Shown here one piece after another: positions 1 to 50,826 of a stretch of DNA of 50,826 nucleotides. Source of the DNA: Gemmatimonadota bacterium (GTDB lineage Bacteria > Gemmatimonadota > Gemmatimonadetes > Palauibacterales > Palauibacteraceae). A program made the position numbers and the translations under genes. The DNA lies in NCBI GenBank assembly GCA_022825725.1, contig JAJDWE010000025.1, positions 1 through 50,826 of the forward strand, written 5' to 3'. Every line of letters begins with the position of its first letter. Positions within the stretch are counted from its first letter, which is position 1. Below the pieces are notes generated by a model, which searched no databases, was not told the DNA's origin, and was given only the letters and a program-made list of their open reading frames with translations.

Positions 1-1
1 C

Positions 2-859
2 GATGGCTCGCTCGGACACGCCATGAACAGCGTGCATCCCTACCTGTTTGTTCAGCCTTCCGCCGGCATCGGACTCTGGGCCATGGCCGGATACGGCGGC
101 GGCGAAGTGGGGGACGACGACCATCGGGGGGACACCCGCGACGCGTCGCTCCGCATGCTCTCAGGCGGCCTCAACGCGCCGCTCGCGCAACGGGGCGCGT
201 TCGGGCTCGCGCTTAAGGGCGACGCGTTCACCGTCGGCATGCGCGCCGACGACGGCCGGCGCGAAGGCATGGCCTCGCGCGCTCGCGCCCTCCTTGAAGC
301 GTCATGGATGATCGGAGGACTCAAGCTCGCCACCGAGGCCGGAGCCCGATACGACGGCGGCGACGCCGACACCGGCGGCGGAGCCGAGACCGGCGCCTCG
401 GTCGGCTATGCCGGTCGCGGGCTCGACCTCGATCTCAGGGGAAGGCTCGCGCTCGGATCCGGCCGGCACCGCGAATGGGGCGCCGCGCTACGGCTCGCGT
501 TCGATCCCGGCACGCGGGGCGAAGGGTTCCGCCTCGCGGTCAGCCCCAGCCAGGGCCACGACCGAAGCGGCGTCCACGGGCTCATGGACGGCCATGCCCT
601 AAGGACCATGCCGGCCGGCGCGCACGGACAATGGCGTCTCGACGCCGAGGCCGGATACGCGCTCAAGAACCCCGAGGGCGGAGGCGCGCTCGACAGCTAC
701 ACCCGGCTGTCCGCCCACGGCGGGAACCGGGCATGGTCGCTCGGGGCAGGATACCAAGTCGGTCAGACGCTCAGGCTCGGCTTCGAAGGCTCGCGTAGCC
801 AAATGCCCGGTCAACAACCCGACCTCGGAATCAGACTTGCGCTGGACTTCACGTTCTGA
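2..859 (+). CDS. C-terminal part of an autotransporter-like outer-membrane beta-barrel protein (5' end outside window)
   Basis: The frame is already open at the left edge, so the first ATG (23) is probably internal and the gene begins upstream. The visible 285 residues are a run of short alternating polar/hydrophobic strands rich in Gly, Asp and Arg, such as LWAMAGYGGGEV and WSLGAGYQVG. The chain ends in a terminal Phe (LALDFTF), as outer-membrane barrels do. This fits the translocator barrel of large autotransporter-like or repetitive surface proteins, which sits in the outer membrane. The passenger part, if any, lies outside the window. The exact family cannot be fixed from this piece. Confidence 0.6.
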   Translation, partial: DGSLGHAMNSVHPYLFVQPSAGIGLWAMAGYGGGEVGDDDHRGDTRDASLRMLSGGLNAPLAQRGAFGLALKGDAFTVGMRADDGRREGMASRARALLEASWMIGGLKLATEAGARYDGGDADTGGGAETGASVGYAGRGLDLDLRGRLALGSGRHREWGAALRLAFDPGTRGEGFRLAVSPSQGHDRSGVHGLMDGHALRTMPAGAHGQWRLDAEAGYALKNPEGGGALDSYTRLSAHGGNRAWSLGAGYQVGQTLRLGFEGSRSQMPGQQPDLGIRLALDFTF

Positions 860-1060
860 ACCAGCGAAAGCACCGAGAAAGGATACCGATGCACGCCGCG
901 AAAACCCTGCCAAAATCAAGCCTTGACACCGGGCTTTTTCCCGTCATTAGACTCCGAGAATCCCGTAATTGCGGGACCGGGACTCCTTATCCCCTCGGAT
1001 GGCAAGGACGGCAGATCGTGCAGCCCTGATTGAACTTACGAGATTCCTTGCCGTGATTTA

Positions 1061-1636
1061 CTACGTTCGAGGAGCGCTGTCCCAGCGGGCGAGCGCCGGG
1101 CTGTTCAGCACGTATTCGTGTCCGCCGCGGACGACGACGACCGGCTGCTCGGGCGCGGCGCCGTCGAGATCGTCACGGTAGGGGAGGCGGTGCTCGGCAA
1201 GCTGGCCTTCGTGCCAGTCGCGGTTCGTGACGATCAACTCGCCGGGCGCCGTCTCCAGCGCGAAGGCGGCGATCGCATCGGCCACGTCCCGCAGCGAACG
1301 CGCCCCCGTCAGGTCGACGCCCGGGCCACCCCCGATGCCGTGGTAATGGTTGTCCGTGAGCCCCGGAATCACGGTCCGGCCGTTCAACTCCACGACGCGC
1401 GTGTCGGGCCCCGCCAGCCGGCGAATCTCCTCCGACGTCCCCACTGCCCGCACCCGGCCGTCGCTCACCGCCAGCGCCTCCACGGTCTCCGGCGCTCCCA
1501 TCGTAAGGATCTCTCCGCCGACGAGGACGAGGTCCGCCGCCTCGGGCCGGGGCGCCGCGCAGGCCGCCAGCCCGAGCGCCACGAGCCCCAGAGCCGCCAG
1601 CGCGACGGCGGGCCGCGAAGCCCTGATCTTCGCCAT
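1061..1636 (-). pseudogene. Truncated YtcJ-like amidohydrolase (N-terminal third only)
   Basis: The product starts with a lipoprotein signal (LGLAAC) followed by the N-terminal composite domain of YtcJ-type amidohydrolases: LVLVGGEILTMG, then PGLTDNHYH, which resembles the metal-binding H-x-H strand, then DWHEGQLAEHRLP and HEYVLNSPALARW. Family members are usually about 550-600 residues. This one stops after about 190, with a short unrelated tail (DSAPRT), so most of the metal-binding barrel is missing. Its ATG (1636) shares one base with the stop of the upstream D-aminoacylase-like gene (TGATG); a GTG at 1639 is the alternative. The 200 bases beyond the stop contain no further homologous coding sequence, only a TTGACA hexamer (923-928) without a good -10 element. 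It looks like a deletion or rearrangement remnant. Any product would be inactive. Confidence 0.75.
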
Positions 1637-3354
1637 CACGGCGCCCCTCCCGTCTCGCGGCGGAGGAGCCTGCCGGGCTGTGCCTCCGTCAGCGCGCCGT
1701 CATCGATGACCGGCACGCCGTTCACGAACACGTAGTCCATCCCCTCGGCATAGCGCATCGCGTCCCCGAACCGGGCCATGTCCCGCACCTGGTCCGGATC
1801 GAAGAGCACGAGATCCGCCGCCATCCCCGGTGCGATCAGGCCCCTGTCCGCCAGCCCCAGCCGGCGGGCTGCGAGCGACGTCATGCGGCGCACGGCGTCC
1901 TCCAGACTGAGGATCCCGTCCTCGCGCACGTACTTCGCGATCACGCGCGGGAAGGCCCCGAACGCCCTCGGATGGGAACTCGCGGCCGTGGCCGGATTCG
2001 TCGGCGAGGCGTCCGTGTCGATCATCACGAACTCGGCCCGGAGCGCCTGCCACTTCTGCTCCTCGTTCATGCTCTCCGGGTTCACGCTCACGCCCCCGGC
2101 CTGCACGAGATCGAAGAACGCGTCCCACTCCTCCGTCCCGAGAAGCTCCGCCGCCTCGGCGATCGAGAGGTTGATCACCCGCTCGTCCACCTCGTCGGGG
2201 GCGGAGACGATGAGGACCTTGTCCCAGTCCATCCCCACATGGCGGTACCAGTTCTCCCAGTCCGACGTCGTCTCCACCTCGCGGCGGAGTTCGGCCCGCA
2301 CCGCGGGGTCGGACAGCGTCTCGAGGAAGGGCGCCCGGCCCCCCGCGTAGTGGCGGGGATGGAGGAAGGAGCCGAGACCGATCCCGTTCCGGATGTAGGG
2401 ATAGATGTCCGCCGTCACGTCGATTCCGGCCACGCGCGCCGAGTCGATGAGGGCGAGGGCCTCGGCCATCAGCGGCCAGTTCTCCCGTCCCGCCGCCTTG
2501 AGGTGGTAGATGTGGACGGGGGTGCCGGCGCGGACGCCGATCTCGATCGCCTCCCGGATCGCCTCCAGGACGGAGTGCGACTCGTTCCGCATGTGCGTGA
2601 AGTAGGTGCCGCCGTACTCGCCCGCGACGCGCGTGAGTTCGACGAGTTCCTCCGTCGTCGCGTATACGGCGGGCGGATAGATGAGCGATGTCGAGGTCCC
2701 GACGGCACCGTCCTCCATCGCCTGCCGGACGAGCGCCTTCATCTCCTCGAGTTGCCCGGGCGTCGGCTGTACGTCCCCGTCGCCCAGGACCACGCGCCGC
2801 ACCTGCGTGAGCCCCACATCGTGGACGACGTTGATCGGGATCCCGATGCGCTCCACGTGCGCGAAGTACTCCGCATACGTCCGCCAGCGCAGTTCCTCGC
2901 CGTTCACGACCAGCCCCCAGGGCTGCGTGGCGTCGCTCTGGGGCGCGGCCGACCCGCCCTCGCCGGAGAGATAGGTCGTGATCCCCTGCCGGAGCTTGCT
3001 CTCGGCGCTCGGGGGATCCGTGATGAGGACGACGCTCGACTGGCCCATCATGTCGATGAAGCCGGGACTGACCACGCGGTCCGCCGCGTCGATCGTGCGC
3101 GCCGCCGGCTGGCCCGAGAGGTTCCCGACCGCCGCGATCCGGTCCCCGCGAAGACCGATGTCGCCGCGCACCCAGGGGTTCCCGGCCCCGTCCACGATCC
3201 GCGCCCCCGTGATCAGCACGTCGAACGGACCCGCAGGCGCCGGTTCCTCCCCCATCCCACACCCCGAAAGACCGGCTCCGAGGAGACAGACTCCCAGTAC
3301 GGCGAGTAGCCGAATCCTCCGCGGCCCGTCGTGTCTCGCGATCAGCGCTCTCAT
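1636..3354 (-). CDS. D-aminoacylase / N-acyl-D-amino-acid deacylase family amidohydrolase, lipoprotein
   Basis: The 572-residue protein starts at ATG 3354, chosen because it opens directly on a lipoprotein signal (MRALIARHDG..., lipobox LSGC at about residue 30). Upstream in-frame starts would add a charged leader. It has the composite domain FDVLITGARIVDGAGNPWVRGD, then HMRNES, PVHIYHLKAAG, DIYPYIRNG, and a C-terminal ADLVLFDPDQVRD. The family hydrolyses N-acyl-D-amino acids or related amides. The usual H-x-H after PGFID is replaced by PGFIDMMGQSS, a variant I recall from a subfamily common in Gemmatimonadota and Acidobacteria. It is probably anchored in the periplasm. It overlaps the truncated amidohydrolase gene downstream and is divergent from the propeller/metallohydrolase gene across 125 bp. 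Confidence 0.88.
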   Translation of the reverse strand: MRALIARHDGPRRIRLLAVLGVCLLGAGLSGCGMGEEPAPAGPFDVLITGARIVDGAGNPWVRGDIGLRGDRIAAVGNLSGQPAARTIDAADRVVSPGFIDMMGQSSVVLITDPPSAESKLRQGITTYLSGEGGSAAPQSDATQPWGLVVNGEELRWRTYAEYFAHVERIGIPINVVHDVGLTQVRRVVLGDGDVQPTPGQLEEMKALVRQAMEDGAVGTSTSLIYPPAVYATTEELVELTRVAGEYGGTYFTHMRNESHSVLEAIREAIEIGVRAGTPVHIYHLKAAGRENWPLMAEALALIDSARVAGIDVTADIYPYIRNGIGLGSFLHPRHYAGGRAPFLETLSDPAVRAELRREVETTSDWENWYRHVGMDWDKVLIVSAPDEVDERVINLSIAEAAELLGTEEWDAFFDLVQAGGVSVNPESMNEEQKWQALRAEFVMIDTDASPTNPATAASSHPRAFGAFPRVIAKYVREDGILSLEDAVRRMTSLAARRLGLADRGLIAPGMAADLVLFDPDQVRDMARFGDAMRYAEGMDYVFVNGVPVIDDGALTEAQPGRLLRRETGGAP

Positions 3355-3479
3355 CGGCCAGTCCAGGAATGGGCGGTTTGGTGTTGCATCAAGGATCGAC
3401 CGGGCGTCGTCTGGCGGCAACCGCACACGCCGGCCAGTGTTGGGGACCGAGTCCTGGCTCTATCGTTCCGGAGGCTGAC

Positions 3480-6062
3480 ATGACGCCGATGCCGCGCGCC
3501 CTTCGATGGTTCGGATTCCTTCTGACCGCTGGCGCCGGGTTCGCTGCCCCGCCGCTGTCCGGGCAGGACGCGGAGCGGTATCCGGGGCCGTTTCCCGGCG
3601 GGTATCCGGCGATGAGCGGGATCGGCGGGTCGGGGAAGATGTACATGGAGAGCTACTTCCCGCCCCCGGTCACGGCTTCGCCCACCTATCCCGCGTTCTC
3701 GCCCGACGGCGCGTCGATCGCCTTCGCCTACCAGGGGCGGATCTGGGCGGTCCCCGCCGAAGGGGGCGTAGCGCGGCAGCTCACGTCCGGGGCCGGCTAC
3801 CACTCGATGCCGAGTTGGTCCTCGGACGGCCGACACATCGCCTACGCCGCGGACGTCGACCTCAATCTCGACATCTTCCTGCTCGACCTCGAGAGCGGGG
3901 AATCCCGCCGGCTGACGGAAGATCCCGCCATCGACATGCGGCCGCGGTTCTCCCCCGACGGCTCCAGGATCCTGTTCACGACCGGACGGGACGGGACGTT
4001 CGACCTCTGGGCGTACGACCTGGGGGCGGGAGCGCTGGAGTCCGTCATCGCCCACCCGGGGGCGAACGACATGGCCGGCGACTGGATCGGCGACACGGGG
4101 GACATCGTTTTCGTCTCCAAGCGCGGCGAGGCGGCGCTCGGCTCGGGCTCGCTGTGGCGGTGGAGCGCGGACACCGGCGAGGCGGAACTCCTCATCCGCA
4201 TCGAGACGAACTACCAGGCCTCGCCCGTCGTGGCACCGCACGGCGGCTCCGTCGCCTACGTCACGGACGCCTCCGGGAACAACGACATCTACCAGGTCCC
4301 GACGTACCGGGCGTCCGCGGCGCAGGACCGTTCCAGCCCGGGCATCCAGCAGGTGCGGCTCACACATACCCGTACCGACGAGTACTTCCCTTCGTGGTCG
4401 CCGGACGGGGAACGCCTCGTCTACGCGCGGAACGGGGGCCTGCACGGCCAGGAACGGACGATCGACGGCGGGATGGGGTTCGGGCTCTACACGACGGGGC
4501 GTGGAGGCGGCGATCCGGTTCCGGTGCCCATCGAGGACTACGCGTGGTCCGAACCCACGGGCCAGGTGCAGGTCCGCGTCAGCGACCCGAGCGGGCGGCG
4601 GGTCCCATCCCGCATCTACCTGGAGGCGTCGGACGGGCGGAGCTACTTCCCCCACGGCAGCTTTCCCCGCGTCCTGAGCGGGCCCGAGGACTACTACTTC
4701 CACACGGACGGGAGCTTCTCCGTCACCCTCCCGGTCGGGGCGGCCGAACTGGAGGTGTGGCGGGGCTTCGAGTACGAGCCCGTCATGCGCACGGTGGACG
4801 TGCGAGCCGGCGAATGGACGAACGTCGACGTGCGGCTCGAGCGCTGGATCGACATGGCCGCGGACGGCTGGTATTCGGGCGACAATCACATCCACCCGAA
4901 CTACGGCGGACACTACTTCGTCACGCCGCTCGATCTCGGGAACAAGGCGCTGGCGGAAGACCTGAACGTGGCGAACGGGATGATCGCCAACTACTGGGCG
5001 AACAGCCGCGTCGAGGATCTGGAGCACTTCCTCGGCCACCCGCACCCGCACCCGGATCCGCGCACGATCGTCTACTACAACGAAGAGTACCGGCCGAACT
5101 TCTTCGCCCACATGTCGCTGCTGAACCTCGTCGAGCTCATCACGCCGTTCTACATCGGCTACGAGGGGACGGCGTTCCGCGAACTCTATCCCGACAACGC
5201 GGCCGTCCTGCGCCGCGTGCACGAGCAGGGCGGCATCGGCGGCTACGTGCATCCGTTCGGGCTCAGCCACCGCGGGCCCGACCCGGCGCCCGCCGGGGCA
5301 CGCGAACTGCCCATCGACGCGATCCTCGGGCTGGCCGACTTCGTGGACGTCTCCTGCATCTGGAGCGATGAACTGGGGACGGCCGCGATCTGGTACCGTC
5401 TGCTCAACACCGGCTCCCGGATCCCGGCCACCGCGGGAACGGACGCGATGACGGACATGTGGCGGCATCCGGCCGTGGGGACGACGCGGTCGTACGTCTA
5501 CACGGGGGAGGAGGAACTCGATTACGACGAGTGGGCGGACGCGATGGCGGCCGGCCACGCCTTCGTGACGAGCGGGCCGATCCTCACGCTCGACGTGGAC
5601 GGCATGGGGATGGGCGGGGAACTGGCGGTCTCGAGCGGCGAGACTGTGTCGGTCGCGGTCACCGCGCGCTCGCTGTTCGAGATGGAGCGGCTCGACATCA
5701 TCCGGAACGGCGAGATCATCCACACGGTCGAAGCGAGCGGCGACGGTCGGACATTGGAGGCGGAGATCGACGTGCGCATGGACGGAAGCGGATGGATCGC
5801 CGCGCGAGTCCTCGGGCCGGCGCAGCACGGCGCCATGGACAGTTACCTGTTCGCGCACACGAACCCGGTGTTCGTCATCGCCGACGGGGAGCCGATCCGG
5901 TCGCGGGAGGACGCCGCGTTCTTCGTGCGCTGGATCGAGCGGACGATCGAGGACCTCCAATCCATGGACCGCTGGGACGATCCGGCGCACAAGGCCGAGG
6001 TCATCGCGACGTTCGAGGAGGGTCTCCGCCTCTACCGGGACCAGGCCACCGGTGGCCGCTGA
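3480..6062 (+). CDS. Secreted TolB-like propeller fused to a CehA/McbA-type metallohydrolase domain
   Basis: Start ATG 3480 is set by GGAGG at 3470-3474 and by the signal peptide that follows (MTPMPRALRWFGFLLTAGAGFAAPPLSGQ). The 860-residue product has TolB/WD40-like PD40 repeats in roughly residues 50-350 (YPAFSPDGASIAF, MPSWSSDGRHIAY, RPRFSPDGSRILF, FPSWSPDGERLVYARN). An intermediate beta domain follows, then a PHP-like metallohydrolase region beginning DGWYSGDNHIHPNYGG and continuing through GGYVHPFGLSH and ATAGTDAMTD. Those His and Asp residues fit metal binding in the CehA/McbA family, named for a carbaryl-hydrolase relative. The substrate is unknown. The 3' end overlaps the next gene by 11 bp, so it probably leads a three-gene operon. 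Confidence 0.85.
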   Translation: MTPMPRALRWFGFLLTAGAGFAAPPLSGQDAERYPGPFPGGYPAMSGIGGSGKMYMESYFPPPVTASPTYPAFSPDGASIAFAYQGRIWAVPAEGGVARQLTSGAGYHSMPSWSSDGRHIAYAADVDLNLDIFLLDLESGESRRLTEDPAIDMRPRFSPDGSRILFTTGRDGTFDLWAYDLGAGALESVIAHPGANDMAGDWIGDTGDIVFVSKRGEAALGSGSLWRWSADTGEAELLIRIETNYQASPVVAPHGGSVAYVTDASGNNDIYQVPTYRASAAQDRSSPGIQQVRLTHTRTDEYFPSWSPDGERLVYARNGGLHGQERTIDGGMGFGLYTTGRGGGDPVPVPIEDYAWSEPTGQVQVRVSDPSGRRVPSRIYLEASDGRSYFPHGSFPRVLSGPEDYYFHTDGSFSVTLPVGAAELEVWRGFEYEPVMRTVDVRAGEWTNVDVRLERWIDMAADGWYSGDNHIHPNYGGHYFVTPLDLGNKALAEDLNVANGMIANYWANSRVEDLEHFLGHPHPHPDPRTIVYYNEEYRPNFFAHMSLLNLVELITPFYIGYEGTAFRELYPDNAAVLRRVHEQGGIGGYVHPFGLSHRGPDPAPAGARELPIDAILGLADFVDVSCIWSDELGTAAIWYRLLNTGSRIPATAGTDAMTDMWRHPAVGTTRSYVYTGEEELDYDEWADAMAAGHAFVTSGPILTLDVDGMGMGGELAVSSGETVSVAVTARSLFEMERLDIIRNGEIIHTVEASGDGRTLEAEIDVRMDGSGWIAARVLGPAQHGAMDSYLFAHTNPVFVIADGEPIRSREDAAFFVRWIERTIEDLQSMDRWDDPAHKAEVIATFEEGLRLYRDQATGGR

Positions 6063-6657
6063 GCCCGGCTTCTTCCTCAACGGCGAAGTGCCGCTCGACG
6101 CCCTGCCCGCCGTCGAAACCGTCGACTGGCTGCCGCTTCACCCCCGTTTCGCGAGGCGTCTTCAGGTCGGGGCGGCCATCCGATCCGTCGCCTGTGTCGC
6201 GGCCGCCGGGGGTTTCCACCTGCTGGTATCCGCCCGTAACCCCGGCGTCATCTCGGGGCCCCTGCCGTGGCTCCCGCCGTTGTTGTGGACGGCCCTGGGG
6301 GTCTTCTGCGTGTGCTCCGTCCTGTGGCCGCTCGTCGCCGTCCCGCGCCGCGGCTACGTCGTCCGCGAGAAGGACCTCCTGTACAAATCCGGCGTTCTCT
6401 GGCGCTCCGTGAAGGCGTTCCCGTTCAGCCGCGTACAGCACACCAAGCTGCACAGTACTCCGCTGGACCGCCGGTTCGGTCTGGCCAGCTTGTCGGTCTT
6501 TCCGGCGGGGGGCGGCCTCGGCAACCGGGTCCACGGTCTGGGACGGGAGAACGCCGAGCGGCTGCGCGTATACATCTCGGAACGAATAGAGTCGGCAGCG
6601 TCGCCTGCCGCGGATTCGGACGAACGCTCGGAAGCCACGGGGAACGCCGGCCGGTGA
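6052..6657 (+). CDS. Bacterial PH-domain membrane protein, YdbS-like
   Basis: This 201-residue protein starts at a GTG (6052) inside the end of the previous gene. Two hydrophobic segments lie at about residues 40-60 and 72-95, followed by a bPH2 (DUF304) domain: RGYVVREKDLLYKSGVLWRS, FPFSRVQHTKLHSTPLDRRFGLASLSVF. That order is typical of YdbS proteins, which pair with a larger YdbT protein, and the next gene is YdbT-like. In Bacillus subtilis the ydbST pair has been linked to bacteriocin resistance; the role here is unknown. The C-terminal 20 residues are charged and low in complexity. The GTGA overlap with the next gene implies coupled translation. Confidence 0.85.
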   Translation: MAAEPGFFLNGEVPLDALPAVETVDWLPLHPRFARRLQVGAAIRSVACVAAAGGFHLLVSARNPGVISGPLPWLPPLLWTALGVFCVCSVLWPLVAVPRRGYVVREKDLLYKSGVLWRSVKAFPFSRVQHTKLHSTPLDRRFGLASLSVFPAGGGLGNRVHGLGRENAERLRVYISERIESAASPAADSDERSEATGNAGR

Positions 6658-8261
6658 ATTCGCCGAGTCCCGGCGATTGGCGACGCGCCTCGCCCTTTGC
6701 CATCCTCTTCTTCGCCGGAAGCACCATCAAGACCGTGGCGCGCGCCATGATTCAGGGTGCTCTGATCCCGCTGATCGCAACGATACCCCTGGTGCGGGAC
6801 AATCCCGGTATCCTCGGCGTCCTGCTCCTCGTGCTCCTGGGGGCGCTTCTGCTGCCCTTCGTCGCGGGCACGGTTCAGTGGATCTGCTTCAAGTTCAGGA
6901 TCGCCGACGACCGACTCCTCATCCATAAGGGCGTCGTCAAGAAGACGGCGCTCGACCTGCCCTACGAGCGCGTCCAGGGGATCAACGTCAGACGGTCGCC
7001 GGTCGACCGGCTGTTCGGGTTGGTCACCGTCACTCTGGATACCTCCGGCTCGGTCCAGGCCGAGGGCAAGCTTCCGTCGATCAAGAAGGATGTGGCCCGC
7101 CGGCTGCAACGCAGCGTAGCGGCTCTTCGATCCGTCGTCGGGGACCCCGCCGCGGGTGAAGGGGACCCGGAAGCCGCGGGCGCAGACCGGTCGGCCGTCG
7201 AACCGGGCCGCGTCCTGCTGCGGCTCGGCCCGGGCGACATGGTGCGCCTCGGGCTCGCGAGCCGGAACTTCATCTTCGTGGCGGCCCTGGTCGGCGTGCT
7301 GACCGATCTGCTCCAGCCGGGCGACCTCCTCGATCCTGTCCTGGAGGCAATCGAAGCCGGCGTCAACAGTGCCGCGAGCGCGTTCGCCGGCCTCGGGGCG
7401 CTCGCCCAGTGGGGGCTCGCGGCCGCCCTGATCGCCGCCATTGCGGGCGTGGCGCTCCTCCTCACGGTGACGGCGGCGTTCCTGCGACACCACAACTTCA
7501 CGCTGGGGCACGACGGCGGCAGGTTCCGCTCGCGCGCCGGCCTCCTCACGCAACGAGAGGTCGTGGTCGAGGCTCCGAAGATCCAGCAACTGACCGTGAG
7601 CCAGGGTCTCGTGCTGCGGTGGATGCGACGGTACCGGCTCTACGCCCTCCCCGCCGGGGCCGCCTCCCCCGAAGTCGGCCGCGCCTCCGTACTCGACGTG
7701 CCCGACGTGCTCGAGGTGCCGCTGCTGGGAGCCCGGCTGGCCGATGACCTGCGGGCGCTGATGTTCGCGCGGGAATCGACGACGATTCCCGTTCTTCCTG
7801 GAAGCAAGCGGTTCAGGCGGGTATCGCCTCACTACATCCGCGCGCTCACCCTGCGTTATGGCCTCGTCCTGGCCGCCGTCTTCGGAACTCTCGTGTTGCT
7901 GGCGTCGGCCGGGATGTTCGCCGGCACCTCGACGATCCTCTTCTGGTGGGCCGCATCCGTCCCGGTCGCGACGTTCGCCGCCTGGCAGCGGTGGCGCCGG
8001 CAGGGGTACGTGTACGATCGCGACGGGCTGGCGAGCCGCAGCGGATTCCTGGGAAGCGGAGTGAAGGCGTTTCTCATGCGGAAGGTTCAGTCCGCGACCG
8101 TCAGGCAATCCCCGCTGCAGCGCCGAAAGGGACTGGCCACGCTGCAGGTACAGCTGGCGTGCGGAAGGATCGCGGTCCCGTACATCGATCGCCGGGAGGC
8201 GTGCGCACTGCGGGACTACATCCTGTACCGCGTGGAGTCGTCACGCCGACGCTGGCACTGA
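6654..8261 (+). CDS. Multi-PH-domain membrane protein, YdbT-like
   Basis: GTG 6654 is the likely start because it overlaps the stop of the YdbS-like gene (GTGA) and opens directly on the first membrane region (FAILFFAGSTIKTVARAMIQGALIPLIATIPL). The 535-residue chain repeats a unit of paired membrane helices followed by a bPH2 domain about three times: FRIADDRLLIHKGVVKKTALDLPYERVQGI, FTLGHDGGRFRSRAGLLTQREVVVEAPKIQQL, and YVYDRDGLASRSGFLGSGVKAFLMRKVQSATV, each broken here only for description. This is the YdbT architecture. It probably acts with the upstream YdbS-like protein in the cytoplasmic membrane. The molecular function is not established. Confidence 0.85.
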   Translation: MNSPSPGDWRRASPFAILFFAGSTIKTVARAMIQGALIPLIATIPLVRDNPGILGVLLLVLLGALLLPFVAGTVQWICFKFRIADDRLLIHKGVVKKTALDLPYERVQGINVRRSPVDRLFGLVTVTLDTSGSVQAEGKLPSIKKDVARRLQRSVAALRSVVGDPAAGEGDPEAAGADRSAVEPGRVLLRLGPGDMVRLGLASRNFIFVAALVGVLTDLLQPGDLLDPVLEAIEAGVNSAASAFAGLGALAQWGLAAALIAAIAGVALLLTVTAAFLRHHNFTLGHDGGRFRSRAGLLTQREVVVEAPKIQQLTVSQGLVLRWMRRYRLYALPAGAASPEVGRASVLDVPDVLEVPLLGARLADDLRALMFARESTTIPVLPGSKRFRRVSPHYIRALTLRYGLVLAAVFGTLVLLASAGMFAGTSTILFWWAASVPVATFAAWQRWRRQGYVYDRDGLASRSGFLGSGVKAFLMRKVQSATVRQSPLQRRKGLATLQVQLACGRIAVPYIDRREACALRDYILYRVESSRRRWH

Positions 8262-8313
8262 CCGAGGCGACGCCTACGCCTTGAGGGCGACGCTCACGCC
8301 GAACTGAGCCGGG

Positions 8314-8535
8314 CTATCGGCCCTTGAAGTCGGCTCGCGTTTCTCGGTGAAGGCGCGGGGGCCCTCCGCGTGGGTCCCCGGAGGCGATCACGGGCTCCGT
8401 GAGATCCCACAGTTCGGCGTTCCCCGCCGAAGCCGCCCGGGCCCGTAGTCCGTCCGCTCGTACTCACCCCCGGCCGCGGCCGTGAGGTCTCACCCCCCGG
8501 CGGCCGGTCCAGCGTGACTTCGAGGCACGTGCCCC
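8314..8535 (-). pseudogene. Decayed enoyl-CoA hydratase (crotonase) remnant
   Basis: Two short stretches read as crotonase termini on the minus strand. Bases 8533-8495 give CLEVTLDRPPG, the typical N-terminal strand. Near the other end, EGPRAFTEKREP is followed, after a one-base frameshift, by DFKGR and TAG (8316-8314), matching the usual C-terminus EGxRAFxEKRxPxFKGR. The roughly 180 residues between them in an intact enzyme have collapsed to about 50 codons containing stops. It is a relic of an enoyl-CoA hydratase/isomerase gene. The rest of 8262-8684 holds no gene that I can see, apart from the inverted repeat listed separately. Confidence 0.6.
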
Positions 8536-8587
8536 ACGGCGTCGAACGCTCACCGGATCGTCCCCGAGTCGTGACCTGACCCCCTCA

Positions 8588-8614
8588 AAATTAGGGGGCT
8601 AACCCCCCTAAATT
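8588..8614. repeat. Strong inverted repeat with an alternative partner arm upstream of the RCC1 gene
   Basis: Arms AAATTAGGGGG (8588-8598) and CCCCCTAAATT (8604-8614) pair with one mismatch around a 5-base loop. A further CCCCCT just upstream could pair with the same AGGGGG, so two mutually exclusive stems are possible. On the minus strand the stem is followed by TTTTGAGG, which makes a weak terminator reading possible. It lies about 70 bp before the RCC1 lipoprotein gene. The role (attenuator, terminator or repetitive element) is unknown. Confidence 0.5.
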
Positions 8615-8684
8615 GGTGGTAGCCAAGCGTTTAGAGCATCTCCAGTATTGGCGCGCAGGCGTCTCACTCCACGGGGATCTCACG

Positions 8685-11219
8685 ATGCTGAGGCGAACAG
8701 GAAAACGACTCCGGTTCGTGGCGCTCGTCGCAGGCGCCGCCGGTTGCGATGCGAACGGAGGCCAGCTTCCGGCTGAGCCCGGGGGTGTGGATGTGGTCGC
8801 GTCAGCGGCGATGGCCGACGAAGGCGACTTGTCGGTGCACGTCTCGCCGCGATTCGCGACGCTCTACGCCGCGCGCGGAGCGACATCCAACATCCACTAC
8901 TCGGCGCGGTTGGTCGATTCCGCCGGCGTGGCCCAACCTCTCGCCGCGCCGCAGACGCGCTGGTCCGTCGCGGGCCGCCACCGCGGCAGCATTCGCCTGC
9001 TGGGCCGCCCGCGGGCGGACACCGACGGGGTCACCGTGCGGATAGACGCCGAGGCGTTCCAGGCCGGGCGCGACACGGTGTTCGCGGCGTTCGCCGGCGG
9101 CGGGACCGAACCGGGTCTCGGCACGGTCGTCGCCTACGAATGGGCCGAGACCGTGACGCGGCAGCCAGCCGCCTGGACCCGGACCGGGGAGTCCCGCTGC
9201 GCGGAAATGGGCGCCGAGGGGGCGGACGGCGAGACGCTGACCCTGTCCGGGTTCCAGCGCCTGTACGCGCGCTCGCTGGACCCCGGGACCGTGAGCGTGG
9301 ACTCGACGGCCCTCACCGCGGACGGCGAGGCCGTGCGCATCTGCATGACGGGGCTAAAGGGCGGAACGGGGCGCATTGCGCTCGTTGGCTGGGACACGCT
9401 CGCGCTGCGCTACGTGGGGGCGTACGAACCGCACCACGTGCTCGTCGAGCCGCTCGCCTTCGGCGTCGAGCATGAGCGGTGGGAGATCGGGCGCGGGCAG
9501 CGGGAGCGGCTGCGCGGCCGGATCGCGGACGCGCGGGGGCTGGAGGTCGTGCTTCCGGAGGGGGAAGTCCGCTCCTGGACGACGAGCAACACGTCCATCG
9601 CGGAGGTAGACGCCGCGACGGGCGCGCTGACGGGCGTCGCTTCGGGTTCGGCGCGCATCTCGGCAACGCACCTCGGGCAGACCGCGCGGGCCGCGGTCGA
9701 GGTCTACGAGATCGTGGACGGGGGATCGACCTGGGGCGTCCTCTGCGTCCTCACGCGGCGCGGGACGGTGCGGTGCTGGGGCAACGGAGACCAGTCCCAC
9801 ATCGGCTACGGGCGCGGGCGCCTGGGCCGGCTGCAGGGGCCGGAAGTCGGGGACCTGCCGATCGGCGAAAGGGCGACGGCGTTGTTCCTTCAGTCCCAGT
9901 TCGCGTGCGCGCTGCTGGACGCGGGCGAGATGCAGTGCTGGGGAAGTGCTGACCGCGGATCGCTGGGCCATGGGCGAGGCTCCGCGCCCTGGGCAAACAT
10001 CGGCGACGACGAGACTCCAGAGGACGCCGGGCCCGTGCCGGTGGGCGGCCGCGTCGCCGCCATCGGTGGCGGCGATTTCCGAGCCTGCGCCGTCCTGGGA
10101 GACGGGGCGCTGCGGTGCTGGGGGGACAACGTGGCGGGCCAGTTGGGCTACGGTCCCGCCGTTTCGGACGTGTTGGTGGGCGACGACGAGACGCCGGCCG
10201 ACGTCGGGAACGTGCCTGTGGGCGGCCCCGTGGTCCAGGTGGTGGGCGGCCGGCTGTGGACGTGCGCCCTCATGGAGACGGGGAGCGTGCGGTGCTGGGG
10301 CATCAACTCCGAAACCTGGGACCCGGAGACCCGCGAGACGGGGCAGAACTACGGGCTGGGCTATGGACGGGCACACGGGTTCCGCTCCCCCATCGGAGAC
10401 GACGAGACCCCGGAGGAAGTCGGCGACCTGCCCCTGCCGGGGCGGGCCGCGAAGCTCGCCGGCGGGGGCTACCACGCCTGCGCCCTCATGGACGACGGTG
10501 CGGTCCGCTGCTGGGGTTTCAACGGATTCGGCGCACTCGGCCACGGGCTCGGCTTCGGACAGCACATCGGCGACGACGAGACGGCGGCGCGCACCGTGCC
10601 GCTTCGCTTCCCCGGCGCGGTGGTGGACATCACGGCGGGGTACTTCCACACCTGCGCGCTGCTCGAGACCGGTGACGTCTACTGCTGGGGCCTGCCCGAC
10701 CGGGGCCGGCTGGGATACGGGAACGACGAGCGGATAGGCGACAATGAGACGGCCGCCTCGGCCGGGCCTGTGCCCCTTCCCGGGCCGGCGGAGAGGCTGA
10801 TCGGCGGCATCTACGCCACCTGCGCCGTGCTGCGCTCCGGCCCCCTCGTCTGCTGGGGCAGCTCGTTCGACCTGGCCTTCAACAGGGAAGACATCGGAGA
10901 CGACGAGACCCCCGCCGATGTCGATCCGGTGCGCGTCTTCCCCGGCCCCGTACCGCCCTACCGCATCGGCGGCATCGAGTCCGATGTCGGGAGCGGCGAC
11001 CGCGGGCGGCAGCTTCCGGCCGCGCGGGCGGCCGCGTTCCGCTGGCCACCGCCCGCCCAGCTTGTGGTTTCGGAGGCGCCCGACGGCGACGGGCCTGCGG
11101 CGGACGGTACGGGCAGCGGCGGGCTTCCCCACCCGGCTCCCCTGGCAGGCGCGAGCGGCGTCCTCCCTCCGAGCGCGGCCGGAGGACCGTGGGTCCGCGT
11201 CACCGGAGGGAATCGGTGA
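8685..11219 (+). CDS. Lipoprotein with Ig-like (BIG2) domain and RCC1-type beta-propeller
   Basis: ATG 8685 gives an 844-residue product whose signal ends in a lipobox (VALVAGAAGC). Residues 40-350 hold Ig-like strands, with a BIG2-like stretch (VRSWTTSNTSIAEVDAATGALTGVASG, quoted in part). From about residue 355 come RCC1-type blades, each with a C-A-L/V...RCWG core (CVLTRRGTVRCWGNG, CALLDAGEMQCWGSA, CAVLGDGALRCWGDN) and a linker of the form IGDDETP. Roughly seven blades can be counted. A proline/glycine-rich tail of about 90 residues follows. It probably faces the periplasm or cell surface and may bind a ligand or partner; no catalytic motif is visible. It shares GTGA with the metallopeptidase-like gene, so the two are probably made together. 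Confidence 0.8.
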   Translation: MLRRTGKRLRFVALVAGAAGCDANGGQLPAEPGGVDVVASAAMADEGDLSVHVSPRFATLYAARGATSNIHYSARLVDSAGVAQPLAAPQTRWSVAGRHRGSIRLLGRPRADTDGVTVRIDAEAFQAGRDTVFAAFAGGGTEPGLGTVVAYEWAETVTRQPAAWTRTGESRCAEMGAEGADGETLTLSGFQRLYARSLDPGTVSVDSTALTADGEAVRICMTGLKGGTGRIALVGWDTLALRYVGAYEPHHVLVEPLAFGVEHERWEIGRGQRERLRGRIADARGLEVVLPEGEVRSWTTSNTSIAEVDAATGALTGVASGSARISATHLGQTARAAVEVYEIVDGGSTWGVLCVLTRRGTVRCWGNGDQSHIGYGRGRLGRLQGPEVGDLPIGERATALFLQSQFACALLDAGEMQCWGSADRGSLGHGRGSAPWANIGDDETPEDAGPVPVGGRVAAIGGGDFRACAVLGDGALRCWGDNVAGQLGYGPAVSDVLVGDDETPADVGNVPVGGPVVQVVGGRLWTCALMETGSVRCWGINSETWDPETRETGQNYGLGYGRAHGFRSPIGDDETPEEVGDLPLPGRAAKLAGGGYHACALMDDGAVRCWGFNGFGALGHGLGFGQHIGDDETAARTVPLRFPGAVVDITAGYFHTCALLETGDVYCWGLPDRGRLGYGNDERIGDNETAASAGPVPLPGPAERLIGGIYATCAVLRSGPLVCWGSSFDLAFNREDIGDDETPADVDPVRVFPGPVPPYRIGGIESDVGSGDRGRQLPAARAAAFRWPPPAQLVVSEAPDGDGPAADGTGSGGLPHPAPLAGASGVLPPSAAGGPWVRVTGGNR

Positions 11220-13876
11220 CCCGGCGCGGCCGACCTCGAGTGCGGATCCGCCTCATTGTCGGGTTGGCGGCATCGGCCGGCCTCGCGACTTGCGGCGGCG
11301 ACGCGGGAACGGGGCCCCGTTCGCCGACCCAGCCGCCCCCACCTCCGCCTCCCGCCGCGGCGGCCTCAATCGCGATCGAGCCGGCCTCCGCGACCCTCTC
11401 CTGGATCGGCGATGCGGAGCGGTTCGCCGCAACCATTCTCGACCGGAACGGCAACACGATCGAGGGCACGGTCGACTGGAGCAGCCGGGACGCGGGGGTT
11501 GTCGCCATCAACGAGGGCGGCGAGGCGACGGCCGTGGCGGAGGGGGCGACGGTGGTCCGGGCCACCTTCCGCGGAGTGACCGCCAGCGCCGACGTCACCG
11601 TGGAACAGGTTCCCGCCTCCATCAACGTCGTCGCGGGCGACGGCCAGTCCGGGTTGATGGAGGCTCCGCTGGCCGAGCCGGTCGTCGTAATGGTTGCGGA
11701 TTCCGGCGGACACGCGGTCGCCGACGAGCTGGTGGCCTTCACGCCCGCCGAGGGAAGCGGCACGGTGACGGCGGACACGGCCACCACGAACGCGGGCGGC
11801 TTCGCCTCGACCGTGTGGACGCTAGGGGCCCGCGAGGGCGCGCAAGTCCTGAACGTCCAGGCGGCGGGAGGTCCCGCGGCGGCCACGGTCGCCGCGACCG
11901 CGGTGGGTCCGCCGCTCTTCTCGTTCTCCGAGATCGTGATTCCGCGCCTCGACACGACCGTCGTGCTGCCCACCCACGAACACTACGGGGACTCGTGGAC
12001 GTTCGAGGCCACCGAGAGCCGCTGGCTGAGCGAGCACGCCGTGGCCACCGTGAGCCGGCGGGCCTCTCCCCCCGGTTTGGTGCTGAACGTGGCGAATCCC
12101 GGATCGCTGGTCATCGAGGCAAATGTGGGGGCGGTGCAGAAGGTCCTGGTGCGCGTGGCTCCTCCCGAACCCGTCGTCTACGATGTTCGCCAGGAGGCTT
12201 GGCCTCGGAAGGACGATATCACGCTTCGCGGCTACGCCGTGGACCGGATACCGCTTCCGTTGCTTCAGGTGGATGGCGAGCCCGTGCTGCGGGCGACGGG
12301 AGACAGCGCCGGGATCCTGCTTGGTCTGCCACCGGCGGCCGGAGGCGAATGTTCGGGCAGCCATGTGTCCCGCGGCGCGTTGAGCGTGCTCGGCGCGGAG
12401 TTGCGACAGGACGTGGGCTTGCCCGTGAACCGCCTCAAGGGACCGGTGGTCGATCCGGCCGTGGGCGAGGCGGCGATCCTCGAGGGCGGCGACCTCTGTA
12501 TCCGGCTGCCCGCGCGGAGAGATGCGCGGTACGTGCTGGCGGCCGTCGACCGCACCTACATCGACGAGGCGGCCGCCGTGGCGGAACCCAATCGGTACAG
12601 CGGCGGCGACCTGTACCTCTGGAGCATGGCGGACAGCAGCGGAGAGGCGGCCGTTGCGTTCGCGGAGGCGCCGGTTTGGATAGCCGCGCAGCAGGCCGAC
12701 GAGCACGCGGGGTACGGAGACGAGATCCGCCCGTGGTCGGGACCGGGACCGGGCTTCCCCTTGGCGGACGGAAAGGCGGCGAACGAACAACTCGAGGTGG
12801 GAGATCAGTTCGAATACGGCGACGGCGACGGCCGGTTCGGCACCTGGCGGGTCATGGGCGTCTATGAGCCGAACGTGGTGCTGGCCGTGTTCGTGGACGA
12901 CATGGAGGAGGTCTGGTTCAACAAGTCCACCCGCCAGGCCGAGATGGACTCCCTCTTCAACTACCTCGCGTCGCCCGAGGTCCAGGACCTGTACAGGAAG
13001 ATCTTCGGCCCGGAGCCGCCCAGAACCAGCCGTGAGACCGGGCAACAACTGGTGCTATACCAGAAGGAATTCAGTGCCACGGGGCGCGCCGACCCCAACG
13101 TCGACGGCGACCCGCGGCTCGTCGTGCTGCGCATGGGCCACGCTCCGTGGGGAGACGAGAACGGGTGGTACACGGGCCTGATGTCACATGAGTTCGCCCA
13201 CGCCTGGCAGTTCTACAACTACGGACACTTCGCCGCGAACTGGAGCGGCGAGGGCATCGCCAATCTGTTCGCCGATGAGGAAACCCGCATCTCGGCTGGA
13301 CTTCCGCTGTACGCCAATCACGATATCCGCGTCCGGCTGCGACTCTTCCGTCTTCGCCTGCCGGTGACCGGAGACTTTGCAGCCGGATACCGCGAGAGTC
13401 ACCCCTACCTCCGGTACCTGCTCCAAAGGCTCGTCGCCGAATACGGCAGGCCCTACGACGAGTCGATCCACCGGGTCATCAAGGGGGCTGCGGAGGGCTG
13501 GCACGGCATCCACTACGTCAGGTGGGGCGCGTGGAGCACGTTCGGGCGCAGTCCGGGTCTGACGAGCCGCATGAGGGAGGTCATCCCCGATTGGGATCCG
13601 GTCGAGTCGCGTCTCGACTGGATGATCGCCTTCGCACTCGATGACCGAGGTGGGTTCCCCGATTACGATCTCCCTTACACGCGCGACTCGTGGCAGTACT
13701 TCGGGCCGTGGCACGAGTTCGAAGCCGGGCGCGGATCGGAGATCGAGGGCGACGCCAACCTCGGCGGCAACCACTACTACATGCTGAACAACCCCCGCGG
13801 CGTTCCCGTCAACATCCGCCATCGCATCACGAACGGCGAGCCCAACGTCGTCTGGAAGCTCTACCGCTACCGCTGA
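11216..13876 (+). CDS. Lipoprotein with Ig-like domains and a C-terminal HExxH putative metallopeptidase
   Basis: GTG 11216 is chosen because GGAGGG lies 5 bases upstream and the signal follows at once (VRIRLIVGLAASAGLATC, with lipobox LATC). The 886-residue chain has a proline run, a BIG2-like domain (about 40-120) and an invasin-like Big_1 domain (about 125-220, with VADELVAFTPAEGSGTV and TTNAGGFASTVWTL). A long C-terminal region carries H658-E-F-A-H662 followed by GEGIA with Glu at 679. HExxH plus a downstream Glu is the zinc-ligand pattern of gluzincin-type peptidases; the assignment is by motif only. The end overlaps the convergent endonuclease IV gene by 10 bp. Coupling to the RCC1 protein suggests joint work at the envelope. 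Confidence 0.72.
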   Translation: MTRRGRPRVRIRLIVGLAASAGLATCGGDAGTGPRSPTQPPPPPPPAAAASIAIEPASATLSWIGDAERFAATILDRNGNTIEGTVDWSSRDAGVVAINEGGEATAVAEGATVVRATFRGVTASADVTVEQVPASINVVAGDGQSGLMEAPLAEPVVVMVADSGGHAVADELVAFTPAEGSGTVTADTATTNAGGFASTVWTLGAREGAQVLNVQAAGGPAAATVAATAVGPPLFSFSEIVIPRLDTTVVLPTHEHYGDSWTFEATESRWLSEHAVATVSRRASPPGLVLNVANPGSLVIEANVGAVQKVLVRVAPPEPVVYDVRQEAWPRKDDITLRGYAVDRIPLPLLQVDGEPVLRATGDSAGILLGLPPAAGGECSGSHVSRGALSVLGAELRQDVGLPVNRLKGPVVDPAVGEAAILEGGDLCIRLPARRDARYVLAAVDRTYIDEAAAVAEPNRYSGGDLYLWSMADSSGEAAVAFAEAPVWIAAQQADEHAGYGDEIRPWSGPGPGFPLADGKAANEQLEVGDQFEYGDGDGRFGTWRVMGVYEPNVVLAVFVDDMEEVWFNKSTRQAEMDSLFNYLASPEVQDLYRKIFGPEPPRTSRETGQQLVLYQKEFSATGRADPNVDGDPRLVVLRMGHAPWGDENGWYTGLMSHEFAHAWQFYNYGHFAANWSGEGIANLFADEETRISAGLPLYANHDIRVRLRLFRLRLPVTGDFAAGYRESHPYLRYLLQRLVAEYGRPYDESIHRVIKGAAEGWHGIHYVRWGAWSTFGRSPGLTSRMREVIPDWDPVESRLDWMIAFALDDRGGFPDYDLPYTRDSWQYFGPWHEFEAGRGSEIEGDANLGGNHYYMLNNPRGVPVNIRHRITNGEPNVVWKLYRYR

Positions 13877-14781
13877 CGGCGGCGCCTTTCGCGGTAGCTA
13901 CGCAGGCGGGCGAGGTTCCGGATGTCGGCGTCCGCGCCATCCTCGCCCTTCGGGGTCTCCAGGATCTTGGGGACGTGGCGGAGGCGGGTGTCCCGCATCA
14001 GCCGCCGGAACGGGCTCTCGCCGAGGGTCCCCTCTCCGATCGCCTCGTGGCGGTCCTTGCGGGAGTCGAAGGGGTGCTGCGAGTCGTTCACGTGGATGAG
14101 GCCGAGCAGCTCGAGGCCCAGCAGGCGGTCGAAGGCCTCCCAGACGCCATCGTAGTCCTCGACAAGGTCGTAGCCGGCCGAGTAGGCGTGGCACGTGTCG
14201 AAGCAGATGCCCACGCGTCCCCGGTGGGGCTCCGGGATCCGGTCGAGGATGCCGCGGAGGTTCTCGAAGCTCGCGCCGACGGTCGTCCCGGCGCCGGCGG
14301 TGAGTTCGAGGAGGACGCGGGTCGGGCCCTCCACGGCCTCCAGCGATTCGGTCACGCCGCGGGCGTTGCGCACGAGTCCCTCCTCGATGTCGCCGTCTGT
14401 CGCGTTTCCGGGGTGGGTGACGAGAAAGTCGAGGCCGAGGCGGACGCTGCGTCGAAGCTCGGCCTCAAAGCTGCGTTGGGACATCCGCCACAGCCGGCGG
14501 TTCGGCGTCGAGAGGTTGATGAGATAGGAGTCGTGGGCTCCGGCCACGGCGATCCCGTGCTCGGCGCGCGCCGCCTTGAACGCCGCGGCTGTCTCTTCGT
14601 CGATCCCCGGCTCGGCCCAGCGGTTCGGCAGCTTGGTGAAGAGCTGGAAGTTGACTGCCCCGATCTCCGCCGCTCGCCGTGGCGCGTTCTGCACGCCCCC
14701 CGCCACCGAGACGTGGGCGCCGAGTTCGTCGCGGACACCGCGCCCGGCCGGGCCGGATCCGGGTTCGGGCGGCTCGGTCAC
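13867..14781 (-). CDS. nfo: Endonuclease IV (AP endonuclease, deoxyribonuclease IV)
   Basis: The enzyme cleaves DNA at abasic sites in base-excision repair, using three metal ions in a TIM barrel. GTG 14781 is taken as the start because it overlaps the stop of the SDR gene (GTGA) and gives 304 residues, close to the family's usual 280-300. Motifs in order: LGAHVSVAGG, HDSYLINL, LVTHPG, LELTAGAGTTVG, ICFDTCHAYSAGYDL, HVNDSQHPFDSRKDRHEAIGEG (in two overlapping parts) and ILETPKG. These contain the conserved His, Glu and Asp ligands. A stretch of about 20 residues before LGAHVS is low in complexity. It is convergent with the metallopeptidase-like gene. Confidence 0.93.
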   Translation of the reverse strand: MTEPPEPGSGPAGRGVRDELGAHVSVAGGVQNAPRRAAEIGAVNFQLFTKLPNRWAEPGIDEETAAAFKAARAEHGIAVAGAHDSYLINLSTPNRRLWRMSQRSFEAELRRSVRLGLDFLVTHPGNATDGDIEEGLVRNARGVTESLEAVEGPTRVLLELTAGAGTTVGASFENLRGILDRIPEPHRGRVGICFDTCHAYSAGYDLVEDYDGVWEAFDRLLGLELLGLIHVNDSQHPFDSRKDRHEAIGEGTLGESPFRRLMRDTRLRHVPKILETPKGEDGADADIRNLARLRSYRERRRRQR

Positions 14782-15494
14782 GAGCGGCGTGGCGGTTGCG
14801 ACGGACGGAGTTCGACCCGGCTCACATGGGCTTCCTTCGGATAGGAGAGAAGCTGCATGACCGCCGCCGCGCAGTCGTCCACGTGGAGGCGCCACGTCCG
14901 CTCGGGCACCTGCTCCCGGCCGTTGAAGTAGGTGTCCACGCTTCCGGGCATCACGATGCTCACGCGCACGTCGTCGTAGCGCACGTCGAGCAGCATCGCC
15001 TCGGTGAGTCCGAGCAGGCCGTACTTGCTCGCGTTGTATCCCGTGCCCCCGTGGAAGGGATGCCGGCTGGCGAGTGACGCGATGTTCACGATGAATCCGT
15101 CGCCGCTCGCGCTCAGGTGCGGGAGCGCGGCCCTGGAGCAATGGAAGACGCCGCCGAGGTTCACGTCGATCTGGAGTCGCCACTCCTCGACGCTCATCTC
15201 CCGCAGCGGCTTGAAGATCCCGAGTCCGGCGTTGTTCACGAGGAGGTCAAGCCGGCCGAAGCGGTCCACCGTCTCCTCGACCATCCGCTCGCAGGCGCGC
15301 GCATCCGCCACGTCGCACACGATCCCCAGCGCCCGCTCGCCGAGTTCGGCGTCGGCCACCCGCACATCCGCCTCGGTCCTCGCGCAAACCGCAACGGAGG
15401 CCCCGGCCCCGAGCAGGTGCTCCGCGACCGCGCGCCCGATGCCCTTCGTCCCACCCGTCACGAGCGCGACCCTGCCCGTCATGTCCGGTCCCAT
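14778..15494 (-). CDS. Short-chain dehydrogenase/reductase (SDR), classical type
   Basis: The 238-residue protein has the classical SDR order: nucleotide-binding TGGTKGIG near the N-terminus, CDVADA, NNAG (LLVNNAGLGIF), the catalytic Ser in IVNIASLAS, and YNASK with the catalytic Tyr and Lys. It therefore probably oxidises or reduces a carbonyl or alcohol using NAD(P)H in the cytoplasm. The substrate cannot be inferred from context. ATG 15494 has AAGGGA 7 bases upstream; ATG 15482 is a second possible start. The gene overlaps nfo by four bases, so the two are co-transcribed. Confidence 0.9.
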   Translation of the reverse strand: MGPDMTGRVALVTGGTKGIGRAVAEHLLGAGASVAVCARTEADVRVADAELGERALGIVCDVADARACERMVEETVDRFGRLDLLVNNAGLGIFKPLREMSVEEWRLQIDVNLGGVFHCSRAALPHLSASGDGFIVNIASLASRHPFHGGTGYNASKYGLLGLTEAMLLDVRYDDVRVSIVMPGSVDTYFNGREQVPERTWRLHVDDCAAAVMQLLSYPKEAHVSRVELRPSQPPRRS

Positions 15495-15530
15495 TCCATC
15501 CCTTTCAAGACTGCTGCGCCTCCCATCTCC

Positions 15531-18227
15531 TCAGATCGGGAGCCAGTAGGCGATCTTCAGCAGGAACACGTGTTGGCCGGTGGCGCGCAGGCTGTCGACG
15601 AGGCGGCCGGGGTCCACGAGTTCCCCGGACGTCCGCATGTCGGAGCGGTCCTGCTGCCAGACCAGGAAGAGCGTGCTGCCCGGCTGCCACTCCCAGCGGA
15701 GGACGACGTTGCTCCGGAGCGAGAGGATGTTGAAGTCGCCGTCCGGGAGGATAAACGACCGGCCGCCCTCGGTCACGCCCCACGACCCGTCGCGAAGACG
15801 CGTGATGCTCGATCCCGTTTCGCCGTACAGGAGGAGGTGCCGCTGGCGGGGTTCGAGGAGTTCGCCCAGCCCGTGGCGGCGTCCGCTCGCCGCGAACGGC
15901 TCGAAATAGGTCTCGAGCGTGAGGTCCGGTCCGAAGGCGTAGGCGCCGCGAAGGCGGAGAGCGAGGGTGCTGCGGTCGATGGCGGAGAAGATGTAGCGCC
16001 GGTCGAACGTGGCCCGCCGGCCGCCGGCCAGCGTCGTGAGGTACTGGCGCGATTCCGTTTCGCGCCGGTAGCTGGGTTCGACTTCGAGTTGCAGCGCGGA
16101 CCCCGGGCGCAGCGTGAGCGCGCCCCTCGCCTCGTACGCCCACCCACCGATCTCGTCCCGTCCGTAGGACCCCATGAGCCGGAAGCCGGTCCGGAAGGAG
16201 CGGTCGGTGGCGAGCGCGACACCTGTCTGCCAGCGCGCGAGCGTCTCCATGAGGGGGCCGCCGCGCGTGAGGTGGTCGCTGAGCGCGCGGGGGTGGTATC
16301 CGCCCTCGAGCGTCGTGCGCAGGTAGTTGTGCCACGTGGCGGTCGCCCGGGCCCCGAGCGTCGTCTCGGTGCGCACGCCGTCGAAGTTCCACGAACTCGC
16401 CGAGGTGAGGCCGACCTGCCAGGCGCGGGCGAACGCCGTCGGGATCGTCTCGCGGATCGCGATGTCGGCCTCGGCCGTGAGTCGGTCCGCGTTGAACATC
16501 TGGCCCACGTCGTTGATCTCGAAGCCCGGCGAGATGGCTTCGCCCCGCACGCGCCACAGCCAGCGCCGCCCTCCCACCTTCTCCATCCCGAGGGCCGCGG
16601 CATATCCGGAGAGCGTGGAGCGCGAAGGGTCCAGCCGCGCGGTCTCGCGGTCCGGTCGCTGGAAGAAACGCGCGCTCGAGCGCTGTACCCGCAGGATCGC
16701 GTCGGGGTTGCCGCTGAGGTGCGAGAACCCCGCATGCCCCGTGAGTTCGTACTCGCCCCCGAAGAAGCGCAGGTTCCAGTCCGTGCCTCCGGCGTAGGCG
16801 CGCCACGGGAGGAGCCCGGCGAGTTCGGGACGGCCCTCGCGGCTGAGCGTGGTCCCGGTGAATCCGACCGTGGAACGCTCCTCCCCGAACTCCTGTTCCA
16901 GTCTCGCCACCGCGAAAGCGCTCAGAGGGGCGACCGGCACGGCGCTCTCGGTCGTGTCCGTCGCGCCCGGGCGCCGAGTGAAGTGGAACGCCCGGGCATC
17001 CTCGCGGCCGGTGACGGCGAAGAGGGCGCCCACGGAGGTCCCGCCCGGGAGCCGGCCCGTGACCTTCCCCGCTCCGAGAATCGTCGTCTGATCGGGCGCG
17101 ACGACGCTATCGGCCATGGCCCGTCCCGGCGGCGGGGCCCCGATGCGGCGCGAGTAGAAGTAGCGCGGACCCAGCCCTTCCATGAGTTGGCGTCCCTCCG
17201 TGAAGAAGGGGCGGCGCTCCTCGAAGACCTCCTCGAACGCGGTCAGGTTCACGACCGCGGGGTCCGCCTCGACCTGTCCGAAGTCCGGGTTGACGGCTGC
17301 GTCGAGCGTCAGGCTCGAACCGAGGCCGACCTTGAAGTCCGCGCCCACGCGGGACTCGCTCCGCGTCACGACGCCCGCCATGGGGCCGCCCGTGGGAGTG
17401 CGCAGGTCGCCCGCTACGTAGGGCAGAAACTCGATCCCGCGGCTCCCCCGCACGCCCTCGAGTCCGGTGAGATCGCCGAGGCGCGAGGCCCATCCCGGCT
17501 CGCTCCGAACGACGAGCTCCCACAGGAGGTTCTCCTGCACGTCGGGCATATAGCGGTTGATGTTCACGCCCCACGCCGACTCGTCGCCGTTGAAGCGCAG
17601 TTGCGAGAAGGGCATGCGCATCTCGGCCGTCCACCCGAGCGAGTCGCGCTGCACGCGCGCCGACCACACGGGATCCCACGTGTAGTCGCGGTTGGTCACG
17701 TTGTCCTCGGGGTGGTACCAGTCGGTGCGGCTCCCCGCCGCGTTCACCCCGAAGGAGACCGCCGTGCGCCGGTTCAGGTAGGGGTCGAGCGAGACCAGCA
17801 GGCGCTCCGATCCGGTGTTCTGGTCGCGCCGGGTGCGGTAGGCCTGGATGCCGTCGGGATCGTCCGTGTACATGCGCCCGGCGATCCACAGCGCGTCGTC
17901 GTCGAAGGCGAACGCGACCTCCGTGCGCCGCGTGGCTGGCTCCCCCTCGTCGGGCTCGCGCTGCCAGAACGTCGTCGCGAACTCCGCCCGCGCCCAGACC
18001 GCGTCATCCAGATGGCCATCCAGCTGGAGCGTCCGATCCGTGTCGCGCGTGGCCCTGAGCTGCTGCCGGTCCTCCGGGCCCAGGCCCTGCGCGCTGAGAG
18101 CCCCGCCCGCGGGAAGCAGGATCAGGACGATCGCGGCGACGGCCCCCGAGATGCGTCGTGCGGAACCGGCAGCCCGCGGTCTGCGCAAACCGGCGGCCCG
18201 GGTTCTGCGCGCATCGTCAGCGCTCAA
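15531..18227 (-). CDS. DUF5916 outer-membrane barrel protein with N-terminal CBM9-like domain
   Basis: The 898-residue protein has a signal region (ISGAVAAIVLILLPAGGALSAQ), then a carbohydrate-binding family 9-like sandwich (LDGHLDDAVWARAEFATTFWQREP, quoted in part; VAFAFDDDALWIAGRMYTDD). A long beta-strand region characteristic of DUF5916 follows (WTAEMRMPFSQLRF, NPDFGQVEADPAVVNLTAFE, ERRPFFTEGRQLM). It ends with barrel-like strands and LKIAYWLPI. Such proteins are frequent in Gemmatimonadota, Acidobacteriota and Bacteroidota; their function is not established. No ATG or GTG exists before the signal region. TTG 18227, overlapping the acetamidase stop by 11 bp, or TTG 18188 must serve as start. 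Confidence 0.85.
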   Translation of the reverse strand: MSADDARRTRAAGLRRPRAAGSARRISGAVAAIVLILLPAGGALSAQGLGPEDRQQLRATRDTDRTLQLDGHLDDAVWARAEFATTFWQREPDEGEPATRRTEVAFAFDDDALWIAGRMYTDDPDGIQAYRTRRDQNTGSERLLVSLDPYLNRRTAVSFGVNAAGSRTDWYHPEDNVTNRDYTWDPVWSARVQRDSLGWTAEMRMPFSQLRFNGDESAWGVNINRYMPDVQENLLWELVVRSEPGWASRLGDLTGLEGVRGSRGIEFLPYVAGDLRTPTGGPMAGVVTRSESRVGADFKVGLGSSLTLDAAVNPDFGQVEADPAVVNLTAFEEVFEERRPFFTEGRQLMEGLGPRYFYSRRIGAPPPGRAMADSVVAPDQTTILGAGKVTGRLPGGTSVGALFAVTGREDARAFHFTRRPGATDTTESAVPVAPLSAFAVARLEQEFGEERSTVGFTGTTLSREGRPELAGLLPWRAYAGGTDWNLRFFGGEYELTGHAGFSHLSGNPDAILRVQRSSARFFQRPDRETARLDPSRSTLSGYAAALGMEKVGGRRWLWRVRGEAISPGFEINDVGQMFNADRLTAEADIAIRETIPTAFARAWQVGLTSASSWNFDGVRTETTLGARATATWHNYLRTTLEGGYHPRALSDHLTRGGPLMETLARWQTGVALATDRSFRTGFRLMGSYGRDEIGGWAYEARGALTLRPGSALQLEVEPSYRRETESRQYLTTLAGGRRATFDRRYIFSAIDRSTLALRLRGAYAFGPDLTLETYFEPFAASGRRHGLGELLEPRQRHLLLYGETGSSITRLRDGSWGVTEGGRSFILPDGDFNILSLRSNVVLRWEWQPGSTLFLVWQQDRSDMRTSGELVDPGRLVDSLRATGQHVFLLKIAYWLPI

Positions 18228-19386
18228 GGAAGATGTCCTTCGGGATGAAACCGGTGACGACCTGCGTGAGATCGACGACCTCGCTCACCCGGAAATCGAC
18301 GGCGATGCTCGCGAGGGAAAGCGCCCTGTCGGGCGTCAGCCCCTTCTCCTCGACGAGGAACTCCACCACGAGGCGGGTCGCCTCCCGCGCGGCGCGGTCG
18401 AGATCGAGATCGATGCCCATGATCAGATAGTGGGTCGGGGTCTCGGCGCGAGGGGCGGGGATCGTCACCCCCTTGTGCACGACGAACCGGAACACGCCGG
18501 TGAGCGACTGCTCGATCGCGGTGCCGCTCACCTCCCCGTCGCCCTGCGCGCCGTGCCCATCGCCCGCGTAGAAGAGCGCCCCCGGGTGGAAGACGGGGAG
18601 ATACACCGTCGTCCCGGCCCCGAGATCCTTCACGTCGAGGTTGCCGCCGAAGGCGCCCGGCGGACGCGATCCCTGAACGCCGGGCACCGTCACGCCCGGC
18701 TCGCCCACGACCGGATCGGGTGCGACGGCGAGGATCCCCATGAACGGCGCCAGCGGCACCTGGATGTCGGGCGAGAAGAAGGCGACTTCTCGACCGTCCA
18801 CTTCGCCGGTCCGGATCAGGTGGCGGGCGGGCGGCATGTCCAGCGCCTCGTCCCCGTCGCGGGCGCCGGGATAGCTCAGGGAGAAGACCCCGCCGCGGCC
18901 GCTCGTGGAGTTCACGCCCCAGGGCACGCGCGTCTCGATGTCGAGGACCTCGATCTCGAGCATGTCGCCTGGCTCGGCCCCGTCGATGTGGATCGGGCCG
19001 GTGATCACGTGCCCGCTTCGCCCCTCGCGGGGACGGCCTTCACGCGAGGCCCAGAAGTCGATGACGTCGTCGAGGATCTCCTCGCGGGGCACGCCGAGCC
19101 CGGTCAGGAACTCGACCGGATCCTCGTTCTGCGTCGCGCCGACGTGGGTCAGGGTCTGGACGCGCACGGTTTCGCCCGAGGCGATGCGGAGCACCGGTTC
19201 CTTGTCGATCGGGAACCAGCCCCAGTTGAGCGTCTCGGGCCGCGACGCCAGGAAATGGTCGGCCTCGATCTCCCCGTTCGTCGCACCGTCCGTCGCACCA
19301 TCCGTCCGTTCGTTCGCCGGCGGCGCGCACGCCAGGGCGAGCGTGCATCCCAGTGCCGCCAGGCCCGGTCTTATTTGACGCGACAT
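18217..19386 (-). CDS. Acetamidase/formamidase family protein carrying a lipoprotein signal
   Basis: ATG 19386 begins a lipoprotein signal (GLAALGCTLALAC followed by APP), giving 389 residues. The body is the acetamidase/formamidase (FmdA/AmdA) fold: TVRVQTLTHVGATQNEDP, GPIHIDGAEPGDMLEIEVLD, PWGVNSTSGRGGVF, MGILAVAPDP, GGNLDVKDLGAGTTVYLPVF, GALFYAGDGHGAQGDGEVSG. The family hydrolyses short amides to ammonia and the acid. Most characterised members are cytoplasmic, so an exported, probably periplasmic form is notable. It overlaps the DUF5916 gene by 11 bp and is divergent from the NHL-propeller lipoprotein 90 bp away, which may be co-regulated. Confidence 0.88.
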   Translation of the reverse strand: MSRQIRPGLAALGCTLALACAPPANERTDGATDGATNGEIEADHFLASRPETLNWGWFPIDKEPVLRIASGETVRVQTLTHVGATQNEDPVEFLTGLGVPREEILDDVIDFWASREGRPREGRSGHVITGPIHIDGAEPGDMLEIEVLDIETRVPWGVNSTSGRGGVFSLSYPGARDGDEALDMPPARHLIRTGEVDGREVAFFSPDIQVPLAPFMGILAVAPDPVVGEPGVTVPGVQGSRPPGAFGGNLDVKDLGAGTTVYLPVFHPGALFYAGDGHGAQGDGEVSGTAIEQSLTGVFRFVVHKGVTIPAPRAETPTHYLIMGIDLDLDRAAREATRLVVEFLVEEKGLTPDRALSLASIAVDFRVSEVVDLTQVVTGFIPKDIFLER

Positions 19387-19476
19387 GGAACGCTCTCCCA
19401 CGCTGAAGGTGAGCGTGTACAGTGGATCTTCCCGTTCCGGGAGGCAACGACCCCGGACAGAACGCAGAGGGCGGCG

Positions 19477-20607
19477 ATGAAAGACGGCATCCGGCGCGCG
19501 ATCTTCCTCCTTGCGGTCGTTCTTTCGGCATGCGCGGACCCGGAAGCGGGCGCGCCCGGAGAGGCCGGTGCAGGCGGTGCGGACGCTGTGCCATCGTTCG
19601 AGGTGGATCCGGGCTGGCCGCGCGAGATGCCGGACCTCTGGATCATGGGATCCATCACGGGCGTGTTCGTCGACGCGCGCGACCACGTCTGGGTGACGCA
19701 CATCCCGGAGTCGCTGACGCCGGAGGAGACGTCCGCCGTGCAGGACCCGCCGATCGGCACCTGCTGCGTCCCGGCCCCGGTCGTGGTCGAGTTCGACCCC
19801 GAGGGGAACGTCGTCCAGGGCTGGGGCGATCCGGCCACGCAGGACATCTCGGAGTTCCCGCGGAACGCGCACGGCATCTTCGTCGACCACAACGACGACG
19901 TGTGGGTGGGTACCTACCGGCACCACCGGGTGATGAAGTTCACGCGCTCGGGCGACCTCATCATGACGATCGGCCGCTACGACGAAAACGCCGGCAGCGA
20001 CGACACCGAGCTTCTCGGCGGCCCCGCCGGCATCTGGGTGGACCCCGAGGACAACGAAGTCTTCATCGCCGACGGCTACCAGAACCGCCGCGTCGTCGTA
20101 TTCGACGGTGAGACGGGTGCCTACCTACGCCACTGGGGCGCCTACGGAGAACCGCCCGACGACGCCTACGAGTACGACTATGCCGGGCGCGGGCCGGACT
20201 CGGAGCCGCCCCGACAGTTCTCCACCGTGCACGGCCTCATCGGATCGAACGACGGCCTCATCTACGTCGCCGACCGCCGCGGGAACCGCATCCAGGTGTT
20301 CGATCAGGAGGGTGCGTTCCGGGCCGAAAAGATCGTGGCGCCGGCCACGCGCGCCTCGGGTTCATCCTTCGTCATCGCCTTCTCCCACGACCCGGAGCAG
20401 CGCTGGCTCTACCTCGCCGACGGCACCAACCACAAGGTGTGGATCCTGCGCCGCAGCGACCTCGAGATCGTGGGCGAGTTCGGCCGCGGCGGACGCCAGC
20501 TGGGCCAGTTCCTGCGCCCGCACGGGATGAGCGTGGATTCCCGCGGCAACATCTACGTGGGAGAGGCCTCCACCGGCCGCCGGATGCAGCGCTTCACCCT
20601 CCGTTGA
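19477..20607 (+). CDS. NHL-repeat beta-propeller lipoprotein
   Basis: ATG 19477 follows a GAGGG site and opens on a lipoprotein signal (RRAIFLLAVVLSAC). The mature protein has about six NHL-like blades, among them ITGVFVDARDHVWVTH, NAHGIFVDHNDDVWVGTYRHHRVMKF, PAGIWVDPEDNEVFIADGYQNRRVVVF (each quoted in part), VHGLIGSNDGLIYVADRRGN and GMSVDSRGNIYVGEA. This is the 6-bladed propeller seen in peptidyl-alpha-hydroxyglycine-lyase-like and many scaffold proteins. A Cys pair lies in GTCCVPAP. The function, probably binding or a lyase-like activity in the periplasm, is not determined. The gene is divergent from the acetamidase gene. Confidence 0.85.
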   Translation: MKDGIRRAIFLLAVVLSACADPEAGAPGEAGAGGADAVPSFEVDPGWPREMPDLWIMGSITGVFVDARDHVWVTHIPESLTPEETSAVQDPPIGTCCVPAPVVVEFDPEGNVVQGWGDPATQDISEFPRNAHGIFVDHNDDVWVGTYRHHRVMKFTRSGDLIMTIGRYDENAGSDDTELLGGPAGIWVDPEDNEVFIADGYQNRRVVVFDGETGAYLRHWGAYGEPPDDAYEYDYAGRGPDSEPPRQFSTVHGLIGSNDGLIYVADRRGNRIQVFDQEGAFRAEKIVAPATRASGSSFVIAFSHDPEQRWLYLADGTNHKVWILRRSDLEIVGEFGRGGRQLGQFLRPHGMSVDSRGNIYVGEASTGRRMQRFTLR

Positions 20608-20657
20608 ACCGGAGCAGGACCGGGACCAACCCGTTCCGGAGGCTCAGGCACGACCAT

Positions 20658-21008
20658 GTGAGCAGCGAACCCGGTGACCGGTGGAGTCGGCGGGTGGCGC
20701 CGTTTCGCCCCTCGGGAGACCCGGTCATCCTCCTTCGCCACCTCCGGGAAATCGTCGCGGCCATGCCGCGTACCCGCATTGTCACGGCGACGGACGATCA
20801 CCTGCACGCGGTCTGCCGAACCCGGCTCGGGTTCCGCGACGACCTGGAGTTCCGGTGGTGTCCATCGGAGGGCGTCGCCCACGTCACATCGGCATCGCGC
20901 GTCGGCCTCTTCGATTTCGGGGTGAACCGGCGGAGAGTAGAGCGGGTGCGCAGGCGGCTCGAGGCGATCAACGCCGGGAAGGCTTTAGCCCCCGGCGGTA
21001 CGATGTGA
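20658..21008 (+). CDS. Short DUF1499 family protein
   Basis: GTG 20658 is the earliest plausible start, 50 bp after the propeller gene, and gives 116 residues. The C-terminal two thirds match DUF1499: PRTRIVTATDDHLHAVCRTRLGFRDDLEF, then HVTSASRVGLFDFGVNRRRVERV (both quoted in overlapping parts), where the family consensus is RSASRxGxSDxGVNRRRVE. The family usually has a longer N-terminus with a Cys-rich PNCVSS element. Here only VSSEPGDR remains and the Cys is lost, so the gene may be trimmed at its 5' end. The function is unknown. Its 3' end is followed by about 190 bp with no convincing gene. Confidence 0.65.
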   Translation: MSSEPGDRWSRRVAPFRPSGDPVILLRHLREIVAAMPRTRIVTATDDHLHAVCRTRLGFRDDLEFRWCPSEGVAHVTSASRVGLFDFGVNRRRVERVRRRLEAINAGKALAPGGTM

Positions 21009-21200
21009 CCCAGCCGCCCGGGTGATTCGCAGCTTCGTCCCCGGCGGATAGGTCCGCGCGCTGCGGCGTGACGGCACCTCGGCGCCGAATAGGTCAAGCG
21101 CGCCCGATGGAGCACCCCGCGTCGCTCTCCCGGAGTCGACTTCGATCTCTCCGGCGTCCTCCATGGGTATGAGTGCGTTCCTGCGCAGTTGGGATTTATG

Positions 21201-22166
21201 CTAGTCCGTCTTGTCGGACATGACGAACGCCTCGACTTCCTCAATCGTGACCCAGCGGTCCCCGCGAAACTCACGCCTCAGAGCGTCCTGCAAAGGCTTG
21301 AAGTTCGGCTCAACACCGAGGGCGAGTTGTTCCGTTTGCCCTCCGTGGAAGGCGAAGCCACCGCCCGGATTGACGCTCCAGATCGCAGCCTTCATCTCGT
21401 TCGACGCCCTCGAGTGGCGACTTGCATGGAAAATGCTGTACTTGTGCTGCCCCCGGTCGTAGAGATCGAAGTGGACCACGTGCTCCGCGCCCGCCTGTCG
21501 GAGTTGACGCTTGTATAGCTCGAACAGGCTGCGGCGACGCTCACGACCATCATCAAGATCGACGTACGCTCTCCAGTCATCACAGCCATAACGTGAGTCC
21601 AGCGGATCAGAGAACTCGCTGCTGCCCCGGAACCGGTTGATGTGCTCATACATGACGGAGATGTAGATCTCGCTCTTTGGGTGAGCCAAGATCCGGGCGA
21701 TGACCTCCATCGGTGTGTCGGAGACCCCGAAGGGATCGACCATCGCAAGACATGGAGCGAGGGTCAGGCCGGCGTCGGTCAGGCCGTCAAGCTCCTTTGC
21801 CAACGTCTCGTCGAACGCACCACGGACGACTTCGACGGATCCCGGAGGAAGCTCCGCGGCGAGGGGTTGAAGGAGACCTTCGAGGTGTCGCGCTCGATCT
21901 TCGTGTTTCTCGATGAACACGAACTTGACCTCGGCAGTGATCATCTTCCTCGCCGAATGCTGACGAAACGCGTTCAGGGCGATGACTGGCGATCCCTGCT
22001 CACCTCCCTTGTACTCGCCCGGCCCCGCGAAGCCGTCGAGGAAGAGGATTCTGCCCTGCGTCTGGCCCAGGATCGGGAGCCACGCTTTCAGGTATTCCTT
22101 CAGAACAAGGTGCTTGCCGAGTGAATGCGGTTTGAGCTCCCAGACTGTCTCGCGTGGCGCTGACAT
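21201..22166 (-). CDS. tcmP: Three-Cys-motif partner protein TcmP
   Basis: ATG 22166 shares one base with the stop of the preceding gene (TGATG), which fixes the start and gives 321 residues. The N-terminus has WELKPHSLGKHLVLKEYLKAW, then a Rossmann-like FLDGFAGPGEY motif (about residue 42) and a later AMVDPFGVSD (about 150). These resemble SAM-methyltransferase motifs I and IV, though no activity is established as far as I know. The TcmP family is named for always occurring beside a protein with a CX5-6CX2C motif, and that partner is the coupled upstream gene. The coding sequence looks less GC-rich than its neighbours, which suggests horizontal transfer of the pair. Confidence 0.88.
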   Translation of the reverse strand: MSAPRETVWELKPHSLGKHLVLKEYLKAWLPILGQTQGRILFLDGFAGPGEYKGGEQGSPVIALNAFRQHSARKMITAEVKFVFIEKHEDRARHLEGLLQPLAAELPPGSVEVVRGAFDETLAKELDGLTDAGLTLAPCLAMVDPFGVSDTPMEVIARILAHPKSEIYISVMYEHINRFRGSSEFSDPLDSRYGCDDWRAYVDLDDGRERRRSLFELYKRQLRQAGAEHVVHFDLYDRGQHKYSIFHASRHSRASNEMKAAIWSVNPGGGFAFHGGQTEQLALGVEPNFKPLQDALRREFRGDRWVTIEEVEAFVMSDKTD

Positions 22167-22954
22167 CAGCCGACGGCGGCAACCGGTGCCGAAGTCATGA
22201 TCGAGGGGAACTGGCTCCACTCGCGTCCGTCCAGGAGTCGACCGCCGGCCTTGGGTGTGAAGCCTCCCCATTGCTTGAAGAAGAAGGGCACGGACTCCCG
22301 CTGACACTGCTCACGGATCGTGCGCGTCCAACTCGATTCCATGGGTCGATGATTCGGTCCGCTCTCCCCTCCAACGATGACCCAGTGGATGCCCTCAAGA
22401 TCGAGTTTCAGGGGGCCCAGTAGCGGCTCGCACGAAAGGAAGCGTACTGCAGCGGGCACTCGAATCAGGTGGGAGCGCCGGTAAGCGACCCTCTGGTTTT
22501 CGATCGAAGTGCCCAGCCAGATGTGGGATGGGATCTCGGTGTGCCCCAACTCTTCGCAGTGTGACGCCCAGAAGGCGGCCGCCCGCGCCGGTCTCTTGGT
22601 CAGCACCTGATAGATGTGGCGGTCGCAGGTCAACATGACTTCGAAGATCCTTCGCACGAACTCCTGCGGGATGTCCTTGTGGAACAGGTCGGACATGGAG
22701 TTCACGAAGATCATCCGTGGCTGGGACCAGCGTTCGGGTTGCCCGAGACGTTCGGGCCACAGCCTCACGGCAAACGGATCTTCTGCGTTCTCCTCCGTTT
22801 CGACGGCGGGCCGACGCCGCATATAGGTATGCCTGAGCCGCCGGCGAGCGAACGCCGCCGCGTAACAGTTGTCGCAGCCAGCGCTTACCTTCGTGCATCC
22901 GGTAACCGGATTCCATGTAGCGTCGGTCCATTCGATGGCTGTTTGTTCACCCAT
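22166..22954 (-). CDS. Three-Cys-motif protein, DUF5131 / phage Gp37-Gp68 family
   Basis: The 262-residue protein begins MGEQTAIEWTDATWNPVTGC and carries C20-x6-C27-x2-C30-Tyr, the three-Cys motif that names its TcmP partner. Family landmarks follow: MIFVNSMSDLFHKDIP, YQVLTKRP, IWLGTSIENQ, RFLSCEPLLGPL, WVIVGGESGPNHRPM and PFFFKQWGG. The Cys spacing suggests a bound metal or Fe-S cluster, possibly in a radical-SAM-like barrel; this is inference. The family is found in phages and mobile islands. The upstream 140 bp, also less GC-rich, probably hold the promoter of this two-gene unit. Confidence 0.88.
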   Translation of the reverse strand: MGEQTAIEWTDATWNPVTGCTKVSAGCDNCYAAAFARRRLRHTYMRRRPAVETEENAEDPFAVRLWPERLGQPERWSQPRMIFVNSMSDLFHKDIPQEFVRRIFEVMLTCDRHIYQVLTKRPARAAAFWASHCEELGHTEIPSHIWLGTSIENQRVAYRRSHLIRVPAAVRFLSCEPLLGPLKLDLEGIHWVIVGGESGPNHRPMESSWTRTIREQCQRESVPFFFKQWGGFTPKAGGRLLDGREWSQFPSIMTSAPVAAVG

Positions 22955-23098
22955 GCGTGGCGTTCCTCTGAGAGCGAATCTCTGGATTCATGACACCGAA
23001 TAAAAACCGAAATCACCCGGATCGCAACCCCCCAGAGAGAGTCTAGACCATGTGCTGGCAATCAACATACGAGTGCGCTTCAACCACGAATCAACAAG

Positions 23099-24277
23099 TC
23101 AACCGCGGTTGCCCTCGCCCCACGCGGAGGTGAGGGGTTCGCCGTCGATGAAGCGGCCGGGGCGGAAGGGTGAGAGGTCGATCTCGGGGATCTCGCCGCA
23201 GATCACGTCGGCGAGCGCTTCGCCGATCGGGGGGCCGAGCTTGAAGCCGTGGCCGCTGCCGCCGAAGAAGGCGTAGTAGCCCTCCAGACCGGGCTCGGGA
23301 CCTACGATCGGGTGCCAGTCGTCGGTGATCGTGTAGAGCGACGCGTAGCCGCCCAGGTGCCGGGCGCGCGACAGAGCCGGGATTCGCTCGAACAGCGGGC
23401 GCTCGATGCGCTCGCGCATCTCCGGGTCGAGGGTGGGCTCGCAGTCGTCCGGATCCACCGGCTCGATATCCTTGGGCGCCCCCAACCCGGCGATGATTCG
23501 ATCTTCGCCGAAGGGTCTCAGGTAGACGCGCAGACCCGGATCGGAGACGACCGGGAGTTCGCCGAAGCCGGCCGGCTTCTCCACGAACAAATCGCTCTCG
23601 CGGCTCCAGCGAAGCGAGTACCTGAGGCCGAGCCAGGCGCCGACCTGCCCCGCCCAGGGGCCCGCCGCGTTCACGACGACATTCGTCGAGATCGTCCCGT
23701 CTTCGGTCTCCACGGCCACCGCTTGATTTCCATGCAGGCGGATGCCCGTGGCCGCGACGCCGGCGCGGGGCTCGAGTCCCCACGGGCGCGCGGCGGCTAC
23801 CAGGTTCTCCGTCGTGCGCGTGGGATCGGCGTAACCCGAGCGCGGCTCGAGGATCCCGTACGAAACGCCGTCCAGCGAGAGCGGCGGTGCCAGTTCGGCC
23901 ACTTCCTCGGCGGCGAGGCGTTCGACGTGGAGCCCGTGCCGCCGCTCCGACTCGAGGATGTGCTCGCCCGCAGCGCGCAGGCGCTCGCCGATGAGGAGCA
24001 GGAAGCCGATGGGCCGGAAGCCGCAGTCGCCCCCGAGCAGGTCCCGGTCGTTCTCGAACATGTGAAGGGCCCGCTTCGCGAGTTCGAGCGTGATCGGGTT
24101 CGAGTAGTACGTGCGGACGATCGCGGCGGAGTGCCCCGTGCTCACGCCCGCCAGGCACCCCTTCTCGAGCAGCACGACGCGCCCGAACCCTCGCCTGGCG
24201 AGGAAGTGCGCGGCGCTGGCGCCCATGATCCCGCCGCCGATCACGACGGCGTCGGCGGTCTTCGCTCCCCCGGTCAT
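23099..24277 (-). CDS. FAD-dependent amine/sarcosine-oxidase-type oxidoreductase (DAO family)
   Basis: ATG 24277 overlaps the stop of hyuB (ATGA) and opens directly on the FAD-binding strand ADAVVIGGGIMGASAAHFLARRG (GxGxxG), giving 392 residues. Further landmarks are VLLEKG, STGHSAAIVRTYYSNP, VVVNAAGPWAGQVG and, near the end, WHPIVGPEP and FFGGSGHGFKLGPPIGEALAD. This is the DAO fold of monomeric sarcosine oxidase, glycine oxidase and DadA-type enzymes, which oxidise secondary or D-amino acids to imines. As last gene of the hyuA/symporter/hyuB operon it could oxidise an amino acid released by the hydantoinase-like enzyme, such as sarcosine from N-methylhydantoin. That pathway is inference. Confidence 0.88.
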   Translation of the reverse strand: MTGGAKTADAVVIGGGIMGASAAHFLARRGFGRVVLLEKGCLAGVSTGHSAAIVRTYYSNPITLELAKRALHMFENDRDLLGGDCGFRPIGFLLLIGERLRAAGEHILESERRHGLHVERLAAEEVAELAPPLSLDGVSYGILEPRSGYADPTRTTENLVAAARPWGLEPRAGVAATGIRLHGNQAVAVETEDGTISTNVVVNAAGPWAGQVGAWLGLRYSLRWSRESDLFVEKPAGFGELPVVSDPGLRVYLRPFGEDRIIAGLGAPKDIEPVDPDDCEPTLDPEMRERIERPLFERIPALSRARHLGGYASLYTITDDWHPIVGPEPGLEGYYAFFGGSGHGFKLGPPIGEALADVICGEIPEIDLSPFRPGRFIDGEPLTSAWGEGNRG

Positions 24278-26034
24278 CGGCCCGGTGACCCGCGCAGTCT
24301 CCTCGTCTCCGCGAGGTCGACTTCCCACGCCCCCGGCTTGATGGCCACGCCGTAGGCTTCCCGGGCCCGGGCCCGCGAGATCTTGCCTTCCCGCGCGTCC
24401 CGGAGCACGGCATCCAGGTCCCGTTCGTGCGCCGGCCCGAACCCGCCGCCGCCCGCCGTCTCGATCCGCACCCGGTCGCCCGTGGCCAACTGTACCGTCG
24501 CTTTCGAACCCAGGTCGCGCGCCTCGCCGCCCGAGATCAGCCGGTAGCTCGCCACCTTCCCGTCGTCTCCCCCGTGGAGGCCGTGGGCCGGGAACCGCGC
24601 CCGGTCCGCCAGCGTCGTGAACGTCGGCTCGTGACCCACGAACTCGTACTCGCGGCAGAGCGCCAGGCCGCCCCGCCGCCGGCCCGCCCCCTCGGAATCC
24701 GGAACGAGGCTGTACTCATGGATCCGCACCGGATAGTTGAGTTCGGTCTCCTCGATGGGCGCGTTCTGCGTGTTCTGGATGTGGGTCTGGACCGCGTCCG
24801 GGCCGTCGGATTCGTGCCGCCCGCCGTACCCGCCCGCGAGCGTCTCCAGGAAGCAGTAGTACTCCCCGGTCGCCGGATCCTCGCCCCCGAACCCGACGTG
24901 GCAGATCATCCCCTTCGTCCCCGCGGGAACCCGTTCCGGCATGGGATCCGCCAGCGCCCGGAACATGATGTCGCACAGTCGCATCGCGACTTCCCACCCG
25001 CCGACGACCCCCGCCGGGGGCCGGACGTTCACCGCCGACCCCTTCGGCGCGACCACCTCGATGGGGCGGTAGAAGCCTTCGTTCAGCGGGATGTCCGGGT
25101 CGACCAGACACTTGAGAACGTAGACGCAGGCCGTGAAGCACTGCGTCAGGTTGCAGTTCATCGGCGCCGCGCGCTGCGGGTCGGTCCCCGTAAAGTCGAA
25201 GCGCGCGGTCGAGCCGTCGAACCGGATCCGGACCTTCAGGCGGACCGGCTCGCCGGTGATCCCGTCGTCGTCGAGACACCCCTCCGCCGCGAACTCTCCC
25301 CGCGGAAGCTCCGCCAGTTCCGCCCGCAGCCGCCGCTCGCTGTAGTCGATCATCCGCTCCATGTAGGAGCCCAGCAGCTCCGCCCCGTAGCGTTCCCACA
25401 GCGCGGACAGCCGCCGCAGCCCGATCTCGTTCGCCGCGTGCTGCGCGCGCAGGTCACCCGCCACCTCCTTCTTCGCCCGGACATTCGCGAGCATGAGCTT
25501 CAGCACGTCGTCCACGAGTTCGCCGCCGTCGAACAGCTTCACGACGGGGAGGATGATCCCCTCCTGGTAGATTTCGCGGAACGCCCCGATGCTCGCCGGC
25601 GCCCCGCCTCCCACGTCCACGTGGTGACAGCAGTTGGCCACGTATCCCACGAGTTCGCCCTCGTGGAAGAAGGGGGTGATGAGGAAGACGTCGTTGAGGT
25701 GGCTCGCCTGCCGGTGCGGGTCGTTGACCAGCAGCCCGTCCCCCGGACCCAGCGTCCCCTCGCCGTGCTCCGCCTCGTACTCGGCCACGGCGCGCGGGAC
25801 CAGCCGCCCGATCGTCACGAGGTGCGCCGGCTGGCAGAACGCCTGCGCGATCATGCGCCCCTCCGCGTCCACGAATGCACACGAATAGTCGAGTCGCGTC
25901 TTGATGTTCGTCGAATAGGCGGTGCGCTGGAGCGTGACCGACATCTCCTCCGTCGCCTCCACGAGCGCGTTCCGGATGACCTCGAACAGGACCGGATCCA
26001 CGGCGCCCCCGGTGCGGCTCTCAGGCTGCGGCAT
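24274..26034 (-). CDS. hyuB: Hydantoinase B / 5-oxoprolinase beta-type subunit
   Basis: The 586-residue protein matches HyuB: DPVLFEVIRNALVEATEEMS, AYSTNIKTRLDYSCAFVD, MIAQAFCQPAHLVTIG, VNDPHRQASHLNDVFLITP, HHVDVGGGAPAS, RFDFTGTDPQRAAPMNCN, and the glycine-rich end RIETAGGGGFGPAHERD. HyuA and HyuB together form ATP-dependent hydantoinase/oxoprolinase complexes that open five-membered cyclic amides such as 5-oxoproline or N-methylhydantoin. ATG 26034 lies inside the end of the symporter gene (14 bp overlap) and the stop overlaps the FAD-oxidase start. The subunit should assemble with the HyuA product encoded two genes earlier. Which ring compound is used cannot be read from sequence. Confidence 0.93.
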   Translation of the reverse strand: MPQPESRTGGAVDPVLFEVIRNALVEATEEMSVTLQRTAYSTNIKTRLDYSCAFVDAEGRMIAQAFCQPAHLVTIGRLVPRAVAEYEAEHGEGTLGPGDGLLVNDPHRQASHLNDVFLITPFFHEGELVGYVANCCHHVDVGGGAPASIGAFREIYQEGIILPVVKLFDGGELVDDVLKLMLANVRAKKEVAGDLRAQHAANEIGLRRLSALWERYGAELLGSYMERMIDYSERRLRAELAELPRGEFAAEGCLDDDGITGEPVRLKVRIRFDGSTARFDFTGTDPQRAAPMNCNLTQCFTACVYVLKCLVDPDIPLNEGFYRPIEVVAPKGSAVNVRPPAGVVGGWEVAMRLCDIMFRALADPMPERVPAGTKGMICHVGFGGEDPATGEYYCFLETLAGGYGGRHESDGPDAVQTHIQNTQNAPIEETELNYPVRIHEYSLVPDSEGAGRRRGGLALCREYEFVGHEPTFTTLADRARFPAHGLHGGDDGKVASYRLISGGEARDLGSKATVQLATGDRVRIETAGGGGFGPAHERDLDAVLRDAREGKISRARAREAYGVAIKPGAWEVDLAETRRLRGSPGR

Positions 26035-27454
26035 CTTGGCCCCCGGTTCGAGTTTCGAGACGCGCCCCGACGCACAGAATCAGGATCGTGAGGGGCAGCC
26101 CGACCAGGATCGGGTCCAGTTCCCAGATGATGACGACGGACCCCACCTCGCGGATCGCCCCGAACGTCTGCCATGCGGCCTGCACCGCGGCTCCGATGAG
26201 CATCGCCGCCATCACCGTTCGCGGCGCCTGCCGAAGCGAGGGGAAGAGGACGATCCCGATGAGCGCGGGGGCGACGGAGGCCCCCATGATCCGTCCCCCG
26301 ATCCAGAACAGTTCGATGAGGAGCGGCAGCGCGAGGTAGAGGACGGCCGCGAGCGCTCCCACGAGGAGGACGTTGAGGCGGTACACCCAAAGCTGCCGGA
26401 CGGCGCTCGCCGTGGGGGCGATGAAGCGCGCGTACAGATCGAGCGTGAAGTTGGAGGCGATCGTGTTGATCGTGCTGGAGAGCGTGGACATGCTCGCCGC
26501 GAGCACGCACACCACGACGAGACTCGCGAGTTCGTTCCCCGCCGCCCCGAACGCGAGCGTGACGAAGGCGTCCTCCGCCGCGAGGCCCGGCCCGTAGATC
26601 GTGCGGGTGACGATTCCGATGAGAGGCGGCGTCATGTACCAGATGGACGCGATGACCCCGCCGTACAGGAACCCCCGCCGGGCGACGTCCGCGCTCCTGG
26701 CCGCAAACCCGCGCTGGATGAGCCCCTGGTACGCGCCCGTGATCGCGAGGCCGATGACGATCCACGCCAGGACCTGGGTCACGCCCGCACGCCCGAAGAT
26801 GTCGATCAGCGCCGGATCGACGCCGGCGCTCAGGCCGCCGAACCCGCCGGCCGCGGCGAGTCCCGCCACCAGCACCGCGATCGAACCGGCCAGGATGATG
26901 AAGAACTGGATCGCGTCGGTCGCCATCACCGCCCACATGCCGCCCAGAAACACGTAGACCGACGTGACGCCGAGCCAGAGGAGGAGCGACTCGGCCACCG
27001 AGATACCGAGCACCGCCGTGGTGACGAGCGTCAGCGCGCCGATCGTCCCCGCCGTCACTCCCATGTCCCGGAGGATGACGAGAATCAGCGAGACGATCCG
27101 GTGCCGAGGGCCGAAGCAGCGGCCGAAGAGTTCCGGGATCGTGATGACGCCGGTCTCCCACAACCGCGGGATGATGAAGTACGCGATCCAGATCGTCCCC
27201 AGCATGAAGGAGCCGCCGCTCCAGTACGCGTCGAGGCCGAAGTCCGCGCCGAGCGCCGAGATCCCGATCAGCGTGGTCCCGTTGATCCAGGTGGCCGCGA
27301 CGGAGAAGGCGATGAGCCACACCCCCGAGTGGCGTCCGGCCACCGCCATGTCCTCGACGGAACGAACCCGCCGCCGGAACCACACGCCGACCCCCAGCAT
27401 GAGGGCGAGGTAGGCCCCGATGAGCCACCACGAGAGCTGCATCCCCTCCGTCAC
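26021..27454 (-). CDS. Sodium:solute symporter (SSS family)
   Basis: The 477-residue protein has about 12-13 hydrophobic helices and SSS landmarks: SWWLIGAYLALMLGVGVWF, AGRHSGVWLIAFSVAATWING (quoted in part), GGMWAVMATDAIQFF, and AASMSTLSSTINTIASNF, a Ser/Thr-rich segment in the area of the sodium site. GTG 27454 is preferred because it overlaps the stop of the tiny upstream gene (GTGA); ATG 27442 is the alternative. The transporter probably imports the substrate of the HyuAB complex using the sodium gradient. Its stop lies inside hyuB. The family transports sugars, amino acids, carboxylates and hydantoins, so the substrate remains open. Confidence 0.9.
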   Translation of the reverse strand: MTEGMQLSWWLIGAYLALMLGVGVWFRRRVRSVEDMAVAGRHSGVWLIAFSVAATWINGTTLIGISALGADFGLDAYWSGGSFMLGTIWIAYFIIPRLWETGVITIPELFGRCFGPRHRIVSLILVILRDMGVTAGTIGALTLVTTAVLGISVAESLLLWLGVTSVYVFLGGMWAVMATDAIQFFIILAGSIAVLVAGLAAAGGFGGLSAGVDPALIDIFGRAGVTQVLAWIVIGLAITGAYQGLIQRGFAARSADVARRGFLYGGVIASIWYMTPPLIGIVTRTIYGPGLAAEDAFVTLAFGAAGNELASLVVVCVLAASMSTLSSTINTIASNFTLDLYARFIAPTASAVRQLWVYRLNVLLVGALAAVLYLALPLLIELFWIGGRIMGASVAPALIGIVLFPSLRQAPRTVMAAMLIGAAVQAAWQTFGAIREVGSVVIIWELDPILVGLPLTILILCVGARLETRTGGQDAAA

Positions 27455-27564
27455 GGCCCGCCGCCCAGCAGCCAGCCCCAGAGTCCGATGTAGCCGAAGC
27501 CCAGGAGCACGAGGATGAGCAGCGCGAGCCACGGGTTGAGGCGCGGGAGCGCGATCCGATCCAT
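27451..27564 (-). CDS. Tiny single-helix membrane protein, possible symporter accessory subunit
   Basis: A 37-residue protein from ATG 27564: a short basic head (MDRIALPRLNP) followed by one strongly hydrophobic helix (WLALLILVLLGFGYIGLWGW) and a glycine tail. It lies exactly between hyuA and the SSS symporter, and its stop overlaps the symporter start. A longer version from GTG 27648, which overlaps the hyuA stop (GTGA), would add 28 residues of Pro/Arg-rich sequence. Small single-helix accessory proteins are known beside some SSS symporters, which supports a real gene; this assignment is by position and topology. Neither start has a good ribosome-binding site, so coupled translation is likely. 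Confidence 0.6.
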   Translation of the reverse strand: MDRIALPRLNPWLALLILVLLGFGYIGLWGWLLGGGP

Positions 27565-27644
27565 GCGGCCCGGATCCGGCGGGTCGGCAGCCTGCCGCTC
27601 CCGCGGTGGCCCGGCGGATCGCCCGGCGGATGGGGTCGGCCCGG

Positions 27645-29813
27645 TCACGGAGCGCCGCCCGGAGAGACGAGAAGGTTGCCGGACTCGTCCACTTCGGCGC
27701 GGTATCCCGCATGGAGGAGCGTGGTGGAGTCGACCTCCTCGATGATCGCGGGGCCCGCCACGAGGTGGCCCGCCCACAGCTGTGCCCGGTCATAGATCGC
27801 GGTCTCGACGAAGCCGGCGGCGTCGGAAAAGAAGACCCGCCTCGTCCCGCGTTGCGCGTCCGCCACGCCCTTCCCGTTCGAGCCGATCCTCGGGAGCCGC
27901 GGCCGCGCGATCCTGCCGATCGCCGTGACCGTGAAGTTCACGAGCTCGACGGGCTGCTCGGGATACCCGTGCCCATAGGCCCGCTCGTGCTCCGCGTGGA
28001 AGCGGCGCACCGCGTCGGCCAGTTTGGCGGCGTCCAGCTTAGCGGCGTCCAGCCCACCGACCGTCCCGTCGTCGGTCGCTTCGCCCGGCAGCGTCACGGC
28101 CACCTCGGACGACTGCCCGGCGTACCGCATCTCGATCCCGCGCCGGAACTCCATGTCCGCCGCGGCCACGCCTTCGCGCCGGAGCGTGCGCCGGCCCTCC
28201 CCCTCCATCGCCTCGAAGAGTTCCCGGATCCGCGCAGTGAACCCGCTCCCGGCAACGTCCGCGTCATCGGCGGCCAGGACCCGGGTTCGCGAGAACTCGT
28301 GGCGAAGGTCCGTCACGAGGAGGCCCAGGGCGGACGCCGTCCCGGGGCTCGGGGGCACCACGAGCGTCGGAATCCGCATCTCCATGCACAGCCGGTTCGC
28401 GTGCAGCGGCCCGGCCCCGCCGAAGGCGACCATGGTCAGCTCCCGCGGATCGTTGCCCCGGCGCACGGTCACGAGGCGCAGCGCGTTGATCATCGTCGCG
28501 TTCGCGATCTCGATGATCCCGTTCGCCGCCTCGATCGGGTCCAGCCCGAGCGGCTCGGCGCAGCGCTCCCGTATCCCCGCTGCGGCCGCATCCACGTCGA
28601 GCGGCATCTCACCGCTCAGGAAGTAGTCGGGGTTCAGCCGGCCAAGTACGAGGTTGGCATCCGTGATCGTCGGCTCGGTCCCCCCGCGCCCGTAGCAGAT
28701 GGGTCCCGGGTCCGCGCCCGCGCTCCGGGGCCCCACGCGGAGCCCCCCTCCGGCATCCACCCAGGCGAGGCTTCCCCCGCCCGCGCCCACTTCCACGAGA
28801 TCGATGACGGGCGTGCGGATCGGGTAGCCGGCCGCACGCGTCATCCCCTGCCCCGGCTGAGCCTGCGCGCCGACCTCGTATTCCTTCGTGACTCGGGGAC
28901 GCCCGTCGAGGACGAGACCCGCCTTCGCCGTCGTTCCTCCCATGTCGAACGAAATCAGGTCCCTGTGACCGAGCCGCCCCGCGATGAAGTTGGCGGAAAC
29001 CACGCCGGCCGCCGGACCCGACTCGACCATGAACACCGGCTTGCTCGTCGCCTGTTCCGCGGTCAGCACCCCGCCGTTCGACTGCATGACGAGAAGCTCC
29101 GCGTCGAGACCGGCCCGACCCAGCCCCTCCTCGATCCCCGCGAGGTAGCGCGCGACCACGGGGACGATGCAGGCGTTGATCACGCACGTGCTCGCCCGGA
29201 AATACTCCCGGAACTCCGGACACACGCTCGATGAGAGGGAGATGAGAAGCTCGGGATCCTCTTCGCGAAGGATTTCGGACACCCGCTCTTCGTGGACGGG
29301 GTTCGCGTAGCCGTGCAGGAGACACACCGCGACCGACCGAACCTCCCGCGCCCGCAGCGCCGCGGCGATCTCCCGGACGGCGCCTTCCTCGAGGGGTTTC
29401 AGCACGCCGCCCTCCGCGTCCAGCCGCTCCGGCACCTCGAAGCACAGGTCGCGCGGCACGAGCGGGCGGAGCTTCTCGAAGTGGACGTCGTAGAGGGAAG
29501 GTCTGACCTGGCGCGCGATCTCAAGCATGTCGCCGAAGCCTTCGGTGGTCACGAAGGCCGTCTTCGGCGTCTTCCCCTCGATGAGCGAGTTGGTGGCGAC
29601 CGTCGTGCCGTGGACGAGGTGGGAGATGGCGCCGGGATCGACCGCGCCGTTCTCGAGCGCCCGCGCCACCGCCGCCATGAAGCCGATGGAGGGATCCGCG
29701 GGCGTGGAAGGGACCTTCGCCGTATCGATGCGCCCGGTCTCTTCACAGATCAGGACCGCGTCCGTGAAGGTGCCGCCCACATCTATCCCGAGGTGGAACC
29801 GGTTGCCCGTCAT
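27645..29813 (-). CDS. hyuA: Hydantoinase A / 5-oxoprolinase alpha-type subunit
   Basis: ATG 29813 opens on the ATP-binding phosphate loop of the HyuA family, LGIDVGGTFTDAVL, giving 722 residues. Other landmarks: VHGTTVATNSLIEGKTPKTA, ALRAREVRSVAVCLLHGYAN, SSSVCPEFREYFRASTCVIN, MQSNGGV, SGPAAGVVSA, FDMGGTTAKAGL, GAGGGSLAWVDAGG, GADPGPICYGRGGTEPTITD and VAFGGAGPLHA. This subunit binds ATP and, with HyuB, opens cyclic amides at ATP cost. A short in-frame duplication (DAAKLDAAKL) lies near residue 590. It is the first gene of a five-gene coupled operon and is divergent from the CocE-type hydrolase across 168 bp, which should contain both promoters. Confidence 0.92.
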   Translation of the reverse strand: MTGNRFHLGIDVGGTFTDAVLICEETGRIDTAKVPSTPADPSIGFMAAVARALENGAVDPGAISHLVHGTTVATNSLIEGKTPKTAFVTTEGFGDMLEIARQVRPSLYDVHFEKLRPLVPRDLCFEVPERLDAEGGVLKPLEEGAVREIAAALRAREVRSVAVCLLHGYANPVHEERVSEILREEDPELLISLSSSVCPEFREYFRASTCVINACIVPVVARYLAGIEEGLGRAGLDAELLVMQSNGGVLTAEQATSKPVFMVESGPAAGVVSANFIAGRLGHRDLISFDMGGTTAKAGLVLDGRPRVTKEYEVGAQAQPGQGMTRAAGYPIRTPVIDLVEVGAGGGSLAWVDAGGGLRVGPRSAGADPGPICYGRGGTEPTITDANLVLGRLNPDYFLSGEMPLDVDAAAAGIRERCAEPLGLDPIEAANGIIEIANATMINALRLVTVRRGNDPRELTMVAFGGAGPLHANRLCMEMRIPTLVVPPSPGTASALGLLVTDLRHEFSRTRVLAADDADVAGSGFTARIRELFEAMEGEGRRTLRREGVAAADMEFRRGIEMRYAGQSSEVAVTLPGEATDDGTVGGLDAAKLDAAKLADAVRRFHAEHERAYGHGYPEQPVELVNFTVTAIGRIARPRLPRIGSNGKGVADAQRGTRRVFFSDAAGFVETAIYDRAQLWAGHLVAGPAIIEEVDSTTLLHAGYRAEVDESGNLLVSPGGAP

Positions 29814-29981
29814 CGCGCCCCAACGTTCCACGCGGGCGTTTCCCGTGACAAGGCACCGCCGTGCGCGACCCGGCGCGCCGCCGCATGCCACGTCTGGACG
29901 CTGTGGTCGACGTCCGTAGGTTGGGAATCGTGGAGACGTCGCCGTGGATAATCCCCTCGCGCACCCACCGAAGGAGGCCTC

Positions 29982-31928
29982 ATGGACCGCAGATCGTTCG
30001 TTCGAGCCGGACTGGCGGGAGCGGGGATGGCCGGACTCGGCGCCGCGTTCGACCCGGAGCGGCTGGCGGGGAGCACCCAGGCAGCCGCCCGCTCGCTCTC
30101 CGCGGAGACGGACGGGGATGTCGTCATCGTGAAGGACGTGCCGGTCCCCATGCGGGATAGCCTCGACCTCATGACGGACCTCTACCTGCCGGCCGTGGAC
30201 GGCGTCCCGCTGGAAGAACCCCTCCCTGCCGTCCTCGCGCGGACTCCGTACGACAAGATGCGCCCGATCTCCATCGAGCACGCGATGTTCTTCGCGCGCA
30301 ACGGGTACGTCTCCGTCGTCCAGGACTGTCGGGGGCGTTTCAACTCGGGGGGCGACTTCTTCCCCTTCGTGCAGGAGCCGGAAGACGGCTACGACACGGT
30401 CGAATGGGTCGCGCGGCACCCCTCGTGCGATGGCCAAGTGGGGACGTACGGCGTGTCGTACCAGGCGTGGGTCCAGTTCGAGACCGCGACGCTGAACCCG
30501 CCCAGCCTCAAGACGATGATCCCCTACGAAGGGCCGACGAACGCCTACACGTACAGCATGAAGTGCGGCGGCGCCCTGGGTCTCGGGCTGCTGCAGTGGA
30601 TTCTGTCCGTCGCGTCGAACGGGAACGAGGCGCGAGCGAACCCGCAGATCACCGAGGCGATCAACGAGATGCGGACGGGGCAGACCTTCCTCGACTGGGC
30701 CTCGCGCATCCCGTGGCGGCGCGGAGAGACGCCGCTCAGCCTCGCGCCCACCTACGAGGAGGCCGCTTTCCAGCTCTACTTCGACAACTACGACTACAGC
30801 GACTTCTGGCGACAGCCGGGCCTCGGCATGGACGAGCACTTCGAGTCGTACCCGGACATGCCGATCCTGTGGGTCGTGGGCTGGTTCGACTGGTATCCGC
30901 GCACGATCAGCGACGGATACCAGGCGATGGTGCGCATGGGGCGGGAGAACCAGCACATCCTCATCGGTCCCTGGACGCACAACAACTTCGCCTCATCGAT
31001 CGGCGACGTGAACTTCGGCACGGAGGGCGCCCGGATCGTCACCTACGACGACTACCTGAACCTCGAACTCCGCTGGTTCGACCGCTGGCTGAAGGGCGAC
31101 GACGGCGCCGACGTGTGGGCCCCCGCGAAGTACTTCATCATGGGGGGCGGCGACGGGCGGAAGGCCGAGAACGGCCGCCTGAATCAGGGCGGTGAGTGGC
31201 GCTACGAGGAGCACTGGCCCCCGGCCGCGGCCGAAGCCACCGAGTTCCATCTCCACGAGGGAGGGGGGCTCGCCCCGGAGGCGCCTTCCACGCCCGCCTC
31301 ATCGACGACCTACACGTACGACCCGCGCAATTCGGTCTCCAGCAACGGCCGCTGCATCGTGGCCTACGGACCCGCGCTCGAGTTCGGGTTCCAGGGGATG
31401 GGCCCGCGCGACCAGATCGAGATGGAGACGCTGCCCGGCCACGGGATCCCCGGCATGCCGATCGCCTCCCGCCCGGACGTGCTCGTCTTCCAGACGGATC
31501 CGCTCCCCGATGATCTGACGATCGCCGGAGACATCACGGCGGTCCTCTTCATCTCATCCGACGCCCCGGACACCGACTTCTACGTGAAGCTCCTGGACGT
31601 CCACCCGACGAGCCCGGATTACCCGAGCGGGTATGCCTTCCCGGTCTCCGAGGGGATCCTCCGCGCCCGCTACCGTGACGGGTTCGAGCAGTCGGTGCTC
31701 ATGGAGGAGGGGGAGGTCTACCGGCTCGAATTCCCGCTCGAACCCGCGGCGAACCTGTTCAAGGCGGGACACCGCATCCGGGTCGACGTCTACAGCAGCA
31801 GCTTCCCCAACTTCGACATCAACCGGAACACGGGAAATCCGCGCGACCGCACGTGGCGCATCGCGAACAACACGGTCCATCACGAGGCCGCCCACGCCTC
31901 GCACGTGCTGCTGCCCCTGATGCCCTAG
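29982..31928 (+). CDS. CocE/NonD (X-Pro dipeptidyl-peptidase-like) hydrolase with Tat signal
   Basis: A strong AAGGAGG site precedes ATG 29982. The N-terminus is a twin-arginine signal (MDRRSFVRAGLAGAGMAGLG), so the folded enzyme is exported. The 648 residues then show the CocE alpha/beta-hydrolase: MRDSLDLMTDLYLP, VLARTPYDK, VVQDCRGRFNSGGDF, the nucleophile elbow GTYGVSYQAW with the catalytic Ser, VVGWFDWYPR with a candidate Asp, and IGPWTHNNF with the His. A C-terminal jelly-roll-type domain follows (DLTIAGDITAVLFISSDAPD, FKAGHRIRVDVYSSSFPNFD). Family members cleave esters, amides or X-Pro peptides. It converges with the amidohydrolase gene, 21 bp separating the stops. Confidence 0.9.
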   Translation: MDRRSFVRAGLAGAGMAGLGAAFDPERLAGSTQAAARSLSAETDGDVVIVKDVPVPMRDSLDLMTDLYLPAVDGVPLEEPLPAVLARTPYDKMRPISIEHAMFFARNGYVSVVQDCRGRFNSGGDFFPFVQEPEDGYDTVEWVARHPSCDGQVGTYGVSYQAWVQFETATLNPPSLKTMIPYEGPTNAYTYSMKCGGALGLGLLQWILSVASNGNEARANPQITEAINEMRTGQTFLDWASRIPWRRGETPLSLAPTYEEAAFQLYFDNYDYSDFWRQPGLGMDEHFESYPDMPILWVVGWFDWYPRTISDGYQAMVRMGRENQHILIGPWTHNNFASSIGDVNFGTEGARIVTYDDYLNLELRWFDRWLKGDDGADVWAPAKYFIMGGGDGRKAENGRLNQGGEWRYEEHWPPAAAEATEFHLHEGGGLAPEAPSTPASSTTYTYDPRNSVSSNGRCIVAYGPALEFGFQGMGPRDQIEMETLPGHGIPGMPIASRPDVLVFQTDPLPDDLTIAGDITAVLFISSDAPDTDFYVKLLDVHPTSPDYPSGYAFPVSEGILRARYRDGFEQSVLMEEGEVYRLEFPLEPAANLFKAGHRIRVDVYSSSFPNFDINRNTGNPRDRTWRIANNTVHHEAAHASHVLLPLMP

Positions 31929-31949
31929 CGCGGATCGCGCGGCGCGGCG

Positions 31950-33515
31950 CTACTCCTTCGGCGGGCCGGCTGCCCAGTCGAGGGCGATCGGGTTTGTCGG
32001 GAGCGCGTCGATGTCCACGATCCGGCCGCTCTTGATGACCGTCGAGAGTTGCCGGATGTTCGCGATGTCGGCGAGCGGATCCGCGTCGAGAACCAGCACG
32101 TCCGCTGCCTTCCCCGCCTCAAGGGTTCCGTACTCGTCGAGCGCCTTGCTCGCGATGGCGCCGTTTTTCGTCGCCGCGGTGATCGCCTCCATCGGCGTCA
32201 TGCCGAGTTCGACCAGCCCCTCGATCGCGAAGATGGTGCCCAGGCCGGGCAGCTGGTGCTCCATGTTCTCGGGTTCCTCGCGGAGGAAGTCCGCGGCTAC
32301 GCCGCCGCGCCCGAACAGCGTGTTGTCCGTGCCGACCGTGACGATGCAGCCCGCCTCGATGAGCTTCTTCGAGTTTGTCCGCTTCGTCGTCCAGCGTCCC
32401 TCCATCACGGACCCCGGCTGCGGGAGGCCGGTGTCCTGCACGCGGCGGCGGATCTCCGCGGTCGTCGGGGGGATGCGCCGCTGACGCTCACCGGCCCGGG
32501 CCTCGGCGAGTTCCTCCCGGGCGCGCTCCATGTTGCGGACGTGGAACTGCCAGCTGGGACCCGTGAACTGGTTGATGAGCATCGAGCACACGATGTCGCG
32601 CTCGACGATCATCTCGACGAGTTCATCGGTGATCGTGCGGTTCCCGACATTGTCCGGGTGCTGGATGAGATCGATCCCCGCGAGGATCGAGAGGCGGAGG
32701 CCCTCCAGGCTCGTGGCGTGGGTCTCGGCCACGAGGCCGCGCTTGTGCGTCTCCTCCACGATCACCCGCTGGGCGCGCGGCGAGAACGAGATCCCCGCCG
32801 GATAGTTGAAGTGGTGCGTGGCGCCGTACTTGATGAAGTCGGGCCCGTGGTCGAGGTAGGCATTGATTGCGACGCGCAGTTCGTCGGGCGTCATGTGCAT
32901 CATCTCCTCGCCGCTCCCGAGCGTGACCTCGTCGTTCATCTGCTCGGCGAAGAAGCTGATCTCCGACTCCGGGAGCCCGGCGAAGGTCTCCGAGGCGGGG
33001 CCGCCCCAGCCTACGATGTTCCCGGCGAGGTACGTGCGCGGACCGATCTCCTCCCCGGAGTCGATCTTCTTCTTGACCCGCTGCATGGGACGCAGGACGC
33101 CGTAGCTGTCCCGCACGGTCGTCACCCCGTGCTTCAGGTGGAGCTGAAGTCCCTGGAGGATGACCTGCTCGTGCTGCGCCCAGTACGCCGCGTGCTCCTC
33201 GACGCGCCCGCCGCGCCCGAAGGCGAGCGACATGTGGACGTTCGTGTCCACGAACCCCGGCGTGACGAACTTCCCACTCCCGTCGATGACCTCAGCGCCC
33301 TCGGGGACCGCCACCGACGCGCGCGGGCCGACAGCCGCGATCCGGTCGCCCTCGATGACTATCGTCCCGTCGGCGATGGGGGCGCCGCCGTGTCCGTCGA
33401 TGATCGTCGCCCCGACGATCGCGAGCGGTGCTGCAGGTTCCTGCCCGGCCGCCACACCCGGCAGGGAGAGGAAGAACAGGAAGGAAGCCGCCGCGAAAAC
33501 CGATCGTGAGCCCAT
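31950..33515 (-). CDS. Secreted amidohydrolase, imidazolonepropionase-like (COG1228 type)
   Basis: The 521-residue protein has a Sec signal peptide (FAAASFLFFLSLPGVAAGQ) with an AGGAGAGG ribosome site just upstream of ATG 33515. The amidohydrolase frame follows: AIVGATIIDGHGGAPIADGT, VTPGFVDTNVHMSL, HLKHGVTTVRDSYG, AETHATSLEGLRLSI, DLIQHPDNVG, IVTVGTDNTLFGRGG, MTPMEAITAATKNGA, and the closing GTLEAGKAADVLVLDADPL. The usual D-x-H-x-H after PGFVD is changed to TNVHMS, so the metal site may be atypical, although this spelling recurs in part of the family. A periplasmic amide- or ring-hydrolysing enzyme is likely; the substrate is unknown. Confidence 0.87.
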   Translation of the reverse strand: MGSRSVFAAASFLFFLSLPGVAAGQEPAAPLAIVGATIIDGHGGAPIADGTIVIEGDRIAAVGPRASVAVPEGAEVIDGSGKFVTPGFVDTNVHMSLAFGRGGRVEEHAAYWAQHEQVILQGLQLHLKHGVTTVRDSYGVLRPMQRVKKKIDSGEEIGPRTYLAGNIVGWGGPASETFAGLPESEISFFAEQMNDEVTLGSGEEMMHMTPDELRVAINAYLDHGPDFIKYGATHHFNYPAGISFSPRAQRVIVEETHKRGLVAETHATSLEGLRLSILAGIDLIQHPDNVGNRTITDELVEMIVERDIVCSMLINQFTGPSWQFHVRNMERAREELAEARAGERQRRIPPTTAEIRRRVQDTGLPQPGSVMEGRWTTKRTNSKKLIEAGCIVTVGTDNTLFGRGGVAADFLREEPENMEHQLPGLGTIFAIEGLVELGMTPMEAITAATKNGAIASKALDEYGTLEAGKAADVLVLDADPLADIANIRQLSTVIKSGRIVDIDALPTNPIALDWAAGPPKE

Positions 33516-33555
33516 GTTCCTCTCCTCTTTCCTTCTCTTCAGGAAGACAACGTCG

Positions 33556-34509
33556 CTATCCCGTGCGCCGTCTCCGTGATCGTTCGGATGTTTCCCACCA
33601 TGTCCAGCCGTGGCCGAAATGGCCGAAGTCGAAGTGGTCCGGGTGCAGGAACTCGGCGAGGATCTCGGCCGACTCGACCAGCCGCGGGCCGGGCCGGTTG
33701 AAGTACTGGTTTCCGTCCGTCATTGCGACTCGTCCGTTGCGGACGGCGGAGAGTTGCCGCCATTCGGGGCGCGTGACGAGGGGGGCCATCTCCTGCGCGG
33801 CGCGCTCGATGTCGAAGCCGCACGGCATGATCGCGATCACGTCGGGATCCGCCTCGACCAGCTGCTCGATCTCGACGTAGCCGGAGTGCTTCCCCGCTTC
33901 GCCCAGCGGGTCCGTCCCGCCGGCAATCTCCACCAGTTCGGGCACCCAGTTCCCCGCCATCATCAGCGGGTCCGTCCACTCGATGCAGCCGACCGAGGGA
34001 CGCGGACCCAGCGAGCGCGTCCGGGCTTCAAGCGTCGCGAGCCGATCCCGGAGTCGAGCCACGAGATCCTCGGCACGTTCCGGCTCCCCGAGCGCGGAGG
34101 CGACGGAGCGGATGTCCTTCCAGACGTCGCCGAGCGCCATCGGCTCCAGCGAGACGAGGACCGGATTCGAGGTGACGAGTTCGCACACCGCCTCCTCGAC
34201 GTCCTTCAGGCTGGCGGCGCACACCTCGCACTGCGTCTGCGTGACGATCACGGTGGGCGCGAGATCGTTCAACAGGTCGGGATCGACCCGGTACACCGAG
34301 AGTCCGTCGCCCACGAGCGAGCGCACCTGGTCGTCGATCTCCTTGCTGCTCGCCTCCACCTTCACCTTCGACGAGCAGCAGGCGGGCAGACGCTCGACGC
34401 CCGGCGGGTAGTCGCATTCGTGCGAGCGTCCGACGAGTTCGTCCTCGAACCCGAGCGCGCACACGATCTCCGTCGCGCTGGCGATGAGCGAGACGACCCG
34501 GTGGCTCAT
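33556..34509 (-). CDS. Cobalamin-type (BtuF-like) substrate-binding protein without signal peptide
   Basis: The 317-residue protein has the helical-backbone binding-protein fold of BtuF and siderophore-binding proteins: HRVVSLIASATEIVCALGFEDELVGRSHECDYPP (seen in overlapping parts), PTVIVTQTQCEVCAASL, CIEWTDPLMMAGNWVPELVEIAGG, and DPDVIAIMPCGFDIERA. ATG 34509 has AGGAGGG at good spacing and begins directly with the domain, so no export signal is visible. Many annotated cobalamin-binding relatives share this feature. A cytoplasmic role in corrinoid binding or sensing is therefore possible. It follows the DUF6580 membrane gene by 13 bp, making a two-gene unit; no ATPase or permease of an ABC system is nearby. 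Confidence 0.82.
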   Translation of the reverse strand: MSHRVVSLIASATEIVCALGFEDELVGRSHECDYPPGVERLPACCSSKVKVEASSKEIDDQVRSLVGDGLSVYRVDPDLLNDLAPTVIVTQTQCEVCAASLKDVEEAVCELVTSNPVLVSLEPMALGDVWKDIRSVASALGEPERAEDLVARLRDRLATLEARTRSLGPRPSVGCIEWTDPLMMAGNWVPELVEIAGGTDPLGEAGKHSGYVEIEQLVEADPDVIAIMPCGFDIERAAQEMAPLVTRPEWRQLSAVRNGRVAMTDGNQYFNRPGPRLVESAEILAEFLHPDHFDFGHFGHGWTWWETSERSRRRRTG

Positions 34510-34522
34510 CGCGATGTCCCTC

Positions 34523-35128
34523 CTACGTGCGGCTGGCGGCGAACTCGTACTGCGGGGCGGACACCGGCTTCGTCAGCGTGACGCGGCTGAACAGGATCGG
34601 CAGGAAGACCGCCATGCTGATCAGCGTGTTCCGCAGGTACGGGATCGCCATCACGTAGCACTCGACGAGGCCGGCGAAGTTCAGCGGGTAGATCGCGCCG
34701 CCGCCGAAGGCCCACACGCCGAAGTTGCTCAGCACGAAGAACGCGAGCGACGACCCCAATCCGGCCCCGGCCACGCGCTTCCACGAGCGCCCGCGCCGGA
34801 GGGCGAAGCCGATGAAGGCGACGAGCGCGACCGACAGGTAGATCACCGGCTGGTGTGCATAGAACGCCCAGTCCGCACGGCCCGTGAGCGCCCAGATCCC
34901 GAGATCTCCCAGCATCCAGGCTCCGAACGGGACGAGGTACGCCGTGCGGGTCCGCGCGAACATGGCGCCGCCGAACAGGCAGATCGGCAGGAACGGCGAG
35001 AAGTTCCACGGATAGGTCGTGTTGCCCGGCTCGAGCGCCATCCCGAACTGCGCCAGCACGTATGGAATCAGCCGCGCGGCAACGCTCACCGCGAGCAGCG
35101 CGAGGATGACGGACAGCCGAGGTTTCAC
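34523..35128 (-). CDS. DUF6580-like integral membrane protein (possible ECF-type S component)
   Basis: GTG 35128 is the likely start, opening on KPRLSVILALLAVSVAARLIPYVLAQ and giving 201 residues with about six hydrophobic segments (FLPICLFGGAMF, AYLVPFGAWMLGDLGIWAL, VIYLSVALVAFIGFAL, SLAFFVLSNFGVWAFGG, NTLISMAVFLPILFSRV). The short polytopic pattern with Gly and Asn in loops fits DUF6580, annotated as a putative transport protein resembling ECF substrate-binding (S) components. Pairing with the BtuF-like gene suggests uptake of a corrinoid or another cofactor; this is inference. The gene starts 35 bp after tRNA-Pro on the same strand and may be read from the tRNA promoter. Confidence 0.7.
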   Translation of the reverse strand: MKPRLSVILALLAVSVAARLIPYVLAQFGMALEPGNTTYPWNFSPFLPICLFGGAMFARTRTAYLVPFGAWMLGDLGIWALTGRADWAFYAHQPVIYLSVALVAFIGFALRRGRSWKRVAGAGLGSSLAFFVLSNFGVWAFGGGAIYPLNFAGLVECYVMAIPYLRNTLISMAVFLPILFSRVTLTKPVSAPQYEFAASRT

Positions 35129-35163
35129 GTCGCTACGTCTCCGCGTTCGTGGTTTGAAGAAAA

Positions 35164-35237
35164 TCGGGGCGGCGAGATTTGAACTCGCGACCTCCTGAAC
35201 CCCATTCAGGCGCGCTACCGGGCTGCGCCACGCCCCG
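35164..35237 (-). tRNA. tRNA-Pro (anticodon GGG)
   Basis: Read on the minus strand, the 74 bases fold as a complete cloverleaf: acceptor CGGGGCG/CGCCCCG, D-arm GCGC...GCGC with loop AGCCCGGTA, anticodon stem CCTGA/TCAGG around the loop ATGGGGT (anticodon GGG, reading CCC), a five-base variable loop, and T-arm GCGAG/CTCGC with loop TTCAAAT. The discriminator base is A and CCA is not encoded. It lies 35 bp upstream of the DUF6580 gene on the same strand. Confidence 0.96.
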
Positions 35238-35342
35238 ATGTGGAGCGTGAAGCTAGTCGATCCCGTGATGCCGTCAAGCGGTTTGACGCGCTCTTGATGG
35301 GCGTCCGCATCCTCTCTTTGCACCTTCGATGCATACGCAATT

Positions 35343-35352
35343 AGTATATACT
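35343..35352. promoter_or_regulatory. AT-rich palindrome in the promoter of the first VapBC-type module
   Basis: AGTATATACT is a perfect 10-bp palindrome, 14 bp before the antitoxin ATG (35367) and just before its AGGAG site (35356-35360). Antitoxins of the ribbon-helix-helix class repress their own operons by binding short palindromes here, so it is a candidate operator. It may also overlap the -10 element. Confidence 0.45.
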
Positions 35353-35366
35353 CATAGGAGTAGATA

Positions 35367-35624
35367 ATGCTTCACAGGAGCGTTGCGGTGGCAAGCTACC
35401 GGTTGCAGGTGCTGATTCCAGGATCCCTTGAGAACCGCCTCCGGAAGGCGGCGAAGCGGGCGCAAACCTCGCAGGGCGCCTGGGTGCGCCGGGCGATAGA
35501 AGAGCGGCTCGATCGCGAGTCGGGAGGCGTGCCGCACGATCCACTCGCAGCAATGCAGGAACTAAACGCCCCCACCGCAGACATCGACGTGATGATCGCC
35601 GAGATCGAAGCCGGCCGATCGTGA
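35367..35624 (+). CDS. Antitoxin of a VapBC-type module (ribbon-helix-helix-like)
   Basis: The 85-residue protein begins with a strand and two helices (YRLQVLIPGSLENRLRKAAKRAQTSQGAWVRRAIEERLD, seen in overlapping parts) like CopG/ribbon-helix-helix antitoxins. It ends in a flexible acidic tail (DIDVMIAEIEAGRS) of the type that wraps the toxin. ATG 35367 has AGGAG six bases upstream. The stop overlaps the toxin start by four bases (GTGA), the usual coupling that keeps antitoxin in excess. It should neutralise the PIN toxin and repress the operon through the upstream palindrome. Confidence 0.85.
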   Translation: MLHRSVAVASYRLQVLIPGSLENRLRKAAKRAQTSQGAWVRRAIEERLDRESGGVPHDPLAAMQELNAPTADIDVMIAEIEAGRS

Positions 35625-36031
35625 AGGTCTTCGTGGACTCCAACATCCCGATGTACGTCGCGGGGGCAGACCACCCCCACCGGACCCCCTCCATCCAGTT
35701 CCTGAAGAACGCCGAGGCCGATGGACTCGAACTCTGCACGAGCACCGAGGTTCTGCAGGAGATTCTCTACCGCTTCTCCGGGATGGGCAGACGCGATGTG
35801 GGCGCCAGATTGTACGACTTGTTCGTCGCTCTCATGCCCGAGGTGTTCGATGTCACGCTGGCCGACACCGACCTGGCGAAGACGCTCCTTCTTTCCCACG
35901 AGGGGATATCGGCGCGGGACGCGGTACACGCGGGGGTCATGATCAATCGTGACGTCCAGATCATGGCGACCTTCGACCGCGGATTCGACGACCTAGACGG
36001 GATCACGCGGCTCGAGCCCGGACGCTTCTGA
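35621..36031 (+). CDS. vapC: PIN-domain ribonuclease toxin, VapC family
   Basis: The 136-residue protein starts at GTG 35621. It carries the PIN acidic residues in order: Asp6 in VFVDSNIPMY, Glu in STEVLQEILYRF, Asp in GISARDAVHAGVM, and Asp in IMATFDRGFDDL. These coordinate the metal for single-strand RNA cleavage; VapC toxins cut initiator tRNA or other stable RNAs. All key residues are present and the length is normal, so the module looks intact. The upstream antitoxin gene is translationally coupled. Confidence 0.9.
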   Translation: MKVFVDSNIPMYVAGADHPHRTPSIQFLKNAEADGLELCTSTEVLQEILYRFSGMGRRDVGARLYDLFVALMPEVFDVTLADTDLAKTLLLSHEGISARDAVHAGVMINRDVQIMATFDRGFDDLDGITRLEPGRF

Positions 36032-36086
36032 CAAACCGCTGAATCCGACCGCACCGTGCAAGTTTCCGCTGGCGTCCGCATGATCA

Positions 36087-36112
36087 TATCCATATATTAG
36101 GATTTATGGATA
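36087..36112. promoter_or_regulatory. Perfect inverted repeat overlapping the start codon of the ArsR/methyltransferase regulator
   Basis: TATCCATA (36087-36094) and TATGGATA (36105-36112) are exact reverse complements separated by 10 AT-rich bases. The right arm contains the ATG of the regulator (36106). ArsR-family repressors bind AT-rich inverted repeats of about this size near their own starts. The position predicts direct autoregulation that would also control ahcY downstream. Confidence 0.65.
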
Positions 36113-37083
36113 CGATTACCCTTCGGACACCCGCCCCGACGCGGGATCTTCTCTCCCGCTTCGAATCCCTCGGGGATGAGAACCGGCTGCGGATTCTCAC
36201 GCTTCTGGACCGGAACGAGTTCACGGTCTCGGAGTTGGTCTCGGTCCTGCAGCTCCCGCAGTCCACCGTCTCGCGCCACCTGCGGGTGCTCGCGGACGAC
36301 GGCTGGGTGCGCCGACGGCAGGAGGGGAAGACCCGGTACTACCGGATGGAAAGCGACCTCGAGCCGGAAGCGCGGGAGCTGTGGCGGCTGGCGGAGGGGA
36401 GTCTCACGGGCGCCCGCTGGATCGCGGACGACGCGGAGCGGGCCGAGAGCGTGCTCGCCGAGCGCCGGGATCGGGCCGCGGCCTTCTTCTCGGAGTCCGC
36501 CGCGGAATGGGACACCCTCCGGGATACGTTGTTCGGGCGCGACGCGCGTTTCGCGGTGCTGTTCGGCCTGCTCGATCGGGAGTGGGTCGTCGGGGACCTC
36601 GGCGCGGGCACGGGAACGCTCGCGAACATGGTCGCCCCCTTCGTGAAGCGGGTCATCGCGGTCGACCGTTCACCGGAAATGCTCGAAGCGGCAGCCGTCC
36701 GGCTGGGCGACTGCGGCAACGTCGATGTCCGCGAGGGGGAACTGGAATCGCTGCCCGTCGACGACGGGGAACTCGACCTCGCCGTGCTGATGCTCGTCCT
36801 CCACTTCGCGGTGGACCCCGGACGGGTGCTCGCAGAGGCCACGCGAGCGCTGGCCCCGGACGGAAGACTCATCGTTCTCGACATGCGCGCGCACGCGCGA
36901 GAGGAGTATCGCGAGACCATGGGCCACCTGTGGCCCGGATTCACGGAGGAACAGATGCGGGACTGGACGGGTCTCGCCGGCCTCGAAGCGTACCGTCACA
37001 TTCCGCTCGCTCCGGATCCCGAGGCGTCGGGACCGGCCCTCTTCGCGGCCACCGCCCGGAAAGCTGCCTGCAACGCTGGCTAG
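36106..37083 (+). CDS. ArsR-family regulator fused to a SAM-methyltransferase-like domain (SahR-like)
   Basis: The 325-residue protein has an N-terminal winged helix (about 15-85: LGDENRLRILTLLDRNEFTV, then LQLPQSTVSRHLRVLADDGW) with no ArsR metal-binding cysteines. From about residue 155 comes a Rossmann domain with motif I DLGAGTG (164-170), the acidic VDRS (about 187), and LAVLMLVLHFAVDPGRVLAEA. It lies 39 bp before ahcY on the same strand. This layout matches SahR regulators as I recall them from Proteobacteria, which sense S-adenosylhomocysteine and control the methionine cycle; the ligand here is inference. Few Shine-Dalgarno bases precede ATG 36106, which lies within a candidate operator. 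A real methyltransferase role cannot be excluded. Confidence 0.87.
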   Translation: MDTITLRTPAPTRDLLSRFESLGDENRLRILTLLDRNEFTVSELVSVLQLPQSTVSRHLRVLADDGWVRRRQEGKTRYYRMESDLEPEARELWRLAEGSLTGARWIADDAERAESVLAERRDRAAAFFSESAAEWDTLRDTLFGRDARFAVLFGLLDREWVVGDLGAGTGTLANMVAPFVKRVIAVDRSPEMLEAAAVRLGDCGNVDVREGELESLPVDDGELDLAVLMLVLHFAVDPGRVLAEATRALAPDGRLIVLDMRAHAREEYRETMGHLWPGFTEEQMRDWTGLAGLEAYRHIPLAPDPEASGPALFAATARKAACNAG

Positions 37084-37122
37084 AACCCCTTAACGCCGAC
37101 TGAATACCGAAGGAGATAGACG

Positions 37123-38616
37123 ATGGAAGGCGCCGTACTTCACGACATGACCGAGACCGCCGCCGGCACCGCGGCCGCCAGCCGCCCCGCGTTCAAGGTG
37201 GCCGACCTGAGCCTGGCGGAGTGGGGCCGCAAGGAGATCCGCCTCGCCGAGCACGAGATGCCCGGGCTGATGTCCGTGCGCGCGGAATACCGCGACGCGC
37301 AGCCGCTCGCGGGCCGGAAGGTGATGGGCTCGCTGCACATGACCGTGCAGACGGCGGTCCTCATCGAAACGCTGGCCGATCTGGGTGCCGACGTGCGCTG
37401 GGTCTCCTGCAACATCTTCTCGACCCAGGATCACGCGGCCGCGGCGGTCGCCGTGGGCCCGGACGGCACGCCGGAGGACCCGCGCGGGATCCCGGTCTTC
37501 GCCTGGAAGGGGGAGACGCTCGAGGAGTACTGGTGGTGCACGGAGCAGGCGCTCCTGTGGCCGGACGGCTCGGGCCCGGACCTCATCGTCGACGATGGTG
37601 GCGACGCGACGCTTCTCCTCCACCGCGGTCTCGAGTTCGAGCGGGCGGGACGGATCCCGGCCTTCGATCCCGAGACGGAGCCGGAGGAGTGGGGCGTCAT
37701 CCTCGAGACGCTGCGCAGAATCGCGGCGAAGGACCCCGGACGCTGGGAACGCACGGCGCCCGCCATCCAGGGGGTGTCGGAGGAGACGACGACCGGCGTC
37801 CACCGCCTGTACGAGATGGCGTCGGAGGGGACGCTTCTCTTCCCCGCCATCAACGTGAACGACTCGGTGACGAAGTCGAAGTTCGACAACATCTACGGCT
37901 GCCGTCACTCGGTCATCGACGGGCTGAACCGCGCCTCGGATGTGATGATCTCGGGCAAGACCGCGGTGGTGTGCGGCTACGGCGAGGTCGGCAAGGGGTG
38001 CGCACAGGCGCTCAAGGGACAGGGCGCACACGTCGTCGTCACGGAGATCGACCCGATCTGCGCGCTCCAGGCCGCGATGGAGGGCTTCCAGGTGCGCACC
38101 CTCGAGGACGTCGTCGAGACGGCGGACATCTTCATCACGGCGACGGGCAACCGGGACGTGATCACCTTCGCGCACATGGCGCGCATGAAGGACAAGGCGA
38201 TCGTCGGGAACATCGGCCACTTCGACAACGAGATCGACATGGCCGGGCTCGCGAAGGGCGGCGTGACGCGCAACAACATCAAACCCCAATACGACGAGTT
38301 CGTGTTCGAGGACGGGCACTCCGTGCTCATCCTCTCCGAGGGGCGCCTGCTCAACCTCGGCAACGCGACGGGGCATCCGAGCTTCGTGATGAGCGCGAGC
38401 TTCACGAACCAGGTGCTCGCGCAGATCGAACTCGCACGGAACCACGAGGCCTACGAGCGCCAGGTCTACATGCTCCCGAAGCACCTCGACGAGAAGGTCG
38501 CGCGGCTGCACCTCGACCACCTCGGCGCACGCCTGACGGAGCTGACGGAGACCCAGGCCGACTACATCGGCGTCTCGAAGGACGGACCCTTCAAGCCGGA
38601 CCACTACCGTTACTAG
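37123..38616 (+). CDS. ahcY: Adenosylhomocysteinase (S-adenosylhomocysteine hydrolase)
   Basis: The enzyme reversibly splits S-adenosylhomocysteine into adenosine and homocysteine, removing the inhibitory product of SAM-dependent methylations. The 497-residue protein has the family sequence throughout: [66 protein letters not shown] (in parts), the NAD-binding loop [34 protein letters not shown], and the conserved C-terminus [11 protein letters not shown] 37123 has AAGGAGAT in front. It should form an NAD-containing tetramer in the cytoplasm. The SahR-like regulator directly upstream probably controls it; the 39-bp gap is too short for an SAH riboswitch. Confidence 0.97.
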
Positions 38617-38635
38617 CACGGAACGGAGCAGGAGA

Positions 38636-39466
38636 ATGTCCACAAGAGTGTCGACGACCGGTTTGCTTGGCTGCATCGCGTTGCTGGCGTTCGGAACCCC
38701 GGCGGGTCTTGCCGGCCAGGCGGACGAAGGCAATGCCGGAAACGGCGGTTTCTACCTGGGTCTGGCGTTTCCGCTCGGGCAGATGAGCGCGACGATGGAA
38801 AAATCGGTGGACAACACGGCGCCCAACACGCTGGTGCCGGAGCCCAGGCGCGGGCAGGTCTTCGAAGACGAGGTCTCCGGGGACTGCCTCTCCTACGGGG
38901 TCGGTGCGGTCGTCGGATACCGGCTGCCGTTCTCCGGTGGCGCCTATTTCCTGGATGCGGCCGCTGACGTGGCGAAGCACGGCGGCGACGTGGAGGCGCA
39001 GTTCGCGGGCGTGGGGGTGTCGCCGGAACGGAAGCAGCTCGGAGAGAGTTGGCCGGACCGGTGGACCCTCGGGAAGGAAACGAGCTACGGGATGACGCTG
39101 AGGCTCGGCGGCAGCCCGGGGGGCCTGCGAGCGCGGGGCATCAGCCTGCACGTCCTCGCCGGAGTCCGCTTCGCCGGCGCGCAGTTCACCAACTACTCCG
39201 ACGGTTGTTTCACGACCGACCCCTGCGATCCCTCGCAATTCGTGTCCGGTCAGGAGGACCGCGATATGGACTTCACGGTCTGGAAATCCGGGATCGGACT
39301 GGAAAAGACCTTGAGCGAGCGCGTCGCGTTCCGGATCGAGGCCAGCTATTCGATCTACGCCCGGGAAGAGTGGGTTACGGAGTTCGACGACGTGGTCGTC
39401 ACCGTCCGTTCGAGCATGAAGGCAAGCGAAGCGGGATTGACCGCAGGCTTGCTGCTGCGCCCCTGA
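38636..39466 (+). CDS. Outer-membrane beta-barrel-like protein of unknown function
   Basis: The 276-residue product has a Sec signal (TGLLGCIALLAFGTPAGLAGQ) and then alternating strands with barrel character (GGFYLGLAFPLGQM, YGVGAVVGYRLPF, YGMTLRLGG, ISLHVLAGVRFAGAQF, AFRIEASYSIYARE), ending in AGLTAGLLLRP. Two Cys in DGCFTTDPCDPS could form a loop disulphide. GGAG (38625-38628) supports ATG 38636. It begins 19 bp after ahcY and may be read with it, although no functional link is evident. I do not recognise a named family. Confidence 0.6.
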   Translation: MSTRVSTTGLLGCIALLAFGTPAGLAGQADEGNAGNGGFYLGLAFPLGQMSATMEKSVDNTAPNTLVPEPRRGQVFEDEVSGDCLSYGVGAVVGYRLPFSGGAYFLDAAADVAKHGGDVEAQFAGVGVSPERKQLGESWPDRWTLGKETSYGMTLRLGGSPGGLRARGISLHVLAGVRFAGAQFTNYSDGCFTTDPCDPSQFVSGQEDRDMDFTVWKSGIGLEKTLSERVAFRIEASYSIYAREEWVTEFDDVVVTVRSSMKASEAGLTAGLLLRP

Positions 39467-39530
39467 AGTTGGGCGCTGGTGGCGGAAAGTAACGCGTCAC
39501 TCGACCCCCTGAGTTGCGAGGATGCACGGA

Positions 39531-39551
39531 GGTGTGTAATCGTTACACACC
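39531..39551. promoter_or_regulatory. Perfect 9-bp inverted repeat, candidate operator of the second VapBC-type module
   Basis: GGTGTGTAA (39531-39539) and TTACACACC (39543-39551) are exact inverted copies around the 3-base spacer TCG. The repeat ends right before an in-frame ATG (39552), but a better ribosome site and start lie 30 bp downstream. It therefore sits in the leader, where antitoxin-toxin complexes usually bind to repress their operon. Confidence 0.65.
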
Positions 39552-39581
39552 ATGTCCCGACGCATCCCGGAGGAGAACGAC

Positions 39582-39815
39582 GTGGCTCGACGGGTCAACA
39601 TCATGATGGACGAGGACTCGTGGCGTGTGCTGCAAGGGCTCCCGCGCGGTACCCGCAGTCGCGCCGTCAACGAAGCCATCCGCGAGTGGTCGGGCGCTTC
39701 CAGGAAGCGGGACGCCTCCGCCCGGATGGACGCATTGCGAGCGCGGTTGCCCGCAGTCGAGACCGATCGAATCGTCCGGTGGATCCGTGAGGAGCGGGAG
39801 CAACGGCGGCCGTGA
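39582..39815 (+). CDS. Antitoxin of a VapBC-type module (ribbon-helix-helix-like)
   Basis: GTG 39582 is preferred because GGAGGAG (39569-39575) lies six bases upstream. The earlier ATG 39552 abuts the operator repeat and has no well-placed site; using it would add ten residues. The 77-residue product begins ARRVNIMMDEDSWRVLQGLPRGTRSRAVNEAIREW (seen in overlapping parts), a strand followed by helices as in CopG-like antitoxins. A charged helical tail follows (DRIVRWIREEREQRRP). The stop overlaps the toxin start by four bases. It should bind the PIN toxin and repress through the inverted repeat at 39531-39551. Confidence 0.8.
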   Translation: MARRVNIMMDEDSWRVLQGLPRGTRSRAVNEAIREWSGASRKRDASARMDALRARLPAVETDRIVRWIREEREQRRP

Positions 39816-40234
39816 TCGTCACGCCGGACGCGTCGGTTCTTCTCAAATGGGTTCTTCCGGGCGACGACGAGCAGGACACCGACGCGGCGCTCGCGCTGCG
39901 TGACGAGGCGGTGGCGGGAACCCTCGACCTGGTCGTTCCTCAACTCTGGATGTACGAGGTGGGAAACACACTGGCGAGGCGGTTCCCCGATGACGCCGAC
40001 GCGCTCCTGGCATCCCTGGCCGACTTCGGCCTGGCGGAAGCGCGGCTCGACTCAAACTGGAGAAGGCGCGCCGTGTCTCTGGCCGTAACGTACGGAGTCG
40101 CGTTCTACGACGCGGCGTACCACGCCGTGGCGCTCGGCCTTGGGGGCGTGTTCGTGACGGCGGACGAGCGATATGTGCGTCGCGCGTCGAGCGCCGGGGG
40201 CATCTCCTCGCTACGGCTCTGGCAAACCCGCTGA
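39812..40234 (+). CDS. vapC: PIN-domain ribonuclease toxin, VapC family
   Basis: The 140-residue protein starts at GTG 39812, overlapping its antitoxin. PIN residues appear in order: Asp6 in VTPDASVLLKWVLP, Glu in LWMYEVGNTLARR, Asp in FYDAAYHAVALGL and Asp in FVTADERYVRRA. These form the metal site for RNA cleavage, and nothing appears missing. It is followed, 22 bp on, by the convergent end of the Rieske oxygenase gene. It shares little sequence with the other two VapC-type toxins in the window, so these are separate acquisitions. Confidence 0.9.
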   Translation: MIVTPDASVLLKWVLPGDDEQDTDAALALRDEAVAGTLDLVVPQLWMYEVGNTLARRFPDDADALLASLADFGLAEARLDSNWRRRAVSLAVTYGVAFYDAAYHAVALGLGGVFVTADERYVRRASSAGGISSLRLWQTR

Positions 40235-40256
40235 GGGATACGCGAGTTCTTCGAAC

Positions 40257-41336
40257 CTACTCCGACGTGGGGGGAAAGAACTGTCGGTACCAGTCCCGCA
40301 GACGCATCACCGGGCCGTCGTCGCGGCAGAGCATCGGGGGGGCCGTGAAGCCTTTTTCTTCCCAGATGCGGACATCGTTGCGCCACTGGGAGACCCAGCC
40401 TCCGACCGCACCGCGGACCAGAAGCCGCGGGACGCTGCGCTCGGCGAACCAGTGAAAGACGACCTGCTGGTCGAGTGGTGAGATCGGCAGATAGGTCTGT
40501 ACGATCTCCACGACGCCCACCCTCGGCAACTCGATCGTCAGGTTCATGATGCTGCCGACTCCCGTGAACATGACTCGGGTCTTTGTCCGGGTACTTTCCA
40601 TGCGGCGGCCGCCGACGTTGAACACGGTCTCGACGAGGAGCGGCATGCGGTAGCTCCCCCGGGCAGCGTCGAAGTCCAGGCGCGACGTGTATTCGATTGC
40701 CGTGCGGGGAATCGGGAATCGCGTCCAGGGCACGGTCAGTCGGTTGTGGAGGTGTCCGAAGTGCGCAGAGTCGACCGCATTCTCGATAGGCTCGACGATG
40801 TGCATTCGGCTGCGGCCGGCGTCGTAATGTCCGCGAAAGACGAAGGTCCCGTCATCGACTCCCGGGATGCGGGGGACCGGGTACGGAACCTCTTCGCCCG
40901 CCTGCTGCGGAGCTCCGCCACTCCGGTGATACATGAAGATCTGCCCGTGCACCTCCTGTACGGGGAAACTCTCGGTCGCTACGCGGGTGGGCACGGTGTC
41001 GCTGTAGGGCACGTGGGCCGCTCGTCCGTCGCCCGTGAATTGCCAGCCGTGAAAAGGACACTCGATGCGATCCCTGCAGACGCGGCCGCCCGCGAGGTTC
41101 GCGCCCAGGTGAGGGCAGAACGCCGACATCGCGAATACTTCGTCCCCGGCCTCGCTGCGCCAGACGACCAGCGCGCGGCCCAGGCACTCCAGGTAGCGCA
41201 CTTCCCCCCGCCGCAGCGACTTCGAGCGGAGCAGCCGGTACCAGCCATCGGGATAGGGATGGGGATAGTTGGCAAGACGCAGATCGTCGGAGTATTGCGG
41301 CTCCCGGCGCTTCGAGCGGCGAGTCAGGAAGCTCAT
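40257..41336 (-). CDS. Rieske non-heme iron oxygenase (KshA / cholesterol 7-desaturase-like)
   Basis: The 359-residue protein has an N-terminal Rieske [2Fe-2S] domain with C74-P-H76 and C93-P-F-H96, and a catalytic domain with N186-x2-D189-x2-H192-x4-H197 (ENAVDSAHFGHLH) for mononuclear iron. The start YPDGWYRLLRSKSLRRGEVRYL resembles the DAF-36/Neverland and KshA branch, which oxidise steroids. Such enzymes use O2 and electrons from a separate reductase, which is not encoded nearby. It lies 19 bp downstream of a heme-binding toroid protein on the same strand, so the two probably act together on a lipid-like substrate; this is inference from context. Confidence 0.88.
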   Translation of the reverse strand: MSFLTRRSKRREPQYSDDLRLANYPHPYPDGWYRLLRSKSLRRGEVRYLECLGRALVVWRSEAGDEVFAMSAFCPHLGANLAGGRVCRDRIECPFHGWQFTGDGRAAHVPYSDTVPTRVATESFPVQEVHGQIFMYHRSGGAPQQAGEEVPYPVPRIPGVDDGTFVFRGHYDAGRSRMHIVEPIENAVDSAHFGHLHNRLTVPWTRFPIPRTAIEYTSRLDFDAARGSYRMPLLVETVFNVGGRRMESTRTKTRVMFTGVGSIMNLTIELPRVGVVEIVQTYLPISPLDQQVVFHWFAERSVPRLLVRGAVGGWVSQWRNDVRIWEEKGFTAPPMLCRDDGPVMRLRDWYRQFFPPTSE

Positions 41337-41355
41337 TGGCCGCCGACGCGGTTCC

Positions 41356-42492
41356 CTAGCGTTCCTCGGACGAGGGACTGGCCAGGGAACTCGTCACCGC
41401 GAGGGCCATCACCGGGTAGAGCGTCCCGGTATACGTGATGAAGTGCCACGTCTCCGTATTGAGGGACTTCGTCCACCAGCGGCCCGATTCTCTCTGGTTC
41501 CGCCTGAGCCACTCCACGCCTCGCTGCACGGCCGGGTCCGTCGCCGGCACCCCCGCGGACGACAGCACGACAACCGCCAGACCGGTCTGGTGGCCATCGC
41601 TCGCGGGATCGCCGAAGTCCGCCTCGGCTCGCAGGCGTTCCGCGCGGTTGCCCCGCCCCCATTCCTCGGGCTGAGCGAAAGAGCGAATCGACCATCCCCC
41701 GTCCGGGCGCTGACGGTCCAGGATCATCCTGACGAAGTCCCGCTTCCGGTCGGCGCTGATCACGCCCGGGAGATGTCGGTCCGCCCAGAGCAGTGCCACC
41801 CGGGCGTAGTCATGAGGAGGAGGGACCCGCTGCAGATACTCTCGCAGACTGGCCACCTGCCCCTGCAACTCGGGAGAGGCCGCCTGCTCGAGCCATCCCG
41901 GAGCCAGGCCCACACCCATGGCCGCAACGGTCGCGACCTGAAACGCGTCGGACTCGAACGGCGGCCACGTGTCCGGCGAGTGCCAGGCCCCGTCGTCGCG
42001 CTGAAGGCGAAACATGAGCTGAAGAGCCTGCTCGGTTTCGGGAGACAGCCGCTGCTCCACGTACGCATCCCAGGATGCGAGAGACGCGGCAAGGTGCACG
42101 ACTTCCGCGGGGTCCACTCCCTCCTGGAGCTCTTCGGGGTCCTTGGCGAGCCTGTCCTGGAGACGTTCTTCGAGAAAGGCCCGGAAGGCCGCATCGGGCT
42201 GACCCAGGCTCCCGGCGAGTTGCGGACGAAGGATCCCGTACCACCCCGTGGTGTGACACGAGACGCAACCGCGGTTGTTTACCCAGGCCTTGGCTCCACC
42301 CTCCAGATAGGCGACCGCCCGCTCGATGGACAGATTCTCCGCAACGGGTTCATCCCCCGACGCCGGCGGGATGGCGATCTCTCCGAAGTGATACTGGTGG
42401 AGGCGGTGGTCGGGCTCCTCCTGCGCGTGAAGCCCGGAGCCGAGAAGCGAGATTCCGACCGACAGTCCGATGGCGGCGTGCATGAGTTTCAT
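41356..42492 (-). CDS. Exported protein with one c-type heme motif and prenyltransferase/squalene-cyclase-like repeats
   Basis: ATG 42492 is chosen because it opens on a signal peptide (MKLMHAAIGLSVGISLLGSGLHAQ); the longer frame adds an unrelated leader. The 378-residue product has C76-V-S-C79-H80, a single heme c attachment site. It then has alpha/alpha-toroid repeats of the prenyltransferase/squalene-oxidase type: LQRDDGAWHSPDTWPPFESD, DRQRPDGGWSIRSF, NQRESGRWWTKSLNTETWHF. Only a few repeats are present, and the DxDD motif of squalene-hopene cyclases is absent, so cyclase activity is unlikely. A periplasmic redox protein that binds a lipid could pass electrons to, or work with, the Rieske oxygenase 19 bp downstream. 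Confidence 0.75.
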   Translation of the reverse strand: MKLMHAAIGLSVGISLLGSGLHAQEEPDHRLHQYHFGEIAIPPASGDEPVAENLSIERAVAYLEGGAKAWVNNRGCVSCHTTGWYGILRPQLAGSLGQPDAAFRAFLEERLQDRLAKDPEELQEGVDPAEVVHLAASLASWDAYVEQRLSPETEQALQLMFRLQRDDGAWHSPDTWPPFESDAFQVATVAAMGVGLAPGWLEQAASPELQGQVASLREYLQRVPPPHDYARVALLWADRHLPGVISADRKRDFVRMILDRQRPDGGWSIRSFAQPEEWGRGNRAERLRAEADFGDPASDGHQTGLAVVVLSSAGVPATDPAVQRGVEWLRRNQRESGRWWTKSLNTETWHFITYTGTLYPVMALAVTSSLASPSSEER

Positions 42493-42663
42493 GGCCGAGC
42501 GCAGTCCCAGGAGGTTCCCGTGTTGGGGCTGCATCCATCGTAAACGCCGGTTCGCCGCCATGTAAAGGCACGCGCGAGACCGGAGGCCGGCCGCGTGACG
42601 TCCCTCATCGCTTCGGCGCCATCGTCCCCGTCTCCCGGCGCTCGAACCGTTCCCGGAACGTGG

Positions 42664-43095
42664 CTAGCGGGGCGCCTCGATGCCGATCTCGGGTGCCGCG
42701 GCGGCGAAGTGGCGGACGTTCCAGGTGATGATCGTCGAGGCGCGGGCCTTCAGCGCGCATGCCGCGATGAGCATGTCGTACGTCTGCCCGCCGATCACTC
42801 TTCTTCGCTGCGCTCTGCGCAGCGTGCGCCAGGTCTCGGCCGCCGTAAGGTGTATGGTGGGAGTTTCGCCCCAGTTCGCCTCGAGCAGTGCGATGGCGTC
42901 CCCGGATCGCAGTCGATGAGGTCCTGGTAGCCGGGTGAGGACCGCATACGTCTCCGCCAGCGAATGAGCGGCAAGCACAAGCTCTTCGCCGGTGCCCTCG
43001 CGTCGCGCGAGTTCGGCACGGGTTCTCGCGTGGTGTTCGTGCCAGGAGCAGACGGTCGCGACCAAGGCGCTTGTGTCGCAGAGGTAACGGGTCAA
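42664..43095 (-). CDS. vapC: PIN-domain ribonuclease toxin, VapC family
   Basis: The 143-residue protein has a PIN domain: Asp7 in YLCDTSALVATV, Glu in AHSLAETYAVLTRLP, Asp in GGQTYDMLIAACAL, and a final ITWNVRHF where Asn replaces the frequent Asp. That replacement is common in this subgroup (WNxxHF). Translation starts at TTG 43095, overlapping the antitoxin stop by four bases (TTGA); no better start is in frame near the conserved strand. The weak start may hold toxin below antitoxin level. The toxin partners an AbrB-type antitoxin rather than a ribbon-helix-helix one. Confidence 0.88.
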   Translation of the reverse strand: MTRYLCDTSALVATVCSWHEHHARTRAELARREGTGEELVLAAHSLAETYAVLTRLPGPHRLRSGDAIALLEANWGETPTIHLTAAETWRTLRRAQRRRVIGGQTYDMLIAACALKARASTIITWNVRHFAAAAPEIGIEAPR

Positions 43096-43337
43096 GAGCG
43101 GAGGCCGGCCGTCGTCTCCTCGACCTCCGCCGCCGTCAACACCGGACGGCCCTCGCGCGGCACCGCGACCACGGCAGCGCCACGCCGTTCGAGTGAGACG
43201 TCCAGCGGTACCGGCTCAATCTCGACGCGGCCGTCCCGAACCCGGAACCGGACTCGGGTTCCGGGACGCAGCCGGCTCGCTTCCCGAACCGCCTTGGGCA
43301 CAACCAGGCGGCCGGCCTTGTCGATGGTAGTTTCCAT
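43092..43337 (-). CDS. AbrB/MazE-type (SpoVT-AbrB) antitoxin
   Basis: ATG 43337 is chosen because the family begins METTIDKAGRLVVPKAVREA; an ATG four codons earlier (43349) is equally possible, and neither has a clear ribosome site. The 81-residue chain has the swapped-hairpin DNA-binding domain (LRPGTRVRFRVRDGRVEIEP) and a C-terminal toxin-binding tail (RPVLTAAEVEETTAGLRS). AbrB-type antitoxins often pair with PIN toxins of the WNxxHF subgroup, as here. The stop overlaps the toxin TTG. It probably represses the operon from the AT-rich stretch just upstream of 43349. Confidence 0.87.
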   Translation of the reverse strand: METTIDKAGRLVVPKAVREASRLRPGTRVRFRVRDGRVEIEPVPLDVSLERRGAAVVAVPREGRPVLTAAEVEETTAGLRS

Positions 43338-43478
43338 GGTAATAATCATGCCACGTCAGGTGCCATCGATCAAGATGCGCACTTGGACTCGAGGACGGAT
43401 AGCGCAGTCGGGCAACCCTGATGTTAGTGGAAAAGGTCCTATCGGTGGCACGCATCCAACTCCACGCGAGGGACTGCA

Positions 43479-44816
43479 ATGAACGCCAGCCAGCCCGCCC
43501 GGATCCGCTCGTTGCCGCTCGTCGTCGCCCTGGTCGCGGCGCCCGCTCTCCAGGCTCAGGAAGTGATCGAAATCCCGGCTCGGGACCGTCGCATCGACGT
43601 CGAGTTTGAGGAGGTCTACCGCGTCGGTGTCCTCGAGGGCGAGGAGTGGGAGATGTTCGCCCGAGTCGCCAAGGTGGCGTTCGACGCGGCGGGCAATCTG
43701 TACGTCTTCGACGACACTCCCGGCTCAAGGCGTTCCGGGGAGGTGCGCGTCGTGGTGTTCGACGCTTCGGGACGCTTCCTGCGCGAGTTCGGTTCCCCGG
43801 GCGGTGGGCCCGGCGAGTTCAACCGCCCGATCGACTTCGCGGTGCTCCGGGACGGAACGGTGGTAGTGAGCGACGCCGGCCACGGCGGCTATCAGCTGTT
43901 TGACAGCGCCGGGAGCTTCCAGCGCATGGTCCGAGCCGGCGGCGAGCCCGGCGACAGGCCGAAGTTGGGGCAGAGCCTTCGGGCCGATCCTCGCGGCGAC
44001 GCCGTCTTCGCTTTCGCCGGGGATCGGCTCGGCGTCATGACCCACAGTCTGGTGGAAGGACTCCGCAGCCTCATGGGGGGAGGTTCAGCGGTCCAGCCCG
44101 TTTCGCGTCCCATCGTGCGGATTGGACTCGACGGCGAGGCCGTTCACGCGGACACGGTGGTCACGGGCTGGCTGCCCCTGGGAGGCGATCCGGATGACCG
44201 GGTACCGGATGGTGCCCCCGCCCAGCTTCGGGACATGCTGGGCGGCATGACGGGGCCCACGGTCTTCGAGCCCCCGCTCCTCGTGGGTGTCCTCCCGGAT
44301 GGCGGCGTCGTTCATTCGGATTCTTCCGCGTACGCACTGAAGGTGACGCGGCCCGGTGCGCGGCAGGTCTCGCGAATCATCCGGCGGCCGTTTGTGCCCG
44401 AGCCCGTGACGCCGGCGATCGAGAGGGAGTACCGACGACGCGCCGCCAACGCTCGCGAGGGACTCGGTACAGGGCTCAGGATGCTGGAGTTGCGCCAGCG
44501 AGGGGGCGGAAACAGACCGTCGGCGACGACCAACGTCGAGCTTGAAACGACGTACTACCACGAACTCTCGGTGCTCCGCGGTCTCCGTACTACATGGAAT
44601 AGCCGCATCTGGGTGCAACGCCGGGGAGACGAGCCGCAAAGCGACGGACCCATCGATGTCCTGACGGCGATAGGGGAGTACGTGGGCACCTACGCGACCG
44701 GCGCGACGGCGTTGCCCGACGCCTTCGGTCCGGACGGGCTGGCGGCGTTTATCGAGTTCGACGAATTCGACGTGGCCCGCGTGGTCGTGCGGAGGCTGCC
44801 GTCCGAGGTTCGGTGA
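43479..44816 (+). CDS. Secreted 6-bladed beta-propeller protein
   Basis: The 445-residue product has a Sec signal ([17 protein letters not shown]) and then propeller blades: [46 protein letters not shown] (quoted in part), [30 protein letters not shown] (in part), and later [25 protein letters not shown]. The phrase FGxxGxGPGEFxxP is typical of 6-bladed propeller proteins widespread in Gemmatimonadota and Bacteroidota. GAGGGA lies before ATG 43479. The function is unknown; no catalytic residues are apparent. The gene stands alone, with the tandem paralogues beginning about 90 bp downstream. Confidence 0.78.
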
Positions 44817-44827
44817 CATGTCGACTT

Positions 44828-44883
44828 GTCCGGCTGGGCCCGCGAGTCCGCATGACATATACGTCAACCCGATGAACCGATGC
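44828..44883. repeat. Left copy of a ~56-bp imperfect direct repeat flanking the tandem paralogues
   Basis: This stretch and 46416-46471 align over about 56 bases with roughly three quarters identity. They share the cores GCATGA and TACGTCAACCCGA and end in GATGC. The copies bracket the pair of paralogous genes. This one lies just upstream of the first paralogue's ribosome site (GGAGG at 44897-44901). Confidence 0.6.
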
Positions 44884-44908
44884 AGGTCAACCAGATGGAG
44901 GCGCCTAC

Positions 44909-45607
44909 GTGCAAGCGGAAATGCAGCAGGTGAAACGGACGATCCGTTGGCTGCAGGGGTACGCCGTCCTGGCCAGCGTTGCACTCGTCGTGCTGTTCGT
45001 CAGGAATGGGGCGGCGGCGGAGGATGTCCTGCGGGCGCGGGGGCTGATCATCGAGGACGAGGTCGGGCGCGAGAGAATCCTCATCGGTGCCCCGGTCCCC
45101 GAGGCCGCAAACCGCGTTCGGACCGATGAAGCTCGCGTGCGGGAGGTCTGGGCACCCGGGTTTCCCGAGGCGTACATGGACTACTACCAGGACTACAGCC
45201 ACGACACCAACGGGATGCTGATCCTCAGCGAGGACGGATTCGACCGACTCATCGTCGGGGATCCCACGCCCGATCCGAACATCGGCAGGCGCATCGCGCC
45301 GGCCACGGGCATGGTGATCAACGACGACCAGGGGTTCGAGCGGACCGGGTATGGCGCATTGGCCGTGAATGGGGGCTATAACGTCGGCTTGGGCCTCGAC
45401 ACGGATCAGATCGCAGAGGGGCTCAGCCTGGTCCTGCAGGATGGTGGCCCACGCGGCATTCTGGTCGGCACGCCGGCGGACGGGATCTTTCTTGGCACTG
45501 CGCCCGCCGGACACGCCTGGACGGGCCTCGCGGAGGAATTTCAGGGGCTGTTGGCCCGGCGAGATGGCGAGATCGTGCACCAACTGAATCTGGCGGCCGG
45601 CAACTGA
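44909..45607 (+). CDS. Single-helix anchored protein of unknown family (tandem copy 1)
   Basis: GTG 44909 follows GGAGG at seven bases and gives 232 residues. A short polar head is followed by one membrane helix (AVLASVALVVLFV) and then a domain outside the cytoplasm that I do not recognise: LRARGLIIEDEVGRERILIG, YMDYYQDYSHDTNGMLILSE, DGFDRLIVGDPTPDPNIGRR, GMVINDDQGFERTGYG, and a C-terminal LAEEFQGLLARRDGEIVHQL. Repeated pairs of short strands with D/E-G turns hint at a small beta-rich fold. The next gene is an ungapped paralogue of identical length. Probably an anchored periplasmic protein; the role is unknown. Confidence 0.75.
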   Translation: MQAEMQQVKRTIRWLQGYAVLASVALVVLFVRNGAAAEDVLRARGLIIEDEVGRERILIGAPVPEAANRVRTDEARVREVWAPGFPEAYMDYYQDYSHDTNGMLILSEDGFDRLIVGDPTPDPNIGRRIAPATGMVINDDQGFERTGYGALAVNGGYNVGLGLDTDQIAEGLSLVLQDGGPRGILVGTPADGIFLGTAPAGHAWTGLAEEFQGLLARRDGEIVHQLNLAAGN

Positions 45608-45704
45608 CGCGGGCGGCGGCGATCGCTACACGCTGCCCCCGAGCCTCCCGCACCGGCACGACCCGTCCGTGTCGCCAGGATAGCGATTCTCAAAGGAGGA
45701 TGCC

Positions 45705-46403
45705 GTGAGTACGAGTGCCGAACGATTGAACCGTACCGTTCGTTGGCTACAGGTCTACGCCGCATTGCTGACCATCGCAGTGGCCGTGCTGTTCGTCAGG
45801 AGCGGGACGGCCACGGACGGTGTGCTCAGAGCACGGGGGCTGATCATCGAGGATGAGGTCGGGCGCGAGAGAATTCTGATCGGCGCCCCGGTCCCCGAGG
45901 CCGCCAACCGCGTACGGACTAATGAGGCTCGCGTGCGGGAGGTCTGGGCACCCCGGTTTCCCGAGGCCTACATGGATTACTACCAGGACTACAGCCACGA
46001 CACCAACGGGATGCTGATCCTCAGCGAGGACGGATTCGATCGCCTCGCCGTCGGGGATCCCACACCCGATCCGAACATCGGCAGGCGCATCGCGCCGAGT
46101 ACGGGCATGGTGATCAACGACACCGAAGGATTCGAGCGGATGGGTTACGGCGTGAAGCCTATGGACGGTCGCTATCGCGTCAGTCTGGGCCTCGATACGG
46201 ATCGCATCGAAGAGGGTCTCATATTGATGCTGGACGATGATGGCCCACGCGGTGTTCTGGTGGGCACTGCGGGGGACAGGATCTTTCTTGGCAGCGCGCC
46301 CGCGGGACACGGTTGGACGGGCCTTGCGGAGGAATTCCAAGGACTCCTGGTCCGGCAAGATGGCGAGACCGTGTACCAGATGAACCTGGCGGCCGGCAAC
46401 TGA
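45705..46403 (+). CDS. Single-helix anchored protein of unknown family (tandem copy 2)
   Basis: GTG 45705 has a strong AAAGGAGG site. The 232-residue protein aligns without gaps to the preceding one at roughly 77% identity by eye. The match is very uneven. About residues 40-130 are nearly identical even at DNA level, while the N-terminal head and helix (AALLTIAVAVLFV) and the region around residues 140-190 differ strongly. Its own ribosome site and 97-bp spacer suggest separate translation. The function is unknown. The paired copies may form a heteromer, or one may be a diversified duplicate. Confidence 0.75.
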   Translation: MSTSAERLNRTVRWLQVYAALLTIAVAVLFVRSGTATDGVLRARGLIIEDEVGRERILIGAPVPEAANRVRTNEARVREVWAPRFPEAYMDYYQDYSHDTNGMLILSEDGFDRLAVGDPTPDPNIGRRIAPSTGMVINDTEGFERMGYGVKPMDGRYRVSLGLDTDRIEEGLILMLDDDGPRGVLVGTAGDRIFLGSAPAGHGWTGLAEEFQGLLVRQDGETVYQMNLAAGN

Positions 46404-46415
46404 CGCGGTCTGACT

Positions 46416-46471
46416 GACCGGCCAGCCCGTGAGCCTGCATGATGTTGTACGTCAACCCGAAACACGGATGC
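46416..46471. repeat. Right copy of the ~56-bp imperfect direct repeat
   Basis: It matches 44828-44883 (shared cores GCATGA and TACGTCAACCCGA). Here it begins 13 bases after the stop of the second paralogue and runs up to the RelB-like gene start (46477), so it forms the leader of that gene. Such placement suggests the repeat marks a recombination boundary or carries a shared promoter element. Confidence 0.6.
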
Positions 46472-46476
46472 CGCAC

Positions 46477-46737
46477 ATGCCGAACCAGCTCGTTCAGGCC
46501 CGCATCGACCCAGCCGTGAAGGAGGAGGCGGACACCGTTCTGGCGGCCGTGGGCCTGACCGTCTCCGGTGCCTTGCGCCTCCTTCTGATCAAGGTCGCCC
46601 AGGAGAAAGCGCTGCCGTTCGCACCGCTGGTTCCCAATGCCGATACCATTGAAGCGATGAGAGAGGCCGGCCGGGGCGACCTCCCGCAGTCCGCCAGCGT
46701 AGAGGACCTCTTCGACGATCTGCGCGCGGACGATTGA
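46477..46737 (+). CDS. Orphan RelB/DinJ-family antitoxin
   Basis: ATG 46477 begins MPNQLVQARIDPAVKEEADTV, the typical DinJ/RelB start, and gives 86 residues. GLTVSGALRLLLIKVAQEKALPF (in parts) is the ribbon-helix-helix core, and PNADTIEAMREAGRGDLPQSASVEDLFDDL (in parts) is the toxin-binding tail. In-frame starts at 46429 and 46468 lie in the flanking repeat and are less likely. DinJ/RelB genes are normally followed by a YafQ/RelE toxin. Here the next gene is on the other strand and no toxin is present, so it is an orphan, perhaps protecting against a toxin elsewhere. Confidence 0.82.
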   Translation: MPNQLVQARIDPAVKEEADTVLAAVGLTVSGALRLLLIKVAQEKALPFAPLVPNADTIEAMREAGRGDLPQSASVEDLFDDLRADD

Positions 46738-46756
46738 GCGGGGCAGGCGCGTCGGC

Positions 46757-47047
46757 TTACTGGTCGTCGGCCCTTTCGAGCTCCGCGAACAGCTCTTCCG
46801 CGCTGGCGAATCGAGCCGTTCCCTGCCTCATCATTTCCTCGCACTCGGCCATGGCTCTGCGGGTCTCAGCATTCGGCACCTTGAGGCCGGCAGATCGCGC
46901 CGAGTCCCTCATCGCTTCGGCGTCATCCTCCCGCTGCTGCGAGACAAGATCTGCCTCAGTGGTGCCGTCCAGCACCGCGTGATCGACCCTCCCCTCGGGC
47001 AGGCTTTCGGGATCTTCCGGATCAATCGTGATGCGAGTTGTGCTCAT
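46757..47047 (-). CDS. Mosaic antitoxin-like protein (HTH-antitoxin N-terminus joined to a RelB-type tail)
   Basis: ATG 47047 has GGAGGAG about nine bases upstream; an earlier ATG (47086) lacks one. The 96-residue product opens MSTTRITIDPEDPESLPEGR and continues EADLVSQQREDDAEAMRDSA, which resembles the segment preceding the helix-turn-helix in some XRE antitoxins. Instead of that HTH it runs into VPNAETRRAMAECEEMMRQG and FASAEELFAELE, a RelB/DinJ-type tail. It has no toxin neighbour and is convergent with the RelB-like gene. It looks like a fusion of two antitoxin pieces; whether it works is unclear. Confidence 0.6.
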   Translation of the reverse strand: MSTTRITIDPEDPESLPEGRVDHAVLDGTTEADLVSQQREDDAEAMRDSARSAGLKVPNAETRRAMAECEEMMRQGTARFASAEELFAELERADDQ

Positions 47048-47296
47048 GTTTCCGATCTCCTCCGCGCTCGGTGTCTTCGTCCGCATCTACTGGATCTGGT
47101 TCATGATACACCAAGCCGGTCGGTGGTGTCCCGTCGGCGGGAGCCCACCTGGACGCCAGCCCGTCCCTTCGCCCTGCTAGCGGGCTGCAAGTTTTTGCTT
47201 GACAGGCGACGCTCCACCGTCGAGCCCTTCAGGTGCGGGGATGTCACGGTGGCCGATGGGTACCAGGTGGACGATCGCGGAAGGGGAGGACCGACC

Positions 47297-47659
47297 ATGC
47301 CCATGCACGACCCGCCGCATCCGGGCGGCATCGTGAGGCGGCAGTGCCTCGAACCGTTGGGCCTGACCGTGACGCGGGCGGCGGAGGGCATGGGCGTTAC
47401 CCGGCAGGCGCTCTCGGAGTTGTTGAACGGGCATACCGGAGTGTCGGTCGAGATGGCGATCCGGCTTTCGAAGGCCTTCGGCTCGACGCCTGAGACGTGG
47501 CTGGGGATGCAGATGGCGTACGATCTCGGGCAGGCGCGCGACCGCGCCGGGGAGATGACGGTCGAACGCTTTGCGGCGAACGTTCCGTGGCTGAAAGGCT
47601 CGGAGCGCAGCTTCGACTTCTGGGTGAACGAGGAGGATGCTGTCTACGATAGCCTATAG
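47297..47659 (+). CDS. higA: Orphan HigA-type antitoxin (XRE) with a foreign C-terminal tail
   Basis: ATG 47297 gives 120 residues. HDPPHPGGIVRRQCLEPLGL, VTRAAEGMGVTRQALSELLNG and MAIRLSKAFGSTPETWLGMQ are the standard HigA helix-turn-helix antitoxin. HigA should end near residue 95; here about 25 residues more end in SFDFWVNEEDAVYDSL, which matches the tail of antitoxins that precede PemK/MazF toxins (FDFWDNEEDAxYD). The first codons of a MazF gene overlap this end. The HigB toxin normally found upstream is absent. The chimera shows recombination between two toxin-antitoxin loci. DNA binding is probably retained. Confidence 0.78.
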   Translation: MPMHDPPHPGGIVRRQCLEPLGLTVTRAAEGMGVTRQALSELLNGHTGVSVEMAIRLSKAFGSTPETWLGMQMAYDLGQARDRAGEMTVERFAANVPWLKGSERSFDFWVNEEDAVYDSL

Positions 47660-47723
47660 GCGGGGCGACATCGTTCTCGTCTCCTTCCCCTTCACCGATC
47701 TCACTTCAACCAAGAGACGTCCC
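47637..47723 (+). pseudogene. Truncated PemK/MazF toxin fragment
   Basis: From ATG 47637, overlapping the end of the HigA-like gene, the frame reads YRRGDIVLVSFPFTDLTSTK then RRP, the conserved first strands of PemK/MazF endoribonucleases. After 29 codons the match stops; the usual remainder of about 80 residues is gone. The frame continues without a stop through about 110 unrelated bases into the next HigA gene. The catalytic region is missing, so it is inactive. Confidence 0.8.
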
Positions 47724-47837
47724 GAGGGGACGCAGATGACGGGGCTGACGTGTCTCTCAGACCCGTACCTTGAGCTCCTCGATGTCCATTGCGGCCGGCG
47801 GAAGCATCGAGCGACCTACAAACCCGGAGGTAGGATC

Positions 47838-48179
47838 ATGGACAGCGCAGGAGACGAACGCGTGGATCCTATGCTCAACCCTCCGCACCTGGGCGAGCTG
47901 ATCCGCGAGAGCATGGACGAGGTCGGCTGGACCGTGACCGAAACGGCGGTGCGCCTGGAGTGCGAGCGGGGGACCCTATCACGGTTACTGAACGGCGAGG
48001 CGGGCCTCTCGGCGAACATGGCGCTCGCGTTGGAGGCTCTCGGCTGGGGCGAGGCCGATCACTGGATGCGAGTGCAGGCGAGCTACGAGCTTGCGCAGGC
48101 ACGACGGGCACGCGGATGGGTGGAGGATCTTGGCGCCCGCGATCCACGCCGCAGTAGCGACAACGGCGTGACGATCTGA
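47838..48179 (+). CDS. higA: Second orphan HigA-type antitoxin (XRE)
   Basis: ATG 47838 has GGAGG (47826-47830) seven bases upstream, so it is the likely start even though the frame is open back to the MazF fragment. The 113 residues show LNPPHLGELIRESMDEVGWT, VTETAVRLECERGTLSRLLN and ANMALALEALGWGEADHWMR, again a HigA HTH domain, with a charged tail. Only about half its residues match the first HigA, so it is a different lineage, not a fresh duplicate. No HigB is adjacent. It may be an orphan regulator or anti-addiction factor. Confidence 0.8.
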   Translation: MDSAGDERVDPMLNPPHLGELIRESMDEVGWTVTETAVRLECERGTLSRLLNGEAGLSANMALALEALGWGEADHWMRVQASYELAQARRARGWVEDLGARDPRRSSDNGVTI

Positions 48180-48194
48180 CGGGCGGATGCAATC

Positions 48195-48662
48195 CTGACG
48201 GACAAGCTCCTCGACACGGACCCGGACATCCTGGGCGGGACTCCGGTGTTATCGGGCACGAGAGTTCCCGTGCGGATACTGATGGAGCATCTCAAGGCGG
48301 GCGACCGACTCGAGGATTTCCTCGACAACTACCCCACGGTTTCGCGGGATCAGGCGGTCGAACTGCTCAAGCATGCTGCGACGATGCTGGTGAGCGGCTA
48401 TTCTGCCCACATGCGAGAAATCACCTGCAAAGAGGCGAAGAACCGGTTCGGCCAGCTGCTTCGGTCCGCCCAGCGGGGGCCCGTGCGGATCACCCGGAAC
48501 GGCACGCCGGTGGGCGTGATGCTGTCGGTGGAGCAGTTCGAAGGACTGCTCGGAACTGCCTGGGACCGGTTAGCGGCCGCGATGGACGCCATGCGCCGGG
48601 AGGCAGCCGACAACGACCTGACGCCAGCGGCGCTGGAGTCCCTGCTCTCCGATGAAGGCTGA
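48195..48662 (+). CDS. DUF433 domain fused in frame to a Phd/YefM antitoxin
   Basis: The frame runs from LTDKLLDTDPDILGGTPVLS through GTRVPVRILMEHLKAGDRLE and YPTVSRDQAVELLKHAATML, a complete DUF433 domain. It continues without a stop into MREITCKEAKNRFGQLLRSA and GPVRITRNGTPVGVMLSVEQ, a Phd/YefM antitoxin. No ATG, GTG or TTG precedes the conserved DUF433 start: only CTG 48195 or ATC 48192, or GTG 48246 which would cut the domain. The Phd part could also start at ATG 48411 (83 residues) but lacks a ribosome site. Both domains are antitoxin components normally encoded separately; DUF433 usually pairs with a DUF5615/PIN-type toxin. A broken VapC follows. Confidence 0.7.
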   Translation: MTDKLLDTDPDILGGTPVLSGTRVPVRILMEHLKAGDRLEDFLDNYPTVSRDQAVELLKHAATMLVSGYSAHMREITCKEAKNRFGQLLRSAQRGPVRITRNGTPVGVMLSVEQFEGLLGTAWDRLAAAMDAMRREAADNDLTPAALESLLSDEG

Positions 48663-48789
48663 CAGGGTCGTACTCGACACCAACGTTCTGATCAGCCCCG
48701 CCCGCAACCGACCTCTCATAAGGGGCCCTCGCCGTCTTCGAGGCGTCTGGCGTCCTCTTCTTTCGGTTAGGCTCCGTTGCGGACGATAG
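48652..48789 (+). pseudogene. Broken PIN-domain (VapC) toxin
   Basis: ATG 48652 overlaps the end of the Phd antitoxin, as intact phd-vapC pairs do, and reads MKADRVVLDTNVLISPA, the first PIN strand with its Asp. The match then fails. In the +1 frame ALAVFEASGVLFF resembles the next PIN helix and strand, so a frameshift and deletion are likely. The in-frame product stops after 45 codons. The remaining acidic residues are gone, so the toxin is dead while its antitoxin remains. Confidence 0.65.
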
Positions 48790-48997
48790 CCGCGTCGGCG
48801 GCTTCGGCGACGGTACGGTAGCCGTCGGTTTGCCGATGCGCGGCCTCGTCCTCGGGGTTCGTGTCCGAAGGCACGAGATACCAGCGGTCGGCCCGGTCGG
48901 ATTCCCCGTCCATGAAGTGTCCGCGCACGAGGCGGTACCCGGCCAGCTCGGCCCGGAACTTTTGGGCGCGGATGATGACGTTCGGATCAAACCTCAT
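48767..48997 (-). CDS. Small protein of unknown function, third gene of the RelE/HTH operon
   Basis: The 76-residue product (MRFDPNVIIRAQKFRAELAG, VRGHFMDGESDRADRWYLVP, DTNPEDEAAHRQTDGYRTVA) is hydrophilic with no signal or membrane segment. Its ATG overlaps the stop of the HTH antitoxin by four bases (ATGA), so it is translated with the toxin-antitoxin pair. I do not recognise a family. Position suggests a third component or passenger of the module. The codon use and GC pattern look like real coding sequence. Confidence 0.55.
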   Translation of the reverse strand: MRFDPNVIIRAQKFRAELAGYRLVRGHFMDGESDRADRWYLVPSDTNPEDEAAHRQTDGYRTVAEAADAAIVRNGA

Positions 48998-49278
48998 GGC
49001 GATGGCACCAGTGCATGCCTCACCGCGTTGGGATCGTGCTTGATGATGCGCAGAAGCGCCACCGCCGGGCCGCTGACACGCCGTCTCCCCTGCTCCCACT
49101 TTCGGTAGCCGGACAGGCTCATTCCCATCAGGGCCGCCATTTGGATCTGCGTCAGCTTCGCCTCCATCCGAACTTCGCGGGGGGAGATCGGGGCGTGAAC
49201 GATGGCGGGACCCTCCCCCTTGGCATGGTCCAAGGCCTCGTTCAAGGACTGGATCAGGTCTTCTCCGAACGTACTCAT
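48994..49278 (-). CDS. XRE-type HTH antitoxin of a RelE/HigB-like module
   Basis: The 94-residue protein has an N-terminal arm (MSTFGEDLIQSLNEALDHAK) and then the sequence ISPREVRMEAKLTQIQMAAL and MGMSLSGYRKWEQGRRRVSG, a helix-turn-helix of the type that partners HigB/RelE toxins. RVSGPAVALLRIIKHDPNAV is the family ending. Its ATG overlaps the toxin stop by four bases, toxin first, the HigBA order. It should neutralise the toxin and repress the operon. The third small gene overlaps its stop. Confidence 0.88.
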   Translation of the reverse strand: MSTFGEDLIQSLNEALDHAKGEGPAIVHAPISPREVRMEAKLTQIQMAALMGMSLSGYRKWEQGRRRVSGPAVALLRIIKHDPNAVRHALVPSP

Positions 49279-49616
49279 TCCCTCCCCCGCTTTCCTTGAA
49301 GTTTGATGGCGGCTACGAGCGCAGCCACTGCTCGGCGCTCGCCAGGGTTCAGATCGGTCTTGCCGGACTTCGAGTAGGCGAGAAGCGCGTAGATTGGCAT
49401 TTCCTCGCCCCCGAAGAAATAGATTATGCGGACACCACCCCGCTTACCGCGCCCGGAGGCTCGGAATCGCATCTTTCGGACCCCGCCGGTGCCGGGAATC
49501 TCGGACCCCGCCAAGGGGTACTCGGCCAAGTAGTCGATCAATTCGCGTCTCTCGTCCTCGTTGAACAGCTTGTCGGCCTGACGGGAGAAGGTTGGAGTCT
49601 CGGCAACGGTCTGCAT
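49275..49616 (-). CDS. RelE/HigB-family toxin
   Basis: ATG 49616 gives 113 residues: TPTFSRQADKLFNEDERREL, IDYLAEYPLAGSEIPGTGGV, RKMRFRASGRGKRGGVRIIY and FGGEEMPIYALLAYSKSGKT. That is the RelE/ParE-superfamily toxin that precedes an HTH antitoxin, with the basic strand (KMRFRASGRGKRGG) typical of ribosome-dependent mRNA interferases. The length and motifs are complete. It is divergent from the EndoIII-like gene, sharing a 56-bp promoter region that contains CGGTAAC twice. It appears to be the only fully intact module in the 46.4-49.6 kb patchwork. Confidence 0.88.
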   Translation of the reverse strand: MQTVAETPTFSRQADKLFNEDERRELIDYLAEYPLAGSEIPGTGGVRKMRFRASGRGKRGGVRIIYFFGGEEMPIYALLAYSKSGKTDLNPGERRAVAALVAAIKLQGKRGRE

Positions 49617-49672
49617 GGGGTCACGGTAACCCAGTGGGGCACACACGGCAATCCCGCGAGGCTCGGTAACAC

Positions 49673-50209
49673 ATGCGGACCGAACCGGTCGAGGCCGCGT
49701 TCCTCGGACCACCGGCTGAGATGGCACGATTGCTTCCGGCGGCCCTCCGGCACATCGCGGACAGGTACGGCGGGGACGCCTCGCGTATCTGGGCCGGCGG
49801 GAGCAGCGGCGCTTCCGTGGCCAGACGGTTCCTGGCCTTCGATGGTGTTGGCCCGAAGATCGCCAACATGGCCGTGAACATCCTGATTCGCGATTTCCAC
49901 ATCGGACTCGCGACGCCCATGCCCGACATTGCGGTCGACACCCACGTCCTGCGGGTGTTCGAGCGGCTGGGACTCCTCGACAGGCTCGAACACAGCCAGC
50001 TACGCTCGACCAGGGACAAGCAGGGACTCCGGCTCCAGCTGCGCGCTCGCGAGCTCAGCCCGGAGTGGCCGGGGGAACTCGACTGGCCGGCACGGCACCT
50101 CGGGACGAAGTGGTGTCACGCCGGGCGGGCGCCGGAGTGTGGGCGGTGCTACATGGGGTCGGTGTGTCCGAGGGTTGGGGTTGCTTCGAGGTCAACGGCG
50201 GACTTATAA
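49673..50209 (+). CDS. Short HhH-GPD base-excision repair protein (endonuclease III-like) with Fe-S motif
   Basis: The 178-residue protein has the helix-hairpin-helix FDGVGPKIANMAVNILIRD with the Lys typical of glycosylase/lyases. Next comes DIAVDTHVLRVFERLGLL with the catalytic Asp, and finally KWCHAGRAPECGRCYMGSVC, a four-Cys cluster motif. EndoIII spacing is CX6CX2CX5C; here it is CX7CX2CX5C. The N-terminus is 40-60 residues shorter than usual and begins at ATG 49673, so the gene may be trimmed. It probably removes damaged bases from DNA. It stands next to toxin-antitoxin genes and a mobile-element end, in an accessory setting. Confidence 0.75.
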   Translation: MRTEPVEAAFLGPPAEMARLLPAALRHIADRYGGDASRIWAGGSSGASVARRFLAFDGVGPKIANMAVNILIRDFHIGLATPMPDIAVDTHVLRVFERLGLLDRLEHSQLRSTRDKQGLRLQLRARELSPEWPGELDWPARHLGTKWCHAGRAPECGRCYMGSVCPRVGVASRSTADL

Positions 50210-50300
50210 GCCTACGCGCGACGGCGCGCGGGCGTCCGACCCTGCAACGCTGACATCGGCGACGCCGGGTGTCAGGTGATTACCGTACCTGCACAAACGG

Positions 50301-50325
50301 GCCACGAGATGCCGGACATCGTGGC
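50301..50325. other. Hairpin between the EndoIII-like gene and the lipoprotein gene
   Basis: GCCACGA (50301-50307) and TCGTGGC (50319-50325) pair perfectly around an 11-base loop. No T-run follows on the plus strand, so it is at best a weak terminator; it could be a leader structure for the lipoprotein gene 25 bp downstream. The rest of 50210-50349 shows no gene. Confidence 0.35.
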
Positions 50326-50349
50326 TTAACCCAAACGTTGGAGATGCCG

Positions 50350-50686
50350 ATGTCCCGTGTCGCCCGATCGTTCCTCGCCTTCGCCTTCTCCGTGCTCGCT
50401 GTAGCTCTCATGTCCTGTAGCACAGACCGTGAACGGCAATCCCAACTAAGACTAAGTGAAGATGAGTCCGCTGATTTCCAACAGGCGTTCCTCCACACAT
50501 TTCCAAGTGCCTTCGATCGCACAGACCTACCATATCCGATGATCTTTTCGTGCCCTTCTGGCGGAACGATAGAAAGAACCGCTTCGGACAGTTTCGTTTG
50601 GGAAGAGTGCGCCTATCATTGGGATACCGTTGATCCCGACCCCCCATGGATTTTCACTGGGACAGCAATAAGCGACGCCCAGAAGC
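50350..50686 (+). pseudogene. Lipoprotein gene interrupted by an IS21-like element
   Basis: ATG 50350 (or 50344) opens a lipoprotein signal (SRVARSFLAFAFSVLAVALMSC). About 112 codons of unrecognised sequence follow, including FLHTFPSAFDRTDLPYPMIF and WEECAYHWDTVDPDPPWIFT. The stretch is visibly less GC-rich than its surroundings. At 50687 the frame runs into the end of a mobile element and continues open to the window edge, so the normal C-terminus is displaced. No family is recognised. Confidence 0.6.
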
Positions 50687-50826
50687 TGTCAACCGGCACG
50701 GAAAATGTCCCGGTTATCGGCATTGAAAATGTCCCGGTTCGACGGCTGCCCCGCGCAGGGAGCGGAGCGACCGGAGCGGGGCAGCGGGCCGGGAGTGCGG
50801 TGGTCATGATGGACCCTCTCCCGATG
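50687..50826 (+). mobile_element. End of an IS21-like insertion sequence (cut by the window edge)
   Basis: From TGTC at 50687 there are two 21-bp direct repeats, 50695-50715 and 50719-50739, differing at two bases (core GAAAATGTCCCGGTT), spaced 24 bp. Multiple short terminal repeats beginning near TGTCA are characteristic of IS21-family ends, where transposase binds. A GC-rich stretch leads to GGGAG (50791-50795) and ATGATG (50806), a likely istA transposase start whose body is outside the window. The other end is not visible. Confidence 0.65.

Follow-up and report, generated by a model that had tools for sequence, protein, structure and literature searches.

The window analysed here is a stretch of 50,826 nucleotides from the genome of a Gemmatimonadota bacterium of the Candidatus Palauibacter type (G000, 97.7% complete). 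Its nearest named records are metagenome-assembled Gemmatimonadota genomes, three of which bear the name Candidatus Palauibacter. Its minus strand carries hyuA, a small open frame, an SSS symporter gene, hyuB and a DAO-family oxidase gene in this order (Table 1). The small membrane frame is located exactly where the original prediction placed it, i.e., between hyuA and the symporter gene and overlapping both of them. In full it extends from 27648 to 27451 and comprises 65 codons plus TGA; an internal ATG at 27564 opens a form of 37 residues. The candidate start GTG 27648 has four bases in common with the hyuA stop TGA (27647-27645), and the stop of the small frame, TGA (27453-27451), shares four bases with the symporter start GTG 27454, both times as GTGA. 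The operon genes had all been described as touching or overlapping, and the later junctions in the window bear this out: the first 14 bases of hyuB lie within the SSS gene, and the oxidase frame can begin inside hyuB, 55 bases ahead of its end. Simple scans detected no promoter-like sites in 23000-30100 and no terminator-like sites between the operon genes. The single terminator-like site detected, downstream of the oxidase gene at 23007-23020, is of a kind which shuffled sequences produce just as often.

Table 1. Genes and sequence elements of the hyuA-symporter-hyuB operon, in the direction of transcription.
Feature	Position	Strand	Remarks
HyuA-type ATP-dependent amidohydrolase subunit A	27645..29801 (start about 29801)	minus	best solved relative N-methylhydantoinase
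GTGA shared by the hyuA stop and GTG 27648, the upstream start candidate of the small gene	27645..27648	minus	
N-terminal extension of the 65-residue form, in-frame, 28 codons	27565..27648	minus	GTG 27648
Small single-helix protein, 37-residue form	27451..27564	minus	ATG 27564; 12/12 symporter loci, purifying selection, one predicted helix
GTGA shared by the stop of the small gene and the start of the symporter gene	27451..27454	minus	
SSS-family (SSF, SLC5-like) symporter, 477 aa, proposed partner	26021..27454	minus	PF00474, E 9e-36
HyuB-type subunit	24274..26034	minus	PF02538, E 3e-178
FAD-dependent (DAO-family) oxidase, sarcosine oxidase / dimethylglycine dehydrogenase-like	23099..24328	minus	

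N-methylhydantoinase leads the solved relatives of HyuA with 465 bits and 5-oxoprolinase is next with 381 bits. The symporter reaches E 1.4e-44 with TIGR00813, which is under the cut-off of that model, and has SGLT2 as its best solved relative. A metabolic route leads from N-methylhydantoin via N-carbamoylsarcosine and sarcosine to glycine. As a guess from sequence relationships, the relatives of HyuA and of the oxidase would fit this route. In the main text of the paper on Palauibacterales (PMC10469786), a term search for hydantoin, symporters, creatinine, oxoproline, sarcosine and taurine gave nothing.

Of the 35 family genomes, 12 have a close relative of the symporter, and each of these belongs to the genus of the window (17 genomes). 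Among the 395 genomes of the phylum sample 11 have it, again in this genus only; the twelfth symporter genome, G026, is absent among the genus members listed in that sample. The order hyuA, small frame, SSS, hyuB, oxidase is kept at every one of the 12 symporter loci. The original prediction had staked itself on conservation of the frame wherever the operon is kept. The corresponding check was run and did not refute it: the helix frame is intact and uninterrupted in 12 of 12 operons, an ATG opening the conserved part of 35 or 37 residues. The junction of the small gene with the symporter gene is a 4-base overlap at seven loci; at the other five the symporter ATG is positioned 6 bases past the stop.

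A profile of the helix recovers the symporter genomes of the phylum sample at E about 1e-22, and the five genus members without the symporter have no match to it either. Beyond the genus, the phylum sample contains no convincing match to the helix profile and likewise none to the symporter. Nine of the weak helix-profile matches from beyond the genus (E 0.0005 to 0.1) were inspected, and all were set aside as chance. Six of them (L049-L052, L054, L063) represent one common short frame antisense to a conserved gene, presumably a ribosomal-protein gene; the remaining three sit in or antisense to longer frames. In the plasmid collection the symporter relatives are only 25-35% identical, and the helix has no match. 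Of 20 plasmid records, three were inspected; in these hyuA is not a neighbour, and no small gene is annotated ahead of the SSS gene.

The occurrence of the helix follows that of the symporter, not that of HyuAB. In the family and phylum samples its gene is found only together with the symporter gene, and the five genus members just mentioned have neither. For comparison we used 12 hyuA homologs of 42-46% identity from Gemmatimonadota inside and outside the genus which are positioned directly beside hyuB. The small membrane frame is absent in 12 of 12 of these pairs without an intervening SSS gene, the stretch at L089 covering the first part of hyuB only. At another comparison locus, L091, an SSS gene precedes hyuA.

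The 37-residue form has an N-terminal LPRxxPW, one helix and the invariant LGFGYIGLW. The substitution pattern shows that this helix part is under purifying selection and that the frame is protein-coding. Among the 35 helix codons of 11 close loci, 18 variable codons have synonymous changes only and 4 have non-synonymous ones, counts of non-independent events over a small tree depth as 11 of the 12 loci are closely related and G034 alone is divergent; random single changes in this part would be non-synonymous in 72% of cases. Variable sites at codon positions 1/2/3 number 6/1/19 in the 11 loci with G034 left out, and 13/4/25 when it is included. A comparison with the divergent G034 copy yields a dN of 0.23 and a dS of 1.57, and 13 of 33 compared residues differ. 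The nine consecutive residues LGFGYIGLW are identical in all distinct variants including this most divergent copy. The small frame is real and more than chance, because 12 of 12 symporter loci have it and substitutions are concentrated at third codon positions.

Two starts, for 65 or 37 residues, had initially been left open, and rightly so: selection acts on the part of 35-37 residues. The first 28 codons before ATG 27564 evolve almost neutrally. When differences are pooled over four loci of equal length, codon positions 1/2/3 account for 9/18/21 in the extension versus 3/0/32 in the helix part. The sequence of the extension is nearly free, though its phase is kept: at 11 of 12 loci a start codon overlapping the end of hyuA shares the reading phase of the helix, over a stretch of 21, 23, 27, 28, 33 or 36 codons. 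The exception is G020 (L034), in which the nearest in-frame GTG is 17 bases past the hyuA stop. In view of the near neutrality, the 65-residue form was not adopted as the only product, the preserved phase notwithstanding. Translation may run through the extension and yield a loose tail, or it may resume at ATG 27564. A structure model of the 65-residue form predicts one helix, residues 39-62, with block pLDDT values of up to 93, and an unstructured, low-confidence N-terminal extension.

The helix is without a Pfam or NCBIfam model, yet it is probably of an already known kind, i.e., the partner helices of symporters. It resembles NF045580 symport_access, a label which we take to stand for the product name symporter small accessory protein: very short, with PW near the start of the hydrophobic stretch, and encoded just upstream of an SSS-like gene. 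Traits of this sort present here are the conserved part of 35-37 residues, one helix in the model and the position beside an SSS symporter at 12 of 12 loci. Membership in NF045580 was considered for the common PW and layout and rejected. The small protein does not match the model (cut-off 35 bits) at E up to 10, nor does any of 8 variants, and a search of the window genome gave no match at the position of the small gene. A profile comparison of our helix with the single available NF045580 member resulted in a probability of 0.8%. The NF045580 layout itself was observed at L126, in another Gemmatimonadota genome.

The TIGR03647/DUF4212 small subunit, too, is a small membrane protein whose gene neighbours an SSS gene. 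The member of this genome at C17, however, has 101 residues and matches the model over most of its length, whereas ours has one predicted helix. Neither our protein nor its variants match the TIGR03647/DUF4212 models in a search which finds the true member elsewhere in the genome. Other small membrane proteins encoded with a symporter are YhdT (DUF997) with PanF, YjcH (DUF485) with ActP, and MetS with MetP, the latter a member of the NSS family. DUF3311 beside the pyruvate symporter MctP is a further such protein, and its gene is reportedly co-regulated with the neighbouring SSS gene. The Pfam models DUF3311, DUF485, DUF997 and MAP17 gave no match to the helix; the sole hits, to DUF4131 (best E 0.18) and DUF6049 (E 0.067), are not credible. 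Within the searches made, the literature contained nothing under 'symporter small accessory protein' and little on known small subunits.

In our view the small frame probably encodes a real single-pass membrane protein which serves the neighbouring SSS symporter as a dedicated accessory subunit. This was the suggestion of the original prediction, and it is supported by the conservation of the helix with the symporter and by its absence beside hyuA-hyuB pairs without an SSS gene. Ribosomes would pass from hyuA into the small gene and then to the symporter gene via the stop/start overlaps, and by such a hand-on both membrane proteins would be made together and in matched amounts. The N-terminus of the helix is probably inside, and the LGFGYIGLW stretch may pack the helix against the symporter. 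A docking site cannot be proposed because the AlphaFold model of the symporter had a mean pLDDT of only 33.5 and was discarded. Once packed, the helix might stabilise the fold or scaffold of the symporter, by analogy with the single helix of MAP17 on SGLT2. According to PMC10803289, the MAP17 helix is in contact with TM13 of SGLT2; it is regarded as belonging to the fixed scaffold and makes the transporter more stable. MAP17 (PDZK1IP1), with SGLT2 or SGLT1, is a single-helix auxiliary subunit within the same transporter superfamily; it is, however, a human protein which lacks similarity to ours at the Pfam level, and a corresponding role of our helix is suggested by analogy only. The symporter probably imports the substrate of HyuAB, be it hydantoin, N-methylhydantoin or a lactam.

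The main alternative is that the frame chiefly brings ribosomes from hyuA to the symporter start, its peptide having little or no function. Linkage to the symporter alone would equally arise from a pure translation-coupling peptide, and stop/start overlaps or short gaps exist at both ends of the frame. A precedent is cbrX of Pseudomonas, a small ORF which overlaps cbrA and has to be translated in full for cbrA translation (PMC8871633, PMC9100948). As here, a small overlapping frame precedes a protein with an SLC5 domain; CbrX differs in having 58 residues and two predicted helices, and in its partner CbrA the SLC5 domain is combined with a histidine kinase. Yet coupling needs merely an open frame and no particular protein, whereas our helix keeps its amino acids against a background of synonymous change, and a run of nine residues is identical down to the most divergent copy. 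This amino-acid conservation speaks against coupling as the whole explanation, which we consider unlikely. Moreover, CbrX is itself predicted to be a membrane protein near the SLC5 domain (PMC8871633), so that coupling and a protein role can coexist.

Also quite improbable, in our estimate, is a regulatory small membrane protein, i.e., a switch of turnover or activity like MgtR, MgtU or AcrZ, in place of a constitutive structural subunit. Small one-helix proteins which modulate or protect transporters are known (PMC10710835). The helix gene, however, shares the operon of the symporter and is locked to its start, and simple scans detected neither promoter-like nor terminator-like sites between the two, which makes a separate synthesis on demand unlikely; because of the shared operon and the locked start a permanent subunit fits better than a regulator. 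A chance open frame in GC-rich DNA, or the remnant of a lost gene, might be argued from the many long spurious frames which high GC yields in the ORF list and from the almost neutral 28 codons preceding ATG 27564, but it is already contradicted by third-position bias, a dN much below dS, 12/12 conservation and the invariant motif and can practically be dismissed.

A putative accessory helix beside an SSS symporter is not confined to this operon. A search of the window genome with the symporter returned 17 matches in 16 distinct genes. A filter for hydrophobic small frames upstream flagged 4 of the 15 other SSS genes; the resulting 5 of 16 is a descriptive count for SSS genes only. One flagged frame is the recognised TIGR03647/DUF4212 small subunit beside its SSS gene at C17. 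Two others, one of 78 residues (C79 type) and one of 89 residues (C11 type), look like single-helix proteins by hydropathy and belong to no family; their genes overlap the starts of other SSS genes in the window genome. The C79 type is present in 13 of the 17 genus genomes, and a symporter-like frame is next at -4, +19 or +49 bases in 12 of 13, the offset at the thirteenth locus having been misread. For the C11 type the count is 14 of 17, a symporter-like frame following at -4 every time.

At close loci synonymous change is in excess in both helices. The C79 helix has 13 synonymous versus 7 non-synonymous codons at these loci (11 of 13 loci), and 12 versus 16 when divergent loci are included (13 loci). 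For the C11 helix the values are 13 versus 6 at close loci (9 of 14) and 13 versus 18 with a divergent locus (10), the sequence pattern having caught 10 of 14 loci, the most divergent of which was then left out of the close set. Matches of the C79 helix extend to a second family of the class, with 7 genomes, and in 7 of 7 the SSS ortholog (68-74% identity) follows. By inspection, the three helices of the window, C79 and C11 possess no evident mutual likeness.

One genome, then, has three SSS genes each with its own unannotated, start-overlapping one-helix gene, and a fourth with a DUF4212 subunit. Several seemingly unrelated one-helix partners in a single genome are a broader pattern worth following. 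Tentatively, one may speculate that many bacterial SSS symporters need a private one-helix partner, that unrelated sequences were recruited repeatedly for this purpose, and that MAP17 is the animal version. The C79 pairing, kept across two families, shows that an inspection of the sequence immediately ahead of SSS starts can reveal further partners. Annotation often overlooks genes of this size, so that a transporter expressed without its small gene may seem inactive. Should the helix prove to be a required subunit, its gene ought to be part of heterologous work on this carrier, and the same would hold for other SSS carriers.

The genome carries further small one-helix proteins beside other sodium symporter (SSS) genes. 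In one of them, the C79-type, the frame overlaps the start of its SSS gene; within the genus this protein has a SWRALY motif, and the pairing of helix and SSS gene also occurs in 7 genomes from a different family of the class (L146-L152). The C11-type protein possesses a long hydrophilic tail, and its frame shares a four-base overlap with a third SSS gene in all 14 genus loci found. For the hydrophobic C26 frame the Pfam likenesses were sub-threshold at best (phage holin, 0.008; DUF3311, 0.21). Among 395 Gemmatimonadota genomes a single frame, L126 in genome G035, exceeded the cut-off of NF045580, the symport_access model, and an SSS-like frame directly follows it.

Features discussed
Feature	Location	Strand	Remarks
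C79-type protein (L012/L095)	G000:C79:17434-17667	+	78 residues, one-helix, unannotated
C11-type protein (L006/L108)	G000:C11:25385-25651	+	89 residues, one-helix, unannotated
Hydrophobic frame (L016)	G000:C26, locus 1250-1483		77 residues; overlaps start region of another SSS gene
NF045580 match (L126)	G035:C51:27004-27102	-	above cut-off
DUF5131 protein	window 22166-22954	-	
368-residue frame	window 21201-22307	-	next after DUF5131 gene
Operon enzymes	window 23099-29801	-	HyuA/HyuB, sarcosine-oxidase-like protein

In the window, the 368-residue frame has no Pfam match; its place after the DUF5131 gene is reminiscent of the way DUF5131 and three-Cys-motif partner proteins are paired. The operon enzymes, N-methylhydantoinase-like HyuA/HyuB and a sarcosine-oxidase-like protein, suggest a pathway that degrades N-methylhydantoin or some similar compound, yielding sarcosine and glycine.

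What the first reader, a model, noticed from the sequence alone, without database searches (positions are those of the whole stretch)
36087..36112. Perfect 8-bp inverted repeat across the start codon of a SahR-like regulator
TATCCATA-N10-TATGGATA places one arm on the regulator's own ATG, in front of ahcY. Together with the metal-site-free ArsR/methyltransferase fusion it predicts that S-adenosylhomocysteine, or SAM, relieves or triggers repression of its own hydrolase. A repressor sitting on the start codon might also affect translation of a leader-poor mRNA.
Basis: partly seen in the sequence, partly recalled or inferred. Interest (0 to 1): 0.62.

Follow-up and report, generated by a model that had tools for sequence, protein, structure and literature searches.

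The report
Double SahR operator covering start codon
The repeat is part of the DNA switch of a repressor that probably senses S-adenosylhomocysteine and sits, in many bacteria of several phyla, right on the promoter and start codon of its own gene, in front of the enzyme that removes that compound; it extends a known regulator (SahR) to new phyla with an overlapping two-site layout.

Summary
The inverted repeat is real (36087-36112, exact). Its mere existence is not unusual: the window holds 44 perfect 8-bp inverted repeats, as many as chance gives. What is not chance is conservation. A 30-bp block around the ATG is nearly invariant in 13 same-genus loci whose upstream DNA has diverged. All 56 orthologous loci read carry a related site at the regulator's start, and 55 have ahcY directly downstream.

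A matrix built without this genus scores two positions highest in the whole window: centres 36095|96 and 36103|04. So the repeat is the outer half-sites of two overlapping operators staggered by 8 bp. The upstream one lies on the position of the -10 box, the downstream one on the start codon. The stagger recurs across Gemmatimonadota and several other phyla.

Best reading: a SahR-type (ArsR plus methyltransferase-fold) autorepressor of sahR-ahcY, derepressed by SAH. Binding, ligand and transcription start are untested. In this genome no site lies at metK, metF or metH; metH-metF carries a SAM-II riboswitch instead. Some relatives have the site at metF-metH. A new variant of a known kind, of moderate interest.

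The parts
36087..36112 (.).
   Evidence: Exact match; conserved in same genus; its axis 36099|100 scores -9.6 with the family matrix
36086..36105 (.). Operator O1 (upstream), ATCC-N8-GGAT = ATC-N10-GAT at 36088-36103, centre 36095|36096
   Evidence: Highest score of the window with a matrix trained without this genus (17.7); companion at -8 recurs in relatives
36094..36113 (.). Operator O2 (start-codon site), homologous to the main operator of relatives, centre 36103|36104; left half decayed (ATTA) in this genus
   Evidence: Second highest class score (15.4) and highest f6-type score (22.6) of the window; footprint in 56 loci; covariation in relatives
36087..36092 (+). TATCCA at the position of the -10-like hexamer of relatives (TATCCT/TAACCT/TATCTT); overlaps O1
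   Evidence: TTGAC 16-17 bp upstream of this position in 16 of 32 relatives and 16 of 37 other-phylum loci; no TTGAC in this genus. Inference
36093..36098 (+). TATATT, alternative -10-like hexamer that would place the start of transcription at the ATG (leaderless mRNA)
   Evidence: Read directly from sequence; invariant in 13 same-genus loci; no consensus sigma-70 promoter by scan. Inference
36106..37083 (+). SahR-type regulator: ArsR/SmtB-type HTH (about 18-85) and SAM-methyltransferase fold (about 160-265)
   Evidence: Pfam HTH_5 6e-13, Methyltransf_11 1e-20; NCBIfam; matches in 56 of 149 related genomes
37123..38616 (+). ahcY, S-adenosylhomocysteine hydrolase, same strand, 39 bp after sahR: probable operon
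   Evidence: TIGR00936 625 bits over cut-off 497.6; directly downstream in 55 of 56 ortholog loci

Best explanation
The repeat is the outer part of a double operator through which a SahR-type repressor controls its own gene and ahcY. Two copies of the family's site (ATCC-N8-GGAT type) overlap, 8 bp apart: O1 covers the -10 region, O2 covers the probable transcription start and the ATG. The dimeric HTH protein would bind there and exclude RNA polymerase. When SAH accumulates it would bind the methyltransferase-fold domain, release the DNA and raise AhcY, which removes SAH. Shown here: gene order, domains, conservation, the two-register motif, the same site at metF-metH in some relatives. Inferred: binding, repression, SAH as effector, promoter position, occupancy of both registers, a very short or absent 5' leader.
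For: Domains; SAM-pocket residues D164, G166, G168, G170 and D187 invariant in 15 diverse orthologs. sahR-ahcY order in 55 of 56 loci and in 63 of 76 loci from several phyla. Start-site footprint found without supervision. Exact ATCCG-N6-CGGAT in 51 of 80 loci of a separate scan against 0.2% in shuffles. Second sites found by pattern search fall upstream of metF-metH in g19/g44 genomes, as expected of a SahR regulon (PMC4239095). A matrix trained without this genus ranks the two registers first and second in 50.8 kb. Companion at -8 positive in 13/13 same-genus, 31/32 other Gemmatimonadota, 34/38 others, but at +8 in 0/13, 3/32 and 1/38. C90 is conserved in 91% although a -10 box would prefer A there. 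Named relatives: Leptospira sahR-ahcY-metH, Sinorhizobium sahR-metF.
Against: No binding, ligand or transcript data. Identity to the Sinorhizobium protein is only 33% and it falls in a separate clade; the experimentally studied Desulfovibrio SahR could not be fetched. In this genus O2 has lost its left half (4 of 12 complementary pairs). O1 shares its right half with the conserved inner GGAT of O2 and its left half with a possible -10 box, so the -8 companion could partly reflect promoter constraint. The non-Gemmatimonadota column counts were taken from loci selected on the core motif. Shuffles do not remove relatedness.
Confidence: 0.8

Rival explanations
1. Single operator with the reader's own symmetry: one dimer binds TATCCATA-N10-TATGGATA, a genus-specific re-centred site that arose when the left half of the ancestral operator decayed.
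For: Best complementarity of any axis in this genus (8.9 of 12 pairs). The sister f6 sites have TATGT and GAATA where this genus has TATCC and GGATA, so both arms changed on the stem branch.
Against: The axis scores -9.6 with the family matrix and lacks ATC-N10-GAT; no significant covariation at this axis in relatives. In L016 both arms are altered while the ATCC/GGAT elements stay.
Confidence: 0.15
2. RNA element: the repeat forms a hairpin in the mRNA that sequesters the start codon.
For: The strand folds into an 8-bp stem with the ATG in one arm (-18.1 kcal/mol for 60 nt, z -2.4).
Against: No Rfam match. The left arm lies at the -10 position, so it is probably not transcribed. The stem is not maintained in relatives, and the same motif occurs upstream of metF-metH beyond a riboswitch, in the opposite orientation.
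Confidence: 0.04
3. SamR-like regulator responding to SAM instead of SAH, with the same operator logic.
For: The SamR site is a 24-bp palindrome sharing ATC-N10-GAT (PMC4239095); the protein fold binds SAM as well as SAH in principle.
Against: SamR regulons lack ahcY and include metK and metB (PMC4239095); here the only target is ahcY, and metK lacks a site. In this genome the SAM-sensing role at metH-metF is taken by a SAM-II riboswitch.
Confidence: 0.1
4. Conservation reflects only promoter and N-terminal coding constraint; the inverted repeat is coincidental.
For: The block includes a -10-like hexamer and codons 1-4; invariant third bases in codons 2-3 are not significant by themselves.
Against: N-terminal residues differ between clades; C90 and the inner GGAT are conserved although a promoter does not need them; the same motif lies upstream of metF-metH.
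Confidence: 0.05

Closest known systems
SahR (Desulfovibrio, alpha- and gamma-proteobacteria; Leyn et al. 2014 PMC4239095; Novichkov et al. 2014 known here only through citations)
   Same: ArsR HTH plus methyltransferase-like domain; linked to ahcY, metF, metH; autoregulatory palindrome close to the start; ATC-N10-GAT consensus (gamma SahR and SamR)
   Different: Different phyla and a separate clade (33% identity to the Sinorhizobium protein); operator TTCATCCGGATATACGGATGAA instead of ACATAAAGATATCTTTATGT; a second overlapping site 8 bp upstream; regulon usually only sahR-ahcY
SamR of Xanthomonadales (PMC4239095)
   Same: Distant SahR homolog with a longer palindrome and the common ATC-N10-GAT core
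   Different: Its regulon lacks ahcY; here ahcY is the main target
MetJ met-box arrays (from general knowledge)
   Same: Methionine/SAM-cycle repressor using sites repeated with an 8-bp period
   Different: Unrelated fold (ribbon-helix-helix), different sequence; the analogy is in spacing only

Membership tests
SahR | N-terminal ArsR-type HTH | tested here: met
   HTH_5 6e-13, HTH_metalloreg over its cut-off
SahR | C-terminal SAM-methyltransferase-like effector domain with SAM/SAH-binding motif | tested here: met
   Methyltransf_11 1e-20; DLGxGxG and D187 invariant in 15 orthologs
SahR | Genomic link to SAM-cycle genes (ahcY, metF, metH) | tested here: met
   ahcY adjacent in 55 of 56 loci; metF-metH site in g19/g44
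SahR | Autoregulatory palindromic operator of about 20 bp, ATC-N10-GAT | tested here: met
   Motif at the regulator start in all 56 loci; ATC-N10-GAT at 36088-36103. Sequence only; binding not tested
SahR | Orthology to experimentally studied SahR | tested here: inconclusive
   33% to the Sinorhizobium and 31% to the Leptospira protein, separate clade; Desulfovibrio sequence not fetched
SahR | Repressor released from DNA by SAH | not testable with these tools
   Needs purified protein
SamR | Regulon of metK, metB, metH without ahcY | tested here: not met
   ahcY is the adjacent target; no site at metK, metF or metH in this genome
Metal-sensing ArsR/SmtB | Cys/His metal site in the HTH domain | tested here: not met
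   No Cys in residues 1-100 and no CxC at alpha3 (ELVSVLQL in the translation)
SAH riboswitch | Match to an Rfam covariance model | tested here: not met
   No Rfam match in 35600-38700 up to E 5

The most novel reading that the evidence does not exclude
A SahR branch spread over Gemmatimonadota, Acidobacteriota, Planctomycetota and Myxococcota uses two overlapping operators staggered by 8 bp. Two dimers, bound together or alternately, would lie across the -10 box, the transcription start and the start codon of a leaderless or nearly leaderless sahR-ahcY mRNA and give a steeper SAH response than the single site of Proteobacteria.
Probability: 0.35. Interest if true: 0.55.

Novelty: new variant of a known kind. 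Interest (0 to 1): 0.38.

Why it matters
It extends SAH-sensing transcriptional control, described in the papers available here only for Proteobacteria, to several phyla that are hard to grow, with a readable operator code (CATCCGGATATACGGATG) that can annotate SAM-cycle regulation in uncultured genomes. It shows an operator that shares bases with the promoter and the start codon, and a split of labour in this genus: a DNA-binding protein at ahcY (SAH side) and a SAM-II riboswitch at metH-metF (SAM side).

Tried and rejected
Rarity of the repeat as evidence: rejected, such repeats are as common as chance gives. Riboswitch or other RNA family at the locus: none. Sites upstream of metF and metK in 30 genomes: none except one at metK in G074. 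metH in this genus: no site, SAM-II riboswitch. Third-base invariance of codons 2-3 as evidence of DNA constraint: not significant, about 0.1 by chance. Consensus sigma-70 scan: nothing in this genome. A degenerate core pattern in seven same-genus genomes gave 1-6 hits each; those of this genome looked at lie inside long ORFs, two of them recognisable coding regions, and none is next to a methionine gene, so they were set aside.

Full report
OBSERVATION. TATCCATA-N10-TATGGATA lies exactly at 36087-36112 and nothing else in the window comes within three mismatches. The right arm covers the ATG (36106-36108) of a 325-codon ORF, the first start codon after the upstream in-frame stop. Perfect 8-bp inverted repeats with spacers up to 20 are common in this window (44 observed, 43-57 in order-1 Markov sequences), so the repeat alone proves nothing; the local chance in 70 bp is about 2%.

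THE GENES. The ORF is an ArsR-type HTH joined to a SAM-methyltransferase fold. The HTH part has no cysteine, so the usual metal sites are absent; the SAM motif DLGAGTG and Asp187 are kept in all 15 diverse orthologs aligned. 39 bp further on lies ahcY (TIGR00936 far above cut-off). No Rfam family matches the locus. The upstream neighbour in this genome is a PIN-domain gene, in other same-genus genomes other sequence, so only sahR-ahcY is the conserved unit.

CONSERVATION. Orthologs were found in about one third of 149 related genomes; I read 56 loci including this one. 55 have ahcY directly downstream on the same strand; the other is at a contig end. In the 13 closest loci a block from 36088 to about 36117 is nearly invariant (identity 0.94-0.97 per 18 bp) while DNA 20-70 bp upstream is at 0.33-0.48. 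An unsupervised motif search on the 43 loci of other lineages placed a site at the regulator start in each: CTTTCATCCGGATATACGGATG in most, TTTATATTCGAATTTATGAATA in family f6. A scan of named genomes gave 80 loci in Gemmatimonadota, Acidobacteriota, Planctomycetota, Latescibacterota, Myxococcota (Anaeromyxobacter) and a few bins labelled Actinomycetota or Cyanobacteriota; 51 of 80 hold an exact ATCCG-N6-CGGAT, against 0.2% of shuffled sequences.

WHERE THE OPERATOR IS. The upstream companion at -8 is positive in 13/13 same-genus loci, 31/32 other Gemmatimonadota and 34/38 further loci, while +8 is positive in 0, 3 and 1.

PROMOTER AND LEADER. In relatives TTGAC stands 16-17 bp upstream of the hexamer that aligns with 36087-36092 (16 of 32; 16 of 37 in other phyla). 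That hexamer (TATCCT, TAACCT, TATCTT) is only 13-17 nt before the ATG, which leaves a leader of about 12 nt or less. In this genus no TTGAC is present and TATATT at 36093-36098 is an alternative -10 that would make the mRNA leaderless. Both are inferences; no start was mapped, and the promoter scan finds no consensus sigma-70 site.

REGULON. In this genus GGATTTATGGATA occurs only at sahR (12 genomes; G009 has two sahR copies, both with it). No site precedes metF or metK or metH. The metH-metF operon of this genome instead has a SAM-II (SAM_alpha) riboswitch. In genera g19 and g44 a second operator lies upstream of metF-metH, in three of the four loci read next to a SAM-II riboswitch above threshold, so both kinds of control meet there. 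One genome (G074) has a candidate at metK.

COMPARISON WITH KNOWN SYSTEMS. SahR is an ArsR-type repressor of SAM-cycle genes in Proteobacteria, with a 20-bp palindrome and, shared by gamma SahR and SamR, ATC-N10-GAT (PMC4239095); SAH is its effector in Desulfovibrio and autoregulation is supported in Ensifer (PMC8877191). Named relatives show the same logic: Leptospira interrogans sahR-ahcY-metH, Sinorhizobium and Sphingomonas sahR-metF, with palindromes shortly before the start codon. The alpha-proteobacterial palindrome ACATAAAGATATCTTTATGT shares CATnnnGAT|ATnnnnATG with the Gemmatimonadota site. Identity is 31-33% and the tree separates the groups, so it works like SahR, and membership is likely but not settled by orthology.

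ALTERNATIVES. An RNA hairpin folds, but the left arm is probably not transcribed and the stem is not kept in relatives. A SamR-like SAM sensor is less likely because ahcY is the target.

Noticed in passing
L303 (G000:C59:178500-181500) 1067-1140 minus; same in L304-L308: The metH-metF operon of this genome and its genus carries a SAM-II (SAM_alpha, RF00521) riboswitch, described as alpha-proteobacterial, here in Gemmatimonadota.
   Followed up: partly
L068, L082, L087 (and L067 below threshold): SAM-II riboswitch and SahR-type operator in tandem upstream of metF-metH in g19/g44 Gemmatimonadota: combined DNA and RNA control.
   Followed up: partly
35367-36031: PIN-domain gene with a short upstream ORF (VapBC-like toxin-antitoxin pair) directly before sahR; several same-genus genomes have a tRNA-like end there instead.
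   Followed up: no
L009 and L035 (G009): Two sahR copies in one genome, one with an in-frame TAG, both with the start-codon site; may be strain mixture.
   Followed up: no
G006, G016, G013, G014 (same genus): Two same-genus genomes lack both ahcY and sahR, two have ahcY but no sahR.
   Followed up: no
L204-L206, L208, L210-L212, L214, L219 (Planctomycetota): A group of these regulators is not followed by ahcY and lacks the operator at its start; its targets are unknown.
   Followed up: no
L152 742-817 minus (this genome, metK locus), also L151, L153: Partial cobalamin riboswitch match near metK.
   Followed up: no

Follow-up and report, generated by a model that had tools for sequence, protein, structure and literature searches.

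The tandem genes and their surroundings

The window, as we term the whole stretch of 50,826 nucleotides analysed here, is contig 68 of a metagenome-assembled Gemmatimonadota genome (3.49 Mb in 84 contigs) from the genus Candidatus Palauibacter, a sponge-symbiont group. Candidatus Palauibacter rhopaloidicola belongs to the same genus, and the DNA of one sibling genome used below, G008, is identical to the record JAPPGH010000004.1. Two adjacent homologous genes, A (44909-45607) and B (45705-46403), lie on the forward strand of the window 97 bp apart. Each begins with a GTG start codon preceded by a Shine-Dalgarno-like GGAGG and encodes a protein of 232 residues; the two tandem reading frames align without gaps, as had been noticed from the sequence beforehand, at 77-78% amino acid identity. 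The spacer between them (45608-45704, forward strand) includes the ribosome-binding site of B, and measures 97 bp against about 13-16 bp in the corresponding pairs of G008 and G010.

Upstream of A, on the same strand, is a gene for a six-bladed beta-propeller/NHL protein (43479-44816; PF17170, PF01436). A protein 37% identical to it is encoded next to the single-copy A/B-type gene of the sibling genome G009 (L015:5671-6894), on the opposite side of that gene. Downstream of B, on the forward strand, lies a relB/dinJ-type antitoxin gene (46468-46737; TIGR02384, E=8e-18; PF04221, E=4e-15), with no relE seen beside it. The region from 39812 to 49727 is rich in toxin-antitoxin genes, with PIN genes at 39812 and 42664 (reverse strand), an AbrB-like gene at 43092 (reverse strand), the relB gene at 46468, helix-turn-helix genes near 47300 and 47850, a Phd/YefM gene at 48387 and a further pair at 48994-49727 (reverse strand); the corresponding place in G008 is occupied instead by BrnT/CopG-type and HigA-like genes. 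On the reverse strand of the window, a Rieske-type gene (40257-41336) adjoins a gene for a squalene-hopene-cyclase-like repeat protein (41356-42561), which carries the motif CVSCHTTGW with a haem-type CxxCH signature.

Predicted structure and distribution of the family

Searches with A and B returned chance-level matches only in Pfam, NCBIfam, PHROGs and PADLOC, a profile search matched nothing in the PDB by sequence, and an Rfam search returned nothing; the preliminary description of the two proteins as belonging to no recognized family holds in all the protein libraries searched. A defence function was considered on account of a PADLOC match to GajB, but this was weak (E=0.008 over 57 residues) and we take it as chance. 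Both proteins have a single strongly hydrophobic stretch near residues 15-37 (mean Kyte-Doolittle value of 1.9 over 19 residues). Structure prediction with AlphaFold from six close sequences reached a pLDDT of only 35, and a usable model of B was obtained after remote homologues had been added (31 sequences; pLDDT 83.7, pTM 0.68). It predicts a helix at residues 3-33, a hairpin at 45-60, two short helices within 74-93, and a run of hairpins up to residue 227.

The best Foldseek matches of this model are the single-layer sheets of OspA, and they are weak (E=0.012, TM 0.37). Borrelia OspA is likewise built from runs of beta-hairpins, but at about 10% identity and this TM score we regard the likeness as a resemblance only; OspA is moreover a lipoprotein, and neither A nor B contains a cysteine. 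A class-wide set of short Gemmatimonadota hairpin proteins (L055-L062, L067-L084) shares with A and B, at about 25-36% identity, the N-terminal helix and the pattern LxVxDxxGRxRxxLGAP ... GxxIxDxxGxERxGxG. These short proteins nevertheless have little or nothing of an insert of about 60 residues (NRVRTDEARVREVW...YMxYYQDYxH...NGMLILSEDGFDR), which shows the highest conservation within the A/B family and forms the core of the two proteins.

Within the genus the gene is present in five of 17 genomes, with two copies in G000, tandem pairs in G008 and G010, and one copy each in G009 and G001. The first copy of the tandem pair carries a +1 frameshift both in G008 (CCCC for CCC; L013:4921-5620) and in G010 (GGGG for GGG; L014:4763-5462), at different sites. 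The homopolymer tracts concerned are short, and decay or an assembly error is a likelier cause of these frameshifts than phase variation. A phylum-wide sample yielded a second, distant lineage with many homologues (family label f6, genus label g23; records titled Longimicrobiales or Gemmatimonadetes), including broken or fragmentary neighbouring copies at L034:6001-8476 and L035:6001-6992, one of them with an internal deletion. Duplication and decay of genes of this type recur, and the copy-number variation that the preliminary description proposed to look for among relatives is found, in the form of patchy presence combined with repeated tandem duplication.

The gene of G001 is 87.4% identical in DNA to that of a Longimicrobiales-titled genome of another order (L030/L040), at an AHCY identity of 76.7%. 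Their similarity covers about 720 bp, starting shortly ahead of the ribosome-binding site and ending shortly past the stop codon, and the flanks are unrelated. B itself is 85.9% identical to the gene of G264 (AHCY 76.4%), as against 73.0% to that of G001 in its own genus (AHCY 93.0%). With AHCY as the one reference gene, these values suggest that single genes pass from one order to another without shared flanks. No A/B homologues were found in either viral contigs or plasmids.

From its topology in the model, the protein might sit in the inner membrane with the beta-hairpin domain outside the cytoplasm, a placement that we offer with low confidence, and it might there take part in recognition or adhesion, where allelic variants would be useful. 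Such an envelope role is a guess prompted by the topology together with the patchy presence, the transfer and the mosaic structure of the gene. Going further, it is conceivable, if rather doubtful, that A and B define a new family of envelope proteins with a membrane anchor and hairpin repeats, and that Gemmatimonadota lineages, of which several come from sponges, trade its single genes and reshuffle them by duplication and conversion, much like a repertoire for recognition or immunity directed at a host sponge, phages or neighbours.

Conflicting segment histories

Divergence between A and B is uneven along their length, with pS values of 0.58, 0.22, 0.41 and 0.35 and pN values of 0.29, 0.03, 0.20 and 0.08 for codons 1-43, 44-132, 133-190 and 191-232, respectively. 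The preliminary description had noted this unevenness correctly, but it overstated the likeness of the core as near-identity down to silent positions, since the DNA of the core is 92.5% identical yet still shows 13-14 silent differences. A comparison of synonymous divergence along the pair, which the same description had proposed, gives a marginal result when made on A and B alone (Fisher p=0.014 for the chosen core, permutation p=0.053 after correction for the scan), and a strong one once relatives are added. With a pS of about 0.22 accumulated in the core since the event, the conversion can hardly be called ongoing, and a pN/pS of about 0.5 in the variable segments does not bear out the idea of diversifying surfaces. 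The best reading of these segments is as parts of an older divergent copy that were either left unconverted or imported.

Trees of the separate segments disagree with one another. Among seven Palauibacter sequences, codons 41-131 place A with B (AU 0.999) and reject both orthology trees (AU 0.001), and codons 132-180 place A with the first gene copy of the sibling genomes and B with the second (AU 0.985), rejecting the A+B grouping (AU 0.0096). In a larger set of homologues, codons 44-131, which correspond to 45038-45301 in A and 45834-46097 in B, again have A and B as sisters, with A plus the first copy rejected (AU 0.002). Here the A+B grouping is rejected for codons 132-180 (AU 0.036) and for codons 181-232 (AU 0.029); for codons 1-43 the AU test does not separate it from the best tree. 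Codons 132-180 of A (45302-45448) are of the first-copy (alpha) type common to the Palauibacter genomes G008, G009 and G010. Most of the deep nodes in these trees have weak support.

The tree segments were picked after inspection of the data; the PHI test, which needs no preset breakpoints, detected recombination among 17 full-length copies (p=0.002) and among the Palauibacter copies (p=0.001). Sites at which A and B share a state found in none of the sibling copies abound in codons 32-130 and do not occur in codons 131-181, nine orthology-type sites fall within codons 132-174 of A, and the two classes of sites are separated along the gene (permutation p=2e-4). A tract that is closer to its neighbour within the genome than to orthologues is thereby found beside tracts of the opposite kind, with AU tests speaking in both directions, in a comparison made across sibling species with one genome for each. 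The preliminary proposal of gene conversion in the core is supported by these conflicting trees and by PHI, rather than by silent identity alone.

The direction of the exchange is suggested by the outside homologues. Mean DNA identity to all of them, segment by segment, is 64, 83, 72 and 71% for A, and 79, 82, 79 and 73% for B. B is near the family average over its full length and probably donated the core; A departs from all homologues solely in codons 1-43 and 132-180, its core and, roughly, its C-terminus being normal. A conversion of the core from B to A is most likely because A is divergent in these two stretches only, and on the simplest view B-like sequence took the place of the core in an old divergent copy. 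The core of A, about codons 44-131, would have been replaced through homologous recombination between the adjacent copies, presumably by a RecA-type route; codons 181-232 are closest to a gene from another order, and codons 132-180 would represent an older segment of first-copy type that A either kept or acquired.

The second alternative in that last step leads to a different reading of the whole gene, in which the odd segments of A (codons 1-43 and 132-232) were imported horizontally, the core is alike simply because the tandem duplication is recent, and no conversion between A and B took place. Gene-sized transfer between orders is supported for the family, and the segments of A do have different relatives: the C-terminus groups with a gene of the distant lineage at 90% bootstrap, and codons 132-180 group with the first copy of Palauibacter. 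Furthermore, PHI stays significant when A is left out (p=0.026 and 0.005), and recombination is for this reason family-wide, so that the odd segments of A may be imports rather than relics. Import in place of conversion would, however, require two or three separate events in one copy that all left the core untouched, and the tandem pair is present also in G008 and G010, which suggests that it is older than this reading supposes. We therefore consider it a possible explanation, although clearly a less probable one than conversion of the core of A by a B-like sequence.

The flanking repeat and the overall account

The pair is flanked by two copies of a repeat, at 44820-44883 before A and at 46408-46471 after B, both on the forward strand. 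The 56-bp repeat reported earlier is real and slightly longer than had been thought, but it does not exist in ungapped form: the 56-mers match at 30 of 56 positions, and a few single-base gaps are needed to align the longer stretches at 49 of 62 columns. The score of this alignment is 39; about 2000 random pairs reached no more than 37, and the first repeat copy scored 26 at best against the rest of the window. The second copy ends at the relB ATG (46468), and the same sequence stands directly before relB in the sibling genomes G005, G007 and G009 (about 85-87% identity over leader and start at L089, L090 and L091), where relB lies elsewhere in the genome and does not adjoin A/B-type genes. 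Its conservation and position suggest that this leader contains the promoter or operator of relB; a sigma-70 scan detected neither a consensus promoter nor a terminator. The first copy, which differs from the second at about 20% of columns, is a diverged relB-type leader, with the relB leader of G009 as its best match. Control of gene A by RelB through this copy was considered but dropped, as this copy no longer has the GTTG half-site of GTTG-N5-CAAC.

The repeat is absent beside the other A/B homologues of the genus, and a search of the genus with the first copy as DNA gave chance-level matches only, apart from the second copy. The repeat is a duplicated antitoxin leader in a toxin-antitoxin-rich region, and not the end of a cassette, because three sibling genomes carry it ahead of relB and it is not found next to A/B homologues elsewhere. 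The suggestion that A and B form a cassette bracketed by the repeat, which the preliminary description had itself tied to the occurrence of the repeat beside homologues elsewhere, is not sustained. Nevertheless, the pair could have been inserted next to relB as a unit, with the repeat as the trace of this event, for instance of a single-crossover integration at a shared leader: a relB-type leader stands on each side of the pair, the place of the pair differs from that in G008, G009 and G010, and relB occurs elsewhere without A/B genes alongside. Against this, the two leaders differ at about 20% of columns, the first, nearer to the relB leader of G009 than to its own partner, looks like an older separate leader, and the repeat is found at no homologue elsewhere. 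The unit shared between distant genomes is a single gene, from ribosome-binding site to stop codon, and the genes inspected between about 41 and 49 kb included no integrase, transposase or other part of a mobile element. Insertion as a unit is on these grounds improbable, and the repeat would consist of the relB leader and an older diverged copy now ahead of A, with no part in the exchange.

Least probable is an account without any recombination, in which strong purifying selection keeps the core alike and its silent sites are slow by chance or through codon bias, for although conservation within the family peaks in this core in every lineage and the silent heterogeneity between A and B is by itself marginal, selection on the protein leaves the topology unchanged between segments, and the trees and PHI do not fit a single tree. 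We consider it probable, taking the parts together, that the tandem paralogues A and B belong to a family of membrane-anchored envelope proteins that recombines and is exchanged horizontally, that A is a mosaic whose core has been overwritten by B-like sequence, and that the repeat derived from the relB leader was not involved.

The case is a real and fairly ordinary instance of recombination between tandem paralogues, by a known mechanism, in a family of proteins to which none of the searched libraries gives a name. Partial conversion of tandem genes is known in bacteria, and it is seen here in a mostly uncultured phylum. The gene appears to cross between orders of Gemmatimonadota alone, and it has been duplicated and lost again and again, behaviour that identifies it as an accessory trait. 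Tracing the repeat to the relB leader also does away with a clue that pointed wrongly to a mobile cassette. Among known systems, RelB/DinJ modules touch the pair through their leader, which is the repeat, and through the relB gene directly downstream of B; A and B themselves match no toxin or antitoxin in the libraries searched. A precedent for the mechanism is offered by PE_PGRS17 and PE_PGRS18 of Mycobacterium tuberculosis, where gene conversion gave two tandem paralogues a common block of substitutions (PMC1762029). The organisms differ and the proteins are unrelated, and that description draws on many strains, whereas ours compares sibling species and concerns an older tract that has since diverged.
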